A stretch of DNA of 64,000 nucleotides, from the NCBI RefSeq assembly GCF_022758295.1, contig NZ_JALDWJ010000002.1:1-64000 (forward strand). The letters are read 5' to 3'. The translations under genes were made by a program, and so were the position numbers. The notes under the pieces are model-generated. The model did not search any database. It was not told the DNA's origin and worked only from the letters and a program-made list of their open reading frames with translations. Source of the stretch: Lysobacter sp. CFH 32150 (lineage in GTDB: Bacteria; Pseudomonadota; Gammaproteobacteria; Xanthomonadales; Xanthomonadaceae). Each line of letters starts with the position of its first letter. The first letter of the stretch is position 1. Shown here piece by piece: positions 1-64,000 of this stretch.

Positions 1-381
1 GAAGTCGACACCGGCAGCGAGGGTGGCGTCGTCGCCACTGAGCTTGCCGCCATGGATGTCCGGGCGGGCGCTCGACTTCAGCGTCAGGCTGGTGCTCTTG
101 AGCTGGCCATTGCGCGAATGCACGACCATGTCGCCGCCGATCACCGGCAGGCCACGGTAGGTCCGTTCGACGCGGACGTGCTCGGTGCCGTCACGGTCGA
201 CGATCACGTCCTTGACCGAGAAGGCGTCGGCATCGGCACGATGCGCCGCCGCCTTGTTGCCATCGATCAGGCCGAGGGCGCGGCCGGCGGCCGGATGGTC
301 GACCTTGGCGGCAAAAGCGGGTGCGGCAACTGCAAGCGCGGCAACCACCGCGACGCTAAGCAAATGGGACTGCAAGTTCAT
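1..381 (-). CDS. Secreted M4 (thermolysin-like) metallopeptidase, N-terminal propeptide part only
   Basis: The frame is open from an ATG at 381 to the window edge, giving 127 codons. It begins with a signal peptide (basic-free start MNLQSHLL, hydrophobic stretch ending in APAFA). Next comes a stretch typical of the FTP propeptide of thermolysin and fungalysin-type peptidases: VERTYRGLPVIGGDMVVHS at about residues 71-89, followed by a glycine- and asparagine-containing turn. This propeptide keeps the enzyme inactive until export. The zinc-binding catalytic domain (HExxH) would lie beyond the left edge and cannot be checked. The M4 assignment therefore rests on the propeptide, and another FTP/PepSY-bearing secreted peptidase remains possible. 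Confidence 0.7.
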   Translation of the reverse strand, partial: MNLQSHLLSVAVVAALAVAAPAFAAKVDHPAAGRALGLIDGNKAAAHRADADAFSVKDVIVDRDGTEHVRVERTYRGLPVIGGDMVVHSRNGQLKSTSLTLKSSARPDIHGGKLSGDDATLAAGVDF

Positions 382-509
382 TCGTAAACCCCCGAGATAT
401 TTGGAAGCCGGCCACAGCCGGAACGGATTTTTGGCGTCCGTGCCTGCGCCGGAGGGCCGGCATCCGAACGATTTAGTCGGTGTGCCGCTGTGCGAGCCTC
501 TTATGAGAG

Positions 510-544
510 ATCACTTTTTTCTCATTTTTTGCAGAAAAAGTGAT
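510..544. repeat. Inverted repeat upstream of the M4 peptidase gene
   Basis: ATCACTTTTT (510-519) is repeated in inverse orientation as AAAAAGTGAT (535-544), 10 of 10 bases, around a 15-nt T-rich centre. It is the only A/T-rich patch in the intergenic region and lies about 130 bp upstream of the peptidase start. It could be an operator or a hairpin; the sequence does not decide. Confidence 0.5.
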
Positions 545-754
545 GACAGTCACGACTTCGGCGGTTCGGATCACGCTGCCGGGGTAGCAATCGAAACTTG
601 CCCGCGGGTTGGCCTGCCCGGCTGAGACGATCGGCGAACCCGGATTGGCGGACCGGGCGCGGGCGCGGGGATGGTCGAGGACTGACTGTTTTGGACAACC
701 GGGCTGAACCAGATCGGGCTAGGCCCTGACTGGACGAAGAGCCTACAAATGAAA

Positions 755-778
755 GGGTCGGCGAAAGCTCGCCGACCC
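755..778 (-). terminator. Hairpin terminator closing the ftsK-lolA-rarA-crcB series
   Basis: GGGTCGGCGA (755-764) pairs perfectly with TCGCCGACCC (769-778) around a 4-nt loop. On the minus strand it is followed by the T-rich TTTCATTTG. It lies 24 bp beyond the stop codon of the membrane-protein gene at 803. Confidence 0.8.
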
Positions 779-802
779 CGAAAATACCATCGCGTTTCGA
801 GC

Positions 803-1369
803 TCAGCCGCCCTTGCGGCCCAGCCACCACGCCATGCCCGCGCCGGCCAGTAGCCACCCGACGAGTTGGGTGATCAATGTGCTGGCGGTGAATGCTGCGG
901 GGAACAAATACCAGTTCCAATACGGCACGCTGATCACCAGCCAGGCGAACACCGCGAATGCACCGGCGATCGCCACGCGCTTGCCGAAGCCGAACGCGCC
1001 CAGCGACAGTACCCATGCCACAACGATTGCGGCCAGCGTGTCGGTAACGAATTGCTTGATCAGGTTCGGGACCATGTCCGCGAGAGCCGGATTACCCGGG
1101 GCATACACGACGAACGCATACGGGCTGGACTTGTACTTCTCGACGAAGGCCGTTCGCGCCGCCTCGTCGCTCCACTGTTCGGGCGACATGCCAGGCAGCA
1201 TGTAGATGCCTTCGCCCGAAGTGGCGGTCGCTTGCACGGCAGGGATGGCCGTGTCCTGTTCGGCGGCCACCTTGAAGCCCATTTCGCCAAGCGGCAGCGC
1301 CATGTGCGCCACGGAATTCCAGATGAACATCAGGATGCCGCCGATAATTCCCGCAATCAGTATTCGCAT
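803..1369 (-). CDS. Uncharacterised integral membrane protein (188 aa)
   Basis: I do not recognise a named family. The protein starts with a hydrophobic segment (MRILIAGIIGGILMFIW, residues 1-17). A soluble stretch of about 80 residues follows, probably extracytoplasmic. Three more hydrophobic segments lie near residues 101-125, 130-150 and 155-183, and the C-terminus is basic. The ATG at 1369 is preceded by GGAG at 8 nt. It is the last gene of the leftward ftsK series, 80 bp after the MFS gene, and is followed by a hairpin terminator. A longer frame extends upstream in the same phase into the MFS gene, but that part is a shadow. Confidence 0.7.
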   Translation of the reverse strand: MRILIAGIIGGILMFIWNSVAHMALPLGEMGFKVAAEQDTAIPAVQATATSGEGIYMLPGMSPEQWSDEAARTAFVEKYKSSPYAFVVYAPGNPALADMVPNLIKQFVTDTLAAIVVAWVLSLGAFGFGKRVAIAGAFAVFAWLVISVPYWNWYLFPAAFTASTLITQLVGWLLAGAGMAWWLGRKGG

Positions 1370-1449
1370 GAAATGTCTCCGCAACAGGCGGCCCCTCGCC
1401 GCGCGGGCAAGGATGCGCCGAGCCGTACCCGGCTGCCAGTGGCTCCGAC

Positions 1450-2625
1450 TCAGGTCTTTCGCAGCCAGATCGCCAGCAGCGCAGCCGCCAGCAAAGCGCA
1501 GCCCGCGCCGAAGGCAAATGCAGTGAACGCCGAAACGCTCTGCCACAACCAGCCGAAGAGCAACGACGCCGGCAGCAACGTGATGCCCAGGGTCAGGTGG
1601 TACCAACCGAATGCGGTACCGAGTTGTTCTCGTGGTACCAAATCGGCGACCAAGGCTTTCTCCGCGCCCTCGGTCGCCGCGATGAACAACCCGTAGGCCG
1701 CGAACAGCCCCCAGACGCTCCAAGCCGGCAAGCCGCCCCACCCCAGCAGCAGATAGATCACGGCGTAGGCGATCCAGCCGGCAATGATGAGCTGACGTCG
1801 GCCGATGCGATCGGACAAGGACGACAGCGGCGTGAGGAAGACCGCCGCCACCAGCGACATCAATGCCCACAGCAGCGGGATCTGCGATTGCGCAAAACCG
1901 AGTTCGCGCACCCGCAGCAGCAGGAACAGGTTTGAGGAATTGCCGAGCATGAAAAGCCCGAGCACCAGCAGGTAGCGCTTGAAGGCGGGCGGGAACTCCT
2001 GCATGCGCCAGCTGAAGCGCGTGGGTTCGATCACCGCCGCGGCTTCCGGTTCGCGCAGGCGCAATGTCAGTAGAAGTACGACTACGGCGGGCACGCCTGC
2101 GCACCAGAACACCGTGCGTAATTCGAATCCAAGCGCCAACAGCCCGGCAGCGACCAATGGACCGATCACCGCTCCCGCGTTGTCCATGGCCCGATGCAAC
2201 CCGTACGCGAGTCCACGCTGATCCGAGGTGATGCTGCGGCCGAGCATGGCGTCGCGTGGAGAACTGCGTAGTCCCTTGCCGACGCGATCGGCGAGCCGGC
2301 ACAGCAGCACCATCCACCAGCCAGTCGCGGCCGCGATCAATGTCCGTGCCACGCCCGCAATGCCATAGCCGGAGACCACGAATGGTTTCGCGCGTTGCAT
2401 GCGATCCGACCAGGCGCCGGCAACCAGTTTCAACAGACTGCTGACTGCTTCAGCAACTCCCTCGATCAGACCCAGCACACGCGGCCCGGCGCCCAACGTG
2501 CCGGCGAGGAACAACGGCAGCAGCGGATAGATCATCTCGCTGGCGCTGTCGTTCAACAGGCTGATCGTGCCGAGCAGCCACACGCTGCGCGGCAGCGCGC
2601 GCAGGCCGGTGGTCAGGGTCGCCAT
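1450..2625 (-). CDS. MFS transporter (drug/metabolite exporter type)
   Basis: This is a 391-residue polytopic membrane protein with about 12 hydrophobic helices and the usual two-half MFS layout. The loop ADRVGKGLRSSPRDAM (near residues 110-125) is the family's charged cytoplasmic motif, and the second-half loop LSDRIGRRQL is the matching motif. The N-terminus LLGTISLLNDSASEMIYPLLP is characteristic of a broad MFS_1 subgroup of unknown substrate. The ATG at 2625 overlaps the 3' end of crcB by 13 bp, which suggests translational coupling. A longer in-phase frame continues into crcB on the same strand but would encode a sequence unlike any MFS N-terminus. Substrate is not predictable. Confidence 0.85.
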   Translation of the reverse strand: MATLTTGLRALPRSVWLLGTISLLNDSASEMIYPLLPLFLAGTLGAGPRVLGLIEGVAEAVSSLLKLVAGAWSDRMQRAKPFVVSGYGIAGVARTLIAAATGWWMVLLCRLADRVGKGLRSSPRDAMLGRSITSDQRGLAYGLHRAMDNAGAVIGPLVAAGLLALGFELRTVFWCAGVPAVVVLLLTLRLREPEAAAVIEPTRFSWRMQEFPPAFKRYLLVLGLFMLGNSSNLFLLLRVRELGFAQSQIPLLWALMSLVAAVFLTPLSSLSDRIGRRQLIIAGWIAYAVIYLLLGWGGLPAWSVWGLFAAYGLFIAATEGAEKALVADLVPREQLGTAFGWYHLTLGITLLPASLLFGWLWQSVSAFTAFAFGAGCALLAAALLAIWLRKT

Positions 2626-3005
2626 GCATGTGCCATCCGTGCACCACCCCAGACCAGCAGCAATCCGAGCGCCAACGTCAGCACGAGGTACAGCAAGGCC
2701 AACTCGCCGCGCGATGAGCGCGTGTATAGCAGCCACTCGATCATCAGCGCGGAATACGTAGTCAAGCCGCCGAGCAAACCAACGATCAGGAACGCGCGCC
2801 AGTACAACGCCGCCTGGCCCCGGCCTTCCAGCCACACTGCGAGAAAGCCGCCAGCGAAGGCACCAATCAAGTTCACCGCGAACGTGCCCCACGGGAAACC
2901 GTCACCGAGATGGCGCAACAGCACCCCGCCCAGCCAGTAGCGTCCGGCGGCGCCGAGGGCACCACCGAGCATCACTAGCCACAACTGCTGCCACCAAATA
3001 GTCAT
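2613..3005 (-). CDS. crcB: CrcB/Fluc fluoride channel
   Basis: A small (130 aa) four-helix membrane protein that exports fluoride as a dual-topology dimer. Family marks are visible: GGALGAAGRYWLG near residue 15, WGTFAVNLIGAF near residue 39 (the Asn of the pore), and GLLGGLTTYSAL near residue 76 (the usual form is GFxGGxTTFS). Length is normal. No Shine-Dalgarno sequence precedes the ATG. The 36 bp between rarA and crcB is strikingly A/T-rich and contains a possible own promoter. No fluoride riboswitch can fit in that gap. Confidence 0.93.
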   Translation of the reverse strand: MTIWWQQLWLVMLGGALGAAGRYWLGGVLLRHLGDGFPWGTFAVNLIGAFAGGFLAVWLEGRGQAALYWRAFLIVGLLGGLTTYSALMIEWLLYTRSSRGELALLYLVLTLALGLLLVWGGARMAHAWRP

Positions 3006-3016
3006 TGATTCAATTA

Positions 3017-3045
3017 GTTATGAATTGTTATTGAAGTCAATTCAA
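3017..3045 (-). promoter_or_regulatory. Possible sigma-70 promoter for crcB
   Basis: On the minus strand TTGAAT (3045-3040), a 17-nt spacer and CATAAC (3022-3017) lie in the A/T-rich gap between rarA and crcB, 11 nt before the crcB ATG. The predicted leader is only a few bases long, which would fit the absence of a Shine-Dalgarno sequence. The match is moderate. Confidence 0.35.
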
Positions 3046-4400
3046 TCCGAGGCTTTTCCTTCTCTCGCTCGTTCCCGGGCTGCACGCAAAGCATCCAGTT
3101 TCGCCTTCAATTTGATCTCCAGTCCGCGCTCGACCGGTTGGTAATACACGCGCTCGCCCATCGTGTCCGGGAAGCCGGTCTGATCCAGCGCGATCCCACC
3201 TTCGGCGTCGTGATCGTACTGGTAGCCCTTGCCGTAGCCGAGTTGCTTCATCAGTTTGGTCGGCGCGTTGCGGATATGCAGCGGTACTTCCTGCGTGCCG
3301 TATTCGTGCACGTCAGCTTTCGCTGCATTGAAGGCAACGTAGCCCGCGTTGGATTTCGCAGTACTGGCAAGATAAATCGTGAGCTGCGCCAGGGCGAGGT
3401 CGCCCTCGGGACTGCCTAGGCGATCGTAGGTATCCCAGGCCTCGATCGCCATCTGCCAGGCGCGCGGATCCGCGAGGCCCACGTCCTCCACTGCCATGCG
3501 TGTGAGCCGACGTGCGAGGTAGCCCGGATCGCAGCCGCCATCGAGCATGCGGGTGAACCAGTACAACGCAGCATCCGGGTTGGTGCTGCGTACCGACTTA
3601 TGCAGCGCGGAGATCTGGTCGTAGAACTGGTCGCCGCCCTTGTCGAAGCGGCGCGTGCGATCGGCCAGCACCTGTTCGAGCACGGCTTCGGTGACTGTGC
3701 CGCCCTCGCCGACCAGATCGCTGGCGATTTCGAGGAACGTCAGCCCGCGGCGCACGTCGCCGTCGGCCGCTCGGGCGATCAATGCGAGCAGCTCGTCGGT
3801 CACCTGCAAGCCGCGCTCACCGAGGCCGTGTTCCGCATCATCGAGCGCGCGCTTGAGGGTGATGGCAATGTCATCCGCAGACACGGCTTCCATCACGTGC
3901 ACGCGGCAACGCGACAGCAGCGCCGAGTTCAATTCGAACGAAGGGTTTTCAGTGGTCGCGCCGACGAACAGGATGGTGCCGCGTTCGATATGCGGCAGGA
4001 ACGCATCCTGCTGCGCCTTGTTGAACCGGTGCACTTCGTCGACGAAAAGCACCGTGCGCCGGCCCTCGGCGAAACGATGGCCCGCTTCGGCCAATACCTG
4101 TCGTACTTCAGGCAGGCCCGCGAGTACCGCCGAAATTGCGCGGAATTCGGCATTGGCGTACTTGGCCAGCAGCAATGCCAATGTGGTCTTGCCGCAACCC
4201 GGAGGACCCCACAGGATCATCGAATGCACATGGCCGGATTCGACGGAGCGGCGCAGGGCCGAACCCGGTGCGAGCAGCCGGCGTTGTCCGACCATTTCAT
4301 CGAGGGTGCGCGGCCGCACGCGCTCGGCGAGCGGCCGCAGTGCGTCGCGATCGACGCTCAGCAGGTCGCCTTCGGGCAATGCATTACGAGACTTGGCCAC
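3042..4400 (-). CDS. rarA: Replication-associated recombination protein A (RarA/MgsA AAA ATPase)
   Basis: A 452-residue AAA+ ATPase of the RarA/WRNIP1/Mgs1 family, which acts at stalled or gapped replication forks. The N-terminus has RPRTLDEMVGQ. Walker A is GPPGCGKTT (near residue 65), Walker B is LFVDEVHRF, sensor 1 is FVGATTENPSF, and an arginine finger region SRCRVHVM follows. The C-terminal half is the conserved clamp-loader-like tetramerisation region (ALYWFTRMLDGG and later GYQYDHDAEGG). It lies 41 bp after lolA, in the ftsK-lolA-rarA order common in gammaproteobacteria. Confidence 0.96.
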   Translation of the reverse strand: MAKSRNALPEGDLLSVDRDALRPLAERVRPRTLDEMVGQRRLLAPGSALRRSVESGHVHSMILWGPPGCGKTTLALLLAKYANAEFRAISAVLAGLPEVRQVLAEAGHRFAEGRRTVLFVDEVHRFNKAQQDAFLPHIERGTILFVGATTENPSFELNSALLSRCRVHVMEAVSADDIAITLKRALDDAEHGLGERGLQVTDELLALIARAADGDVRRGLTFLEIASDLVGEGGTVTEAVLEQVLADRTRRFDKGGDQFYDQISALHKSVRSTNPDAALYWFTRMLDGGCDPGYLARRLTRMAVEDVGLADPRAWQMAIEAWDTYDRLGSPEGDLALAQLTIYLASTAKSNAGYVAFNAAKADVHEYGTQEVPLHIRNAPTKLMKQLGYGKGYQYDHDAEGGIALDQTGFPDTMGERVYYQPVERGLEIKLKAKLDALRAARERAREGKASD

Positions 4401-4441
4401 ACCGCGATTCTAGCCTGCACGGTCGCGGCTGCTGAGACGCC

Positions 4442-5059
4442 TTACTCGCCGACGACATCCACGCCTTTCGGAGGCGTATAGCGGAACGCGGACTTGGCGA
4501 ACGACGGATTGCGCTTCCAGCCACTGAAGGCGATCTCGGTGCGTTGGCCCAGCGCGTCGACCACCTGCATCAGCGCCAGCCCGTCCTTGCCGAAACCAAG
4601 GCGTGCGGACTGGAAACTCGCCTCATTGGGGTTGCGCGGAGTCAACAGCAGCCACGCGAGGCCGTCCTTGTTACCGGTGTCCTTGATCACGAAGTCCTTG
4701 TCCAGCTTGGACGGATCGATCAGCGCTGCAAGCGGGCTGTTCTGTTCCTCGGTGCCCTGCGGCCGCTTGGTCACCTGCTGCAGGTCGGGGTCGTAAACCC
4801 AGACGGTCTTGCCATCGGCGACGATCAATTGCGGAAATGGCTTGACGTATTCCCAGCGGAACAGTCGCGGCGCCGACAACGCGACGCGCCCGCTCGAGGT
4901 TTCCTTGCGCTTGCCGTTGGCATCGAACACCTGCTGGGTGAACTGGCCGTCGAGGCCTTTCAGCCCCTTGGTGAACGCATTGAGGTCGTCGCGGGCGCCA
5001 GCGATGGCGTTGCTGGCAACGAGGGCGACAACCAGGCCGAAGATGTGGATACCACGCAT
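4442..5059 (-). CDS. lolA: Outer-membrane lipoprotein carrier protein LolA
   Basis: A periplasmic chaperone that takes lipoproteins from LolCDE to LolB at the outer membrane. The protein has 205 residues with a signal peptide (MRGIHIFGLVVALVASNAIA). It then has the LolA core: GLDGQFTQQVFDANG, SGRVALSAPRLFRWEY and VADGKTVWVYDPDLQQVTK. The ATG at 5059 was chosen because GGAG lies 7 nt before it and it starts directly at the signal peptide; an in-frame ATG at 5080 would add seven unlikely residues. It is flanked by ftsK upstream and rarA downstream, the usual neighbours. Confidence 0.95.
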   Translation of the reverse strand: MRGIHIFGLVVALVASNAIAGARDDLNAFTKGLKGLDGQFTQQVFDANGKRKETSSGRVALSAPRLFRWEYVKPFPQLIVADGKTVWVYDPDLQQVTKRPQGTEEQNSPLAALIDPSKLDKDFVIKDTGNKDGLAWLLLTPRNPNEASFQSARLGFGKDGLALMQVVDALGQRTEIAFSGWKRNPSFAKSAFRYTPPKGVDVVGE

Positions 5060-5143
5060 GCTGGAACTCCAACGGATCATTGGTAGCGAGTGTGAAGCCT
5101 CGATGCTGAATACGCTCCGACGAAACCCGCAACCGGAGATGAA

Positions 5144-7495
5144 CTATTTCGGCGGTGGCGGTGCGATCACGCTGCGATCGCCGTTGTGCTCGGGTGGCGT
5201 GACGATGCCGGCGGCTTCCATCGCCTCGATCAGGCGTGCGGCGCGGTTGTAGCCGATCTTCAAACGACGCTGCACGCCGGAGATGGAAGCGCGACGCGTC
5301 TCGGTGACGATACGGACGGCTTCGTCGTAGAGCGGATCGGATTCGTCCCCTCCCCCGCCACCGCTTTCCGGCAGGCCGGTAGCGCCAACGACGCTGCCGT
5401 CGCCGAGGGTCTGCACTTCGTCGAGCACGCCTTCGATGTAGTCGGGTGTACCGCCGATCTGTTTGAGATGCTCGACCACGCGGTGCACTTCATCGTCGGA
5501 AACGAACGCGCCGTGGACGCGCTCCGGCATCGCGGTGCCGGGCGGTAGGTAGAGCATGTCGCCGTGGCCAAGCAGCGTCTCGGCACCGCTCTGGTCGAGG
5601 ATCACGCGCGAATCCATCTTCGAACTGACCTGGAACGCGATGCGTGTGGGGATGTTCGCCTTGATCAAGCCGGTGATCACATCCACCGACGGTCGCTGCG
5701 TGGCGAGGATCAAGTGGATGCCGGCCGCACGCGCCTTCTGCGCCAGGCGTGCGATGAGTTCTTCGACCTTCTTGCCGACGATCATCATCATGTCGGCGAA
5801 TTCGTCGATGAACACGACGATGTACGGCATCGATTCCAACGGGCGCGGTGCTTCGCCGAGTTCTGCGTTCGGCTTGAACAACGGATCCATCAACGGCTGG
5901 CCGGCGTCCTGCGCGTCCTTCACCTTCTTGTTGAAGCCGGCAAGGTTGCGCACGCCGACCGCACTCATCAATTTGTAGCGCCGCTCCATCTCGGCAACGC
6001 ACCAGCGCAGGCCGTTCGCCGCTTCCTTCATGTCGGTGACGACAGGTGCCAGCAGGTGCGGGATGCCCTGGTAGACGCTGAGTTCCAGCATCTTCGGGTC
6101 GATCATGAGGATGCGCACGTCGGCCGGGCTGGCCTTGTACAACAGCGACAGCACCATCGCATTGACCGCGACCGACTTGCCCGAGCCGGTGGTGCCGGCG
6201 ACCAGCAGATGCGGCATGCGCGCAAGGTCGGCCACCGTCGGGCGGCCGGCGATGTCCTTGCCCAAGGCAAGCGTCAATGGACTGGGCGACTTGTCGTACT
6301 CCTTCGAGCGCAACAATTCGCTGAGATAGATCATCTCGCGGTGGCTGTTGGGCGTTTCCAGGCCGACCACCGACTTGCCCGGAATCACATCGACCACGCG
6401 CACCGACTTCACGCTCAGGCCACGGGCGATGTCCTTGTCGAGCGAGCTGATCGAGCTGACTTTGACGCCGGGCGCGGGTTCCAGTTCGAAGCGCGTGATC
6501 ACCGGTCCCGGATACGCACCGACCACCTGCGCCTCGATGCGGAAATCCTTGAGCTTGAACTCGATCTGCCGCGACAGTGTCTCCAGCGTCTCTTCGCTGT
6601 AGCTCTTCTGTTGCGGCTTGGGATCATCGAGCAGCGCCAGTGGCGGGATGCCCGAGCCGTCGCCGACATGGAACAACGGAATCTGCTGCTCGCGCTTGGC
6701 GCGATCGCTTTTTTCGACGATGGGTGCCGGTGGCGGTTCGATCCGAACTGGCGCGCGCTTCGCACGTAGTTCGGTTTCGATCTTGCGGGTTTCCTCGCGC
6801 TCCTCGCGGAACGCGCGTGCCTGTTGCCACTCGGCGGCCTGCTGGCTGCCGCGCCGGAACAGCGGCCCGAGCGCAAGCACCCACTGGCCGATCTTGTCCA
6901 TCACCGTCAGCCACGAAATCCCGGTGGCGAGCGTGGTCGAGATCAGCAGCAATGCGACGGTAAACAGATTGGCGCCGAGTGCGCCGAAACCTCGGAACAA
7001 CGAACGTCCTACCAGCTGGCCAAGGATGCCGCCGCTGCCCGCGGAGAAATCCGGCGCAGCGCTGACGCGTAGATGCAGGAAGCCCGCAGCGGAAACCAGG
7101 AAGCCGACGATGCCGACCAGGCGCAAGGCCGGACCGAGGTCGGCGTCGCCATCGCCATCGCTGTCCATGCCGAAGAGCGCGATCCACGCGATCAGTCCCA
7201 GCATCAGTGGCAGCAGGAAGGCGACGTAGCCCGTCAGATACAGCAACACGTCGGCAACCCACGCGCCGACGCGACCGCCATAGTTCTGGATCGGCGCGGT
7301 AACGCTACCGGAATGCGACCAACCAGGATCGCTCGGCGAAAACGTGTACAGGCTGGCAAACAGGTACAGCAGTAACGGCGTGATCAGGATCAACGCGATG
7401 TCGCGCATCAGCCGTTGGCGGCGTGGCGACGGCGGCGCCTTCGCGGCCTTGTCGGCCGCTGCCCGTTTGCGTGCTGCTGGGGACGCTTGCGCCAC
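5144..7495 (-). CDS. ftsK: DNA translocase FtsK
   Basis: The septal DNA pump that clears the chromosome terminus and activates XerCD. At 783 residues it is short compared with E. coli FtsK because the proline/glutamine-rich linker is reduced. It has four hydrophobic segments at about residues 30-190 and a short charged linker. The RecA-like motor has Walker [13 protein letters not shown] and Walker [13 protein letters not shown]. The C-terminal winged-helix gamma domain ([20 protein letters not shown]) recognises KOPS sites. The start is a GTG at 7495, as no upstream ATG fits. lolA follows at 84 bp. Confidence 0.96.
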
Positions 7496-7585
7496 CGTTA
7501 TGTTCTGCCTTAGCTACGTTCCGTTAGTTATTGAATATACGGCTAAACCCGGAATAAAGACAGGTCGATCCGGTCCAATCTCGGA

Positions 7586-7612
7586 GGTCTTCCCGCTTTC
7601 CGCGGGAAGACC
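7586..7612 (-). terminator. Hairpin after the alanine dehydrogenase gene
   Basis: GGTCTTCCCGC (7586-7596) and GCGGGAAGACC (7602-7612) form a perfect 11-bp stem with a 5-nt loop, 14 bp past the ald stop codon and upstream of ftsK. There is no clear U-tract on either side, so it may also act as an mRNA-stabilising hairpin. Confidence 0.7.
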
Positions 7613-7626
7613 TTCCAGACGACACG

Positions 7627-8694
7627 TTACAGCTTCATCCCCATCAACGCCGGGTGTACCAGCTTCCCGCCTTCGATGTTGATCCCGCGCGTCAACGGCT
7701 TGCTGTCGCGCCAGTTGCCCGAGGCCAGCTTGTTGACCCACGGCAGGATCGCGGCGCAGATCGCCTGCGACGAGGTCTGCGGCACGGCACCGGGCATGTT
7801 GGTGACGGCGAAGTGGATCACGCCTTCCTCGACATAGGTGGGTTCTTTCCAGGTGGTCGGACGCGAGGTCTCGAAACAGCCACCCTGATCGATCGAGATG
7901 TCGACGACGACGCTGCCATCTTCCATCGATTTGAGCATTTCGCGGGTCAGCACGTGCGGCGCGACGGCGCCGGTGACCAGGACGGCGCCGATCACGAGGT
8001 CGGCGGTAGCGACTTCGCGTGCCACCACTTCGTCGTACGGATACAGCGCAGTGACGTTGTTGCCGAGGCGCATCATTTCCTCCATGCGGTCCTGGCGCTT
8101 CTCGAACACGACCACGTTCGCGCCGCCGGCTGCCGCCAGCGCCGCGGAATTGCCACCGGCCTGGCCTGCGCCGAACACGACGACCTTGCCGCGCTCGGTC
8201 GACGGCAGGCCGCCGAGCAGCTTGCCCTTGCCGCCTTCCGGCTGGTGCAACAAATGCGTGCCCACTTGCACGCCGATCTTGCCAGCGATGACCGACATCG
8301 GCGCAAGCAGCGGCAGCGAACCGTCATCGAGCTCGACGGTTTCGAAGGCGATGCCAGTCAGGCCGATGTCGAGCAAGCGCTTGGTGAGCGTGGGCAGCGG
8401 CGCGAGGTGCAAGTAGCAGAACAGCAAGTGGTCTTTGCGCAGCAGTGCCAGGTCGCCTTCGATCGGCTCCTTGACCTTCACGATGAGCTCGCCTTTCTCA
8501 TACAGTGCGGCAGCGTCTGGTGCGATCTTCACCCCGAGCTTGGTGTAAGCCTCGTCCTTGAAACCGCTCTTGAGGCCTGCGCCCTGCTCGAGCCACACCT
8601 CATGACCACGCTTGACCAGGTCGCCCGCGGCGGCGGGGACGAGCGCAACGCGCCCTTCGAGGGTCTTGGTTTCCTTTGGTACACCGATACGCAT
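7627..8694 (-). CDS. ald: Alanine dehydrogenase
   Basis: Catalyses NAD-dependent interconversion of L-alanine and pyruvate plus ammonium. The 355-residue protein begins with the family signature MRIGVPKETKTLEGRVALVP. It continues with VKVKEPIEGD (substrate-binding loop), GTHLLHQPEGGKGKLLGG, and the NAD Rossmann fingerprint GAGQAGGNSAALAA. That fingerprint is slightly unusual: the family more often has GxGVxG. C-terminal SIDQGGCFETSRPTT and NMPGAVPQTSS are diagnostic. The ATG at 8694 has AGGAG 8 nt upstream; an upstream extension to 8826 is a shadow. It diverges from trxB across 155 bp. The ammonium link fits a genome with nitrate assimilation but no direct regulation is visible. Confidence 0.93.
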   Translation of the reverse strand: MRIGVPKETKTLEGRVALVPAAAGDLVKRGHEVWLEQGAGLKSGFKDEAYTKLGVKIAPDAAALYEKGELIVKVKEPIEGDLALLRKDHLLFCYLHLAPLPTLTKRLLDIGLTGIAFETVELDDGSLPLLAPMSVIAGKIGVQVGTHLLHQPEGGKGKLLGGLPSTERGKVVVFGAGQAGGNSAALAAAGGANVVVFEKRQDRMEEMMRLGNNVTALYPYDEVVAREVATADLVIGAVLVTGAVAPHVLTREMLKSMEDGSVVVDISIDQGGCFETSRPTTWKEPTYVEEGVIHFAVTNMPGAVPQTSSQAICAAILPWVNKLASGNWRDSKPLTRGINIEGGKLVHPALMGMKL

Positions 8695-8708
8695 TACGTC
8701 GCTCCTGA

Positions 8709-9802
<1,094 letters not shown>

Positions 9803-9803
<1 letters not shown>

Positions 9804-10930
9804 TGCTGACGGCGCGCGTCATCGGCGCGCTGTCCGAAATCCCTGCGCTGCAGTGGGATGCGCTCCACGACGGGCGCAACCCCTTCGTCACCCATGCTTT
9901 CCTCGCCGGGCTGGAACAGCACGGCTGCCTGCGCCCGCATTACGGCTGGACGCCGCAGCATCTGGGCCTGTGGGATGGCGACCTGCTTCTCGCCGCCGCT
10001 CCCGGTTATCGCAAGACCAATTCGCATGGCGAATTCGTGTTCGACCACGCATGGGCGCATGCCTACGCGCAGCACGGCCAGGACTATTTCCCGAAGTTGT
10101 TGTGTGCAGTGCCATACACGCCCGTGACGGGGTCGCGACTGCTCGCGCACACGGATGCGCAAAGACATGCGCTGGTGCAGGCGCTCACAGATGCATGCAC
10201 GAACGAAGCGCTGTCGTCGGCGCACGTGAATTTCCACACAGCGGAAGACGATGCGGCTTTCGACCGGACGTGGCTGCCACGTATCGACGTGCAGTACCAC
10301 TGGCGCAACAACGCCGGCTGGCACGATTTCGGCGAGTTTCTCGCGGCAATGGATCACAAGCATCGCAAGAACATTCGCCAGGAACGGACCAAGGTCGAGC
10401 GCGCGGGCATCGCATTCCGCACTGTGCATGGCGACGAGGCGAGCGAGGGGGATCTCGCCACGATGCACGGCTACTACCTGCGCACTTTCCGCGATTACGG
10501 CAACACCCCGGCCCTTACGCTGGATTTCTTCCGGCACCTTGCACGCGCGATGCCACGGCAGTTGGTGCTGTTCTTCGCCGAACGTGGTCGCGAAACCATT
10601 GCCGGCGCCCTTTGCCTGCGCGGTGGCGACACCTTGTTCGGACGCTACTGGGGCGCAAGCGAGCCACTGCCAGGGTTGCACTTCGAAACCTGTTACTACC
10701 AGGGTATCGAGTACTGCTTGCGCGAGGGCTTACGCGTGTTCGAACCCGGTGCGCAGGGAGAACACAAACTGGCGCGGGGTTTCTTGCCGACGCTCGTGCG
10801 CAGCCGGCACTGGATCGCCGACCCTGAGTTCGCCATGGCCGTCGGACGCTGGTGCGCTGAAGAAACCGCCTCCGTGCAGCGCTATGCAACGACGCTGGCG
10901 ATGCACTCGCCGTTCCGCGCGGACCACTGA
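9803..10930 (+). CDS. FemAB-like / GNAT-fold protein (PF04339 type)
   Basis: A 375-residue protein of the COG3146 family, a double GNAT-fold protein related to peptidoglycan-peptide aminoacyl transferases (FemAB). Family marks visible are NPFVTHAFLAGLEQHG near residue 27, the HKHRKNIRQERTKVERAGI helix near residue 190, TFRDYGNTPALTLDFF and the C-terminal EPGAQGEHKLARGFLP. The actual substrate in Proteobacteria is not established. Its ATG overlaps the trxB stop by one base, and aat follows 2 bp downstream. The neighbouring aat product also moves aminoacyl groups from tRNA, so an aminoacyl-tRNA-linked role is possible but inferred. Confidence 0.85.
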
Positions 10931-10932
10931 CG

Positions 10933-11679
10933 ATGCGGCTACCGGCTCTTCATGTGCAGGTACTGGATGCCAATTCCGAGGCGCCATTCCCGCCGGTGTC
11001 GTCAGCCTTGCGCGAGCCCGACGGCCTGCTGGCGATGGGCGGCGACCTCTCCCCTGCCCGCCTGCTCAACGCTTATCGCCATGGCATCTTTCCGTGGTAT
11101 TCCAACGGCCAGCCGATCCTGTGGTGGTGCCCGGACCCGCGCATGGTGTTTCGCACGGATGGTGTGCGCTTACCGTCGCGTTTTCGCCGCGAGCTACGGA
11201 GAAGCGATTGGCTGATCCGTGCGGATACCGCCTTCGCCGACGTGATTGGCGCCTGCGCGCGCATACCGCGCCGGGGGCAGCGTGGAACCTGGATCACGCG
11301 CGACATGCAGGCCGCCTACGTGGAACTACATCGACTCGGACACGCCCATAGCGTGGAGGTGTTCGACGGCGCGCGCCTGGTCGGCGGCATCTACGGCGTG
11401 GCGGTCGGACGGATGTTCTTCGGCGAAAGCATGTTCAGCGCCGCATCGGGTGGCTCCAAGGTGGCGCTTGCCGCCCTCGCCCAGCGCCTGCGCGATTGGG
11501 ACTGGCCCCTGATCGATGCACAGGTCGAGAACGAGCATCTGGTCAGCCTCGGCGCGGAATCGTGGCCCCGCGCGCAATTCCTGCAGCAAGCCACTGCCCT
11601 CGCCTCCCAATCCGAGCCACAGGGCAGCTGGAGCGCACGTTTCGGCCTCCTGCCCGCCCGTCTGCTTGCTGCGACTTAG
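10933..11679 (+). CDS. aat: Leucyl/phenylalanyl-tRNA--protein transferase
   Basis: Attaches Leu or Phe to N-terminal Arg or Lys of proteins, creating N-degrons read by ClpS-ClpAP. The 248-residue protein carries the family blocks [68 protein letters not shown] and [15 protein letters not shown]. It is transcribed towards clpA/clpS with infA between. The same four genes are clustered in E. coli, tying the N-degron writer to its reader and protease. Confidence 0.96.
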
Positions 11680-11768
11680 CCGGCGTTTTGCCAGCACGAC
11701 CGGGCGCGTGTCAGAATGCTCGACTTTGCGGGCGGCCCATCGCCGCCCCGCCACCATCCAGGAAACGC

Positions 11769-11987
11769 ATGGCCAAAGACGATGTCATTGAATTCGAAGG
11801 CTCGGTCACCGAGACGCTCCCGAACACGATGTTCCGGGTGAAGCTCGAGAACGGCCACGAAATCATCGCGCACATCTCCGGGCGCATGCGGAAGAACTAC
11901 ATCCGCATCCTCACAGGTGACAAGGTCAAGGTCGAAATGACCCCATACGACCTGACCAAGGGTCGAATTACCTATCGCATGAAATAA
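11769..11987 (+). CDS. infA: Translation initiation factor IF-1
   Basis: A 72-residue S1/OB-fold protein that binds the 30S A site during initiation. The sequence [19 protein letters not shown], followed by [21 protein letters not shown], is close to the bacterial consensus. The ATG at 11769 follows GGAAACGC. It is closed by a strong hairpin terminator shared with convergent clpA. Confidence 0.98.
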
Positions 11988-12007
11988 TTGCGGTAACCAA
12001 TTGAATG

Positions 12008-12033
12008 AAAAGGCGGCCATTGGCCGCCTTTTT
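12008..12033. terminator. Bidirectional terminator between infA and clpA
   Basis: AAAAGGCGGCC (12008-12018) pairs with GGCCGCCTTTT (12022-12032) around ATT, with A- and T-runs at both ends. It sits 20 bp after infA and 20 bp after the convergent clpA, so it can end both transcripts. Confidence 0.92.
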
Positions 12034-12052
12034 GCTGGTGCGGATCAGCCAG

Positions 12053-14332
12053 TCAGACGGTGACCGGCAGCAGCTTTTCTGGCTCCGGCTGCGTGTCGAC
12101 CACCAGTTCGCCATCGCGCACGTCGATGCTGACACGGCCGCCGTTGGCCAGCTTGCCGAACAGCAACTCGTCCGCCAGCGCGCGCTTGATCTTGTCCTGG
12201 ATCAACCGGGCCATCGGTCGCGCACCCATCAGCGGATCGAAACCGTGCTGCGCCAGCCAATCCCGCGCAGGTGGCGTCGCCGACAGCGAGACGTTCTTCT
12301 CATGCAGCTGCATTTCCAGCTCGATCAGGAACTTGTCGACCACGCGCAGGATGTGGTCCATGCCCAGCGCCTGGAACTGCACCACCGCGTCGAGGCGGTT
12401 GCGGAATTCCGGCGTAAAGCTGCGGCGGATCACTTCCATCGCGTCGGTGCTGTGGTCCTGTTGGGTAAAGCCGATCGTCCGGCGCGCCGCCTGTGCGGCA
12501 CCGGCGTTGGTCGTCATCACCAGGACCACGTTCTTGAAGTTGGCTTCGCGCCCGTTGGTATCGGTGAGGATGCCGCGGTCCATGACCTGCAACAGGATGT
12601 TGAAGATGTCCGGGTGCGCCTTCTCGACCTCATCGAGCAGCAGCACGCAGTGCGGCGTCTTGACGATCTTCTCGGTCAGCAGACCACCCTGGTCGAAACC
12701 GACATAACCCGGAGGCGCACCAATCAGGCGACTGACGGAGTGCGATTCCATGTATTCGGACATGTCGAAGCGCACCAGCTCGATGCCGAGCTGCAGCGCG
12801 AGCTGCTTGGTGACCTCAGTCTTGCCGACGCCGGTCGGGCCGGCGAACAGGAAGTTGCCGATCGGCTTGTCTGGATTGGCCAGGCCCGATCGCGCGAGCT
12901 TGATTGCCGAGGTCAGCGTGTCGATCGCCTGATCCTGGCCGAAGATCACCATCTTCAGGTTGCGCTCGAGGTTCTTGAGCACATCCTTGTCGGAGGCGCT
13001 GACCTGCTTGGTCGGGATGCGCGCCATCTTGGCGACGATGGTTTCGATCTCCTCGACGTCGATCAGCACCTTGCGAGTGCCTTCCGGCAGTAGCCGCTGG
13101 CGCGCGCCCGCCTCGTCGATCACGTCGATGGCCTTGTCCGGCAGCAAGCGGTCGCCGATGTGCTTGACCGACAAATCGACCGCGGCCTGCAGCGCCTCGT
13201 TAGCGTAGGTCACGCCGTGGTGTGCTTCGTACTTGGGCTTGAGGCCATGCAGGATCTCGACGGTCTCGCCGACGGTCGGCTCCACGATGTCGATCTTCTG
13301 GAAGCGCCGCGCCAGGGCGCGGTCCTTCTCGAAGATCCCGCGGTATTCCTGGAATGTGGTCGAGCCGATGCAACGCAGGTCGCCCGTGGCCAGTGCGGGC
13401 TTGATCAGGTTCGACGCATCCATGGTGCCGCCCGAGGCGGAACCGGCACCGATGATGGTGTGGATCTCGTCGATGAACAAGATCGCGCCCGGGTGCTTCT
13501 TCAGCTGTGCCAGCACCGCCTTCAGGCGCTTCTCGAAATCGCCGCGGTACTTGGTGCCGGCGACCAGCGCGCCGAGGTCCAGTGCGTAGATCACGGCGTC
13601 GGCCAGCACTTCCGGCACATCACCTTCGACGATGCGCTTGGCCAACCCTTCGGCCAACGCCGTCTTGCCGACGCCGGCTTCGCCGACGTAGAGCGGGTTG
13701 TTCTTGCGGCGGCGGCATAGCACCTGGATGGTGCGTTCGACTTCGTCGGCGCGGCCGACCAGCGGATCGATCTTGCCAGCCAGCGCCAGTTCGTTGAGGT
13801 TGCTGGCGAATTCCGCCAGCGCGTCGCCCTTGTGCTCGCCCTCGCCCCCCTCGCCGGACTTGCTGCTTTCATCCTGCGATTGCGACTCCTCGCCATCGCC
13901 CTGCTTGGCGATGCCGTGGGAGAGGTAATTGACGACGTCCAGCCGGTTCACGTCCTGCTGGTTGAGGAAGTAGACCGCGTGCGAGTCCTTTTCGCCGTAG
14001 ATCGCCACCAGCACATTGGCGCCGGAGACTTCCTTCTTGCCGGAGGACTGCACGTGGTAGACCGCGCGCTGCAACACGCGCTGGAATCCGAGCGTAGGCT
14101 GGGTGTCGCGGCCGTCGTCGTCGGCGAGCTTGGCGACCGAGGTTTCGATCGCCTGCTCCAACTCCTGCCGCAGGCGCGGGAAATCGGCGCCAATGGCCTT
14201 GAGCACGGCTTCGGCGGACGGGTTGTCGAGCAGGGCCAGCAACAGGTGTTCGACGGTCATGAATTCATGACGCGCTTCGCGGGCCCGCTTGTAACACTGG
14301 CCGATGGTCTGCTCGAGATCTTTGCTAAACAT
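12053..14332 (-). CDS. clpA: ATP-dependent Clp protease ATP-binding subunit ClpA
   Basis: Hexameric AAA+ unfoldase that feeds substrates to ClpP, including N-degron proteins delivered by ClpS. The 759-residue protein has the N-terminal Clp repeat domain (residues 1-145). D1 has Walker A GEAGVGKTALAEG and Walker B ILFIDEIHTIIGAG. D2 has Walker A GPTGVGKTEVTKQ and VLLLDEVEKAHPDIFN. Between the N domain and D1 lies an acidic, serine-rich linker (SQSQDESSKSGEGGEGEHKG). The IGF-type ClpP-docking loop is present as RTIGFTQQD. clpS lies 101 bp upstream on the same strand. Confidence 0.97.
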   Translation of the reverse strand: MFSKDLEQTIGQCYKRAREARHEFMTVEHLLLALLDNPSAEAVLKAIGADFPRLRQELEQAIETSVAKLADDDGRDTQPTLGFQRVLQRAVYHVQSSGKKEVSGANVLVAIYGEKDSHAVYFLNQQDVNRLDVVNYLSHGIAKQGDGEESQSQDESSKSGEGGEGEHKGDALAEFASNLNELALAGKIDPLVGRADEVERTIQVLCRRRKNNPLYVGEAGVGKTALAEGLAKRIVEGDVPEVLADAVIYALDLGALVAGTKYRGDFEKRLKAVLAQLKKHPGAILFIDEIHTIIGAGSASGGTMDASNLIKPALATGDLRCIGSTTFQEYRGIFEKDRALARRFQKIDIVEPTVGETVEILHGLKPKYEAHHGVTYANEALQAAVDLSVKHIGDRLLPDKAIDVIDEAGARQRLLPEGTRKVLIDVEEIETIVAKMARIPTKQVSASDKDVLKNLERNLKMVIFGQDQAIDTLTSAIKLARSGLANPDKPIGNFLFAGPTGVGKTEVTKQLALQLGIELVRFDMSEYMESHSVSRLIGAPPGYVGFDQGGLLTEKIVKTPHCVLLLDEVEKAHPDIFNILLQVMDRGILTDTNGREANFKNVVLVMTTNAGAAQAARRTIGFTQQDHSTDAMEVIRRSFTPEFRNRLDAVVQFQALGMDHILRVVDKFLIELEMQLHEKNVSLSATPPARDWLAQHGFDPLMGARPMARLIQDKIKRALADELLFGKLANGGRVSIDVRDGELVVDTQPEPEKLLPVTV

Positions 14333-14433
14333 GAAGCGATGGCCTCCTGACTACTACCCACGCAGATTGGGGTGTCGGTCGGCCTTTTCCAGTGCCTCGG
14401 GTTGCGGGTCAGCGCGCAACCGACGACCTGTGT

Positions 14434-14757
14434 TTACGCCTTTTCCATCGTGCACAGCAAGGGGTGCTGGTTGAGTCTTGAATATTCATTCACTTGCGCC
14501 ACCTTGGATTCGGCCACATCACGGGTGAATACCCCGCATACGCCGCGGCCACGGGTGTGGACGTGGAGCATGACCTGAGTTGCTTTCTCCAGGTCCATGG
14601 CGAAAAAACGCATCAGCACGTCGACCACGAAATCCATCGGTGTGTAATCGTCGTTCAGCAACAGGACGGAATACAGCGGTGGGCGGGCGGTTTCCGGCTT
14701 GCTGGTTTCGACCAGGACTCCATGGTCGCGTTCGTGTTCGGTCTTGCGGGTCGTCAT
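14434..14757 (-). CDS. clpS: ATP-dependent Clp protease adaptor ClpS
   Basis: Adaptor that binds N-degron substrates (bulky hydrophobic N-termini) and hands them to ClpA. The protein has 107 residues. The core is [23 protein letters not shown] (with NDDYT of the N-degron pocket), then [22 protein letters not shown]. The flexible N-terminal tail is long enough to engage ClpA. A perfect TATAAT lies 6 nt before the ATG, so the mRNA is predicted to be leaderless, which fits the lack of a Shine-Dalgarno sequence. Confidence 0.97.
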
Positions 14758-14763
14758 GGGCTC

Positions 14764-14769
14764 ATTATA
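14764..14769 (-). promoter_or_regulatory. -10 element of clpS, predicting a leaderless mRNA
   Basis: On the minus strand TATAATGAGCCCATG places a perfect -10 hexamer 6 nt upstream of the clpS ATG, so transcription should start at or next to the A of the ATG. The -35 region is weak (CTATTG at 17 nt). Confidence 0.6.
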
Positions 14770-14858
14770 CGAAGCGCTCCCGGCCCAATAGGCACCCTGT
14801 CATGGACGCCCCTCTCCGCGCCTGCAAAAATGCCGGCAACCACCACTGGGGAAGTCCG

Positions 14859-15350
14859 ATGCGCCGCATCTCGATCCTGTTCGCTGCACTGCTGTCCACA
14901 GCCGCCATCGCCGCCGAACCGGCCAAGCCGGCCAATGAGCCCGATCCGCGAATCAAGACGCAACTCGAGGAACTCGAATACGAGTACAAGGTCGACTCGG
15001 ACGGCGACTACCAACTGACTTTCGCGGTCGAAGGCAAGGACAAGCGCAGCCAGCTGGTGTTCGTGCGCTCCCCGGTGCAAACCTTCGGTGAGCACACGGT
15101 GCGCGAGATCTGGTCGCCCGGCTACAAGTCCAAGGACAAGGATTTTCCGGCCGAAGTCGCCAACCGGCTGCTCGTAGCCACCAACGTCAGCAAACTAGGT
15201 GCCTGGGCCAAACAGGACGAATACGCGGTGTTTGTGGTCAAGTTGCGTGCCGATGCCAGCACCAAGGAACTCGACGATGCCATCGACGCCGCAGTCCGCA
15301 GCGCCGACGAGATGGAAGCCGAGCTGACCCCAGGCAAGGACGATCTCTGA
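14859..15350 (+). CDS. Secreted YbjN-like protein, function unknown
   Basis: A 163-residue protein with a clear signal peptide (MRRISILFAALLSTAAIA, cleavage before AEP), so it is probably periplasmic. The mature part resembles the YbjN fold: EELEYEYKVDSDGDYQLTF, then a beta-rich stretch and the helix FPAEVANRLLVATNVSKLG. The C-terminus is a helical acidic tail. GGGGAA 7 nt before the ATG at 14859 decides the start; a longer in-phase start at 14802 lacks both. It is divergent from clpS and sits one base ahead of nudJ, probably in the same transcript. YbjN membership is by fold pattern only. Confidence 0.6.
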   Translation: MRRISILFAALLSTAAIAAEPAKPANEPDPRIKTQLEELEYEYKVDSDGDYQLTFAVEGKDKRSQLVFVRSPVQTFGEHTVREIWSPGYKSKDKDFPAEVANRLLVATNVSKLGAWAKQDEYAVFVVKLRADASTKELDDAIDAAVRSADEMEAELTPGKDDL

Positions 15351-15351
15351 C

Positions 15352-15831
15352 GTGAGTTACCGCGAGGGCCGCTTCTGGCAACCGGACGTCACCGTGGCCA
15401 CGGTCGTGGTGCGCGACGGGCGGCTGTTGTGCGTGGAGGAACGGGTCAACGGCGCGCTGGTGATCAACCAGCCGGCCGGCCACCTCGAACCGGACGAAAG
15501 CCTGGTCGAGGCCGCGTTGCGGGAAACCCGCGAGGAAACCGGTTGGGACGTACGCCTGACCGGATTCGTTGGTGCCTACCAGTGGAAATCACCGTTGCAA
15601 GGGGATGGCAGTGGTGGCCGGCATTACCTGCGCTTCGCGTTCGCGGCGGAACCCGTCACGCACGATCCATCGCGCAGGCTCGATGAGGGGATCGTCCAGA
15701 CCCTGTGGCTGACACCCGATGAGTTGCAGGCGCAGCAGGCGCGCCACCGCAGCCCGCTGGTGTGGCGCGCGGTGACGGATTTCCTGGCCGGGCGCCGGCA
15801 TCCGCTCGACCTGATGCAGCATCTGGCATGA
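15352..15831 (+). CDS. nudJ: Nudix hydrolase NudJ
   Basis: A 159-residue Nudix hydrolase. The complete Nudix box [20 protein letters not shown] is at about residues 43-62, followed by TGW. The gene lies directly upstream of mnmA and hflD, exactly as nudJ (ymfB) does in E. coli, where the enzyme dephosphorylates nucleoside di/triphosphates and HMP-PP. The start is GTG at 15352, one base after the preceding stop codon, implying coupled translation. No closer ATG would preserve the beta-strand before the box. Confidence 0.9.
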
Positions 15832-15841
15832 CGGCATTTCG

Positions 15842-16960
15842 ATGACTGCAGCGCGCACCATCGTCGGCATGTCCGGCGGCGTGGATTCGTCCGTCGCCGC
15901 GCTGTTGCTCAAGCAGGCGGGCGAAGACATCGCTGGCTTGTTCATGCAGAACTGGGCCGACGACGGTAGCGGCGACTGCCGCGCAGAGGACGATCGCCGC
16001 GATGCGGTTGCGGTCTGCGGCCGGCTCGGCATGCCGATCCATTTCCGCGATTTTTCACGGGAATACTGGGATGGTGTGTTCGCGCATTTCCTGGCCGAAT
16101 ACGCCGCCGGTCGCACGCCGAACCCGGACGTGCTGTGCAACCGCGAGATCAAGTTCAAGTATTTCCTCGATGCCGCGCGTGAGCTCGGTGCCGAGGCCAT
16201 CGCGACCGGGCATTACGCACGGGTCGAACGTGTCGGCGACCGGCATTGCCTGCTCCGTGCCGCCGATCGTGGCAAGGACCAGAGCTACTTCCTGCATCAG
16301 CTCGGCCAGGCACAGCTCGCAGCGACGAAATTCCCGCTGGGCGATTCGATCAAGACCGACGTGCGCGCGATCGCGCGCGAGGCCGGTCTGCCGACGCACG
16401 CCAAGAAGGATTCGACCGGCATCTGCTTTATCGGCGAGCGCGATTTCCGCGAATTCCTGTCGCGCTATCTGCCGGCGAAAACCGGCGAGATCCGCGACCC
16501 GCAAGGCCACGTGCTGGGCGAGCACCCGGGCGTGTTCTATTTCACCCTCGGCCAGCGCGAAGGCCTGCAGCTCGGCGGCGTGCGCGGACGCGATCCTGCG
16601 CCGTGGTATGTCGTCGGCAAAGACGTGGTGCACAACGTACTGGTTGTCGACCAGGGGAGCGAGAGCCAGTACCTGCTCTCGCAGGCCCTGTGGTCCGGGC
16701 CGGCGCACTGGATCGCCGGGGCGCCGCCTGCAGCACGGTTCCAATGCATGGCCCAGACCCGGTATCGGCAGCAGGAGGAAGCCTGCGAGATTGCGGTAGG
16801 CGATGACGGCGGCCTGCAAGTGCGGTTCGCGCGTCCGCAACGTGCGGTGACCCCGGGGCAATCGCTGGTGCTGTACTCCGGTGACGTCTGCCTGGGTGGT
16901 GCCGTGATCGCCGCTACGGATGCACCTTTGGAACAACGATTGCGGGAGCAGGCGGCATGA
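15842..16960 (+). CDS. mnmA: tRNA-specific 2-thiouridylase MnmA
   Basis: Inserts sulfur at C2 of the wobble uridine of tRNA-Lys, Glu and Gln. The 372-residue protein has the PP-loop SGGVDSS (residues 11-17). The catalytic nucleophile is Cys99 in NPDVLCN and the sulfur-carrying Cys195 is in [12 protein letters not shown]. The C-terminal beta-barrel runs from about residue 290. Its stop codon overlaps the hflD start (ATGA), as is common for this pair. Confidence 0.97.
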
Positions 16961-17562
16961 GCGACATGGAAGAACGCGTACTGGCCCTGGCTGGCCTGGT
17001 GCAGGCACTGCAGCAGGTGCGGCAGATCGCCGAAACCGGCCAGGCCGACCACGCCGTGGTCAGCACGGCGCTCGATAGCGTGTTCCGTATCGATGCCGCG
17101 TCACCCGAGGCCGTGTACGGTGATGCGCAGGCCGTGGAGCCGGGCCTGAGGCTGCTGCGTGACTATTTCGGCAACGCCGCGCGTGATGAATTGCTGCCGC
17201 GCCTTGCGCTTGCGGTCATCCAGCTCGAACGCCGCTTCGTGCACGAGACCGCCACCGCCGAACAGGTCCATGACGGCATCATCGCGTTGGCACCATCGAT
17301 GCAGCGCCTGGGCAGCACCCATCCCGACATCCTTGCGGCGCTCGGCAGCCTGTATGCCGATACCGTCAGCCACCTGCGTCCGCGCGTGATGGTACAGGGC
17401 AACCCCCACTACCTTGGTCAGGCCGGCGTCGTCGCCGAGATTCGCGCGGTGCTGCTGGCCGCCTTGCGTTCGGCGGTGCTATGGCGGCAACTCGGGGGCA
17501 GCTTGTGGGATTTCCTGCTGCGCCGGCGCGAAGTAGCGGCAGCGGTGCAGGCGCGCTTGTAA
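16957..17562 (+). CDS. hflD: High frequency lysogenization protein HflD homolog
   Basis: A 201-residue, mostly helical, peripheral inner-membrane protein. In E. coli HflD binds lambda CII; its ancestral role is unclear. Family features are [20 protein letters not shown] at the start, [17 protein letters not shown] in the middle and the C-terminal VRAVL-like helix ([20 protein letters not shown]). The 4-bp ATGA overlap with mnmA and the order nudJ-mnmA-hflD support the call. purB, which follows in E. coli, is not here; cysG is convergent instead. Confidence 0.93.
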
Positions 17563-17583
17563 CAACCGCGGTGCGACTGTCGC

Positions 17584-18981
17584 TCATGCGTTGGTGAGCG
17601 GCGGCGCGCCGTACCAGTGCAACTGCTGGGCGTACTGCGCCGTCGGGCCAAGGATCAGCAGTGCCGGCGATTGCACAGCGTGTTGCGTGGCGAGTTCGAC
17701 CAGTTCCGCAAGCGTGCCGCAGACCGTGCGTTGCTGTGGCAGGCTGGCGTTTTCGACCAGAACGAAAGGTGTGTCCGGCTGTGCGCCGTGGGTGAGCAGT
17801 TTTTCCCGCAGCACCGGCAAAGCGCGCACGCCCATGTAGACCGCCAGGGTTTGCCGGCCAACGGCAAGCGCCGCCCAGTCCTCGTCGCCGAAATCGGTAT
17901 TGCAATGCGCGGTGAGCAGCCGCAGCGACTGCGCATGATTGCGATGGGTCAGCGGCACACCGGTGTAGGCGGCGCAGGCCAGTGCGGCAGTGATGCCCGG
18001 GATCACGCGGTACGGCACCCCATGCGCGTGCAGGAACTCGATTTCCTCGCCACCGCGACCGAACACGAACGGGTCTCCCCCCTTCAGCCGCACCACGTGC
18101 GCGCCTGTGCGGGCGTATTCCAGCAATAGTTCGTGCGTACGTTCCTGCGGCACGTGCGTGCCACCGCCCTCCTTGCCCACGTCGATGAACACGGCATCGC
18201 GGCGCGCCATGGCGAGAATGTCGGCTTGGACCAACCGATCGAACAGGATCACGTCGGCCGTGCTCAGCGCGCGCAGCGCCGCCAACGTCAGTAGTTCCGG
18301 ATTGCCAGGTCCGGCTCCGACCAACGTCACGCTGCCTGCAGTGGCGCCATCGGGTTGTTCGAGCGCAGCGCTCAGGGCTTGGCTGGCGTCTTCCGGCTGC
18401 GCCTGTTCGACCAGGCGCGCGACCTCGCCGCGCCAGAGTTCGTCATAGAAGCGCCGCCGCTGGGCCAGGTCGGGAAAACGTGCACGAATCCGCCCGCGAA
18501 AACCTTCGAGCAACCGGGCCAGCGGGCCCAGCGAATGCTCCAGCGTCGCTTCCAGCCGTTCGCGCACTTTCCGCGCCAGCATCGGCGCTGCGCCACCGGA
18601 GGAAATCGCGATCACCAATGGCGATCGATCGACGATTGCAGGTACCTGGAAACTGGAAAGCTCGGCATCGTCGACCACGTTGACGAACACGTTGTGCGTT
18701 TCGGCGGCAGCGGCGACTTCCTGGTTGACGGCGATGTCATCCGTTGCCGCGATCACCAGGCGCTGCCCCTGTAGCCAGTGCGCTTGAAAGTCGCCAGGCA
18801 GATGCACGATTCGCCCTGCATCCCGCCATCCCTCCAGCGTCGGCGTGAGCGTCGGTGCACCCACGCTGAGGTGCGCGCCGGCTTCGAGCAACAATCGCGC
18901 CTTGCGCTCGGCCACGGTGCCACCGCCGACCAGGAGGACCGGTCGACTGCGCAAGTCGACGAAGAGCGGAAACAGGTTCAT
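17584..18981 (-). CDS. cysG: Siroheme synthase CysG (trifunctional)
   Basis: Makes siroheme from uroporphyrinogen III by methylation, NAD-dependent oxidation and ferrochelation. The 465-residue protein has the N-terminal precorrin-2 dehydrogenase/ferrochelatase half (residues 1-205, NAD loop LVGGGTVAERKARLL). The SAM-dependent methyltransferase half begins at SVTLVGAGPGNPELLTL, with VRLKGGDPFVFGRGGEE and VIPGITAALACAAYTGVPLTH split across conserved blocks. It is the last gene of the nitrate operon, 6 bp after the transporter. It supplies the siroheme that NirB requires, so placement explains its role. Confidence 0.96.
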   Translation of the reverse strand: MNLFPLFVDLRSRPVLLVGGGTVAERKARLLLEAGAHLSVGAPTLTPTLEGWRDAGRIVHLPGDFQAHWLQGQRLVIAATDDIAVNQEVAAAAETHNVFVNVVDDAELSSFQVPAIVDRSPLVIAISSGGAAPMLARKVRERLEATLEHSLGPLARLLEGFRGRIRARFPDLAQRRRFYDELWRGEVARLVEQAQPEDASQALSAALEQPDGATAGSVTLVGAGPGNPELLTLAALRALSTADVILFDRLVQADILAMARRDAVFIDVGKEGGGTHVPQERTHELLLEYARTGAHVVRLKGGDPFVFGRGGEEIEFLHAHGVPYRVIPGITAALACAAYTGVPLTHRNHAQSLRLLTAHCNTDFGDEDWAALAVGRQTLAVYMGVRALPVLREKLLTHGAQPDTPFVLVENASLPQQRTVCGTLAELVELATQHAVQSPALLILGPTAQYAQQLHWYGAPPLTNA

Positions 18982-18987
18982 CTGGCA

Positions 18988-20379
18988 TCAGACCGTTTCG
19001 GTCGCACCATCCAGCGGCAGGGCTGCGTCTTCTTCCGGCTCGGGCAGCGCCCACACCAGCCACTCGCTGCGTAGTGCGACCAGCATCAACCACGAAGCCG
19101 CGGCAAGGCCGCCGAAGACTGCGAAGCCGACCCAATAGCTGCCCAGCGTTTCGCGCGCGGTGCCCAGCGCCATCGGCAAATAGAAACCGCCGATGCCGCC
19201 CGCAGCGCCGATCACGCCCGACATGAGCCCGGCCTTGCCGACCCAGCGCTGCGACACCAGTTGGAAGGTCGCCCCGTTGCCAAGACCGAAGCAGACGTAC
19301 AAGGCCACCAGCAACGCGATGCCGCCCTGCACGCCCGGTTGCAATACGGCGAAGGCCAGATCGCACACGGCGATCGCGGCCAGCAGCACCAGCAAGGCGC
19401 GTACGCCCGAAACCCTGTCGGCGAGCCAGCCGCCAAGCGGCCGCAGCATCGCGCCGGTGAACGCCAGCGCCGCCATCCACAATCCGGCGTGCACCTGCGA
19501 GATGCCGTACAGATCGATCAGCAGCGGACTGACGTACGACGACATGCCGACGAAGCCGCCGAAAGTGATCGAATAGATCAGCATCATCGACCACGTGTCG
19601 CGCTCGGCGAACACCGCGCGGTAACGCCCCGGCAGCACCGCCACCACCAGCAGCGAGCCGATCACCGGCAGCAACAGCATGCCGAGCTTGCCGCCCAGTC
19701 CGAACAGGCCCGCATTGACGATCAACACCAACCCGATCAACACCACCATGCTGGTGGCGAACCCGGTCGCCGCGCGCGGCACGCTGCCGGATTTCGGCGA
19801 ACTGTCTTTCGCCCACAACAGCAACGCGACCGCCGACAGCGCCAGCAACGGCAATGCCGCCGCCATCGAATACTGCCAGCCGACGTGCTCGGCCAGCGTC
19901 GGAAACAGGAAACCATCGACCACCGCCCCGATATTGCCAGCCGCCGCCAGGCCCAGCACCAGGCCCTGCACTTTTGGCGGATAGCCGCTACCCGCCATCG
20001 GCAAGGCCACGGCGAAACTGGCGCCGCCCATGCCCAGCAGCACGCCCAGCACCAGCAGCAACGTGAGCGACGGCACACCCGGCATCAGCAACAGCACAGC
20101 CGGTGGAATCGACGACAGGATGATGCCCATCAGGGCGAGCCTGCGGCCGTCCATCGCCTGATACAGATTGCCGAATGTCACCCTCAGCAACGCCGCCGAG
20201 AGCACCGGCACCGCGGTCATGAACGCTTTCTGCGAAGGCGTCAGCCCGAGGTCACCGCTGATCGATTGCGCCAACGGGCCGTACATTACCCACACGGTGA
20301 AACCGGTATCGAAATACAGGAAACAGGCGAGCAACGATTTCCAGTTGCCGCTGCGCAAATGGCCAAGCACGTTTTTCAT
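18988..20379 (-). CDS. Nitrate/nitrite transporter (NarK/NasA-type MFS)
   Basis: A 463-residue MFS protein with 12 predicted helices. The nitrate-signature glycines are visible as GMGGASFAVALPMAGSGYPP near residue 115 and GLGNGATFQLVSQRW near residue 370. The N-terminus SLLACFLYFDTGFTVWVMYG is typical of the NarK family. Lying between nasA/ybiB and cysG, it is most likely the assimilatory nitrate importer. Whether it is a proton symporter or a nitrate/nitrite antiporter cannot be told. The neighbouring genes are 42 bp (ybiB) and 6 bp (cysG) away. Confidence 0.92.
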   Translation of the reverse strand: MKNVLGHLRSGNWKSLLACFLYFDTGFTVWVMYGPLAQSISGDLGLTPSQKAFMTAVPVLSAALLRVTFGNLYQAMDGRRLALMGIILSSIPPAVLLLMPGVPSLTLLLVLGVLLGMGGASFAVALPMAGSGYPPKVQGLVLGLAAAGNIGAVVDGFLFPTLAEHVGWQYSMAAALPLLALSAVALLLWAKDSSPKSGSVPRAATGFATSMVVLIGLVLIVNAGLFGLGGKLGMLLLPVIGSLLVVAVLPGRYRAVFAERDTWSMMLIYSITFGGFVGMSSYVSPLLIDLYGISQVHAGLWMAALAFTGAMLRPLGGWLADRVSGVRALLVLLAAIAVCDLAFAVLQPGVQGGIALLVALYVCFGLGNGATFQLVSQRWVGKAGLMSGVIGAAGGIGGFYLPMALGTARETLGSYWVGFAVFGGLAAASWLMLVALRSEWLVWALPEPEEDAALPLDGATETV

Positions 20380-20421
20380 GTCCCGATCCTCACCTGTGAA
20401 ATGCCAGCCATTGCCGATGCT

Positions 20422-21429
20422 TCACGGCGACAACCGCCGCGAAGCGCCTCCGTTTTCCAAAGTTCTGCCTTGCCTACGCTCTGCCGCGCACAACGCGGCA
20501 ATGGTGTCGATCTGTTGCTGCAACGTCGTCGGTATCGCAACGCCGCCTGCGAGCGCGCGTTCGATCCAGCGCGCGGTGCTTGCGGCATCCGTTTCTGGCA
20601 GCGGCACGGCGGCATCCGCATCGCCGTATGCGGCTTCGATCACGGTGCGTGCGACGCCATCGGCCAGCCATTCGACCGCTACCTGGCGCCGCGGGTCGGC
20701 CGTGGCTTCGCCTTCCGTGCCGCGCGCCAGCAACACGCCCGGGGCGGACGGTGGCGCCTGCGTGTTGAACAACTCGAACAGAGTGTCGCGGTATGGCGGA
20801 TGCGTGTAATTGACCATTCGCAGCACCGGCGCAGCGAATGGATTGAGCAGCTTGGCCACGGTGTGCGCCGAATTGCGCAAGGCGACGCGTTCGCGCAAGG
20901 CCAGCAGTCGCAGCAACGCAGGCGACAGCACGTCGATCGGCACGAAGGCGAACCTCTCGGCCTCGAGCGCCGCTGCTGCCATTGGCAATGATGTGCAGGC
21001 CCTGACGCCAAGTTCGGCGAACACCGATGCACTGCTGATGCGGCCATGGCCATCGGCCGCATCGCCGTGCACCAGTACCGGCACGCCTCGTGCGGCCAGC
21101 GACAAGGCCAGCAGTGGTACCAGGTTCGGCATCCGGCGCGCGCCGTTGTAGCTGGCGATCACAACCGGTGCGCTGGACATGGTCGGCAACGGCAGCGGCG
21201 TCAACGTTGCCTGCGCGGCGTCGAGCATGCCGGCCAGTTCTGCGGCGGTCTCGCCCTTGATGCGATACGCGATCAACAAGGCGCCGAGGCGCAACTCGTC
21301 GATATCGCCGGCCAGCATCGCGGCGAACAGGCCGCGTGCCTGCTCGCGCGACAACGAGCGCGCGGTGCGTGCGCCGCGACCGAGTTCGCGCAGCAGCGAC
21401 GTGATGTCGAGGGCGACAGGCTGCGTCAT
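20422..21429 (-). CDS. ybiB: YbiB/TrpD2 family DNA-binding protein
   Basis: A 335-residue member of the TrpD2/YbiB group, homologous to anthranilate phosphoribosyltransferase but lacking the anthranilate enzyme's function. E. coli YbiB binds nucleic acids. The N-terminal helical domain (LGRGARTARSLSREQARGLF) and the central VVIASYNGARRMPNLVPLLALSL with VLVHGD are visible. The start ATG at 21429 overlaps the nasA stop (ATGA), so it is translationally coupled to nitrate reductase. Its job in nitrate assimilation is unknown. Confidence 0.82.
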   Translation of the reverse strand: MTQPVALDITSLLRELGRGARTARSLSREQARGLFAAMLAGDIDELRLGALLIAYRIKGETAAELAGMLDAAQATLTPLPLPTMSSAPVVIASYNGARRMPNLVPLLALSLAARGVPVLVHGDAADGHGRISSASVFAELGVRACTSLPMAAAALEAERFAFVPIDVLSPALLRLLALRERVALRNSAHTVAKLLNPFAAPVLRMVNYTHPPYRDTLFELFNTQAPPSAPGVLLARGTEGEATADPRRQVAVEWLADGVARTVIEAAYGDADAAVPLPETDAASTARWIERALAGGVAIPTTLQQQIDTIAALCAAERRQGRTLENGGASRRLSP

Positions 21430-24230
21430 GGCGTCGGCTCCGCAACGTGTTCGCGGATCAGGCGTTTGAGTTCCGGAACGCAGGAGCCGCATTGCGTGCC
21501 GCAGCGCAACGCTGCTTGCAGCCCCGGAAAAGCGTTCGCGGCGAGGCCGCGATAAGCGCGCAACCAGTCGCCGATGGCCTGCTCACCGACGCCGATGCAG
21601 TTGCACACCGTGCGCCCACGCGGCTTGTGCGCAGCCGGTGGCGAACGCGACGGCAGCAGCAGGAGGCGGCCCAGCGCCGAAATCGGTTCGCCATTTTCCA
21701 GGTAATCGCGCAACCAACCGTAAGCCGACACGTCGCCGGCGATGGACATGCCGGTCAAACGACTGTCATCGATACGCAAGCGGCGCATTGAGCCTCGGCG
21801 CGCATCGTTGTAGCTGAGCACGTGCGCGCGATCGTCGAGACCGAACAGGCGTTCCACCGCCGACACCTGTGCGGCGCTCGCCGGTTCGTGCGCAGCCACG
21901 CGCCACAGCAACCCGTTGCGTTCGCGCCCGAACGGCACGCAACTGGCATAGGCATAGTCCGCAAAGCCGAGACGCAGCTGTTGCTGCAGTGTCAGCCAAT
22001 CGCCGTCGGCGAGATACCCCGCCACGATCCATTGCCATGGCAGGTCGGCCTTGAGCAACTTCACGGCCGCGTGCTTGAGTTCCGGTTGCTTCGATACCGG
22101 ATCGAACGCCGGCGTGGTCAATCCATTGATGCCCAGCGCCGATGCACGACCGGCGCGACCGCCGACCCACTCCTCACCCCAATGCATGGCGATGAAGGTG
22201 CAACCCGGTTGCAGGCTGTCGTCCAGCCGCACGCGCATGACCTGGCTGGCGCGACGCGAGGTGACGTAGACGAAATCGTGCTCGGCGACGCCGATACGCG
22301 CTGCGTCGTCCGGATTCACATCGATCGCCGGCTCGGGCGCATGCCCGAACAATTGCGCGACCGCTCCGGTGCGGCTCATGCCGTGCCATTGGTCGCGCAG
22401 GCGGCCGCTGGTCAGCGCGAAGGGGTAACGGTGGTCGACCGGCTCGGCGACCTCGCGCGGTGCGGCGGCGACAATGCGCGCGCGGCCATCCGGCGTGGCG
22501 AAGACGCCGTCGCCGTACAAACGTGTCTGGCCCACAGCCGCACCCTGCGGCAATGGCCATTGTTGCGGCCCTTTCGCCTCCAGCATGGCGTAGGACAGGC
22601 CGGTGATATCCAGATCGCGACCGCGGGTGCTTTCGCGGTGTTCGTTCCAGACTTCCTCGGTTGTTTCGTAGGGGAACAGCCGCGGCAAACCTGGGCGCAG
22701 CCTTGGCTCCAATCGTCGCGCCACGTCGCATGCGATGCGCCAGTCCGCGCGCGCCTGCGCATACGCCGGCACTGCCGCGCGCACGCGCGAGATGCGCCGC
22801 TCCGAATTCGTCACCGTGCCTTCCTTTTCGCCCCACGTACTCGCCGGCAGCAGGACGTCCGCGTAAGGCGCGGTGGCGGTATTGGCATAGGCATCCTGCA
22901 GCACGACGAATTCGGCGCGTTCCAGCGCGCGCCGCACCATGCGCTGGTCGGGCAGCGACTGCGCCGGGTTGGTGCAGGCGATCCACAGCGCGCGGATCGC
23001 GCCGTCGGCCGCCGCCTCGAACATTTCCACCGCAGTCTTGCCCGGGGTGGCCGGCACGGACGGCACGCCCCATAGCGCGGCGACTTCGGCGCGATGCTCC
23101 GGATTGGCGAGATCGCGGTGACCGCCAAGCAGATTGGCCATGCCACCGACTTCGCGTCCCCCCATCGCATTGGGTTGGCCGGTCAGCGAGAACGGACCGG
23201 CGCCGGGTTTGCCGATCTGTCCGGTCGCCAGGTGCAGGTGGATCAGCGCCGCATTCTTGTCGGTGCCGGAAGTCGACTGGTTCAGACCCTGGCAATACAG
23301 CGACAGGGTCGGGCCATCGGCAAACCAATGCGCAGCCGTGACGATGTCGGCTTCCGGCAGCGCGCACACCGAAGCCGCGCGCGCCGGCGTCCATTCGCGT
23401 GCCAGCGCTTCCAGCTCGGCAAAACCGCTGGTATGCGCGGCGATATAGGGGCGATCGATCCGCGATGCGCCGATCAGCACGTGCAGCATGGCCAGGAACA
23501 AAGCCACATCGCTACCGGGCGCCAATGGTAGGTACAGGTCCGCACTTTCGGCGGTGTCGGTCCGGCGTGGGTCGGCGACGATCACTCGCAACTTCGGATT
23601 GCGCGCGCGTGCATCCTCAAGCCGACGGAACAGGATCGGATGCGCGAACGCTGGATTCGCGCCGGCGACGAACACCGTGCGCGCCTGATCCAGGTCCTCA
23701 TAACTGCACGGTGGCGCATCTGCACCCAGCGTGCGTTTGTAGCCGGCCACGGCCGAACTCATGCACAGCCGCGAGTTGGTATCGATGTTGTTGGTGCCGA
23801 TCAGTCCTTTCGCAAGCTTGTTGAAGACGTAGTAGTCCTCGGTCAGCAGCTGGCCTGAAATGTAGAAACCGAGCGCGTCCGGCCCATGCGCCTGGGCAAT
23901 GTCACCCAGCCGCGCGGCGACGTAGTCGAGCGTGTCGTCCCAACTGGCCGCCCTGCGGGACTGGCTGCGGTCGCGGCGGTATTCCGGCTGCAGTGCACGC
24001 ACTTGTGCGTAGGCTTCGCGCGCGGCGGTGAGATGCAGCGTCGAGCCCTTGGAACACAGCCGTCCGAAGTTGGCCGGATGCGTTTCGTCACCGCGCACGC
24101 CGACGATGCGCTCAAAGCCATCGGTACCGGTTTCGCTTTCGATCACCACGCCGCAACCGACACCGCAGTAGCAGCAGGTCGAGCGCGTTTCGCGTCGCGG
24201 CGATGGAGCGTGGACGGCCGCGACGTGCAT
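21426..24230 (-). CDS. nasA: Assimilatory nitrate reductase, large (molybdenum) subunit
   Basis: Reduces nitrate to nitrite in the cytoplasm using bis-MGD molybdenum cofactor. The 934-residue protein has the N-terminal [4Fe-4S] ligands CCYCGVGCG (near residue 19) and a final Cys in RLCSKGSTL. Cofactor-binding blocks follow, such as CQGLNQSTSGTDKNAALIHL and TGQIGKPGAGPFSLTGQPNA. The C-terminus adds a BFD-like [2Fe-2S] domain (VCNCIGVGE near residue 860, then CGTQCGSC). This extra domain is known in NasA/NasC-type enzymes and suggests electron entry without a separate diaphorase. It follows nirD by 2 bp. Confidence 0.95.
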   Translation of the reverse strand: MHVAAVHAPSPRRETRSTCCYCGVGCGVVIESETGTDGFERIVGVRGDETHPANFGRLCSKGSTLHLTAAREAYAQVRALQPEYRRDRSQSRRAASWDDTLDYVAARLGDIAQAHGPDALGFYISGQLLTEDYYVFNKLAKGLIGTNNIDTNSRLCMSSAVAGYKRTLGADAPPCSYEDLDQARTVFVAGANPAFAHPILFRRLEDARARNPKLRVIVADPRRTDTAESADLYLPLAPGSDVALFLAMLHVLIGASRIDRPYIAAHTSGFAELEALAREWTPARAASVCALPEADIVTAAHWFADGPTLSLYCQGLNQSTSGTDKNAALIHLHLATGQIGKPGAGPFSLTGQPNAMGGREVGGMANLLGGHRDLANPEHRAEVAALWGVPSVPATPGKTAVEMFEAAADGAIRALWIACTNPAQSLPDQRMVRRALERAEFVVLQDAYANTATAPYADVLLPASTWGEKEGTVTNSERRISRVRAAVPAYAQARADWRIACDVARRLEPRLRPGLPRLFPYETTEEVWNEHRESTRGRDLDITGLSYAMLEAKGPQQWPLPQGAAVGQTRLYGDGVFATPDGRARIVAAAPREVAEPVDHRYPFALTSGRLRDQWHGMSRTGAVAQLFGHAPEPAIDVNPDDAARIGVAEHDFVYVTSRRASQVMRVRLDDSLQPGCTFIAMHWGEEWVGGRAGRASALGINGLTTPAFDPVSKQPELKHAAVKLLKADLPWQWIVAGYLADGDWLTLQQQLRLGFADYAYASCVPFGRERNGLLWRVAAHEPASAAQVSAVERLFGLDDRAHVLSYNDARRGSMRRLRIDDSRLTGMSIAGDVSAYGWLRDYLENGEPISALGRLLLLPSRSPPAAHKPRGRTVCNCIGVGEQAIGDWLRAYRGLAANAFPGLQAALRCGTQCGSCVPELKRLIREHVAEPTP

Positions 24231-24232
24231 GG

Positions 24233-24610
24233 TCAGGAGCTACACGACAGCGCGACGGGCGAATCGGCAGCGAACAGTTCGTCGCGCCGCAAATACACAT
24301 TGCCGTCCAGTTCGCGCACCTGGAACACTTGGGCGCAACCCACGTCCGGTGCGACGGCGTGGCCGTCGTCGAGGCCGATGTTCCAGCCGTGCAGGGGACA
24401 GGTCACGCTGCGGCCGTGCACGATGCCCTGCGACAACGGGCCGCCGCGATGCGGGCAGCGATCGATCACGGCGAACACGTGGTCGTCCTGGGTGCGAAAC
24501 AGGGCGACGTCGTCGCCGCCTTCGCGCCGGATGACGCGTGCACCGAGCACCGGGATCTCGTCGCGCGCGCATACGCGCAGCCAGATGTTGCGGTCATTGT
24601 CATTCCGCAT
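24233..24610 (-). CDS. nirD: Nitrite reductase (NADH) small subunit NirD
   Basis: A 125-residue Rieske-fold partner of NirB. The Rieske [2Fe-2S] ligands are intact: CPHRGG and CPLHGWN (C-x-H, then 15-20 residues, C-x-x-H). Many assimilatory NirD proteins have lost them, so their presence is worth noting. The ATG at 24610 lies inside nirB, overlapping its end by 11 bp. Longer upstream frames are nirB shadows. Confidence 0.94.
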   Translation of the reverse strand: MRNDNDRNIWLRVCARDEIPVLGARVIRREGGDDVALFRTQDDHVFAVIDRCPHRGGPLSQGIVHGRSVTCPLHGWNIGLDDGHAVAPDVGCAQVFQVRELDGNVYLRRDELFAADSPVALSCSS

Positions 24611-27056
24611 AGGCCGGATCCTTGACGGTGATCGGAATGGGCTTGAACTGGCGCAGATCGACTTTCGCCTTCTCCGGCTCGTGCCAAGGATCAGGTTCAT
24701 CGCGCAACGCATCCTGCAGGCGCGCATACAACGCACGACGGCCTTCGACGTCTTCGAGCACGCGTTGCTTGCAGTAATCCAGGCCGACGCGGCCGATGTA
24801 ATGCACGGTGCGTTCGAGGTAAAAACCTTCCTCGCGATAGAGCTGCAGGAAGGCGCCGGCGTACTCGAGCACCTCCTCGTGCGTCTTCAGCTTGCAGAAA
24901 AACTGGGCGACTTCGGTCTTGATGCCGCCGTTGCCGCCGACGTAGATCTCCCAGCCCGAGTCCACGCCGATCACGCCGACATCCTTGATGCCGGATTCGG
25001 CGCAGTTGCGCGGACATCCCGACACCGCCAGCTTGACCTTGTGCGGCGCGTACATGCGCCACAGCGCCTGTTCGAGCTCGATACCCATGCGCGTGGAGTC
25101 CTGCGTGCCGAAACGGCACCACTCCGAACCCACGCAGGTCTTCACCGTGCGCAACGCCTTGGCGTAGGCATGGCCACTGGGCATGTCGAGGTCGCGCCAA
25201 ACACCCTGCAGATCCTCTTTCCTGACGCCAAGCAGGTCGATGCGCTGGCCCCCGGTGACCTTGACCGTAGGGATCCGGTACTTGTCGACCACGTCGGCGA
25301 TGCGGCGCAGCTCGCTTGCGTTGGTGACACCACCCCACATGCGCGGCACGACCGAATAGGTGCCGTCCTTCTGGATGTTGGCGTGGGCGCGCTCGTTGAT
25401 GAAGCGCGACTGCGGCTGGTCGCGCGCTTCATGCGGCCAGGTGCTGAGCAGGTAGTAATTGAGCGCCGGCCGGCAGCTGGCGCAGCCGTCGGGCGTCTTC
25501 CAGCCCAGGTACCGCATCGCGCTCGCCATCTCGACCAGATGCTCTTCGCGGATGGCCGTGCGCACTTCTTCATGGCTGTGCTCGGTGCATGGGCACAGCG
25601 GTTTCTTTTTCGGCGTGGCCGAATAATCGCCACCCAGCGTGCTGGCAAGGATCTGTTCGACCAGGCCGGTGCACGAGCCACAGGAACTCGATGCCTTGGT
25701 GTGCTTGCGCACTTCTTCGACGGTGAACAGCCCCTTGCTTTTGACCGCCGATACGATCGCGCCCTTGCACACACCGTTGCAGCCGCAGACTTCGGCGTCG
25801 TCGGCCATCGCCATCGCCTTGTCGGCGCCGCCGTGGCCGGTGTCCCCGAGATTGCTCTCGCCGAACATCAGCGCATCGCGGATGTCAGCCACGTTGCGGC
25901 CGTCCCTAAGCAGCTTGAAATACCACGAGCTGTCGGCGGTATCGCCATAAAGGCAGGCGCCGACCAGCTTGTCGTCCTTCAGCACGAGTTTCTTGTAAAC
26001 GCCGCCGATCGGATCGGACAGGATGATTTCCTCGGTGCCCTCTCCGCCCATGAAATCGCCGGCGGAAAACAGATCGATGCCGGTGACCTTGAGCTTGGTC
26101 GACGTGATCGATCCCGCATAGCGACCGATGCCAAAGCGTGCCAGGTGATTGGCGCAGACCTTGGCCTGCTCGAACAACGGTGCCACCAGGCCATAGGCAA
26201 CACCGCGATGGCTGGCGCATTCGCCGATGGCATATACGCGCGGGTCGTACGTCATCATGGTGTCGTCGACCACGATGCCGCGGTTGCAATGCAGGCCGGA
26301 CTGCTCGGCCAGTTCGGCATTCGGGCGGATGCCGATGGCCATCACCACCAGCTCGGCGAGAATCTCTGCGCCATCGGCAAAACGCACGGCACGCACCCGG
26401 CCCTGCTCGTCGCCTAGCAAGGCCTCGGTTTTGCGCGACATGGCGAAAGCGATCCCGCGTTGTTCCAGCGAAATCTTCAGCAGGTTGGCCGCGGTCGGAT
26501 CGAGTTGCCGCTCCATCAGGCTGTCCAGCAGGTGGATCACGGTCACGTCCATGCCGCGACGTTTGAGCCCGTTGGCCGCTTCCAGCCCGAGCAGACCGCC
26601 GCCGATCACCACCGCACTTCGATGCCGCGCTGCGGCCGCGATCATCGCTTCGGTATCGGCGATGTCGCGGTAAGCCAGCACGCCCTCGAGCTCGCGCCCC
26701 GGGATCGGCAGGATGAAAGGCGTCGAACCAGTGGCGAGCAGCAGGCGGTCGTATGCGGCCTCGGTACCGTCTTCCGCGATCACCCGGCGCGATGCACGAT
26801 CGATGCGTGCGACTTTCTTGCCTGCATGCAACGTAATGCCGTGTTCTCGGTACCACGACCAGTCGTTGAGGACGATCTCCTCCAGCGTCTGTTCGCCGGC
26901 CAGTACCGGTGACAGCAGGATGCGGTTGTAGTTGGGATGCGGCTCGGCGCCGAAGACGGTGATGTCGTAAAGGTCCGGCGCGAGTTTCAGCAACTCTTCC
27001 AGCGTGCGTACGCCGGCCATGCCATTGCCGATCAGGACGAGCCTGGGTTTTTTCAT
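24600..27056 (-). CDS. nirB: Nitrite reductase (NADH) large subunit NirB
   Basis: Reduces nitrite to ammonium with six electrons from NADH. The 818-residue protein has an N-terminal FAD/NADH oxidoreductase (LVLIGNGMAGVRTLEEL, residues 5-21, and VVIGGGLLGLEAANGLKRRG near residue 150). A BFD-like [2Fe-2S] domain follows (CGCNGVCKG and SSCGSCTGLV near residues 425-480). The siroheme/[4Fe-4S] reductase half has the ligand cysteines TCVGSEWC and SGCPRNCAESG. The ATG overlaps the stop of a 37-codon ORF, so translation is likely coupled. It is driven by the sigma-54 promoter at 27197-27212. Confidence 0.97.
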   Translation of the reverse strand: MKKPRLVLIGNGMAGVRTLEELLKLAPDLYDITVFGAEPHPNYNRILLSPVLAGEQTLEEIVLNDWSWYREHGITLHAGKKVARIDRASRRVIAEDGTEAAYDRLLLATGSTPFILPIPGRELEGVLAYRDIADTEAMIAAAARHRSAVVIGGGLLGLEAANGLKRRGMDVTVIHLLDSLMERQLDPTAANLLKISLEQRGIAFAMSRKTEALLGDEQGRVRAVRFADGAEILAELVVMAIGIRPNAELAEQSGLHCNRGIVVDDTMMTYDPRVYAIGECASHRGVAYGLVAPLFEQAKVCANHLARFGIGRYAGSITSTKLKVTGIDLFSAGDFMGGEGTEEIILSDPIGGVYKKLVLKDDKLVGACLYGDTADSSWYFKLLRDGRNVADIRDALMFGESNLGDTGHGGADKAMAMADDAEVCGCNGVCKGAIVSAVKSKGLFTVEEVRKHTKASSSCGSCTGLVEQILASTLGGDYSATPKKKPLCPCTEHSHEEVRTAIREEHLVEMASAMRYLGWKTPDGCASCRPALNYYLLSTWPHEARDQPQSRFINERAHANIQKDGTYSVVPRMWGGVTNASELRRIADVVDKYRIPTVKVTGGQRIDLLGVRKEDLQGVWRDLDMPSGHAYAKALRTVKTCVGSEWCRFGTQDSTRMGIELEQALWRMYAPHKVKLAVSGCPRNCAESGIKDVGVIGVDSGWEIYVGGNGGIKTEVAQFFCKLKTHEEVLEYAGAFLQLYREEGFYLERTVHYIGRVGLDYCKQRVLEDVEGRRALYARLQDALRDEPDPWHEPEKAKVDLRQFKPIPITVKDPAYAE

Positions 27057-27166
27057 TGCGTCGTTCCCCTGACGGGGCCCAACAGCAAGGCGCGATGTGC
27101 GGTGTCCACCAAGTCGAAGGCGACGCCGGGTTCGTCGATGAGCGGTGGCCTGTGCTCTGGAAACAT
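27053..27166 (-). CDS. 37-residue leader ORF translationally coupled to nirB
   Basis: The frame MFPEHRPPLIDEPGVAFDLV continues for 37 codons and ends TTQ-stop, with its TGA overlapping the nirB ATG (ATGA). It starts 7 nt after a perfect AGGAGG, the best Shine-Dalgarno sequence in the region, and lies between the predicted sigma-54 start point and nirB. No family is recognised. The peptide has no run of regulatory codons, so I read it either as a small functional protein or as a ribosome loader for nirB. A longer in-phase frame starting at 27319 crosses the promoter and is not credible. Confidence 0.6.
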   Translation of the reverse strand: MFPEHRPPLIDEPGVAFDLVDTAHRALLLGPVRGTTQ

Positions 27167-27196
27167 GGACGCCCTCCTAGGGAACAGGTAGGGCCA

Positions 27197-27212
27197 AGCA
27201 AGTGTCATGCCA
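27197..27212 (-). promoter_or_regulatory. Sigma-54 (RpoN) promoter of the nitrate assimilation operon
   Basis: On the minus strand TGGCATGACACTTGCT matches the sigma-54 consensus TGGCACGNNNNTTGCW at every defined position except one (C6 to T), with correct GG to GC spacing. Transcription would begin near 27187, about 20 nt before the leader ORF start. Confidence 0.85.
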
Positions 27213-27273
27213 GTACAAATTCGTCGCAACTTATTGTTTTTATTACGAAAGATTTCAGTTGAAACTGATAATA

Positions 27274-27290
27274 CGCACCAGTACGGTGCA
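27274..27290 (-). promoter_or_regulatory. NtrC (NRI) binding site
   Basis: TGCACCGTACTGGTGCG on the minus strand fits the NtrC box TGCACC-N4-TGGTGC exactly. It is centred about 95 bp upstream of the predicted sigma-54 start point, a normal enhancer distance. With the promoter it predicts induction under nitrogen limitation. Confidence 0.8.
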
Positions 27291-27575
27291 GACAGCCCCG
27301 GCTTGGTGCGACGCAACAAGCGGGCGCGCGGTCGTCATCACGCGACGGATGTCGTTTCGCTGCGTGGACAACGCCAGAGCAGGGCCTCCGCACACCCGTC
27401 ACACCGCAAATTGCGCTCGCCTTGTGTCGCTCGTTGGACGCTGACGCTTCGCTCGAGAGCGTCCGGATGCAATGAGCCTCCGTTCCATGGGTGGTCGTTT
27501 GCGGCATAATTACGGGGCTGAATCTCGGCGTGTTTTCTCCCCGCCTCCCCCTTACTCGCTGCACCCGGAGCCCCA
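27291..27575. other. Intergenic region between the nitrate operon and acnA
   Basis: Divergent spacer. Apart from the NtrC site at its left edge and a weak acnA promoter near 27483-27510, I see no gene, hairpin or repeat. Open frames here are GC artefacts. Confidence 0.55.
27483..27510 (+). promoter_or_regulatory. Possible acnA promoter
   Basis: TTCCAT and CATAAT are spaced by 16 nt, about 65 nt before the acnA ATG. The -10 is acceptable and the -35 poor. Confidence 0.3.
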
Positions 27576-30332
<2,757 letters not shown>

Positions 30333-30354
30333 GCGCTACGCGTCGTAAAGAAAG

Positions 30355-30376
30355 AGGCGGCTGCGGCCGCCTTTTT
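30355..30376 (+). terminator. Rho-independent terminator of acnA
   Basis: AGGCGGC (30355-30361) pairs with GCCGCCT (30366-30372) around TGCG, followed by a run of T to 30376. Confidence 0.9.
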
Positions 30377-30390
30377 CGTTTATCTGGCTG

Positions 30391-30828
30391 TCACAGCCGC
30401 TCTTTCCACTGCGCACTAACCAGTCGCCACTCATCGTCTTCCAGGCGCCAGCCTGTTTCGACCTCATACACCTGTCCGGATTCCGGCAAGAGTCCGCCTG
30501 CGCCGGCTGTCAGTGCGGCCGTGAAGCGGACAGTCGCGTGACGGTCCTGCAGTGCAATCTCCAGCGGGCCCAACGTTGCTCCAGTAGAGCGATAGCGGAA
30601 AAACAGCGCCTGTGCCAGGCGTCGCGCGCCTGTCTTATCGAGCCCATCCGGGCCGATGAAATCCTCCGCCAGTTGCGCTTCCACGGCGGCCGCATCCCGT
30701 TCCCCTACCGCTGCCTCCAGTTCGGCGACGGTCTCGCGCAGTGCTTGCTCCGGTGGGGTGCGGGCGCAGCCGGCAGTCCCGACCCACAACGCCAGGATGC
30801 AGGCGATAGATCCAAATCGGCTAGCCAT
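30391..30828 (-). CDS. Small NTF2-like (SnoaL fold) lipoprotein
   Basis: A 145-residue protein with an N-terminal lipoprotein signal (ALWVGTAGC, modified Cys near residue 21). A helix follows (LRETVAELEAAVGERDAAAV), then the alternating strands of an NTF2/SnoaL fold ending in WRLEDDEWRLVSAQW. Such domains bind small ligands, but nothing indicates which. It is convergent with acnA and divergent from rpfB. Family assignment is from pattern only. Confidence 0.65.
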   Translation of the reverse strand: MASRFGSIACILALWVGTAGCARTPPEQALRETVAELEAAVGERDAAAVEAQLAEDFIGPDGLDKTGARRLAQALFFRYRSTGATLGPLEIALQDRHATVRFTAALTAGAGGLLPESGQVYEVETGWRLEDDEWRLVSAQWKERL

Positions 30829-30978
30829 GTTGGGTCCATTCCGGAAACGTGATCGGGCCTAGCGTAAGCGCGGCCGGACTGACCTTGCCAGCCCCTAGGG
30901 CCTGTGCTCCAATCATTCAAAACACCCATACGGCGCCGCATTTGCCGACGTCCAGCGGTTATTTCGGGGGAGATCGCA

Positions 30979-32661
30979 ATGAGTTTCGAACGTCCTTGGC
31001 TGTCCAGCTATCCGTCCGACGTTCCCGAACAGATCGACATCGATGCATTCCCGTCGATCGTCGCGGTGTTGCAGAACGCGATCGACAAATTCCGCGATCG
31101 TCCGGCTTACGCCAACCTTGGCAAGGTGCTGACTTATGGCGACATCGACCGGCTCAGCCAACAATTCGCGGCCTACCTGCTCGGCGAGTTGAAGCTGAAG
31201 AAAGGCGATCGCGTCGCGATCATGCTGCCGAACTGCCTGCAGTATCCGATCGCGATCTTCGGCATCCTGCGCGCCGGGCTGACGGTGGTGAACGTCAATC
31301 CGATGTATACACCACGCGAGCTGAAGCACCAGTTGGTCGACTCGGGCGCCAGCGCGATCCTGGTGCTCGACAATTTCGGCCAGACCGTCCAGGAAGTCGT
31401 CGCGGACTCGCCGGTGCAACAGGTGATCACCACTGGCCTGGGCGACATGCTGGGCTTCCCCAAGGGCGCGATCGTCAACTTCATGCTCAAGCACGTGAAG
31501 AAGATGGTGCCCGATTACGACATTCCCGGTGCCATTCGCTTCAAGGACACCCTCACCCTCGGCCAGATGCGGGCGCTGCCCGAAGTCGCGATCGCTCCCG
31601 ACGACATCGCGTTCCTGCAATACACCGGCGGCACCACCGGCGTGGCCAAGGGGGCGATGCTCACGCACCGCAACCTCGTCACCAACATGCTGCAGGCCTC
31701 GGCTTGGATCGCCGGCAGCATGAAACCCGGTGAGGAACTCATCGTTACTGCATTGCCGCTGTACCACATCTTCGCGTTGACCGCGAACAGCCTGGTCTTC
31801 ATGAACCTCGGCGCGCTGAACTACCTGATCACCAATCCGCGCGACATGGCCGGATTCGTCAAGGAGCTGTCGAAGATTCCGTTCACGGCCATTACCGGCG
31901 TCAATACGTTGTTCAACGGCCTGCTCAACACGCCTGGTTTCGACAAGGTCGACTTCTCGCACCTGCGCTTGACGCTGGGCGGCGGCATGGCGGTGCAACG
32001 CGCAGTGGCGGAACGCTGGAAGCAAGTCACCGGTTGCCCGCTCATCGAGGCTTACGGCCTGACCGAAACCTCACCCGCTGCGTGCATCAACCCATGGAAC
32101 CTGAAGGACTACAACGGCTCAATCGGCTTGCCGATCCCATCGACGGATGCCTGCGTCAAGGACGAGGATGGCAACATGCTGCCGGTCGGCGAAGTCGGTG
32201 AACTGTGCATCAAGGGCCCACAGGTGATGAAGGGCTACTGGCAGCGCCCGGCGGAAACCGCCAAACAGATCGACGCCGATGGGTGGTTGCACACCGGCGA
32301 CATGGCGCGGATGGACGAGAAGGGATTCTTCTACATCGTCGACCGCAAGAAGGACATGATCCTGGTGTCCGGTTTCAACGTGTACCCGAACGAGATCGAG
32401 GACGTGGTTGCGATGATGCCAGGCGTGCTTGAAGTCGCCGCGGTGGGCGTACCGGACGAGAAGTCGGGCGAAGCGATCAAGGTGGTGATCGTGAAGAAGG
32501 ATCCGACTTTGACCGCCGAGCAGGTCAAGGAACACGCTCGCCAGAACATGACTGGCTACAAGCAGCCCAAGTACGTCGAGTTCCGCACCGAACTGCCCAA
32601 GACCAACGTCGGCAAGATCCTGCGCCGCGAGTTGCGCGACTCAGCTGCCAAGGCGTCCTGA
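30979..32661 (+). CDS. rpfB: Long-chain fatty acid--CoA ligase RpfB/FadD
   Basis: A 560-residue ATP-dependent acyl-CoA ligase. The AMP-binding motifs are intact: YTGGTTGVAKGAMLTH (near residue 213), EAYGLTETSPAA and HTGDMARMDEKGFFYIVDRK, then VSGFNVYPNEIED. In Xanthomonas RpfB activates fatty acids, including DSF signals, and so turns signals over. GGGGGAG lies 6 nt before the ATG at 30979; the longer frame from 30904 is unsupported. It is separated here from rpfF by a second signalling module, whereas in Xanthomonas the two are adjacent. Confidence 0.93.
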   Translation: MSFERPWLSSYPSDVPEQIDIDAFPSIVAVLQNAIDKFRDRPAYANLGKVLTYGDIDRLSQQFAAYLLGELKLKKGDRVAIMLPNCLQYPIAIFGILRAGLTVVNVNPMYTPRELKHQLVDSGASAILVLDNFGQTVQEVVADSPVQQVITTGLGDMLGFPKGAIVNFMLKHVKKMVPDYDIPGAIRFKDTLTLGQMRALPEVAIAPDDIAFLQYTGGTTGVAKGAMLTHRNLVTNMLQASAWIAGSMKPGEELIVTALPLYHIFALTANSLVFMNLGALNYLITNPRDMAGFVKELSKIPFTAITGVNTLFNGLLNTPGFDKVDFSHLRLTLGGGMAVQRAVAERWKQVTGCPLIEAYGLTETSPAACINPWNLKDYNGSIGLPIPSTDACVKDEDGNMLPVGEVGELCIKGPQVMKGYWQRPAETAKQIDADGWLHTGDMARMDEKGFFYIVDRKKDMILVSGFNVYPNEIEDVVAMMPGVLEVAAVGVPDEKSGEAIKVVIVKKDPTLTAEQVKEHARQNMTGYKQPKYVEFRTELPKTNVGKILRRELRDSAAKAS

Positions 32662-32696
32662 AAAACACCCAATAGGCTCGTGAGGCTGTTGCAGCT

Positions 32697-32714
32697 GCTG
32701 ATCACGCGATCAGC
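32697..32714. terminator. Small hairpin between rpfB and the ACP gene
   Basis: GCTGATC (32697-32703) and GATCAGC (32708-32714) form a 7-bp stem with a 4-nt loop in the convergent gap. No T-run is present, so termination is plausible but weakly supported. Confidence 0.45.
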
Positions 32715-32732
32715 GGCTACTCGGGTATCAGA

Positions 32733-32984
32733 TCAGGTCGCCGACTTGTTCAAGTTCCTGAGGATCAGCTCGCTGACTTCGTCCAAGGATGGATTCGACG
32801 GCATGTCCATCATGTCAAAAGTGAAGTCCAGTTCGGTTTCGATGTCGAGCATCAGGTCGACCATCAGGATGGAGTCGATTCCGATATCCGCCCGCCGCGT
32901 ATCACCGCGCAGCTGGCTCATATCGATTGAAAAGCGCTCATGAAGCATCTCTTTCAGCTTCGCCAAAACCTGCTCTTTGTCCAT
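32733..32984 (-). CDS. Stand-alone acyl carrier protein (second DSF-like module)
   Basis: An acidic 83-residue ACP. The phosphopantetheine site is Ser38 in DIGIDSILMVDLMLDIETEL, with the normal helix II around it. It differs clearly from housekeeping AcpP, which has DLGADSLDTVE, and resembles ACPs of specialised pathways. The ATG at 32984 has GGGAG 7 nt upstream; an upstream in-phase extension to 33053 is not credible. The gene lies just beyond rpfB and is divergent from the second rpfC-like kinase. I infer it carries the acyl chain on which the neighbouring ketosynthase and crotonase act. Confidence 0.88.
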   Translation of the reverse strand: MDKEQVLAKLKEMLHERFSIDMSQLRGDTRRADIGIDSILMVDLMLDIETELDFTFDMMDMPSNPSLDEVSELILRNLNKSAT

Positions 32985-33184
32985 AGACCGTCTCCCTGGA
33001 AATCGATTCCTGCACGGATATGCAGCATACGTAATTCTGCCCGCCCCGATCACGGCGCCAATCCTGGTAGCTGGCGTAAGTAGCGGTTTGGCTGCGGTCG
33101 GACTACGATGCTCCGCAGGAAGCGATCCCGGCTGGCGTAAGGGGGCTGCCGGTCACACGAAAATGCGGTGGGGCGCTGATCAAG

Positions 33185-35296
33185 ATGAAAACAGCAAGCC
33201 ACTTAGCATCTGACCACGACATCGAATTCAGTGTGAAGGCCCAGGCCCTGCTTCGACTGAAGCTGGGTTTTCCGATCCTGGCGCTGATGGTGCTTGCGAT
33301 CTGGTTCTGGGGGCCGTCGTCGCCCGCGATCGGCTGGACGCAGATCGGTGCCTGGCTCGCGATCCATGCCGCCTACAATTTCGTGGCGCTGCACTTTGCC
33401 ACCCGCCTGCGGCCGTTCTCGGCCTGGGAGGTCGTGGTCGTTACGGCGATCCTCGACCCCATCATGCTGTCGGGCTGGCTGGCGCTGATGGGCCCGCCAG
33501 CCCTTGTCTTCGTGGGCTTCTACCTGTTCACGATACTCGGCCACGGTTTCCGTGTCGGTGTCGTGCCGATGCGGATCTGCCAGTGCGTGACGCTGGCCGG
33601 ATTCTTGATCGTGGTCTGGGTTTCGCCGGTATGGCGGGGACAGCCGTTGATCTCGCTATCCCACATCGTGCTACTGATCGTGGTCCCGTTGTATGCCTCG
33701 ATGCTGCTCCGAAAATTGCATGCCGCTCGCGAACATGCCGAACGTGAGAGCCAGGCCAAGTCCCAGCTGCTGGCGAACGTCAGTCATGAGTTGCGCACAC
33801 CGCTGACCGGCATAGTCTCTTCAGCGCAACTGATCGAAGCCGAAACGCGCGATCCGCTCATCTCCGAGCGTGCCGCCGCTATTCTGAAGCTGTCATCGGC
33901 ACTGAATACGGAAATCAATCAACTGCTGGACTTGGCCAAGCATCAAGCCAAGCAGATCAGGCCGGAATCGGCCGCGTTCGATCTGGCGAGCGTATTGCAG
34001 CACCTGCAGCTCACGCTGAGGCCGATCGCTGCCGTCCGAAACATCGAGTTCGCGGTCCAGGTGGACGAGCGGGTGCAACAAGCCGTGATAGGCAACGCGC
34101 ATGAACTGAGCAGTGTGCTGATGAACCTGGCCGGTAATGCCATCAAGTTCACCGAAAAGGGACGGGCGGACGTTTCTGTGGAGGTGATCGAAGACCTGGC
34201 CGATGAGTATTTGCTGCGATTCAGTGTGCAGGACACCGGCATCGGCATACCGCCGGAACTCCAGGAAAAGATCTTCGAGCCGTTCTATCAAGTATCCACC
34301 GGCGCCGCCCGACGATATGGAGGAACCGGGCTGGGCACCACCATTGCGAAGGAGCTTGTCACCCTGATGGGAGGCACGTTACACGTGAAGAGCGTGCCGC
34401 ACCGAGGCAGCCTGTTCTGGTTCGAGTTGCGCATGGTCAAGGCCACCTCAGTGTCCGCTGAGGTCCCCGAGGAAGCGCCGGCCCATGCCGTCGACGCCAA
34501 GCACATCCTGGTCGCCGACGACCATGCAACGAACCTGATGCTGGTGAAGGAAATGCTCAAGAAGGACCGGCACATTGTCGCGACCGCCCAATCCGGTGCG
34601 GAGGCACTTGAATGCCTCAATACGATGTCGTTCGACGCGGTCTTTCTCGATTTCCATATGGCGGACATGGATGGCGCCGAAGTATTCGAGTTGTATCGCT
34701 TCGGGAAGGTGCACACGGCACCCACTTTCTTCATCACCGCCGATACCACTGCGGCCACCACGCGACGGCTGCTCGATCTGGGTGCGGCAGGACTCTTGCA
34801 CAAGCCGATCACGTTCGAAAAACTGCGCGCGGCCTTGGCCGGCCAGTTCCAGAACGAACCAGGTCCCGATTCGCAGTTGCAGGTGTCCCAGCACCCATCG
34901 GCGCTGTTGAAGGCCGTGCCGGTCGCGTATATCGATTTGCAGGTACTCGATGTCCTGCGCGAAGTCAGCGAAGCACCAGAGTTCCTGACCAAGATGCTCT
35001 CGGCTGGCATCGCGGACATGGAGCGGCTGAGCGCAGAACTGATGCCCTCGCTGGAAAACGTCGACATCGAGGCGGTGCGCTTTCACGCCCACGCCCTGAA
35101 GGGGGTCAGCCTCAATCTGGGAGCGGTACGCCTCGCCACGCTCGCCAATCGGCTGATGACGGTTTCTGCAGGAGAGCTACGGCACACCAAGCAACAGTGG
35201 CGGGCGGATATCGAAGAGGCGATCAGGTGCAGCATCGCCGGCCTGCGCGATGTCCTGACGCCACGACGGCCTGATCGCCGCAGCCGATCCACGTGA
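33185..35296 (+). CDS. RpfC-type hybrid sensor kinase, second copy
   Basis: A 703-residue hybrid kinase with RpfC architecture. Five or so membrane helices lie at about residues 23-175. The HisKA phosphoacceptor is His201 in NVSHELRTP. The HATPase has NLAGNAIKFTE, DTGIGIP and GGTGLGTT. The receiver has Asp489 in FLDFHMADMDG, and the C-terminal HPt has His636 in HALKG. All phosphotransfer residues are present. Its membrane region differs from the other RpfC copy (39277-41406), so it may sense a different fatty acid. It is convergent with the second rpfF gene and divergent from the ACP gene. The intended response regulator partner is unclear because the adjacent rpfG copy is broken. Confidence 0.88.
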   Translation: MKTASHLASDHDIEFSVKAQALLRLKLGFPILALMVLAIWFWGPSSPAIGWTQIGAWLAIHAAYNFVALHFATRLRPFSAWEVVVVTAILDPIMLSGWLALMGPPALVFVGFYLFTILGHGFRVGVVPMRICQCVTLAGFLIVVWVSPVWRGQPLISLSHIVLLIVVPLYASMLLRKLHAAREHAERESQAKSQLLANVSHELRTPLTGIVSSAQLIEAETRDPLISERAAAILKLSSALNTEINQLLDLAKHQAKQIRPESAAFDLASVLQHLQLTLRPIAAVRNIEFAVQVDERVQQAVIGNAHELSSVLMNLAGNAIKFTEKGRADVSVEVIEDLADEYLLRFSVQDTGIGIPPELQEKIFEPFYQVSTGAARRYGGTGLGTTIAKELVTLMGGTLHVKSVPHRGSLFWFELRMVKATSVSAEVPEEAPAHAVDAKHILVADDHATNLMLVKEMLKKDRHIVATAQSGAEALECLNTMSFDAVFLDFHMADMDGAEVFELYRFGKVHTAPTFFITADTTAATTRRLLDLGAAGLLHKPITFEKLRAALAGQFQNEPGPDSQLQVSQHPSALLKAVPVAYIDLQVLDVLREVSEAPEFLTKMLSAGIADMERLSAELMPSLENVDIEAVRFHAHALKGVSLNLGAVRLATLANRLMTVSAGELRHTKQQWRADIEEAIRCSIAGLRDVLTPRRPDRRSRST

Positions 35297-35356
35297 TGGG
35301 GAGCAGCCCTCGGCCACCCCCGACCCACTCGTGAATTTTCGAACCGTGCCCGCCGT

Positions 35357-36259
35357 TCACGCCGCCAAACGTCGAGGTTCCGCCTGTTGTCCCTGCTGCA
35401 ACATGATCAGCATATCCAGCGCGCGCAGTTCTTCAGCGCTCAGCTGCAAGGCCGTCTCGACCCATTCGTCTACTACCTGGGCGCATTCCTGGTAGTCGAG
35501 CGGTGCGAGACGGTGCCGGCTACGCTGTAGCATCATGCGGGCCTTCCGGCGGGAGGCATGCGTCGCGATGAACTGTTCTACGGCCTGCTGGCCACGGCCG
35601 GTCGGGCAGATTTCGTCGATCACGCCCATCTCGAGCAGTTCCGGTGCCGAATAGATTCGCTTGTTGGTCATCATGCGCTCGGCTTGATGGACGCCCACGC
35701 GTCGGGCCAGCAAACCCATACCACCCGTGCATGGAAACAGCCCGAACATGATTTCGGGGAACCCGAAGGTGCTTTGTTCCTCGGCGATCAGGAAATCGGT
35801 ACTCAACGCGATTTCAAAACCTCCGCCCAGCGCCCGGCCTTGCACCAGGGTGATCGACGTCACCGTGTCCTTGAGCAAGGTCGACCAGTCATGTAGTAGC
35901 TCCAGGCAGCGCCTCGAATACCCGTACAGCGCCGCCTTGTTTCGCTCGTTGATGCAAGTGCGGAAGTGGCTCAGGTCACCGCCCAGGCTGAAGTATTCGG
36001 GATGATTGGATTGCATGACGGCGTAATGGAAGGGCAGCTGCTGCCCGTCGTGCGACCAGTGACCGCCACTCGCCTTCAAGGTCTGCATCATGGCGTGAAA
36101 TTCAGCCAGCAACGCCGGTGTGAAATTCTGGGGGCCTCCGTTAGGGTCCTGGTTCAGTGTTATCCACAAGGTATTCACCTTGGATCGCGTCATGTCTGTG
36201 GAAATGCGACTCGCCGATAGGGATTCCGTTATCGATGTAGAAAGTTCGACCGCGTTCAT
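35357..36259 (-). CDS. RpfF-type DSF synthase homolog, second copy
   Basis: A 300-residue crotonase-fold protein. RpfF in Xanthomonas removes water from 3-hydroxyacyl-ACP and hydrolyses the thioester to release cis-2-unsaturated DSF acids. Both catalytic glutamates are present and 20 residues apart: Glu149 in ALGGGFEIAL and Glu169 in GFPEIMFGLFP, the spacing of the known pair. The oxyanion-hole motif is YFSLGGDLSHF. The N-terminus (residues 1-30) is unlike the other RpfF copy. AGGAGA precedes the ATG. It follows the ketosynthase gene by 42 bp and is probably co-transcribed with it. Confidence 0.86.
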   Translation of the reverse strand: MNAVELSTSITESLSASRISTDMTRSKVNTLWITLNQDPNGGPQNFTPALLAEFHAMMQTLKASGGHWSHDGQQLPFHYAVMQSNHPEYFSLGGDLSHFRTCINERNKAALYGYSRRCLELLHDWSTLLKDTVTSITLVQGRALGGGFEIALSTDFLIAEEQSTFGFPEIMFGLFPCTGGMGLLARRVGVHQAERMMTNKRIYSAPELLEMGVIDEICPTGRGQQAVEQFIATHASRRKARMMLQRSRHRLAPLDYQECAQVVDEWVETALQLSAEELRALDMLIMLQQGQQAEPRRLAA

Positions 36260-36301
36260 TGCTTTGCTCTCCTGCTGTGGGGCACCTCTGAAAAATCGCC
36301 G

Positions 36302-37546
36302 CTACGATGGCGCCTTCGGTTCACACGCAACGACTAATGCCACGTTGGTGCCACCGAAGCCGCAAGAAAATGACAGCGCTCGCTTAATGGGCCGGTTTGC
36401 AATGGACTGGCAAGCCACGTGATTCAATCCGCAGCGTGGGTCGATCTCTTCGAGGTGGGCCGTCGCTGGGAGCAACGATTCGTTCATGGCGATCACCGTG
36501 ATCAGTAACTCGAGCGCGCTGGTTGCGCCGAGCAGATGTCCATGCACAGACTTCGTGGAACTCACCGGCACCGATTCGGCGGAGTCGCCGAATACGGAGC
36601 GGATGGCGTTCGCCTCGATGACATCGCCGCCATGGGTGGCTGTGGCGTGCGCGTTCAGATAATCGAGTTCGCCAGGTTCAATGCCTGCATCCGCCAGCGC
36701 AGCACGCAACGCTGCCGCCTGCCCCGTCGCCTCCGGCATGCCGATGTGGTGAGCATCACTCGATATGCCGTAGCCCGTCACGTACCCATAGCACCGAGCG
36801 TTGCGCGCTCTGGCGTGCGATTCCGATTCAAGCACGAGGAAAGCAGAGCCTTCGCCAAGCACCAGCCCGGCGCGGTCAGTCGCAAACGGCTTACAGCTGC
36901 GTGCAACATCGGACGGGTCGGGAGGCGCAAGTGCGCGGGTGCCATCGAAAACGCTGAAGGGAATGGCCATCAAGGGCGCTTCCGCACCGCCGGCGATCGC
37001 AACGTCCAAGTAGCCGTCGGCGATCGCGCGGGCTGCTTCGCCGATGGCGACCCCCGACGATCCGCACGCGCTGGCGTGGGTGACGACGGGGCCCCGAATC
37101 TGGTGCCGGATCGCGATCTGCGCCCCGCCGCCGTTGCCCATGATCGCCATCGCCGTAAACGGCCGCGCGGCTTGCTTCCCCTCGACGAGCAATTGCTGAT
37201 ACCAAGCTTGCGCGGTAGCACCGCCACCGTTGACATTGCCGTAATAGAGCCCGGCGCGCATTCCATAGTCGGAAAAATCGTTGAAGCCGGCATCCAGGAT
37301 GGCCTGACGGGCCGCCAGAATCGCCAAGTGCTGGCAACGGTCAAGGAACGGCTGTTCCAGTTTCGCAAACTCATCTTCGAAGGAGCGTCTGATGACTCCT
37401 GCGGGAAAAGCTTTCTTCAAGGGCGCCGCTTCGATCAGGGAGATACCGGAGCGGGTGCTGGAAAGCGAGGCCGTGACCTGGGTCACATCCAGCCCGATGG
37501 GTGACAACACCCCCAATCCGGTAATGGCTACTGCCCTTCTGCTCAT
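36302..37546 (-). CDS. FabF-like beta-ketoacyl-ACP synthase linked to the second rpfF
   Basis: A 414-residue KAS II-like condensing enzyme. The catalytic set is complete: Cys161 in HASACGSSGVAIGEA, His300 in NAHATATHGGD, Lys332 in SSTKSVHG and His337 in GHLLGA. An active Cys means it can elongate, unlike the decarboxylating Ser-type KS of beta-branching cassettes. The start ATG at 37546 follows a run of six G; an upstream TTG at 37564 is less likely. The C-terminal FSCGFGGTNVALVV is typical. Such a gene is not part of the known Xanthomonas rpf cluster. With the downstream rpfF-like gene it probably makes a variant acyl signal. Confidence 0.88.
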   Translation of the reverse strand: MSRRAVAITGLGVLSPIGLDVTQVTASLSSTRSGISLIEAAPLKKAFPAGVIRRSFEDEFAKLEQPFLDRCQHLAILAARQAILDAGFNDFSDYGMRAGLYYGNVNGGGATAQAWYQQLLVEGKQAARPFTAMAIMGNGGGAQIAIRHQIRGPVVTHASACGSSGVAIGEAARAIADGYLDVAIAGGAEAPLMAIPFSVFDGTRALAPPDPSDVARSCKPFATDRAGLVLGEGSAFLVLESESHARARNARCYGYVTGYGISSDAHHIGMPEATGQAAALRAALADAGIEPGELDYLNAHATATHGGDVIEANAIRSVFGDSAESVPVSSTKSVHGHLLGATSALELLITVIAMNESLLPATAHLEEIDPRCGLNHVACQSIANRPIKRALSFSCGFGGTNVALVVACEPKAPS

Positions 37547-38342
37547 ATGCCCCCCTATCTCCAAAGGAGAGTGTATGCCGCCTTCCCCGAACGATACGCC
37601 GCGACGCCGGGCAGCTGAACGGGGCCAGCCATCGGCTCGGATAATCGTGCCGAGTCGTGAGCCCGCGCACGCTTGCCTTTCAATTTCAAACGCTCGTTCG
37701 TTTGCAAAAGGCTCTATGCGCTGCCACAGCTCATGGCTGATCTGCGACGGATGATCGCCGTCTCTTCTTCTGTCAGCGGCGCGGGCTTCAGCAACGGCAC
37801 GGTGTCGGATCGCAATCTGCCGATGTCATGCAACAGCGCGGCCAATTCGATCAACCAAACCCCGTCTTCGAATATGCCTGATGTTCCGCGATCAGCCCGG
37901 TGACGTGTGACATGCGCTCATGGTAGGCAGCACTGATACCGGCCGCGTGTGCCAGACGTGTCAGGGTTTCACGCTCGCGTTCCTCGCCTCGTTCATGGCA
38001 GGTTGCGGAGTGCGTGTAGTTCGCGCGGCCGTACCGGTTTGACCGGAAAGTCGATAACGCCAGCGTCTCCGGCTGCCCAAGTTCTTCGAATTCCGCACCG
38101 AGCAGCCCAAAGGGCAACGTCGGCAAGACTCTGCGCAAGAACCTACCCGACTCGCCCCCCGCCCCTGAGCCATTCCGGGCGGACCGCCCAGTCAATCCGC
38201 CTATCCGGCCGCCCTGACAATTCACTTGCGGTTTACCCTTGGAGGGTGCATAGAGGTCGGCAATCGGGCGTGCTGTGCCTTCCAAATGGCCGCCATCCTC
38301 CGAGCCCGATCGTTGGCGGCCCCAATTCAGGGGAAAACTCCC
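37547..38342. other. Intergenic region between the ketosynthase and rpfF
   Basis: About 800 bp without an intact gene. Most of it is taken up by a decayed minus-strand rpfG copy (about 37714-38170). The 38171-38342 part must hold the promoter of rpfF (+) but no clear -35/-10 pair is visible. Confidence 0.6.
37714..38170 (-). pseudogene. Decayed rpfG copy (REC tail and HD-GYP start)
   Basis: Fragments of RpfG are readable in order on the minus strand but in different frames. First is [20 protein letters not shown] followed by LRNLP, matching [20 protein letters not shown] in intact RpfG. After a deletion of the linker helix comes ERERETLTRLAHAAG, then HERMSHVTGLIAE. A last frame gives WLIELAALLHDIGRLRSDTV and KPAPLTEEETAII, matching [16 protein letters not shown] and [13 protein letters not shown]. 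At least three frame changes and a deletion of roughly 75 bp separate the pieces. The gene cannot make a working phosphodiesterase. It marks a former second rpfG beside the second rpfC/rpfF pair. Confidence 0.85.
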
Positions 38343-39254
38343 ATGCGCAACGTCGAGCCACTACATCGCGATACCACTTTATCCACCATCCGCATCCAGC
38401 ACGATCCCAACAACGATTCGCACTGGTGCTTCATGCACGCGCAGCAGGCATTCGCCGACCCGGCGTATCGAGCCTGCTTCTCGCCGAAGTTGTTGCGTGA
38501 GTTGCGGCTGTTCGCGCAACAGACCATCGATTCGATCGCGCAACAATCCACCCTCTCGGAAACGCACTTGGCACACATCGTGCTTGCATCCGACACGCAC
38601 GTCTTCAACCTGGGTGGCGACCTCGATCTGTTCGCGCAGCTGATCCGCACGCGTGACCGCGGGGGCCTGCTGCGTTATGCACGTGAATGTGTCGATAGCG
38701 TGCATTTGCTGCACAGCCGGCTGCATCCCAACGCCCACACGATCGGCCTGATCGAAGGCGACGCGCTCGGCGGCGGCCTTGAACTCGCCCTTGCCTGCCA
38801 GACCGTCGTTGCCGAAAGCGGCGTGCAGATGGGTTTCCCGGAGGTACTGTTTGGCCTGTTCCCGGGCATGGGTGCCTATTCGCTGCTGTCGCGCCGGGTC
38901 AGCCCGAAGCTAGCCGAAGAGATGATGCTCAACGGCGTGATGTATAGCAGCGACGAGCTGCATCGCATGGGCATCGTTGATGTTCTGGTGCCCAAGGGCG
39001 AAGGCGTGCGCGCAGTACATGAGCTGATCCGACAGAACCGCCGCATCGCCGCCGCGCGCTTGGCCTTGCATCGTGTTCGCGACCATGTGCATCCGCTCAG
39101 CCTGGACGAACTGACCCGCATCACCGAAATCTGGGTGGACACCGCGCTGCAACTCGGGGACAAGCAGCTGCGGATGATGGAACGGCTGGTGCGCGCACAG
39201 TTGCGGCGTCCGGAAACGACGACAGAGGAAGCCAGCATCAACGTAGCGAGCTGA
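38343..39254 (+). CDS. rpfF: DSF synthase RpfF (canonical position)
   Basis: A 303-residue crotonase that makes DSF-type cis-2-unsaturated fatty acids from 3-hydroxyacyl-ACP. Catalytic Glu147 lies in ALGGGLELAL and Glu167 in GFPEVLFGLFPGMGAYSLLS; the oxyanion motif is FNLGGDLDLF. AGGGGA precedes the ATG at 38343, and the longer frame from 38226 adds residues without homology. It is convergent with rpfC (22-bp gap), exactly as in Xanthomonas, which marks this copy as the ancestral one. RpfC is known to bind and restrain RpfF at low cell density. Confidence 0.92.
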   Translation: MRNVEPLHRDTTLSTIRIQHDPNNDSHWCFMHAQQAFADPAYRACFSPKLLRELRLFAQQTIDSIAQQSTLSETHLAHIVLASDTHVFNLGGDLDLFAQLIRTRDRGGLLRYARECVDSVHLLHSRLHPNAHTIGLIEGDALGGGLELALACQTVVAESGVQMGFPEVLFGLFPGMGAYSLLSRRVSPKLAEEMMLNGVMYSSDELHRMGIVDVLVPKGEGVRAVHELIRQNRRIAAARLALHRVRDHVHPLSLDELTRITEIWVDTALQLGDKQLRMMERLVRAQLRRPETTTEEASINVAS

Positions 39255-39276
39255 ACCGGGGCAACGGATTTTTGGG

Positions 39277-41406
39277 TTAGCCGCGATCGCCGTCGGCTTC
39301 GGCGCGCGGCAGGTCGCCGCGCTGGCGCAGTGTAGTCAGCGCTTGTTCCAGCTGTAGCCGCAGTCGCGCCAATATCGCGCGCCAGTCGCCCTGCAGCTGG
39401 ATATTGCCCATCCGCATGGCGGCCGACGCATTTTCGGCCAGCACTACTGCACCCATGTTCCCGGCCGCGCCCTTGAGCGCATGGCAGGCATCCCGGTAGG
39501 CGTCCCAGCGCGCCGCTGTACCAGTCGTCTCCAATTCGTCGATGGCCTTGCGCGCATCGCGTGCGCATTCGATCAGGAAACGCTGTACGAAGGCTTCGCC
39601 CAGATCCATCTGCCGCAGCTCGTCCAGTATCTGCCGCGAGATCGCGCCATCGCTGACAACCACGGGTCGCGGTGCAGCCTGCTCGTCCGACCTGGCGACG
39701 ATGCCGTCGCCGATCTCGGCGAGCTTGTCGAGCAGCTTTTCGACAACGATCGGCTTGGACAGGAATGCGTAAGCGCCGGCGCGCTCACATTCCATTTGTG
39801 CTTCCGGCGTGGCATCGGCGGTGAGCACGATGAACGGCGTCCGTTTGTGTCCGGCCTGCATGAAGCGGGCTTGTTTGATCGTTTCCAAGCCGCTGAGGCC
39901 GGGCATGTGCAGGTCGGTGATCACCACATCGAACTGCTGCGCCTCAAGTGCGTTCAGCACCGCTTCGCCGTCTTCGACCAGTTGCAGGCGATGTCCGGCG
40001 CGCTCCAGCAGGCGTTGCATCACCATCACATTCGCGGGTTGATCGTCGGCGACCAGCACACGTAGCGGCCGGACCCGCGCGCGATGGCGCACGAACGGAT
40101 CGCTGAAAGCGATGACGTTGCTGGTGGCAGTCGCGGCCGGCTTCGCGGCTTGCAGCCGGAACGGCACGTCGATCCAGAAATGCGAGCCGACGCCCTCCTC
40201 GCTTTCGACACTGAGGTGACCGCCGAGGATCTCGGTCAGGGCCAGCGCGATGGTAGTGCCGAGGCCGGTACCGCCATAGCGGCGGTCGCGTCCGCTGTCC
40301 GCCTGTTCGAAGGCGTGGAAGATGCGCTTCAGCGCCTCCGGCGTGATGCCGATGCCGGTATCGCGCACCGAGAAGCAGAACTGCCCCGCTTCCGAGCTGC
40401 GCTCGAGCACCGACACCTCGAGTTCGACCTTGCCGGTCTCGGTGAATTTGATCGCGTTCGTCAACAGATTGACCAGGATCTGCTGCAGATGACCGCTATC
40501 GCCATTCAGTGCATCAGGCACGTCAGGTGGCAGCAGGATGTCGAACGCCAGACCCTTCGCGTGCGCGCTCGGTTGCAGCATCATCTTGATGTTGTCGATC
40601 AGCGCACGCAGGCTGAAATCGGTGTCGTTGCGCTTGAGCTTGCCGGCTTCGATCGCGGAGATGTCGAGCACATCCTCGACCAGGGCTTGCAGCGAGCGTG
40701 CCGAGGCGCGAATGACTTCGGCGCTATCGCGCTGGTCCGGCGTCAGCGACGAGGTGGCCAGCAGTTCCGCCATGCCAACGATGCCGTTAAGCGGGGTGCG
40801 GAATTCGTGGCTCATGTTGGCCACGAAGCGGCTCTTGGCCGCGCTCGCCGCCTTGGCCATTTCGGTCGCCCGCACCAGCGCCTTCAGCAACGAACTCAAG
40901 TACAAAGGCACGGCGATCAATCCGACCAGCAAGCCCCAACCTATCCAGGGATTGGCCTGCCAGTACGGCGTGGTCAGGATCACCGTGAGGAAGGTGGTGC
41001 AGGCGAAACCGATCGCCAGATACAGATAACGCGGCCCGTAGCGTAGGCCGTTGCCGATCGTGACCCAGAGGATGATGACGTACATCGGCGCCAGCAACTG
41101 CCCCAGCAGGTACATGCCGACGCCCATCAGGCTGTAATCGACGCACATCCCTAGGAGACGACGCGGGTGCGAGGCCGCCGGCCGCGCCGTGATCCAGCCG
41201 ATGATGATCAAGCTGACCGCGAACGCCAACCCCAGGAAACGCAGCGACAGCTGTGAAGCTTCCGCCACTTCCGGACGCAGGTTGGCCACCAGCAACACAT
41301 AGATCAACACGACCACCAGCATGACCAGGCGAACCAGCGCCTGCTGATGCTCGCTGTCCGGTCGGCCAGCAAACTGGCGCTTTACCCTGGACAGCAGCGC
41401 CGACAT
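39277..41406 (-). CDS. rpfC: DSF sensor hybrid kinase RpfC (canonical position)
   Basis: A 709-residue membrane-bound hybrid kinase that detects DSF and signals to RpfG. It has five hydrophobic helices at about residues 24-175. The phosphoacceptor is His200 in [12 protein letters not shown]. HATPase motifs are [17 protein letters not shown] and GGTGLGTT; the receiver has Asp498 in [12 protein letters not shown], and the HPt has His642 in CHALKG. The ATG at 41406 overlaps the rpfG stop (TGATG), so the two are translationally coupled. A longer frame from 41562 runs inside rpfG and is not the start. rpfH, which some xanthomonads have between rpfC and rpfG, is absent. Confidence 0.94.
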
Positions 41407-42482
41407 CAGCGCTCCGACCACGGCCGCGGGTTGACCGCGGAGTAGCGCTGGCAGATGTCCTCCAGCCGGGCACGGTTGCGTATGAGTACATCGGCGCAGC
41501 GTGGATCGAACAGGCGTCCGCGCTGGGCGTAGATATAAGCCAGTGCGGAATCGACACTCCACGGCTGCTTGTACGGGCGTGGCGAGATCAGTGCGTCGAA
41601 CACGTCCGCGACCGCCACGATGCGCGCTTCCAGTGGAATGGCGTCGCCGGCCAGGCCGTCTGGATAGCCACTGCCGTCGTAGCGCTCGTGATGGCGCAGC
41701 GCGATCATGGCGCCGGTCTGGATGAACCGGTTCTGGCTGCCACTGAGCAGTTCGTGCCCCAGCTGCGGATGCTTGCGCATCACTATGATCTCGCTCTCGG
41801 TGAGCGGACCCGGCTTCATCAGGATCGCATCCGGGATCGCGATCTTGCCCATGTCGTGCAGCGGTGCGGCCATCTCGATGACACGCGCTTCATCCTCGGA
41901 CATGCCAAGGCCTTCGGCGATCAACCCCGCCACATGGGACATGCGCTCCAGGTAGGCGCTGGTGCCGGCATCGCGATATTCGATCGCGCGTGCGAGCCGC
42001 GACAGGGTCTCGCGCTCGCGCTCCTCGACCTCGTTCATGCTCGACAGCAGTCGTTGCTCCAACGACAACGCCCGTTGCTTCACGTTCTCCGATTGCTGGC
42101 GCAGCTGCAGCAGGTTGCGGCAACGTGCACGCAATTCGCGTGGCCGGACCGGTTTGACCAGGAAGTCGATGACGCCGGCGTCCAGCGCAGCCTGACGTAT
42201 CGGCTCGTCGCCGACCACGGTGACCAGCACGATCGGCACATCGCGGTGCACTGGCGGCCGGCGGAAGCGCCGCGCGAACTCAAGGCCGTCCATTCCCGGC
42301 ATGCGGTAATCGAGCAGGAGCAGGTCGGGACGGTTCTGTTCGCACCAGCCGAGCGCGACGGTCGGGTCGCCGAAATCGTGCACGGCTAACTCGGGACCGA
42401 TGTCCTCGAGGATGTGGCGCAACATGCTGCGCGCCGAAGTTTGATCGTCGACGATGACGACATTCACATCATTAACCCGCAT
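41406..42482 (-). CDS. rpfG: Cyclic di-GMP phosphodiesterase response regulator RpfG
   Basis: A 358-residue two-domain regulator. The REC domain has Asp58 in [12 protein letters not shown] and Lys110 in LVKPVRP. A helical linker (residues 125-160) leads to the HD-GYP domain with His209-Asp210 in LHDMGKI, HH in [14 protein letters not shown] (GYP at 272-274) and [15 protein letters not shown]. Phosphorylation by RpfC activates degradation of cyclic di-GMP and so controls virulence factors and biofilm in Xanthomonas. It precedes rpfC with a 1-nt overlap. A degraded second copy lies at 37714-38170. Confidence 0.95.
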
Positions 42483-42557
42483 AGAGTTGGCCGTCGTCCT
42501 TGGCTGGCGGACGGGCCGAGCATACTCCGCCGCGGTTATTTTTGCCCGGTGGACCGG

Positions 42558-44075
42558 TTAGCCGTGCGTTTCCGGTCGCATGTACGGGAACAGCAGCACG
42601 TCACGGATCGAGGCCGAGTCGGTAAGCAGCATGACCAAGCGGTCGATGCCGACGCCGAGGCCACCGGTCGGCGGCAGGCCGACTTCGAGGGCACGGATGT
42701 AGTCGGCGTCGTAATGCATGGCCTCGTCGTCGCCCCCCTCCTTCGCGTCGACCTGGGCGCGGAAGCGTGCGGCCTGGTCCTCGGGGTCGTTCAATTCCGA
42801 GAACCCGTTGGCCAGTTCCTTGCCCCCGACGAACAGTTCGAAGCGGTCGGTGATGCCGGGCTCGCTGTCCGATTCACGCGCCAGTGGGCTGACTTCCACG
42901 GGATAGTGGGTGATGAAGGTCGGCTGGACCAGGCCGGCCTCGACCGTCTTCTCGAAAATCTCCAGCAGCAGCTTGCCCCACCCATGCTGGGCTTTGACGT
43001 GGATGCCGAGGCGCTCGCAGTGGCGTACGAGCGCGTCGCGGTCGCGGCAGTCGGCGGCGCTGATGTTGGGGTTCAACTCGCGGACCGCCTCTTCGAGTTT
43101 CCAGCGGCGGAACTTCGGTCCGACATCGATCGCATTGCCTTCCCACTGCAGCGCCGTCGTACCGATAGCCTCGATCGCGACGTCGCGGATCATGGCCTCG
43201 GTCAGGTCCATGACTTCGTCGTAAGTGGCATAGGCCTCGTACAACTCGAGCATGGTGAACTCGGGGTTGTGGCGGGTACTGACGCCTTCGTTGCGGAAAT
43301 TGCGATTGATCTCGTACACCCGCTCGAAGCCGCCGACTACCAGGCGCTTGAGATACAACTCCGGCGCCACCCGCAGGTACAGGTCGAGATCGAGCGCGTT
43401 GTGGTGGGTGACGAACGGCTTCGCGGTCGCGCCGCCGACGATGTAATGCATCATCGGGGTCTCGACTTCGAGGAAGCGACGCGCATCGAGCCAGCGCCGG
43501 ATTGCGGCGATGACTTGCGAGCGCTTGACGAAAACGTCGCGCGCTTCCGGCGTCACGATCAGATCGACGTACCGCTGGCGATAGCGTTGTTCGACATCGC
43601 TCAGACCATGCCACTTGTCGGGCAGTGGCCGTAGCGACTTGGTCAGCAGCCGCAGCACGTCGGCCTTGACCGACAGCTCGCCGGTCTTGGTACGCATCAG
43701 CGTGCCTTCGGCAGCGATGATGTCGCCGACGTCCCACCCCTTGAACGCGTCGTAGCTGTCGCCGAGCACGGTCGATTGCAGGAACAGCTGGATCCGGCCG
43801 GACACGTCCTGGATCTGTGCGAAGGCGGCCTTGCCCATGACTCGTTTCGCCAGCAGGCGCCCGGCCAGCGCTACGCGCGTGCCCTCGCCTTCCAGCGCTT
43901 CGCCGGTCCAGCGTTCGGCATCGGCGTACTGCGCCTGCAGGTCACCGGCGTAATCGGCGCGACGGAAATCGTTCGGAAACGCCACGCCCTGCGCGCGCAG
44001 CGCCGTGAGTTTGGCGCGACGCTCGGCGATCAGGTGGTTCTCGTCGATGTGCGGCGTTGTCGTTTCGTCGGTCAT
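42558..44075 (-). CDS. lysS: Lysyl-tRNA synthetase (class II)
   Basis: Charges tRNA-Lys. The 505-residue protein has the N-terminal OB anticodon-binding domain (about 65-170). Class II motifs follow: motif 1 within [11 protein letters not shown], motif 2 as [18 protein letters not shown] and motif 3 as [15 protein letters not shown]. The ATG at 44075 is preferred to an in-phase TTG at 44087. It sits between rpfG and prfB as in Xanthomonas. No strong Shine-Dalgarno sequence precedes it, and a REP-like palindrome lies just upstream. Confidence 0.97.
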
Positions 44076-44104
44076 GGCTGCTGGCAAGGGTGGATGGCTT
44101 TTTG

Positions 44105-44162
44105 TGGGAGCGGCGTAAGCCGCGATGCTAGTCGGCCCCAGTCGCGACTTACGCCGCTCCCA
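44105..44162. repeat. REP-like palindromic element
   Basis: TGGGAGCGGCGTAAG (44105-44119) is repeated in exact inverse orientation as CTTACGCCGCTCCCA (44148-44162), with further pairing CGCGA/TCGCG inside. GTGGGAGCGGC with AAGCCGCGA is the well-known head sequence of REP elements in pseudomonads and xanthomonads, which are mobilised by RAYT transposases. It fills the lysS-prfB spacer. Confidence 0.85.
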
Positions 44163-44170
44163 GACGGAGA

Positions 44171-45299
44171 TTACGCTGCATCGCTGCGTTTCGACCCTGC
44201 CTCGAGCCCCGATTTCAGGCTGGCCTCGATGAACTCGTCAAGGTCGCCATCGAGCACCTTCTGCGTATCGGTGCGCTCGATGCCGGTGCGCAAATCCTTG
44301 ATCCGCGACTGGTCGAGCACATAGTTGCGGATCTGGCTGCCCCAGCCGATGTCGGACTTGGTCGCTTCCAGCGCATCCTTCTCGGCGTTGCGCTTCTGCA
44401 CTTCGAGCTCGTACAGCTTGCCGGCCAGCATCTTCATCGCTCGGTCGCGGTTGGCATGCTGCGAACGTTCGGTCTGGCACGCGACGACCGTGTTGGTGGG
44501 AATGTGCGTAATACGCACCGCCGACTCGGTCTTGTTGACGTGCTGGCCACCAGCGCCCGAGGATCGGTACACATCGGTCCTGAGATCGGCTGGATTGATA
44601 TCGATATCGATGTCGTCGTCGACTTCCGGCGACACGAACACCGAAGTAAACGACGTATGCCGGCGGTTGTCGGAGTCGAACGGCGACTTGCGCACCAGCC
44701 GGTGCACGCCGATCTCGGTCTTGAGCCAGCCGTAGGCGTAATCGCCTTCCACCCGGAACGTCGCCGACTTGATGCCGGCAACGTCGCCGCCGCTGACTTC
44801 CAGCAGTTCGGTCTTCCAGCCGCGCGACTCGGCCCAGCGCAGGTACATGCGCAGCAGCATCTCGGCCCAGTCCTGCGCCTCGGTGCCGCCGGCGCCGGCC
44901 TGGATGTCGACGAAGGCCGAATGCGAATCCATCTTGCCGGAGAACATCCGGGTGAATTCGAGTTGCTCGACGCCGCGGGCATAGCGCTCGACGTCGACGA
45001 CGATCGCGTTGGCGGTGTCCTGGTCGTCTTCCATCTCGACCAGGTCCAGCAGCTCATTGGAGCCTTCAAGGCCCTCCATCAGCTCGCGGATGCCGTGGAC
45101 GGTCTTGCCCAGCAGCGAACGCTCGCGGCCTAGCGCCTGGGCGCGTGCGGAGTCGTTCCAGATATCGGGATTCTCAAGTTCCCGGTTGACTTCTTCCAGA
45201 CGCTCTACCTTGGCGTCGTAGTCAAAGATACCCCCTCAGCGCATGCAGCCGGCCCGTGAGGTCGGCGATGCGCTGGCGGATGGGATTCAGCTCGATCAT
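44171..45299 (-). CDS. prfB: Peptide chain release factor 2, with programmed +1 frameshift
   Basis: RF2 recognises UGA and UAA. Translation begins at the ATG at 45299 ([10 protein letters not shown]) and after 25 codons meets an in-frame TGA at 45224-45222. The site reads AGGGGGTATCTTTGAC: an internal Shine-Dalgarno, a slippery CTT and the stop, the canonical autoregulatory +1 frameshift signal. The shifted frame runs from 45223 to 44171, for a protein of 375 residues. The peptide anticodon SPF is present in RKSPFDS, and [10 protein letters not shown] contains the catalytic GGQ. A naive caller would start it too late, near 45079. Confidence 0.97.
45221..45239 (-). promoter_or_regulatory. prfB programmed frameshift site
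   Basis: On the minus strand AGGGGG lies 3 nt before CTT-TGA-C. The spacing matches the E. coli prfB recoding site, which senses RF2 level. Confidence 0.95.
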
Positions 45300-45350
45300 G
45301 TTGCGGAAATCATTGGCAAACGGCCGGGAATTCTAGCAGTGCCGGCGGCC

Positions 45351-47081
45351 TTACACAGGCTCGCGATGGACGATCACCAATTGCACGGCCTGGCCGCCGC
45401 GGTAATCGTCCGGCTCCAGCCGATAGGCGATGCGGATGCGGGTTGGCGGCGTTTCGCCATTCCAGCCGCCGAACTCGATCGCGTTGAGGCGCTGTCCGCC
45501 ATCCAGAGGCTGCAAAGGGGCAAGTTCCAGCCTGAGGTGGCGCTCACCGACGACGCGCGAGTTCAGCACCTCGAACTCGCCGTCGAACAACGGTTCCGGG
45601 TAGCCCTGCCCCCATGGCCCGCCATCCCGCAACGCCTCGGCGCTCATGCGGGTGAACTCGCCGCCCTCGAGTTCGCCATCGCTGACGATCTCGGCCTGCA
45701 GCAGTGCCGGATCGAGCATGCGTTCGACTTGCTCACGCAGCGCCAGTTCGAACTGCGGCAGCGCCGGCAACGACAGGCTCAGTCCCGCGGCCATGGCATG
45801 CCCGCCGAATTTGCCGATCAGTCCGGGGTGCGCGGCATCCACGGCTGCCAACGCATCGCGGATATGCAGACCGGGGATGGATCGCGCGGAGCCACGTAAC
45901 AGCTCGCTGCCCGGTTCGGCCGGGGCGAAGGCAATGACCGGACGATGCACGCGTTCCTTGATCTTCGAGGCGACCAGGCCGACCACGCCGGGGTGCCATT
46001 CGGCATCGAACAGGCACAAGGCCGGTGCCAGCGCGCTGCCGTCGAGCGCGACTCTTGCCAGCGCCAACTCGGCCTCGTCGGTCATCTGCTGCTGCACCGC
46101 GCGGCGTTCGCTGTTGATCTCGTTGAGCGTGGCGGCGATGTCGCGGGCATGGGTGAAGTCGTCGCTGAGCAGGCATTCGATACCGACCGCCATGTCCTCG
46201 AGCCGGCCGGCGGCATTGATGCGCGGTGCCAGGCCGAAGCCGATATCGGTGGCGGTCAGCGTGCGCGGATCGCGACCCGAGACTTCGATCAATGCACGCA
46301 GGCCAGCGCAGCCCTGCCCGGCACGTAGCCGACGCAAGCCGGCGGCGACCAGGGCGCGATTGTTGGCGTCGAGCGGCACCAGATCGGCGACCGTGCCGAC
46401 GGCAACCAGGTCGAGCAGCGTCGACAGATCCGGCCCGCCATCCGTGAACGCACCACCGTCGCGCAGGTGTCGCCGCAACGCCAGCAGCACGTAGAACATC
46501 ACGCCGACACCGGCCAGCATCTTGCTCGGGAAAGCATCGCCGGGCAGGTTCGGGTCGACGATCGCATCCGCGGGTGGCAGCGTTGCGCCCGGCAAATGGT
46601 GATCGGTGACTAGCACCTGCCAGCCGCGCGCCTTGGCCGCGGTGATCCCGGCGTGACAGGCAATGCCGTGGTCGACGGTGACCAGCAGGTGCGGCTGCAG
46701 GGCAGCGAGATCATCGACCAACCCCGGGGACAAGCCGTAACCGTGGATGACGCGATTCGGCACCGCGTGCGAGACCCGACGCGCGCCGAGCATCCGCAGC
46801 CCACGCACGCCGACCGCGCAGGCAGTGGCGCCATCGCAGTCGAAATCGCCCACTACGACGATGTGGCGATCCTGCGCGATCGCTGCTGTGAGCAAGCGCG
46901 TCGCCGCTTCGAGTCCGCCCAACGTGTCCGGTGGCAACAATTGCGCCAGCCGCGGCTGTGCCTGTTCGAGATTGAGCGCACCGCGGGCTGCATAGATGCG
47001 TTGCAGCAGTGACGGCACTGTCGCGGGCCAGTTCCCGTTGGCGCCGATGTCGCGACGGCGGATCGTTCTTGCAGCGATCAT
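45351..47081 (-). CDS. recJ: Single-stranded-DNA exonuclease RecJ
   Basis: A 5'-3' ssDNA exonuclease of the RecF recombination and mismatch repair pathways. The 576-residue protein belongs to the DHH superfamily. Metal-binding motifs are VVVGDFDCDGATACAV (DYDADG variant), VTVDHGI and VTDHHLPG. A DHHA1 nucleic-acid-binding region follows (GKFGGHAMAAGLSL). The ATG at 47081 overlaps the stop of the upstream gene (ATGA). In xanthomonads it lies between prfB and the rpfE-like gene, as here. Confidence 0.95.
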   Translation of the reverse strand: MIAARTIRRRDIGANGNWPATVPSLLQRIYAARGALNLEQAQPRLAQLLPPDTLGGLEAATRLLTAAIAQDRHIVVVGDFDCDGATACAVGVRGLRMLGARRVSHAVPNRVIHGYGLSPGLVDDLAALQPHLLVTVDHGIACHAGITAAKARGWQVLVTDHHLPGATLPPADAIVDPNLPGDAFPSKMLAGVGVMFYVLLALRRHLRDGGAFTDGGPDLSTLLDLVAVGTVADLVPLDANNRALVAAGLRRLRAGQGCAGLRALIEVSGRDPRTLTATDIGFGLAPRINAAGRLEDMAVGIECLLSDDFTHARDIAATLNEINSERRAVQQQMTDEAELALARVALDGSALAPALCLFDAEWHPGVVGLVASKIKERVHRPVIAFAPAEPGSELLRGSARSIPGLHIRDALAAVDAAHPGLIGKFGGHAMAAGLSLSLPALPQFELALREQVERMLDPALLQAEIVSDGELEGGEFTRMSAEALRDGGPWGQGYPEPLFDGEFEVLNSRVVGERHLRLELAPLQPLDGGQRLNAIEFGGWNGETPPTRIRIAYRLEPDDYRGGQAVQLVIVHREPV

Positions 47082-48019
47082 TTGTCGAAACGGGCCAGTG
47101 GCTTGCGCCAGAAACGCCAATGCTGGCGGCGTTCCAGTACGAAGCCGCTGCCGTCTTCGCAATCCAACTGCAGGCGTTCGAGTTCGCCACGACGCACCGC
47201 ACCCATCGCCGGTGAGAGCCAGTCGTTCGCCAACAACTGCACGTCGCGCGCAGCTCGGAGATCAAGCAAGGCATCCACCGTTGTCAATGCATAGCGCGAT
47301 GGCAACGCAGCAGTCGGTACTTTCGCGGCTGCAGCCAGGGCCAGCACGGTGGCGTCGTCGGACTGGATCAGTGCGTGCGTCGTAGTGACGTGGTCCGGCA
47401 GGATGCCGCCACCCCAGAACCACAGCGAATTGACCGGCGGCTTGCCAGCGGCGATCCGCGCAGCGTTGTGCGGATGGTTATGCAGCACGACCTGCGCTTC
47501 GCTCAACAAAGCACGCCAGCGCCGGCTATCGGGACCTTCAGGCAGGTGCTCGAACAGGTCGGCGCCGAGTGCCTCGGCGGGCTCGATAAACGTCGGCAGC
47601 TTTGCTTCGCGCGGCAGGCGCAGATACCAGCGCGATGGCGTCGGCGCGTCGATCGGGAAACCGGTATCGCCGAACAACGGCCGCAATGGCGGCAGCAGGG
47701 CATCGGCATCCGCCTGCGTCAGTTGCAGCGCGTCGCCGTAGGCGAGCAATCGCGCGCCGTTGATGTCGGGACGCACATAGGCCGGATCGGCGCGCAACCA
47801 TGCCGAAGGCGTCGCGTCACCGACATCCTGCTGACGGGTCAAGGCGGCCATCGGCCAACTGCGCGGCAGGAGCGTGAAGTGTCGCAGCAGTTGCGGGCGG
47901 ACGCCGGCTTCGCCCACGGGCGCGCGATCGGCGCGGCCAAGGGCGCGCGCGACTGGTTCAGGGAGCGGTTGTCCGGCGAGGCGGACGCGAGGTGGCAGCA
48001 GCAGCGTGGCCGTTGCCAT
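47078..48019 (-). CDS. RpfE-like conserved protein
   Basis: A 313-residue soluble protein of the COG4255 group, often mislabelled phosphoglycerate mutase in xanthomonad genomes. Visible blocks are ADPAYVRPDINGARLLAYG near residue 76, WYLRLPREAK near residue 130, EAQVVLHNHPHNAARIAAGK and NSLWFWGGGILPD. No mutase active-site motif is seen. In Xanthomonas the corresponding gene between recJ and greA is rpfE, whose mutants make less exopolysaccharide. Its biochemical activity is unknown. Start and stop overlap both neighbours (greA TGATG, recJ ATGA). Confidence 0.75.
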   Translation of the reverse strand: MATATLLLPPRVRLAGQPLPEPVARALGRADRAPVGEAGVRPQLLRHFTLLPRSWPMAALTRQQDVGDATPSAWLRADPAYVRPDINGARLLAYGDALQLTQADADALLPPLRPLFGDTGFPIDAPTPSRWYLRLPREAKLPTFIEPAEALGADLFEHLPEGPDSRRWRALLSEAQVVLHNHPHNAARIAAGKPPVNSLWFWGGGILPDHVTTTHALIQSDDATVLALAAAAKVPTAALPSRYALTTVDALLDLRAARDVQLLANDWLSPAMGAVRRGELERLQLDCEDGSGFVLERRQHWRFWRKPLARFDK

Positions 48020-48495
48020 CAGCCTTCGTAGCGAACGCCGACGATTTCGTATTCGCGTTGTCCAGCAGGCGCGTCGATGGTGATGACGTCACCTTCGTGC
48101 TTGCCGATCAATGCCCGCGCGACCGGTGAGGAGATCGCGATCAGCCCTTGTTTGATGTCGGCTTCGAGGTCGCCGACGATCTGATACTTCTTTTCTTCGC
48201 CGCTATCCGCGTCAGCCAATTCGACGGTAGCGCCGAACACGACACGCGAGCCGGCATTTAGCGCAGCGATATCGATGACCTGGGCATGCGACAGCTCGGC
48301 TTCGAGCTGCTTGATGCGGCCTTCGATGAAGCCCTGCTGCTCGCGCGCCGCGTGATATTCGGCATTTTCCTTGAGATCGCCATGCGCACGCGCCTCGGCG
48401 ATTGCGGCGATCACCGCGGGGCGCTTGACCGACTTCAGTTCTTCCAACTCGGCGCGCAAACGCTGTGCGCCTTTCACCGTAAGCGGTGCTCTCAT
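48019..48495 (-). CDS. greA: Transcription elongation factor GreA
   Basis: Rescues backtracked RNA polymerase by stimulating transcript cleavage. The 158-residue protein has the N-terminal coiled coil with the acidic tip ([20 protein letters not shown]) and the C-terminal FKBP-like domain ([20 protein letters not shown]). It is 83 bp downstream of carB and overlaps the next gene by 1 nt (TGATG). Confidence 0.97.
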
Positions 48496-48578
48496 TGCTT
48501 GTTCCTCGCGTCGGCACGTGGCCGACTACTAATCAATTCTGATGACCGATTGTGCCGGAGCGGACCGCTCGGCGCGAC

Positions 48579-51833
<3,255 letters not shown>

Positions 51834-51834
51834 G

Positions 51835-52956
51835 TCAGCGCGCCTCCATCGACGCAATAAATCGATCGAAGAGAGGGGCGACGTCGTGCGGGCCCGGGCT
51901 GGCTTCGGGGTGTCCCTGGAATGAGAACGCAGGTGCGTCGGTCAGCTCGATGCCTTGATTGGACCCATCGAACAGACTGCGCTGGGTCACGCGCACATTG
52001 GCCGGCAGCGTCGTTTCATCGACGGCGAAGCCGTGGTTCTGCGAAGTGATCATCACGCGGCCGCTGGCCAGGTCCTGCACAGGGTGGTTGGCGCCGTGGT
52101 GGCCGAACTTCATCTTCAGCGTCTTCGCGCCCGCGGCGAGGCCGAGCAACTGGTGGCCGAGGCAGATGCCGAAGGTGGGTGTCTTCTTTGCGATGAACTC
52201 GCGGATCGCGTTGATGGCGTAATCGCAGGGTTCCGGATCGCCCGGGCCATTGGAGAGGAACACCCCGTCGGGATTCAACGCGTACACGTCGGCGGCGGAC
52301 GTCTGCGCCGGGACCACGGTCACGCGGCAGCCGCGCTCGGCCAGCATGCGCAGGATGTTGTGCTTGACGCCGAAGTCGTAGGCGACGACGTGGTGCTTGG
52401 CCTCGGCGTGGACGAAGACGTTGCGGTCGAGGTCGAGCTGGCCGTCGCGCCATTCATAGGTGCTGCGCGTGCTGACTTCCTTGGCCAGGTCCATGCCCTT
52501 GAGGCCTGGAAACTTGCGCGCGGCTTCGACGGCCTTGCTGGCGTCGATGGTCCCGGCCATCAGCGCGCCGTTCTGCGCGCCGGTGTCGCGCAGCAGGCGG
52601 GTGAGCTTGCGGGTATCGATGTCGGAAATCGCGACGATGCCACGCTTCTGCAACCATTCCGGCAGCGAAACCTCGCTGCGCCAGTTGCTGGGACGACGCG
52701 GCACGTCGCGCACGATCAGGCCACTGGCCCAGACCTGACGGGCCTCGTCGTCCTGCACCGTGCAGCCGGTGTTGCCGACGTGCGGATAGGTCAGCGTGAC
52801 CAGTTGTCGGGCGTAGGACGGGTCGGTCAGGATTTCCTGGTAGCCGGTGATCGCGGTGTTGAACACCACTTCGCCGACCGAAAGGCCGGGCGCGCCTGCG
52901 GAAATGCCCTCGAAGATCGTGCCGTCTTCGAGCGCAAGGATTGCGGGTTGGGTCAC
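51835..52956 (-). CDS. carA: Carbamoyl-phosphate synthase small subunit (glutaminase)
   Basis: Supplies ammonia from glutamine to CarB. The 373-residue protein has a CPSase N-domain ([17 protein letters not shown]) and a class I glutamine amidotransferase domain. The nucleophile is in [15 protein letters not shown], and [11 protein letters not shown] supplies His and Glu. The start is GTG at 52956, giving [12 protein letters not shown]. An in-phase ATG at 53127 would add 57 residues of low-complexity, non-homologous sequence overlapping a terminator, so it is rejected. Confidence 0.95.
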
Positions 52957-53095
52957 GGGGGTCGCCTTGGCTGCCGGGGGGTGCTGACACCGCCGCCCGG
53001 GTAAAAACCGGGTTGCAAGAAACCGCGGACGCGGTACGGGACCGGTCCGACGGGCGGGGTTCAGGCGAGCGGGAATTGTACCGGGGCGCGGCCCG

Positions 53096-53123
53096 AAAAA
53101 AAACGCCCGGCCGGAGCCGGGCG
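53096..53123 (-). terminator. Terminator of the downstream M43 protease copy
   Basis: CGCCCGG (53104-53110) and CCGGGCG (53117-53123) form a 7-bp stem, followed on the minus strand by eight T. The same hairpin is repeated after the second protease gene. Confidence 0.92.
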
Positions 53124-53147
53124 CCAAATCACCTAGCTTTATTTAAC

Positions 53148-54082
53148 TTAGTGGCCCAGTGAAGGCCGGTAGGTCGCTGTCATGTCCTGCGCGCGGATGC
53201 TCTGATCCGTCGTGAAGGTGTTCATGCAGGAGTCGTAGGTGTAATCCATGAAATTCAGGATCGGATCGACGCCACCGCCGGCGCAGGTATCGCGACCCAC
53301 CGGGCAACCGAATGCAGCGCTGGCTCCGGCGGGGTGTCGGCGACGGAATCGCCAGGTGCAGCGCAACCGCCCTGGAAGGTGTGGTACAGGCCGAGGTAGT
53401 GGCCAACTTCGTGGGTGGCGGTGTCGCCCTCGTTGTAATTGGCGGTGGAGCCGCCCGGGAATGAGGAATGCAGCATCACCACGCCGTGGCGGGTGTCGGT
53501 TTCGGCAAATGAATTGGGGAAATAGGCGAAGCCCAGAAGATCGCCCGGTTTGCAACTGTAGATGTTGAGGTTATGTGCCGGGTCGACGGCGAGCGCAGAC
53601 TTCATCGCGCTCTCGACGCCGCTGCGACCGCAACCGTCGAACCAGCGACTGTTGCTAGTGCGGGTAGTGCCGCCGAGGGTGAAGGAGAAGCCACGGCCAG
53701 CGTAGGCATCATTCAATACCTGCATCTGGTCGGCGATCTGGGCATTGGTGACGTTGCCGGTCACGACGCCGTTCTTGCTCTTGGTGACGATATGGAACCA
53801 GACTGGAATGGTGATCGGGCCGACCGCGGACGCCGCCAGCGCGCCGAAATTGGTTTCCTTGCGGAACTGCCGCAGGCCGCGGTCGACGGCATCGCGTTCC
53901 GCCTGCGACGGATCCTTGACGCCGCAGCGCAGGCCGCCGCGCACGGAGCCGTCTTCGTTGCGGATCTTGATGTTGGGCGTAGCCGACTCGCGGATGATCG
54001 GATCGGCGGGTTGTTGGGTTGCGGCGGGAAACGCGGCTACGGCGAGCACGGCGCTGAGCGCCAGGGTCAGGCGTTTGTGCAT
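53148..54082 (-). pseudogene. M43-type secreted metalloprotease, frameshifted copy
   Basis: Sequence related to the intact neighbour at 54241-55185 throughout. It has a signal peptide (MHKRLTLALSAVLAVAAFPAAT), a propeptide and the metzincin zinc site HEVGHYLGLYH with GDSVADTP. Then one base is missing relative to the neighbour, near 53315-53335. Reading stops aligning (EPALHSVARWV) and ends at 53255. The lost C-terminus is intact in another frame (FGCPVGRDTC, NFMDYTYDSCMNTFT, YRPSLGH) to a stop at 53148. M43 proteases need the Met-turn in MDY, so the truncated protein should be inactive. A base-calling error is an alternative. Confidence 0.85.
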
Positions 54083-54197
54083 TGGAGGAACCCCCAAAAA
54101 AAAGCCGCAGGAAGTGCGGCGGGGCAAGAATCGCAGGCCGGGGCCCGGGGTACACGTCGCAGTGCATCAAAAAGCGTAGTGCCAGGGCTTTGCCCAC

Positions 54198-54222
54198 AAA
54201 AACGCCCGGCCGGAGCCGGGCG
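54198..54222 (-). terminator. Terminator of the intact M43 protease copy
   Basis: The same 7-bp stem CGCCCGG (54203-54209) and CCGGGCG (54216-54222), followed on the minus strand by five T. It was duplicated together with the gene. Confidence 0.9.
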
Positions 54223-54240
54223 TGAAAGGAGTACTAGGGT

Positions 54241-55185
54241 TCAATGCCCAAGCGAGGGCTTGTACAGGGCCACGATCTCCTCCATGCGAGCGTCCTGGCC
54301 GCTCGTAAAGGTGTTCATGCAGGAGTCGTAGGTGTAGTCCATGAAGTTGTAGATCGGGTCGACGCCCGCGCTTGGGCAGGTATCCCGGCCGACCGGGCAA
54401 CCGAATGCGGGGCTCTCTTCCGCCGGGGTGTCGGCGACGGAATCGCCGGGTTCGGCGCAGCCGCCCTCGAAGGTATGCGCGAGACCGAGATAATGGCCAA
54501 CCTCGTGGTTGCCCGTGTCGCCTTCGTTGTAATTGGTGGTGGCGCCGTCCGGGAACGAGGAATGCAGCACCACCACACCATGGCGGGTGTCGTTTTCGTC
54601 GAACGAATCCGGGTAATAGGCATATCCCAGGTAGTCGCCTGGTTTGCAGCTGTAGAAATTGAGGTTGTGGGCCGGATCGACCGCCAACGCCGCTTTCATC
54701 GTGGTTTCCGTGCTGTAACGGGCGCAACCGTCGAACCAGCGTCCGTTGTTGGTGCGCGTGGTGCCGCCGTGCGTGAAGGAGAAGCCGCGGCCGGCATAGG
54801 CGTCGTTCAAGACCGCTAGCTGATCGGCGATCTGGGCATCGGTGACGTTGCCGACCAAAGTGGGGTTCTTGCCTTTGGAGGTCTTGGTGACGATGTGGAA
54901 CCACACCGGAATCGTGATCGACCCGTGTGATTCAGCTAACGCAGCAAACGGGCTTTGCTTTCTGAATTCACGCAGGTTGCGTTCGAGGACATCACGCTGC
55001 AGCGGCGTCCGCTGCTTGACGCCACAGCGCAGGCCGGCACGCAGGCTGCCGTCGTCATCGCGGATCTTGATGTTGGGCGCGCTCGGTTCACGGATCACCG
55101 GGTCGCTATTGAACTGCGCAGTTGCAGCGGGAAACACCGCTGCTGCAAGGATCGCGCTGAGCGCGAGGGTCAATGAGCTATGCAT
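54241..55185 (-). CDS. Secreted M43-type (cytophagalysin-like) metalloprotease
   Basis: A 314-residue zinc metalloprotease. It begins with a signal peptide (MHSSLTLALSAILAAAVFPAATA) and a propeptide of about 60 residues, then a catalytic domain starting near ITIPVWFHIVTK. The zinc site is HEVGHYLGLAH with the extended motif HxxGxxH. The calcium/structural part is GGCAEPGDSVADTPAE, and the Met-turn is NFMDYTYDSCMN. Four cysteines surround it. AAGGAGG lies 7 nt before the ATG at 55185. It probably degrades extracellular protein; specificity cannot be told. Its tandem copy downstream is frameshifted. Confidence 0.9.
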   Translation of the reverse strand: MHSSLTLALSAILAAAVFPAATAQFNSDPVIREPSAPNIKIRDDDGSLRAGLRCGVKQRTPLQRDVLERNLREFRKQSPFAALAESHGSITIPVWFHIVTKTSKGKNPTLVGNVTDAQIADQLAVLNDAYAGRGFSFTHGGTTRTNNGRWFDGCARYSTETTMKAALAVDPAHNLNFYSCKPGDYLGYAYYPDSFDENDTRHGVVVLHSSFPDGATTNYNEGDTGNHEVGHYLGLAHTFEGGCAEPGDSVADTPAEESPAFGCPVGRDTCPSAGVDPIYNFMDYTYDSCMNTFTSGQDARMEEIVALYKPSLGH

Positions 55186-55284
55186 GGACAGCCTCCTTGA
55201 CGCCGCCGAAGGTGGGCGGCGGAAAGGCAGCATTGCGCTGCGCTGGTTAGCCGCGTGTGCACGCGGCAGTACATCAAGGGGTAT

Positions 55285-55995
55285 TCAGGCCAGCAGGTCG
55301 CGGAGTCGGTACAACCCCGGGGAACGGCCTATCAGCCTGGCAGCCGCATGCAAGGCGCCGCGCGCGAAGATGTCGCGATTGGTGGCGCGGTGCACCAGCT
55401 CGATGCGCTCACCCATGCCAGTGAACTGGACAGTGTGCTCGCCGACGATATCGCCGGCGCGCAGGCTGGCGTAATGCGGCTTGGCCCCGCTCTGCTCCAC
55501 CGCCGCGCCGAGGCTCAGCGCAGTGCCCGAAGGCGCGTCCTGCTTCTGGGTGTGGTGCGCTTCGACGATGTCGCAGTCCCAACCCGGCAGCGCTCGCGCG
55601 ACGCGTTCGACCAGCTCGGTCAGCACCGCCACGCCCAGGCTGAAATTGGAGGCCCACAATACGGGGATACGTGCAGCAGCAGCCTCGAGCGCAAGCCGCT
55701 GCGCGTCACTGAGCCCCGTGGTGCCCGATACCAGCGCTACGCCGCGCTCGACGCAGAGCGCCAGGATGCCGTCGAAGCCCTCTGGTAGGCTGAAATCGAT
55801 GGCAACATCGAATGCTGGTACGCCGTGCAGTTCGCTGGCGGCGAATTGCGGCACGCCGTCGATCACCCGTTGCCCGACCTTGCGCGAGATCGCGCCGACA
55901 ACGATGCAGTCAGGTTGCTCTGCGCACAGCCGCAACAGGGCCTGGCCCATGCGGCCAGTGGCACCGTGGATCAACACGCGAATGGGAGTCGTCAT
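55285..55995 (-). CDS. dapB: 4-hydroxy-tetrahydrodipicolinate reductase
   Basis: NAD(P)H-dependent step of the lysine/diaminopimelate pathway. The 236-residue protein is about 30 shorter than in E. coli, as usual in xanthomonads. The nucleotide loop is VLIHGATGRMGQALL. The signature EAHHTQKQDAPSGTALSLG, with catalytic His and Lys, is intact. SGTTGLSDAQ and the GERIELVHRATNRDIFARGAL block confirm the family. It stands alone between the protease pair and the DUF1631 gene. Confidence 0.96.
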   Translation of the reverse strand: MTTPIRVLIHGATGRMGQALLRLCAEQPDCIVVGAISRKVGQRVIDGVPQFAASELHGVPAFDVAIDFSLPEGFDGILALCVERGVALVSGTTGLSDAQRLALEAAAARIPVLWASNFSLGVAVLTELVERVARALPGWDCDIVEAHHTQKQDAPSGTALSLGAAVEQSGAKPHYASLRAGDIVGEHTVQFTGMGERIELVHRATNRDIFARGALHAAARLIGRSPGLYRLRDLLA

Positions 55996-56044
55996 CCGTG
56001 CAGGCTAGCGGTAGTCGCCAGTCCCAAACAAGCGCGAAGCACTC

Positions 56045-58198
56045 CTAGGCCGGCACAACACTCGACTGCAGCCGCCCAACCACCTGGTGCAACGCATCCT
56101 CGAATGCGTTGTCGGCACCGCGTAGCTGCACCTTTCCAAGCTTGGCCATGGCAGCCAGTTCTTCCGCCGAGGCGACCAGCACGCGGATGCCGCGGCGGTT
56201 GACGAACAACAGGCGTGAAGAAATCGGGCTGACCCACGACACTTTCGCCGGTTCGACCCGGCCGCTCTCACTGGTCAGCATCAGCCAGGTGCCGATCTCG
56301 AGCGCTCGCATGCGCTCGGCCATCTCGTGATCGAAGTCGAGTTCGCTCTTGTCGGCGACCACGATGATGCCCGGTTCGGGCGCAGGCGCCGCAGGCTGTA
56401 CAAACTGCTCAGGCAGGTGTGCGGCATGTGCGGCCATCTCCTCGCCTGCCGCCACTTGCGCCAGCGTACGCTGGATCGTCGCCAGCGCATCGTCGGCGGC
56501 AGGGCCAGCGCAACCGGAACTGGCGAAGATCTCCAGCAGCGGTTCGCGCTTGAGTGCGGGCAGGAGTTCAGGCGGCGTACCGAGCTCGGCGTGATCGAAG
56601 ACGAACAACACATCCCGCAACGCATGCATCGCTTCGCTGTAACGTGGCGAATCACTGCCCTCGCGCAAGACCACCTGGGTCAGGTGGTGATGGGTGTAAC
56701 GAGTGACGAACTCGTCCAGCACCGGCGGCAACGTGCGTGAATCGCGGTAGACGGCCAGATCGACCGACACGCTCTCACGCGCTTGCTCCAGGCGCTCGCG
56801 GCCACGCTGCGTTTCGGCGGCACGGCGTTCGGCCAGCTCGATGCGCTTGCTGTGCTGCTCCATGAAGGCACGCAGCTCGTGCTCCAGCGTTTCGAAGATC
56901 GCAAGATCCTCGTTGAAGTCGGCGACAAGGCGATCGATGGTCGTGTCGACCCGATCGAGCAGTTCGCGTTCCTGGGGCCCTTCGCCATGGTTGCCTTCGC
57001 AGGCTTCCGCGACCACGTTGAGCAGGCGTCGCGCCGGGTGGCCCTTGTACAGGAACATGCGACGGTCCTTGACCGCCACCTTGACGTACGGCACCAGCAT
57101 GCGGCCGATCTTGCGACGCACGTCGGGTTCGAAATGGCGTTCATCGAGCAGCACGTCGAACAGCATGCCGACCAGGTCGACGGCATCCTCGTCAGTGTTC
57201 GACAGGTTGAGGTTGTCGCCGCCCATGCCGAGGCGACGCGCACCAGCCAGCACTTCGCGACGCAACTGCTCGGCCAGCGACAGCTTGTCGTCGCCGAGGG
57301 CCAGTTGCAGGCTGGGCGGCGGGTCGGGCTGCATCAACGACAGCACCGACATCATTTCGCGCGTCTGCAGGCTCTTGCCGGCTTCCGTGTACTGTCCCGG
57401 CAGCGACGTGGCCACGTTCTGCCGCCACGATTGCAGCAGGCCGATCAGGTTGGAGAACAGCGCCTGGTCCCCGGGTCCGCTCATCGCGAAATCCGAGGCG
57501 ATGGCGTTCGCCACGGCTGCAGTGGCAGCGGTGGCTGGAACTGGAGCCGGTTGCGGCGGCGCCTCGGCACGCTTGGTCGACTTGAGCTGCGGCAGGATGC
57601 CGGCTCCGACCAGAGTCGCGTTCATGCGCTCGTAGAGAGCCGTCAGCGCCGTGCCCAGCTCGCGTTCGAGGAACTTGTACAGAATGATGCGCACGCTGGT
57701 CGAAAGTTCGACTGCATGCAGTGCGGTACGCATGACTTCGGCAAGGCACACCGGACCGGCGGGATTCTCGTCCGCAGCCAGTTCCGGGCGATTGACGAGC
57801 ACTGCGAGTCGCTTTTCGATCAACTCCAGCGCCGGCGCGTGCAGGCGCGTGAGGTTGTCGGCCAGCTGCTCGTTGGCCAGCTGTTCTTCCAGCGCATCAT
57901 CGGCAAGCAGACTGAGCGTGACGTTGTCCGTCTTGACCGATGGCGCCATGCCGCTCAAACGGCGGAAGCCATTGATCAGGGTTTGCTCGAAGCGCTCTGC
58001 GATCTGCGTGCGGGCCCGGCGCAGGTCGCGCAAGGCGGTCAGTTCATGATCAGTGCCATCGAACAGGTAATCGTCCGCCTGGCGCAGGGTCGTTTCCAGC
58101 GCCTTGCCGAGCCCTTCCACCGCCGCGCGCTGCATGGCGCCGATCAGGAGGCCCGGATCGCGCACGCCAAGCGAAGCTGGTTCGTTTGTGGTCATCAT
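56045..58198 (-). CDS. DUF1631 family protein
   Basis: A 717-residue, mostly helical, soluble protein of the DUF1631 family. These are common in Gammaproteobacteria and often mislabelled thymidine phosphorylase. A low-complexity alanine/proline linker (APPQPAPVPATAATAAV) lies near residue 215. Conserved helices lie before and after it. The C-terminus (RMRALEIGTWLMLTSESGRV, then VSWVSPISSRLLFVNRRGI) has a PilZ-like beta pattern, which would suggest cyclic di-GMP binding. The canonical RxxxR motif is not clear, so that is only a suggestion. Function unknown. Confidence 0.8.
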   Translation of the reverse strand: MMTTNEPASLGVRDPGLLIGAMQRAAVEGLGKALETTLRQADDYLFDGTDHELTALRDLRRARTQIAERFEQTLINGFRRLSGMAPSVKTDNVTLSLLADDALEEQLANEQLADNLTRLHAPALELIEKRLAVLVNRPELAADENPAGPVCLAEVMRTALHAVELSTSVRIILYKFLERELGTALTALYERMNATLVGAGILPQLKSTKRAEAPPQPAPVPATAATAAVANAIASDFAMSGPGDQALFSNLIGLLQSWRQNVATSLPGQYTEAGKSLQTREMMSVLSLMQPDPPPSLQLALGDDKLSLAEQLRREVLAGARRLGMGGDNLNLSNTDEDAVDLVGMLFDVLLDERHFEPDVRRKIGRMLVPYVKVAVKDRRMFLYKGHPARRLLNVVAEACEGNHGEGPQERELLDRVDTTIDRLVADFNEDLAIFETLEHELRAFMEQHSKRIELAERRAAETQRGRERLEQARESVSVDLAVYRDSRTLPPVLDEFVTRYTHHHLTQVVLREGSDSPRYSEAMHALRDVLFVFDHAELGTPPELLPALKREPLLEIFASSGCAGPAADDALATIQRTLAQVAAGEEMAAHAAHLPEQFVQPAAPAPEPGIIVVADKSELDFDHEMAERMRALEIGTWLMLTSESGRVEPAKVSWVSPISSRLLFVNRRGIRVLVASAEELAAMAKLGKVQLRGADNAFEDALHQVVGRLQSSVVPA

Positions 58199-58312
58199 CC
58201 TGTGACCAGCGTACCCCGGTATCCGGGACGATCCTATGACCAGACTGCTCCCGTTGCTTGACGCCCGTCAAGAATATGAAGAGACAGTTCTTGTCACAGC
58301 CTGGGCGACCGC
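58199..58312. promoter_or_regulatory. Palindrome-rich spacer upstream of the DUF1631 gene
   Basis: Three small palindromes lie in 114 bp: CCCGGTATCCGGG (58215-58227), CTTGACGCCCGTCAAG (58257-58272, perfect 7-bp arms) and GACAGTTCTTGTC. They lie between dnaJ and the DUF1631 gene. The second could be a repressor operator. The last may form part of the dnaJ terminator. Confidence 0.45.
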
Positions 58313-59437
58313 TCAGGAGACCATGCGGTCCCAGAAACCCTTCACTCCGTCGAGGAAAGTGCTGGACTTGGGCGAATGCTTCCGGGCGCCTTCGCCGACG
58401 AAGGTGGCCTCGAATTTTTCCAGCAACTCGCGCTGTTCCACGGTGAGGTTGATCGGGGTTTCCACCACGACTTTGCAATAGAGATCCCCCGGGGCACGGC
58501 TGCGCACCGACTTGACGCCCTTGTCGCGCAGGCGGAAGACCTTGCCGCTTTGGGTCTCGAACGGAATGCGTAGTTCGACTTCGCCGTCCAGCGTCGGCAC
58601 GCGGATGGTGTCGCCGAGCGCCGCCTGCGAAATGCGGATCGGCACTTCGCAATGCAGGTCGTCGCCATCGCGTTCGAAGATCTCGTGCGGGCGCACGCGG
58701 ACTTCGACGTAGAGGTCGCCTGGCGGCGTGCCGGCGGGTCCAGCTTCGCCCTCGCCCGTCAGGCGGATGCGGTCGCCGTTGTCGACGCCGGCGGGAATCT
58801 TCACCGACAGGATCTTTTCTTCCTCGAGCCGCCCTGCGCCCATGCACGGCTTGCACGGGTTCTTGATGATCTTCCCGCGGCCGCCGCAATGCGGACAGGT
58901 CTGTTGCATCTGGAAGATGCCGCGCTGCATCCGTACCTGCCCACGGCCGTGGCAGGTGCCGCAGGTGTCGAGCTGGCCGTCTTCGGAACCGCTGCCGTTG
59001 CAGTGCTGGCATGAGACCAGCGTGGGGATTTCGATGCGCTTCTCAATGCCGGCGACGGCTTCCTCGAGGTCGAGCTCCATCACGTAGCCGACATCGGCGC
59101 CGCGACGCGGGCCGCCGCGCGCGCCACCGCCAAAGATGTTGCCGAAGATGTCGCCGAAGATGTCGTTGACATCGGCATAACCCGGCCCCCCACCACCGCC
59201 ACCCATGCCGTGCTCGAATGCGGCGTGCCCGTGCGTGTCGTACTGCCGGCGCTTGGTGGCGTCGGACAGCACTTCGTAGGCTTCCTTGCATTCCTTGAAC
59301 GAAGCTTCGGCGGAGTGGTCGCCCGGATTGCGGTCAGGGTGGTACTTCATCGCACAGCGGCGATATGCCTTCTTCAGGTCCTCGTCGGATGCGTTGCGTT
59401 GGACGCCAAGGACTTCGTAGTAATCGCGCTTGCTCAT
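58313..59437 (-). CDS. dnaJ: Chaperone DnaJ
   Basis: Co-chaperone that delivers substrates to DnaK and stimulates its ATPase. The 374-residue protein has the J domain with HPD ([11 protein letters not shown], residues 30-40), a glycine/phenylalanine region and a zinc domain with four CxxCxGxG repeats. The first repeat is CQHCNGSG, followed by [16 protein letters not shown] and CKPCMGAG. The ATG at 59437 is preferred to the extended frame at 59458. dnaK lies 71 bp upstream, separated by a hairpin. Confidence 0.98.
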
Positions 59438-59463
59438 GGACCTCGTACCACTCCCCAAAACAA

Positions 59464-59487
59464 CGGGCAGGCGCGTTGGCCTGCCCG
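59464..59487 (-). terminator. Hairpin between dnaK and dnaJ
   Basis: CGGGCAGGC (59464-59472) and GCCTGCCCG (59479-59487) form a perfect 9-bp stem. On the minus strand it is followed by TTGTTTT. It may partly end transcription so that less dnaJ than dnaK is made. Confidence 0.75.
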
Positions 59488-59508
59488 AGCTGTCACTACC
59501 TTAGTCGA

Positions 59509-61431
<1,923 letters not shown>

Positions 61432-61503
61432 GGTGTTGCTCCCTCTCCAAATCTTTTGTCTGGTGGCGCGCCAAACTGACTAGAGCCTGGCGCCGATGTG
61501 CGT

Positions 61504-61532
61504 TATCTGGGGCTCATGCCCGGTGGTTCAAG
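61504..61532 (-). promoter_or_regulatory. Sigma-32 heat-shock promoter of dnaK
   Basis: On the minus strand CTTGAA (61532-61527) and CCCCAGATA (61512-61504) are 14 nt apart, matching the sigma-32 consensus CTTGAAA-N11-16-CCCCATNT. It starts directly after the grpE stop codon. The predicted leader is about 65 nt. Confidence 0.75.
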
Positions 61533-61534
61533 GC

Positions 61535-62056
61535 TTAGTCGTGCCTGGCGACGACCACCAACGCGGGGCGCAGCAATCGTTCGTTCAGCACGTAGCCCTT
61601 CTGGAACACCTGCGCGACCGAGCCCGGCGGCAAGCCATCCGCCTCGATCATGCTCATGGCTTGATGGCGCTCGGGGTCGAAACTGTCGCCGGGCGCCGGC
61701 ACCACTTCGACCAAGCCGTTGCTCTCCGCGATGCGATGCAGTTGGCGCAGGGTGAGCTCCATGCCCTCGCGCAGCGGGTCGGCTTGCGGCGCGACCGCGA
61801 GGCCGGCTTCGAGGCTGTCGAACAGCGGCAGCAGCTCGCTGAGCAGGCGTTCGTTGGCGAATTTGCGCGCGGTATCGATCTCGCGCGCCAGGCGCTTGCG
61901 CTGGTTGTCGAGGTCGGCGCGTTCGCGCAGCGCCTCGGCGCGTAGTTGTTCGAGTTCGCCCTTGAGGGCTTCGATCTGTTCGATCAGTGGGTTGTCGCCG
62001 GCCAACGTGGCGTCGGCATCCTGCATGGGTTCGTTGGTCATTCTTCCAGCATCCAT
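61535..62056 (-). CDS. grpE: Nucleotide exchange factor GrpE
   Basis: Releases ADP from DnaK. The 173-residue protein has a long N-terminal coiled coil ([20 protein letters not shown], then [13 protein letters not shown]) and a C-terminal beta domain ([16 protein letters not shown]). Two start codons are possible: ATG at 62056 and ATG at 62041, 15 bp apart. Neither has a strong Shine-Dalgarno sequence; the upstream one is given. hrcA lies 42 bp upstream on the same strand. Confidence 0.96.
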
Positions 62057-62098
62057 CCGCGGCCACCGTGCCGCCCTGGGGACTGGTATTAGGGCCTG

Positions 62099-63160
62099 CT
62101 ACCCGTCTTTCAAGGCCGGCGCCTTCAGGGCCGCCCCGAGGACATCCGCCGCCGCCTGTACCACCGGGATGATCCTGTCGTAGGCCATGCGGGTCGGCCC
62201 GATCACGCCCAACACGCCCAGCACCTGGCCGCCGGCCATGTATGGGGCCGTCACCAGTGAAACGCCTTCGAGCGGCGCCAGCCCGGTCTCTTCGCCAATG
62301 AAAATGCGCACGCCGGGCGCGCGCAGGGTGCGTTCCAGCAACTGCAGGATCTCGCGTTTACGGGCGAAGGCTTCGAACAGTTCGCGGAGGCGGTCGAGAT
62401 CGGACAGCTCCTGCACCCCCATCAGTCGGGTCTGCCCGGCCAGCACCATGTCGTCGCCGGCGGGGGCCAGGGCTTGCTCGGCCAGCTCGACCGTATGCGC
62501 CAGCAGGATTTCCATCTCGCTACGCGCTGCCTGCAACTCACGCACGAGGGTGGTGCGGATCTCGGACAACGGCAGACCGGCGAAATGATGGTTGAGGTAA
62601 TTGGCGACTCGCTCGAGTTCGCCGGCGTCGTAGGCGCGGCGGGTCTGGATGATCCGGTTCTGCACATCGTTGTCGGCGAACACCAGGATCGCCAGCACCC
62701 GCTGTGCGTCCAGCGGCACGAAATCGATATGACGGAACGCGAACTGCTCCCGCCGCGGCACGCTGACTACCCCGACGAAATGGGTCATCGCCGACAGAAG
62801 TTCCGACGCGCTGCCGAGCAACGCCTGGGTACCGGACCCCGCCGGCAACTCGTGCTTCAGTCGCGCCAGCTCACCTTCCGGCAGTGGCCGCACCTGCAAC
62901 AGGGAATCGACGAACACCCGGTACCCCTGCGCAGTGGGTATCCGCCCGGCCGAGGTATGTGGCGAGCTGAGCAGGCCAACGTCTTCGAGGTCGGCGAGGA
63001 TGTTGCGGATCGTCGCCGGACTGACGTCGAGGCCTGCATGTTTGGCCAATGTCTGCGACCCGACCGGTTCACCGTCGCGGATATAACGCGCGATCAGCGT
63101 GCGCAGCAGCTGACGAGCGCGGGGGTCCAAGGGCTTGTCGTCGGCGAAGACACGGCTCAT
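62099..63160 (-). CDS. hrcA: Heat-inducible transcription repressor HrcA
   Basis: Repressor that binds CIRCE. The 353-residue protein has an N-terminal winged helix (LDPRARQLLRTLIARYIRDG, then ATIRNILADLEDVGLL), a GAF-like middle and the C-terminal motif GVIGPTRMAYDRIIPVV. No CIRCE element was seen before hrcA, grpE, dnaK or dnaJ, so its targets probably lie elsewhere (groESL, for example). A promoter 6 nt before the ATG predicts a leaderless mRNA. Confidence 0.96.
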   Translation of the reverse strand: MSRVFADDKPLDPRARQLLRTLIARYIRDGEPVGSQTLAKHAGLDVSPATIRNILADLEDVGLLSSPHTSAGRIPTAQGYRVFVDSLLQVRPLPEGELARLKHELPAGSGTQALLGSASELLSAMTHFVGVVSVPRREQFAFRHIDFVPLDAQRVLAILVFADNDVQNRIIQTRRAYDAGELERVANYLNHHFAGLPLSEIRTTLVRELQAARSEMEILLAHTVELAEQALAPAGDDMVLAGQTRLMGVQELSDLDRLRELFEAFARKREILQLLERTLRAPGVRIFIGEETGLAPLEGVSLVTAPYMAGGQVLGVLGVIGPTRMAYDRIIPVVQAAADVLGAALKAPALKDG

Positions 63161-63166
63161 GCACCG

Positions 63167-63195
63167 GATATAAGCCCCCGGGGCATCGCACGCAA
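63167..63195 (-). promoter_or_regulatory. hrcA promoter, predicted leaderless
   Basis: TTGCGT (63195-63190), a 17-nt spacer and TATATC (63172-63167) on the minus strand end 6 nt before the hrcA ATG. Confidence 0.55.
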
Positions 63196-63199
63196 GCGC

Positions 63200-63228
63200 T
63201 TGGTCGTTTCACCGCGGCACGGCACAAT
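63200..63228 (+). promoter_or_regulatory. recN promoter, predicted almost leaderless
   Basis: TTGGTC (63200-63205), a 17-nt spacer and CACAAT (63223-63228) end 8 nt before the recN ATG. It lies back to back with the hrcA promoter. I saw no LexA box with the usual CTG-N10-CAG form. Confidence 0.4.
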
Positions 63229-63236
63229 CGCTGCGC

Positions 63237-64000
63237 ATGCTGACCCATCTCGCCATCAAGGACTTCGCCGTCGTGCGCGCGGCTGAACTGGATTTCGGCC
63301 CTGGTTTGACCGTGATTTCCGGCGAAACCGGTGCCGGCAAGTCCCTGCTGGTCGACGCGCTTGGCTTCCTTTCCGGCTCGCGCGCCGACAGTGGCGTGGT
63401 GCGCCATGGTGCTGAACGCGCGGAACTGATCGCACTATTCGACCTGAGCGACGCTCCGGATGCGCTGGCGTGGCTGCGCGAACAGGAGCTCGACGACGGC
63501 ACGCTCGAAGACGGCATGGGTTGCCAACTGCGCCGCACGATCCGCGCCGATGGCGGCTCCAAGGCCTGGATCAACGGCCGCCCGGTGACGCTGGGCCAGC
63601 TCGGTGACCTCGCCGAGCGCCTGGTCGAAATCCATGGCCAGCACGAGCACCAGGCCCTGCTGTCGAAGGCTAGCCAGCTCGCCCTGCTCGATGCCTACGG
63701 CCGTCACGAAGCCGAACTGGCCGCAGTGCGCACCGCTGCGCAGGCCTGGAATGTCCTGCTGCGCGAACGCGACACGCTATCGCGCCAAGGCGACGTCTCC
63801 GAACGCATCACCTGGCTCGAACACCAGTTGGCCGAACTCGAACGCGAGGACCTGGAACCGGCATCCATCGCCGACCTCGTCGCCACGCACCGCCGCCATG
63901 GCCATTCCGCCGCACTGATCGCCGCCTGCGACGACGCATTCGCCCGCCTCGGTGGCGACGAAGCGCCGTCGCTGTCGCGACAGCTGCAGCAGGTCCGCAA
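63237..64000 (+). CDS. recN: DNA repair protein RecN, 5' part
   Basis: An SMC-like ATPase acting in double-strand break repair. The window holds the first 254 codons. They include MLTHLAIKDFAVVRAAELDF, Walker A GETGAGKSLLVDAL (near residue 30) and the typical IHGQHEHQALL (near residue 132). The start of the coiled coil (AELAAVRTAAQAWNVLLRER) follows. The protein continues past the right edge. hrcA, grpE, dnaK and recN in this order are typical of Xanthomonadales. Confidence 0.97.
   Translation, partial: MLTHLAIKDFAVVRAAELDFGPGLTVISGETGAGKSLLVDALGFLSGSRADSGVVRHGAERAELIALFDLSDAPDALAWLREQELDDGTLEDGMGCQLRRTIRADGGSKAWINGRPVTLGQLGDLAERLVEIHGQHEHQALLSKASQLALLDAYGRHEAELAAVRTAAQAWNVLLRERDTLSRQGDVSERITWLEHQLAELEREDLEPASIADLVATHRRHGHSAALIAACDDAFARLGGDEAPSLSRQLQQVR

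Follow-up and report, generated by a model that had tools for sequence, protein, structure and literature searches.

The canonical route to signals of the DSF family draws its substrates from general fatty-acid synthesis (PMC4542539), and in Stenotrophomonas maltophilia the rpf-1 and rpf-2 forms of the cluster are set apart chiefly by the N-termini of RpfF and RpfC (PMC4517397). In Lysobacter, L. capsici 55 is without canonical rpfC and rpfF (PMC4657364), and the rpfF and rpfC of L. capsici AZ78 (AZ78_3297/3298), which are 35% and 29-31% like those of Xcc, are adjacent to each other and far from rpfG and rpfB (PMC8416617). AZ78 activates an Xcc DSF reporter, in an assay made without a mutant; the AZ78 genes are called simply rpfF and rpfC there, and the terms ketoacyl, oxoacyl and acyl carrier are absent from that paper (PMC8416617). 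We found no published description of the four-gene module presented here, and the literature on rpfF in Thiomonas, Noviherbaspirillum, Dokdonella and Luteimonas gave nothing relevant.

Results

Layout of the rpf region in Lysobacter sp. CFH 32150

The window analysed is a stretch of 64,000 nt (assembly GCF_022758295.1, contig NZ_JALDWJ010000002.1, positions 1-64,000), to which all coordinates refer. Between rpfB and canonical rpfF it holds four uninterrupted ORFs encoding an acyl carrier protein (ACP), a hybrid kinase (HK2), a crotonase (RpfF2) and a 3-ketoacyl-ACP synthase (KS) (Table 1). The original prediction had placed here an ACP, an RpfC-type kinase, an RpfF-type crotonase and a FabF-like KS with all key residues intact; the coordinates and integrity of the genes are as it claimed, and alignment showed these residues to be invariant among relatives as well: Cys161, His300 and His337 of the KS together with Lys332 (64/64), Ser38 of the ACP (56/56), His201 and Asp489 of the kinase (61/61), its His636 (59/59 where aligned) and the Glu149/Glu169 pair of the crotonase, equivalent to Xcc Glu141/Glu161 (73/73 members). 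Pfam matches above the curated cut-offs were PP-binding in the ACP, HisKA, HATPase_c, Response_reg and Hpt in the kinase, ECH_1 in RpfF2 and both ketoacyl-synthase domains in the KS. The KS gene, ending 42 bp upstream of rpfF2 on the same strand, forms with it the only co-directional pair, and the ACP and kinase genes are divergently transcribed, so the four genes are not one operon.

Table 1. Features of the rpf region within the 64,000-nt window of Lysobacter sp. CFH 32150
Feature	Position	Strand	Remarks
rpfB, fatty acyl-CoA ligase	30979..32661	+	left border of the module
ACP, dedicated acyl carrier protein, 83 aa	32733..32984	-	phosphopantetheine Ser38; distinct from housekeeping AcpP
HK2, RpfC-type hybrid kinase, 703 aa	33185..35296	+	~5-TM input, HisKA, HATPase, REC, Hpt
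RpfF2, RpfF-type DSF synthase (predicted), 300 aa	35357..36259	-	Glu149/Glu169
Module KS, FabF-like 3-ketoacyl-ACP synthase, 414 aa	36302..37546	-	Cys161/His300/His337
rpfG pseudogene	37624..38076	-	RpfG residues 98-279 in part, interrupted by stops and frameshifts
rpfB 3'-end remnant	38072..38136	+	directly upstream of canonical rpfF; similar to the window's rpfB end
Canonical rpfF (RpfF1)	38340..39254	+	intact
Canonical rpfC	39277..41400	-	intact
rpfG (REC + HD-GYP)	41406..42482	-	sole rpfG ortholog of the genome

The gap between the KS gene and canonical rpfF (37.6-38.14 kb) is occupied by two remnants that the original prediction had overlooked. One matches the intact rpfG (tblastn E 4e-16; blastn E 4e-19 and 3e-15), and its position next to the KS is the gene order of two module-type loci (L037 and L043); judged by this order, it is a relic of the KS-adjacent rpfG of module-type rpf loci. 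The other is 83% identical over 65 nt to the end of the window's own rpfB (E 1.7e-12), and we read it as the junction scar joining two rpf alleles. It is equally close to several loci and points to neither allele as the resident one. Marked by these two remnants, the CFH 32150 locus is, as far as its sequence can tell, a rare fusion of a module-type and a canonical rpf allele.

Conservation and distribution of the module

We surveyed 297 Lysobacteraceae genomes and a wider set of 65 named gamma- and betaproteobacterial loci, retrieved by the crotonase alone, of which 45 had ample flanks. Crotonase and KS, which could have been scattered independently among relatives, were present in the identical 16/297 genomes. 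In the well-flanked loci the KS was found in 45/45, the ACP in 44/45 and HK2 in 44/45, all three being together in 43/45. Over the full 65 loci, the KS was absent nearby in three, mostly on short contigs, and HK2 in two (L101 and L113), and an RpfG-like HD-GYP regulator lay within about 6.5 kb in 33. Moreover, the components evolve congruently (Mantel r 0.83-0.91). By these measures the four genes, predicted as an apparent set, are a genuine conserved and co-inherited signalling module spanning many genera. Surveys at phylum and order level, with alignment at E<=1e-60, also picked up canonical RpfF and serve as context only. Among the best hits, no RpfF-like match on a plasmid record exceeded 37% identity.

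Dozens of other bacteria carry this set of four genes as well, in most cases instead of the canonical ones. L. capsici AZ78 is probably a module member too, going by identity values and gene layout rather than the AZ78 sequence, as the separation of its rpfF and rpfC from rpfG and rpfB is also that of the module genomes G089 and G137.

The original prediction spoke of a second system inserted in the rpf region, which holds for CFH 32150 itself but not for most relatives. In fact, the module is the only RpfF type in 13 of the 16 module-bearing Lysobacteraceae genomes, both systems being kept in CFH 32150, G159 and G173, and in 8/15 relatives it occupies the rpf locus at the rpfF-rpfC position, often between rpfB and rpfG. 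Where it lies elsewhere in the genome, rpfG is retained and rpfF is gone, with rpfC also gone in 3/5. The sole-type genomes and the rpfF-rpfC position thus mark the module, on comparative grounds, as an alternative allele of the DSF system that comes with a KS-ACP dedicated to it, and not merely a second system.

Family assignment of the module proteins

RpfF2 crotonases form one clade (support 95), sister to canonical RpfF behind a branch with support 99, and ordinary enoyl-CoA hydratases lie far away in the same tree. RpfF2 scores 151 bits to Xcc RpfF compared with at most 63 to DspI and ordinary hydratases, and its fold matches in the PDB at ranks 1-12 are all DSF synthases (RpfF, DfsA and RpF-1). 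Against the NCBIfam RpfF equivalog NF053515 it reaches 174 bits, the cut-off being 550, below which the window's canonical RpfF (346) falls as well. An identity as an ordinary enoyl-CoA hydratase is ruled out by tree, profile and fold, and the RpfF-type crotonase of the original prediction stands; its family, its fold and the two catalytic Glu lead us to infer an RpfF-type DSF synthase. Its pocket is altered, with the motif FPCTG in place of FPGMG and the changes Gly169 to Cys (71/73), Met170 to Thr or Ser (71/73) and Tyr173 to Met (72/73).

The HK2 kinases are likewise a single clade of their own (support 100), and the HK2 input domain is a homolog of the RpfC one (hhalign probability 99.4, E 4.9e-21), in keeping with the predicted RpfC type. 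The module KS also forms its own single clade (support 100) with NodE outside it. CFH 32150 carries its housekeeping FabF and AcpP as separate genes; a duplication of housekeeping fabF/acpP is ruled out, the KS being 36% identical to the nearest FabF of the same genome and AcpP being encoded elsewhere.

Discussion

We consider it probable (about 0.8) that the module is an alternative form of DSF quorum sensing that bundles synthase and sensor with an elongation unit of its own and usually replaces rpfF-rpfC. The FabF-like KS would condense malonyl units onto an acyl chain on the module ACP, the general FabG would reduce the 3-ketoacyl-ACP (no ketoreductase lies within the module), and RpfF2, to judge from its family, Glu pair and fold, would dehydrate the 3-hydroxyacyl-ACP to the cis-2-enoyl form, whose hydrolysis would yield a free DSF-family fatty acid. 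As domains and neighbourhood suggest, HK2 may sense this acid via its RpfC-type membrane domain and relay phosphate via REC and Hpt to RpfG, lowering c-di-GMP. Since the genome has only one rpfG ortholog, this single RpfG is probably common to both sensors, HK2 and RpfC. In CFH 32150, recombination would have joined two rpf alleles in tandem, both being retained and sharing one RpfG.

Known chemistry does not explain the need for a KS and an ACP, because canonical RpfF works without its own. Perhaps RpfF2 makes an ordinary DSF-family acid (DSF- or BDSF-like) and there is no second chemical language, a reading that we place just short of even odds, as we do its corollary that KS and ACP just secure precursors or keep the making of the signal insulated from general fatty-acid synthesis. 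The catalytic residues as in RpfF, the scarcity of canonical RpfF in module genomes, as for a functional substitute, and the activation of the Xcc DSF reporter by AZ78 (PMC8416617) are consistent with it. Yet the pocket changes are fixed in RpfF2, which is almost always accompanied by a sensor from a separate clade, and the two systems kept in CFH 32150, G159 and G173 would be redundant. Those same pocket changes and the co-evolving sensor, along with the own KS clade and own ACP, could instead speak for a chemically different signal, with a precedent in NodE/NodF, a dedicated KS and ACP that determine which acyl chain the rhizobial Nod-factor signal bears. KS and ACP might then build a distinct chain, released only by RpfF2 and sensed only by HK2, giving two insulated channels in CFH 32150; we hold this tentatively, given that AZ78 acts on a canonical DSF reporter (PMC8416617) and that a FabF-like KS with an intact triad gives no hint of unusual substrates. 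Equally tentative is the extension that the two fatty-acid channels converge on one RpfG and that most relatives swapped languages at the same locus.

KS and ACP pairs are also common in lipid and aryl-polyene clusters, and a related KS-ACP pair occurs in Caballeronia in a different context, but it is unlikely that the joint product of KS, ACP and crotonase is a structural or secondary-metabolite lipid with the kinase as a neighbouring regulator: no further biosynthetic gene was seen to be conserved alongside the module, the homology of the kinase to RpfC extends to the input domain, and the module replaces rpfF-rpfC between rpfB and rpfG. The pseudogene scars adjoining the module might suggest accidental neighbours or decaying acquired DNA of one genome. 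This is hardly credible, since decay is limited to the redundant rpfG and rpfB pieces and the catalytic residues are invariant across many genera, and it is refuted by the co-occurrence of KS, ACP and kinase in well-flanked loci and by the identical 16 genomes.

DSF signals are taken as drawn from general fatty-acid synthesis, and a widespread RpfF sister branch nearly always accompanied by a KS, an ACP and a sensor of its own would amount to a dedicated biosynthetic route to a signal of this kind. It would account for bacteria reported without rpfF/rpfC (L. capsici 55), signal-language switching through allele replacement would become testable at one conserved locus, and CFH 32150 would be a natural two-channel strain with one c-di-GMP output.

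Compared with known systems, RpfF2 has the DSF-synthase fold in common with the Burkholderia/Cronobacter RpfF-RpfR (BDSF) and P. aeruginosa DspI systems (5fus, 6dgn, 5wyb) but falls outside their branch in the tree; to our knowledge these systems use a different receptor type and have no KS or ACP. With NodE/NodF the module shares a FabF-like KS and an ACP dedicated to one signal molecule, yet the KS is 38% and the ACP 24% identical, the separate KS clade rules out membership, and we know of no crotonase or RpfC partner of NodEF. The S. maltophilia rpf-1/rpf-2 pair is, like module and canonical cluster, a case of two allelic rpf forms with paired RpfF and RpfC variants, for which KS or ACP are not reported; identity with rpf-2 is ruled out, as the module's divergence spans the whole protein and KS and ACP are present. 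The claim that the canonical cluster has no KS or ACP of its own holds at the 10 canonical rpf loci checked. Relative to the canonical rpfB-rpfF-rpfC-rpfG of Xanthomonas and Lysobacter, the module thus brings its own KS and ACP, a sister-clade RpfF2 (35-42% identical) and a kinase of its own clade, while both catalytic Glu, the RpfC-type kinase input and the rpfG partner are common to the two.

A conserved module next to the rpf genes

The original prediction described an acyl carrier protein (ACP), an RpfC-type hybrid kinase (HK2), an RpfF-type crotonase (RpfF2) and a FabF-like ketosynthase (KS) as one set. All four ORFs are uninterrupted at the coordinates tabulated below, with the expected Pfam domains all exceeding the cut-off; KS and crotonase share a direction with 42 bp between them, and ACP and kinase are divergent. 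Among 297 Lysobacteraceae genomes, the crotonase search found 15 others at 52-60% identity (E below 1e-92), with a clean gap down to the matches of the remaining genomes (~35-42%). The KS adjoins the crotonase in 15/15 of these relatives' loci (59-69% identity), the kinase is convergent to it in 14, and the ACP is present in the same 14 extended loci, the 15th stopping at a contig end. The reverse search with the KS recovered the identical 16 genomes, the window's included; KS and crotonase are not scattered, and the four genes form a conserved module.

The crotonase alone, used to scan named genomes, recovered 65 loci; they belong to Luteimonas, Lysobacter, Pseudoxanthomonas, Dokdonella, Rudaea, Herbaspirillum, Noviherbaspirillum, Herminiimonas, Thiomonas, Sulfuritalea and MAGs. 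Since only the crotonase was used for selection, neighbouring genes count as independent evidence: where at least 4.5 kb flanked it on each side (n=45), KS was found at all 45, ACP and kinase at 44 each, and the three together at 43. An RpfG-like regulator lies nearby in 33/65 loci. KS and ACP were absent from all ten canonical loci inspected, each ordered rpfB-rpfF-rpfC-rpfG. Distances in the four module proteins are correlated (Mantel r 0.83-0.91, p 0.001), the pattern that co-inheritance predicts.

In L094:553-8789 (proteobacterial MAG), one HK2 is flanked by two tandem KS-RpfF2 pairs of different sub-branches, making it another locus, besides the window, where modules of DSF type are doubled. 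KS-RpfF2-ACP lies near glutamate synthase genes in L101 and L113 with no neighbouring HK2, the sensor possibly being elsewhere or lost. In L051:12232-14412 (Herbaspirillum MAG) the ACP's neighbour is a response regulator carrying GGDEF and EAL domains, which takes the place of an HD-GYP RpfG; the output may still be c-di-GMP. Genes for a phage-type integrase and dihydrouridine synthase (Dus) adjoin the ACP side of L064:11380-13738 (Lysobacter sp. Root690); as dus genes serve as integration sites, this module may have arrived on an integrative element.

Allelic exchange and fusion

The module is an alternative allele exchanged with rpfF-rpfC. It lies inside the rpf locus in 8/15 relatives, bracketed by rpfB and rpfG wherever the contig holds both borders, where canonical genomes have rpfF-rpfC. 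Searching with canonical RpfF, we found none in 13 of the 16 module genomes; both types occur only in the window's genome, G159 and G173. Five genomes with the module elsewhere were checked: at the rpf locus, three contain just rpfB-rpfG, and the other two still have rpfC but no rpfF. An orphan canonical rpfC occupies the rpf locus in L177 and L178, whose module is elsewhere, with no canonical rpfF. One rpfG is retained in 16/16 module genomes; its persistence at rpf loci without canonical rpfF, some also without rpfC, suggests that HK2 acts through RpfG.

In module-type loci (L037, L043) rpfG adjoins KS, and in canonical loci rpfB adjoins rpfF. The window thus reads as a tandem junction of the two allelic forms, whose redundant ends are decaying and whose synthase-sensor sets have both survived. 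Read as its longest ORF, canonical rpfF would start further upstream, at TTG 38226, although ATG 38340 is the more likely start. L070:6428-12494, an rpf locus with rpfA-rpfB upstream and HK2 followed by a canonical RpfC-like gene reaching the contig end, is possibly another fused locus.

Features of the module and adjoining rpf genes in the window
Feature	Coordinates	Strand	Remark
ACP	32733-32984	minus	
HK2	33185-35296	plus	
RpfF2	35357-36259	minus	
KS	36302-37546	minus	
rpfG pseudogene	37624-38076	minus	between KS and canonical rpfF
65-nt remnant, rpfB 3' end	38072-38136	plus	abuts rpfG pseudogene
Canonical rpfF	38340-39254	plus	
Canonical rpfC	39277-41400	minus	
rpfG	41406-42482	minus	

Module proteins and proposed signal

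By sequence and fold the crotonase belongs with RpfF, as had been claimed, and not with ordinary enoyl-CoA hydratases. Its top PDB relative is RpfF of Xanthomonas (Xcc; 151 bits vs at most 63 for DspI and ordinary hydratases), and PDB matches 1-12 of its AlphaFold model (mean pLDDT 77) are all DSF synthases. In a 108-row tree, all 73 RpfF2 sequences fall into a single clade (SH-aLRT 95) next to canonical RpfF, Burkholderia's included, and a branch with support 99 separates both from ordinary hydratases. Both catalytic glutamates are conserved throughout this sister clade (73/73). Where canonical RpfF has the pocket motif FPGMGAY, nearly all RpfF2 have FPCTG[AG]M, at a position aligning with Xcc Gly169/Met170; docking work reports Gly169 as a pocket residue (PMC9864630).

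The kinase clade stands apart from RpfC (support 100 and 99), but hhalign shows its input domain of ~5 TM to be homologous to that of RpfC (probability 99.4, E 4.9e-21). Catalytic residues are likewise intact in the KS (Cys-His-His-Lys, 64/64), and the ACP serine is kept in 56/56. In the window's genome, 3.5 Mb in 17 contigs, there are three further KS genes, the closest 36% identical, and a distinct AcpP adjoining housekeeping FabF, so the module's KS/ACP pair is additional.

In the mechanism we propose, the KS would elongate the chain on the module ACP, general FabG would carry out reduction, and RpfF2 would dehydrate and then release a cis-2 acid, which HK2 would sense, signalling via RpfG to c-di-GMP. 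This acid may differ from DSF, as the pocket changes, the private KS/ACP and the retention of both systems together would favour, but a very different molecule is argued against by Lysobacter capsici AZ78, which activates an Xcc DSF reporter (PMC8416617). AZ78 very probably carries the module: its genes named rpfF and rpfC, with 35% and 29-31% identity to those of Xcc, both lie ~3.1 Mb from rpfG/rpfB (PMC8416617), and the only two RpfF2 carriers among 20 genomes of its genus, G137 and G089, match these identities and this layout, the G137 module lying 3.25 Mb from rpfG. L. capsici 55 has been described as without rpfC and rpfF (PMC4657364).

Comparison with known systems

The AZ78 paper says nothing of a KS or an ACP (PMC8416617), and we found no description of the module in searches of an open-access library. 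Canonical DSF synthesis draws on the general elongation cycle (PMC4542539; PMC5941067). The module KS forms a single clade of its own (support 100), outside FabF and NodE. In the rpf-2 variant of S. maltophilia, the difference lies mainly in the N-termini (PMC4517397).
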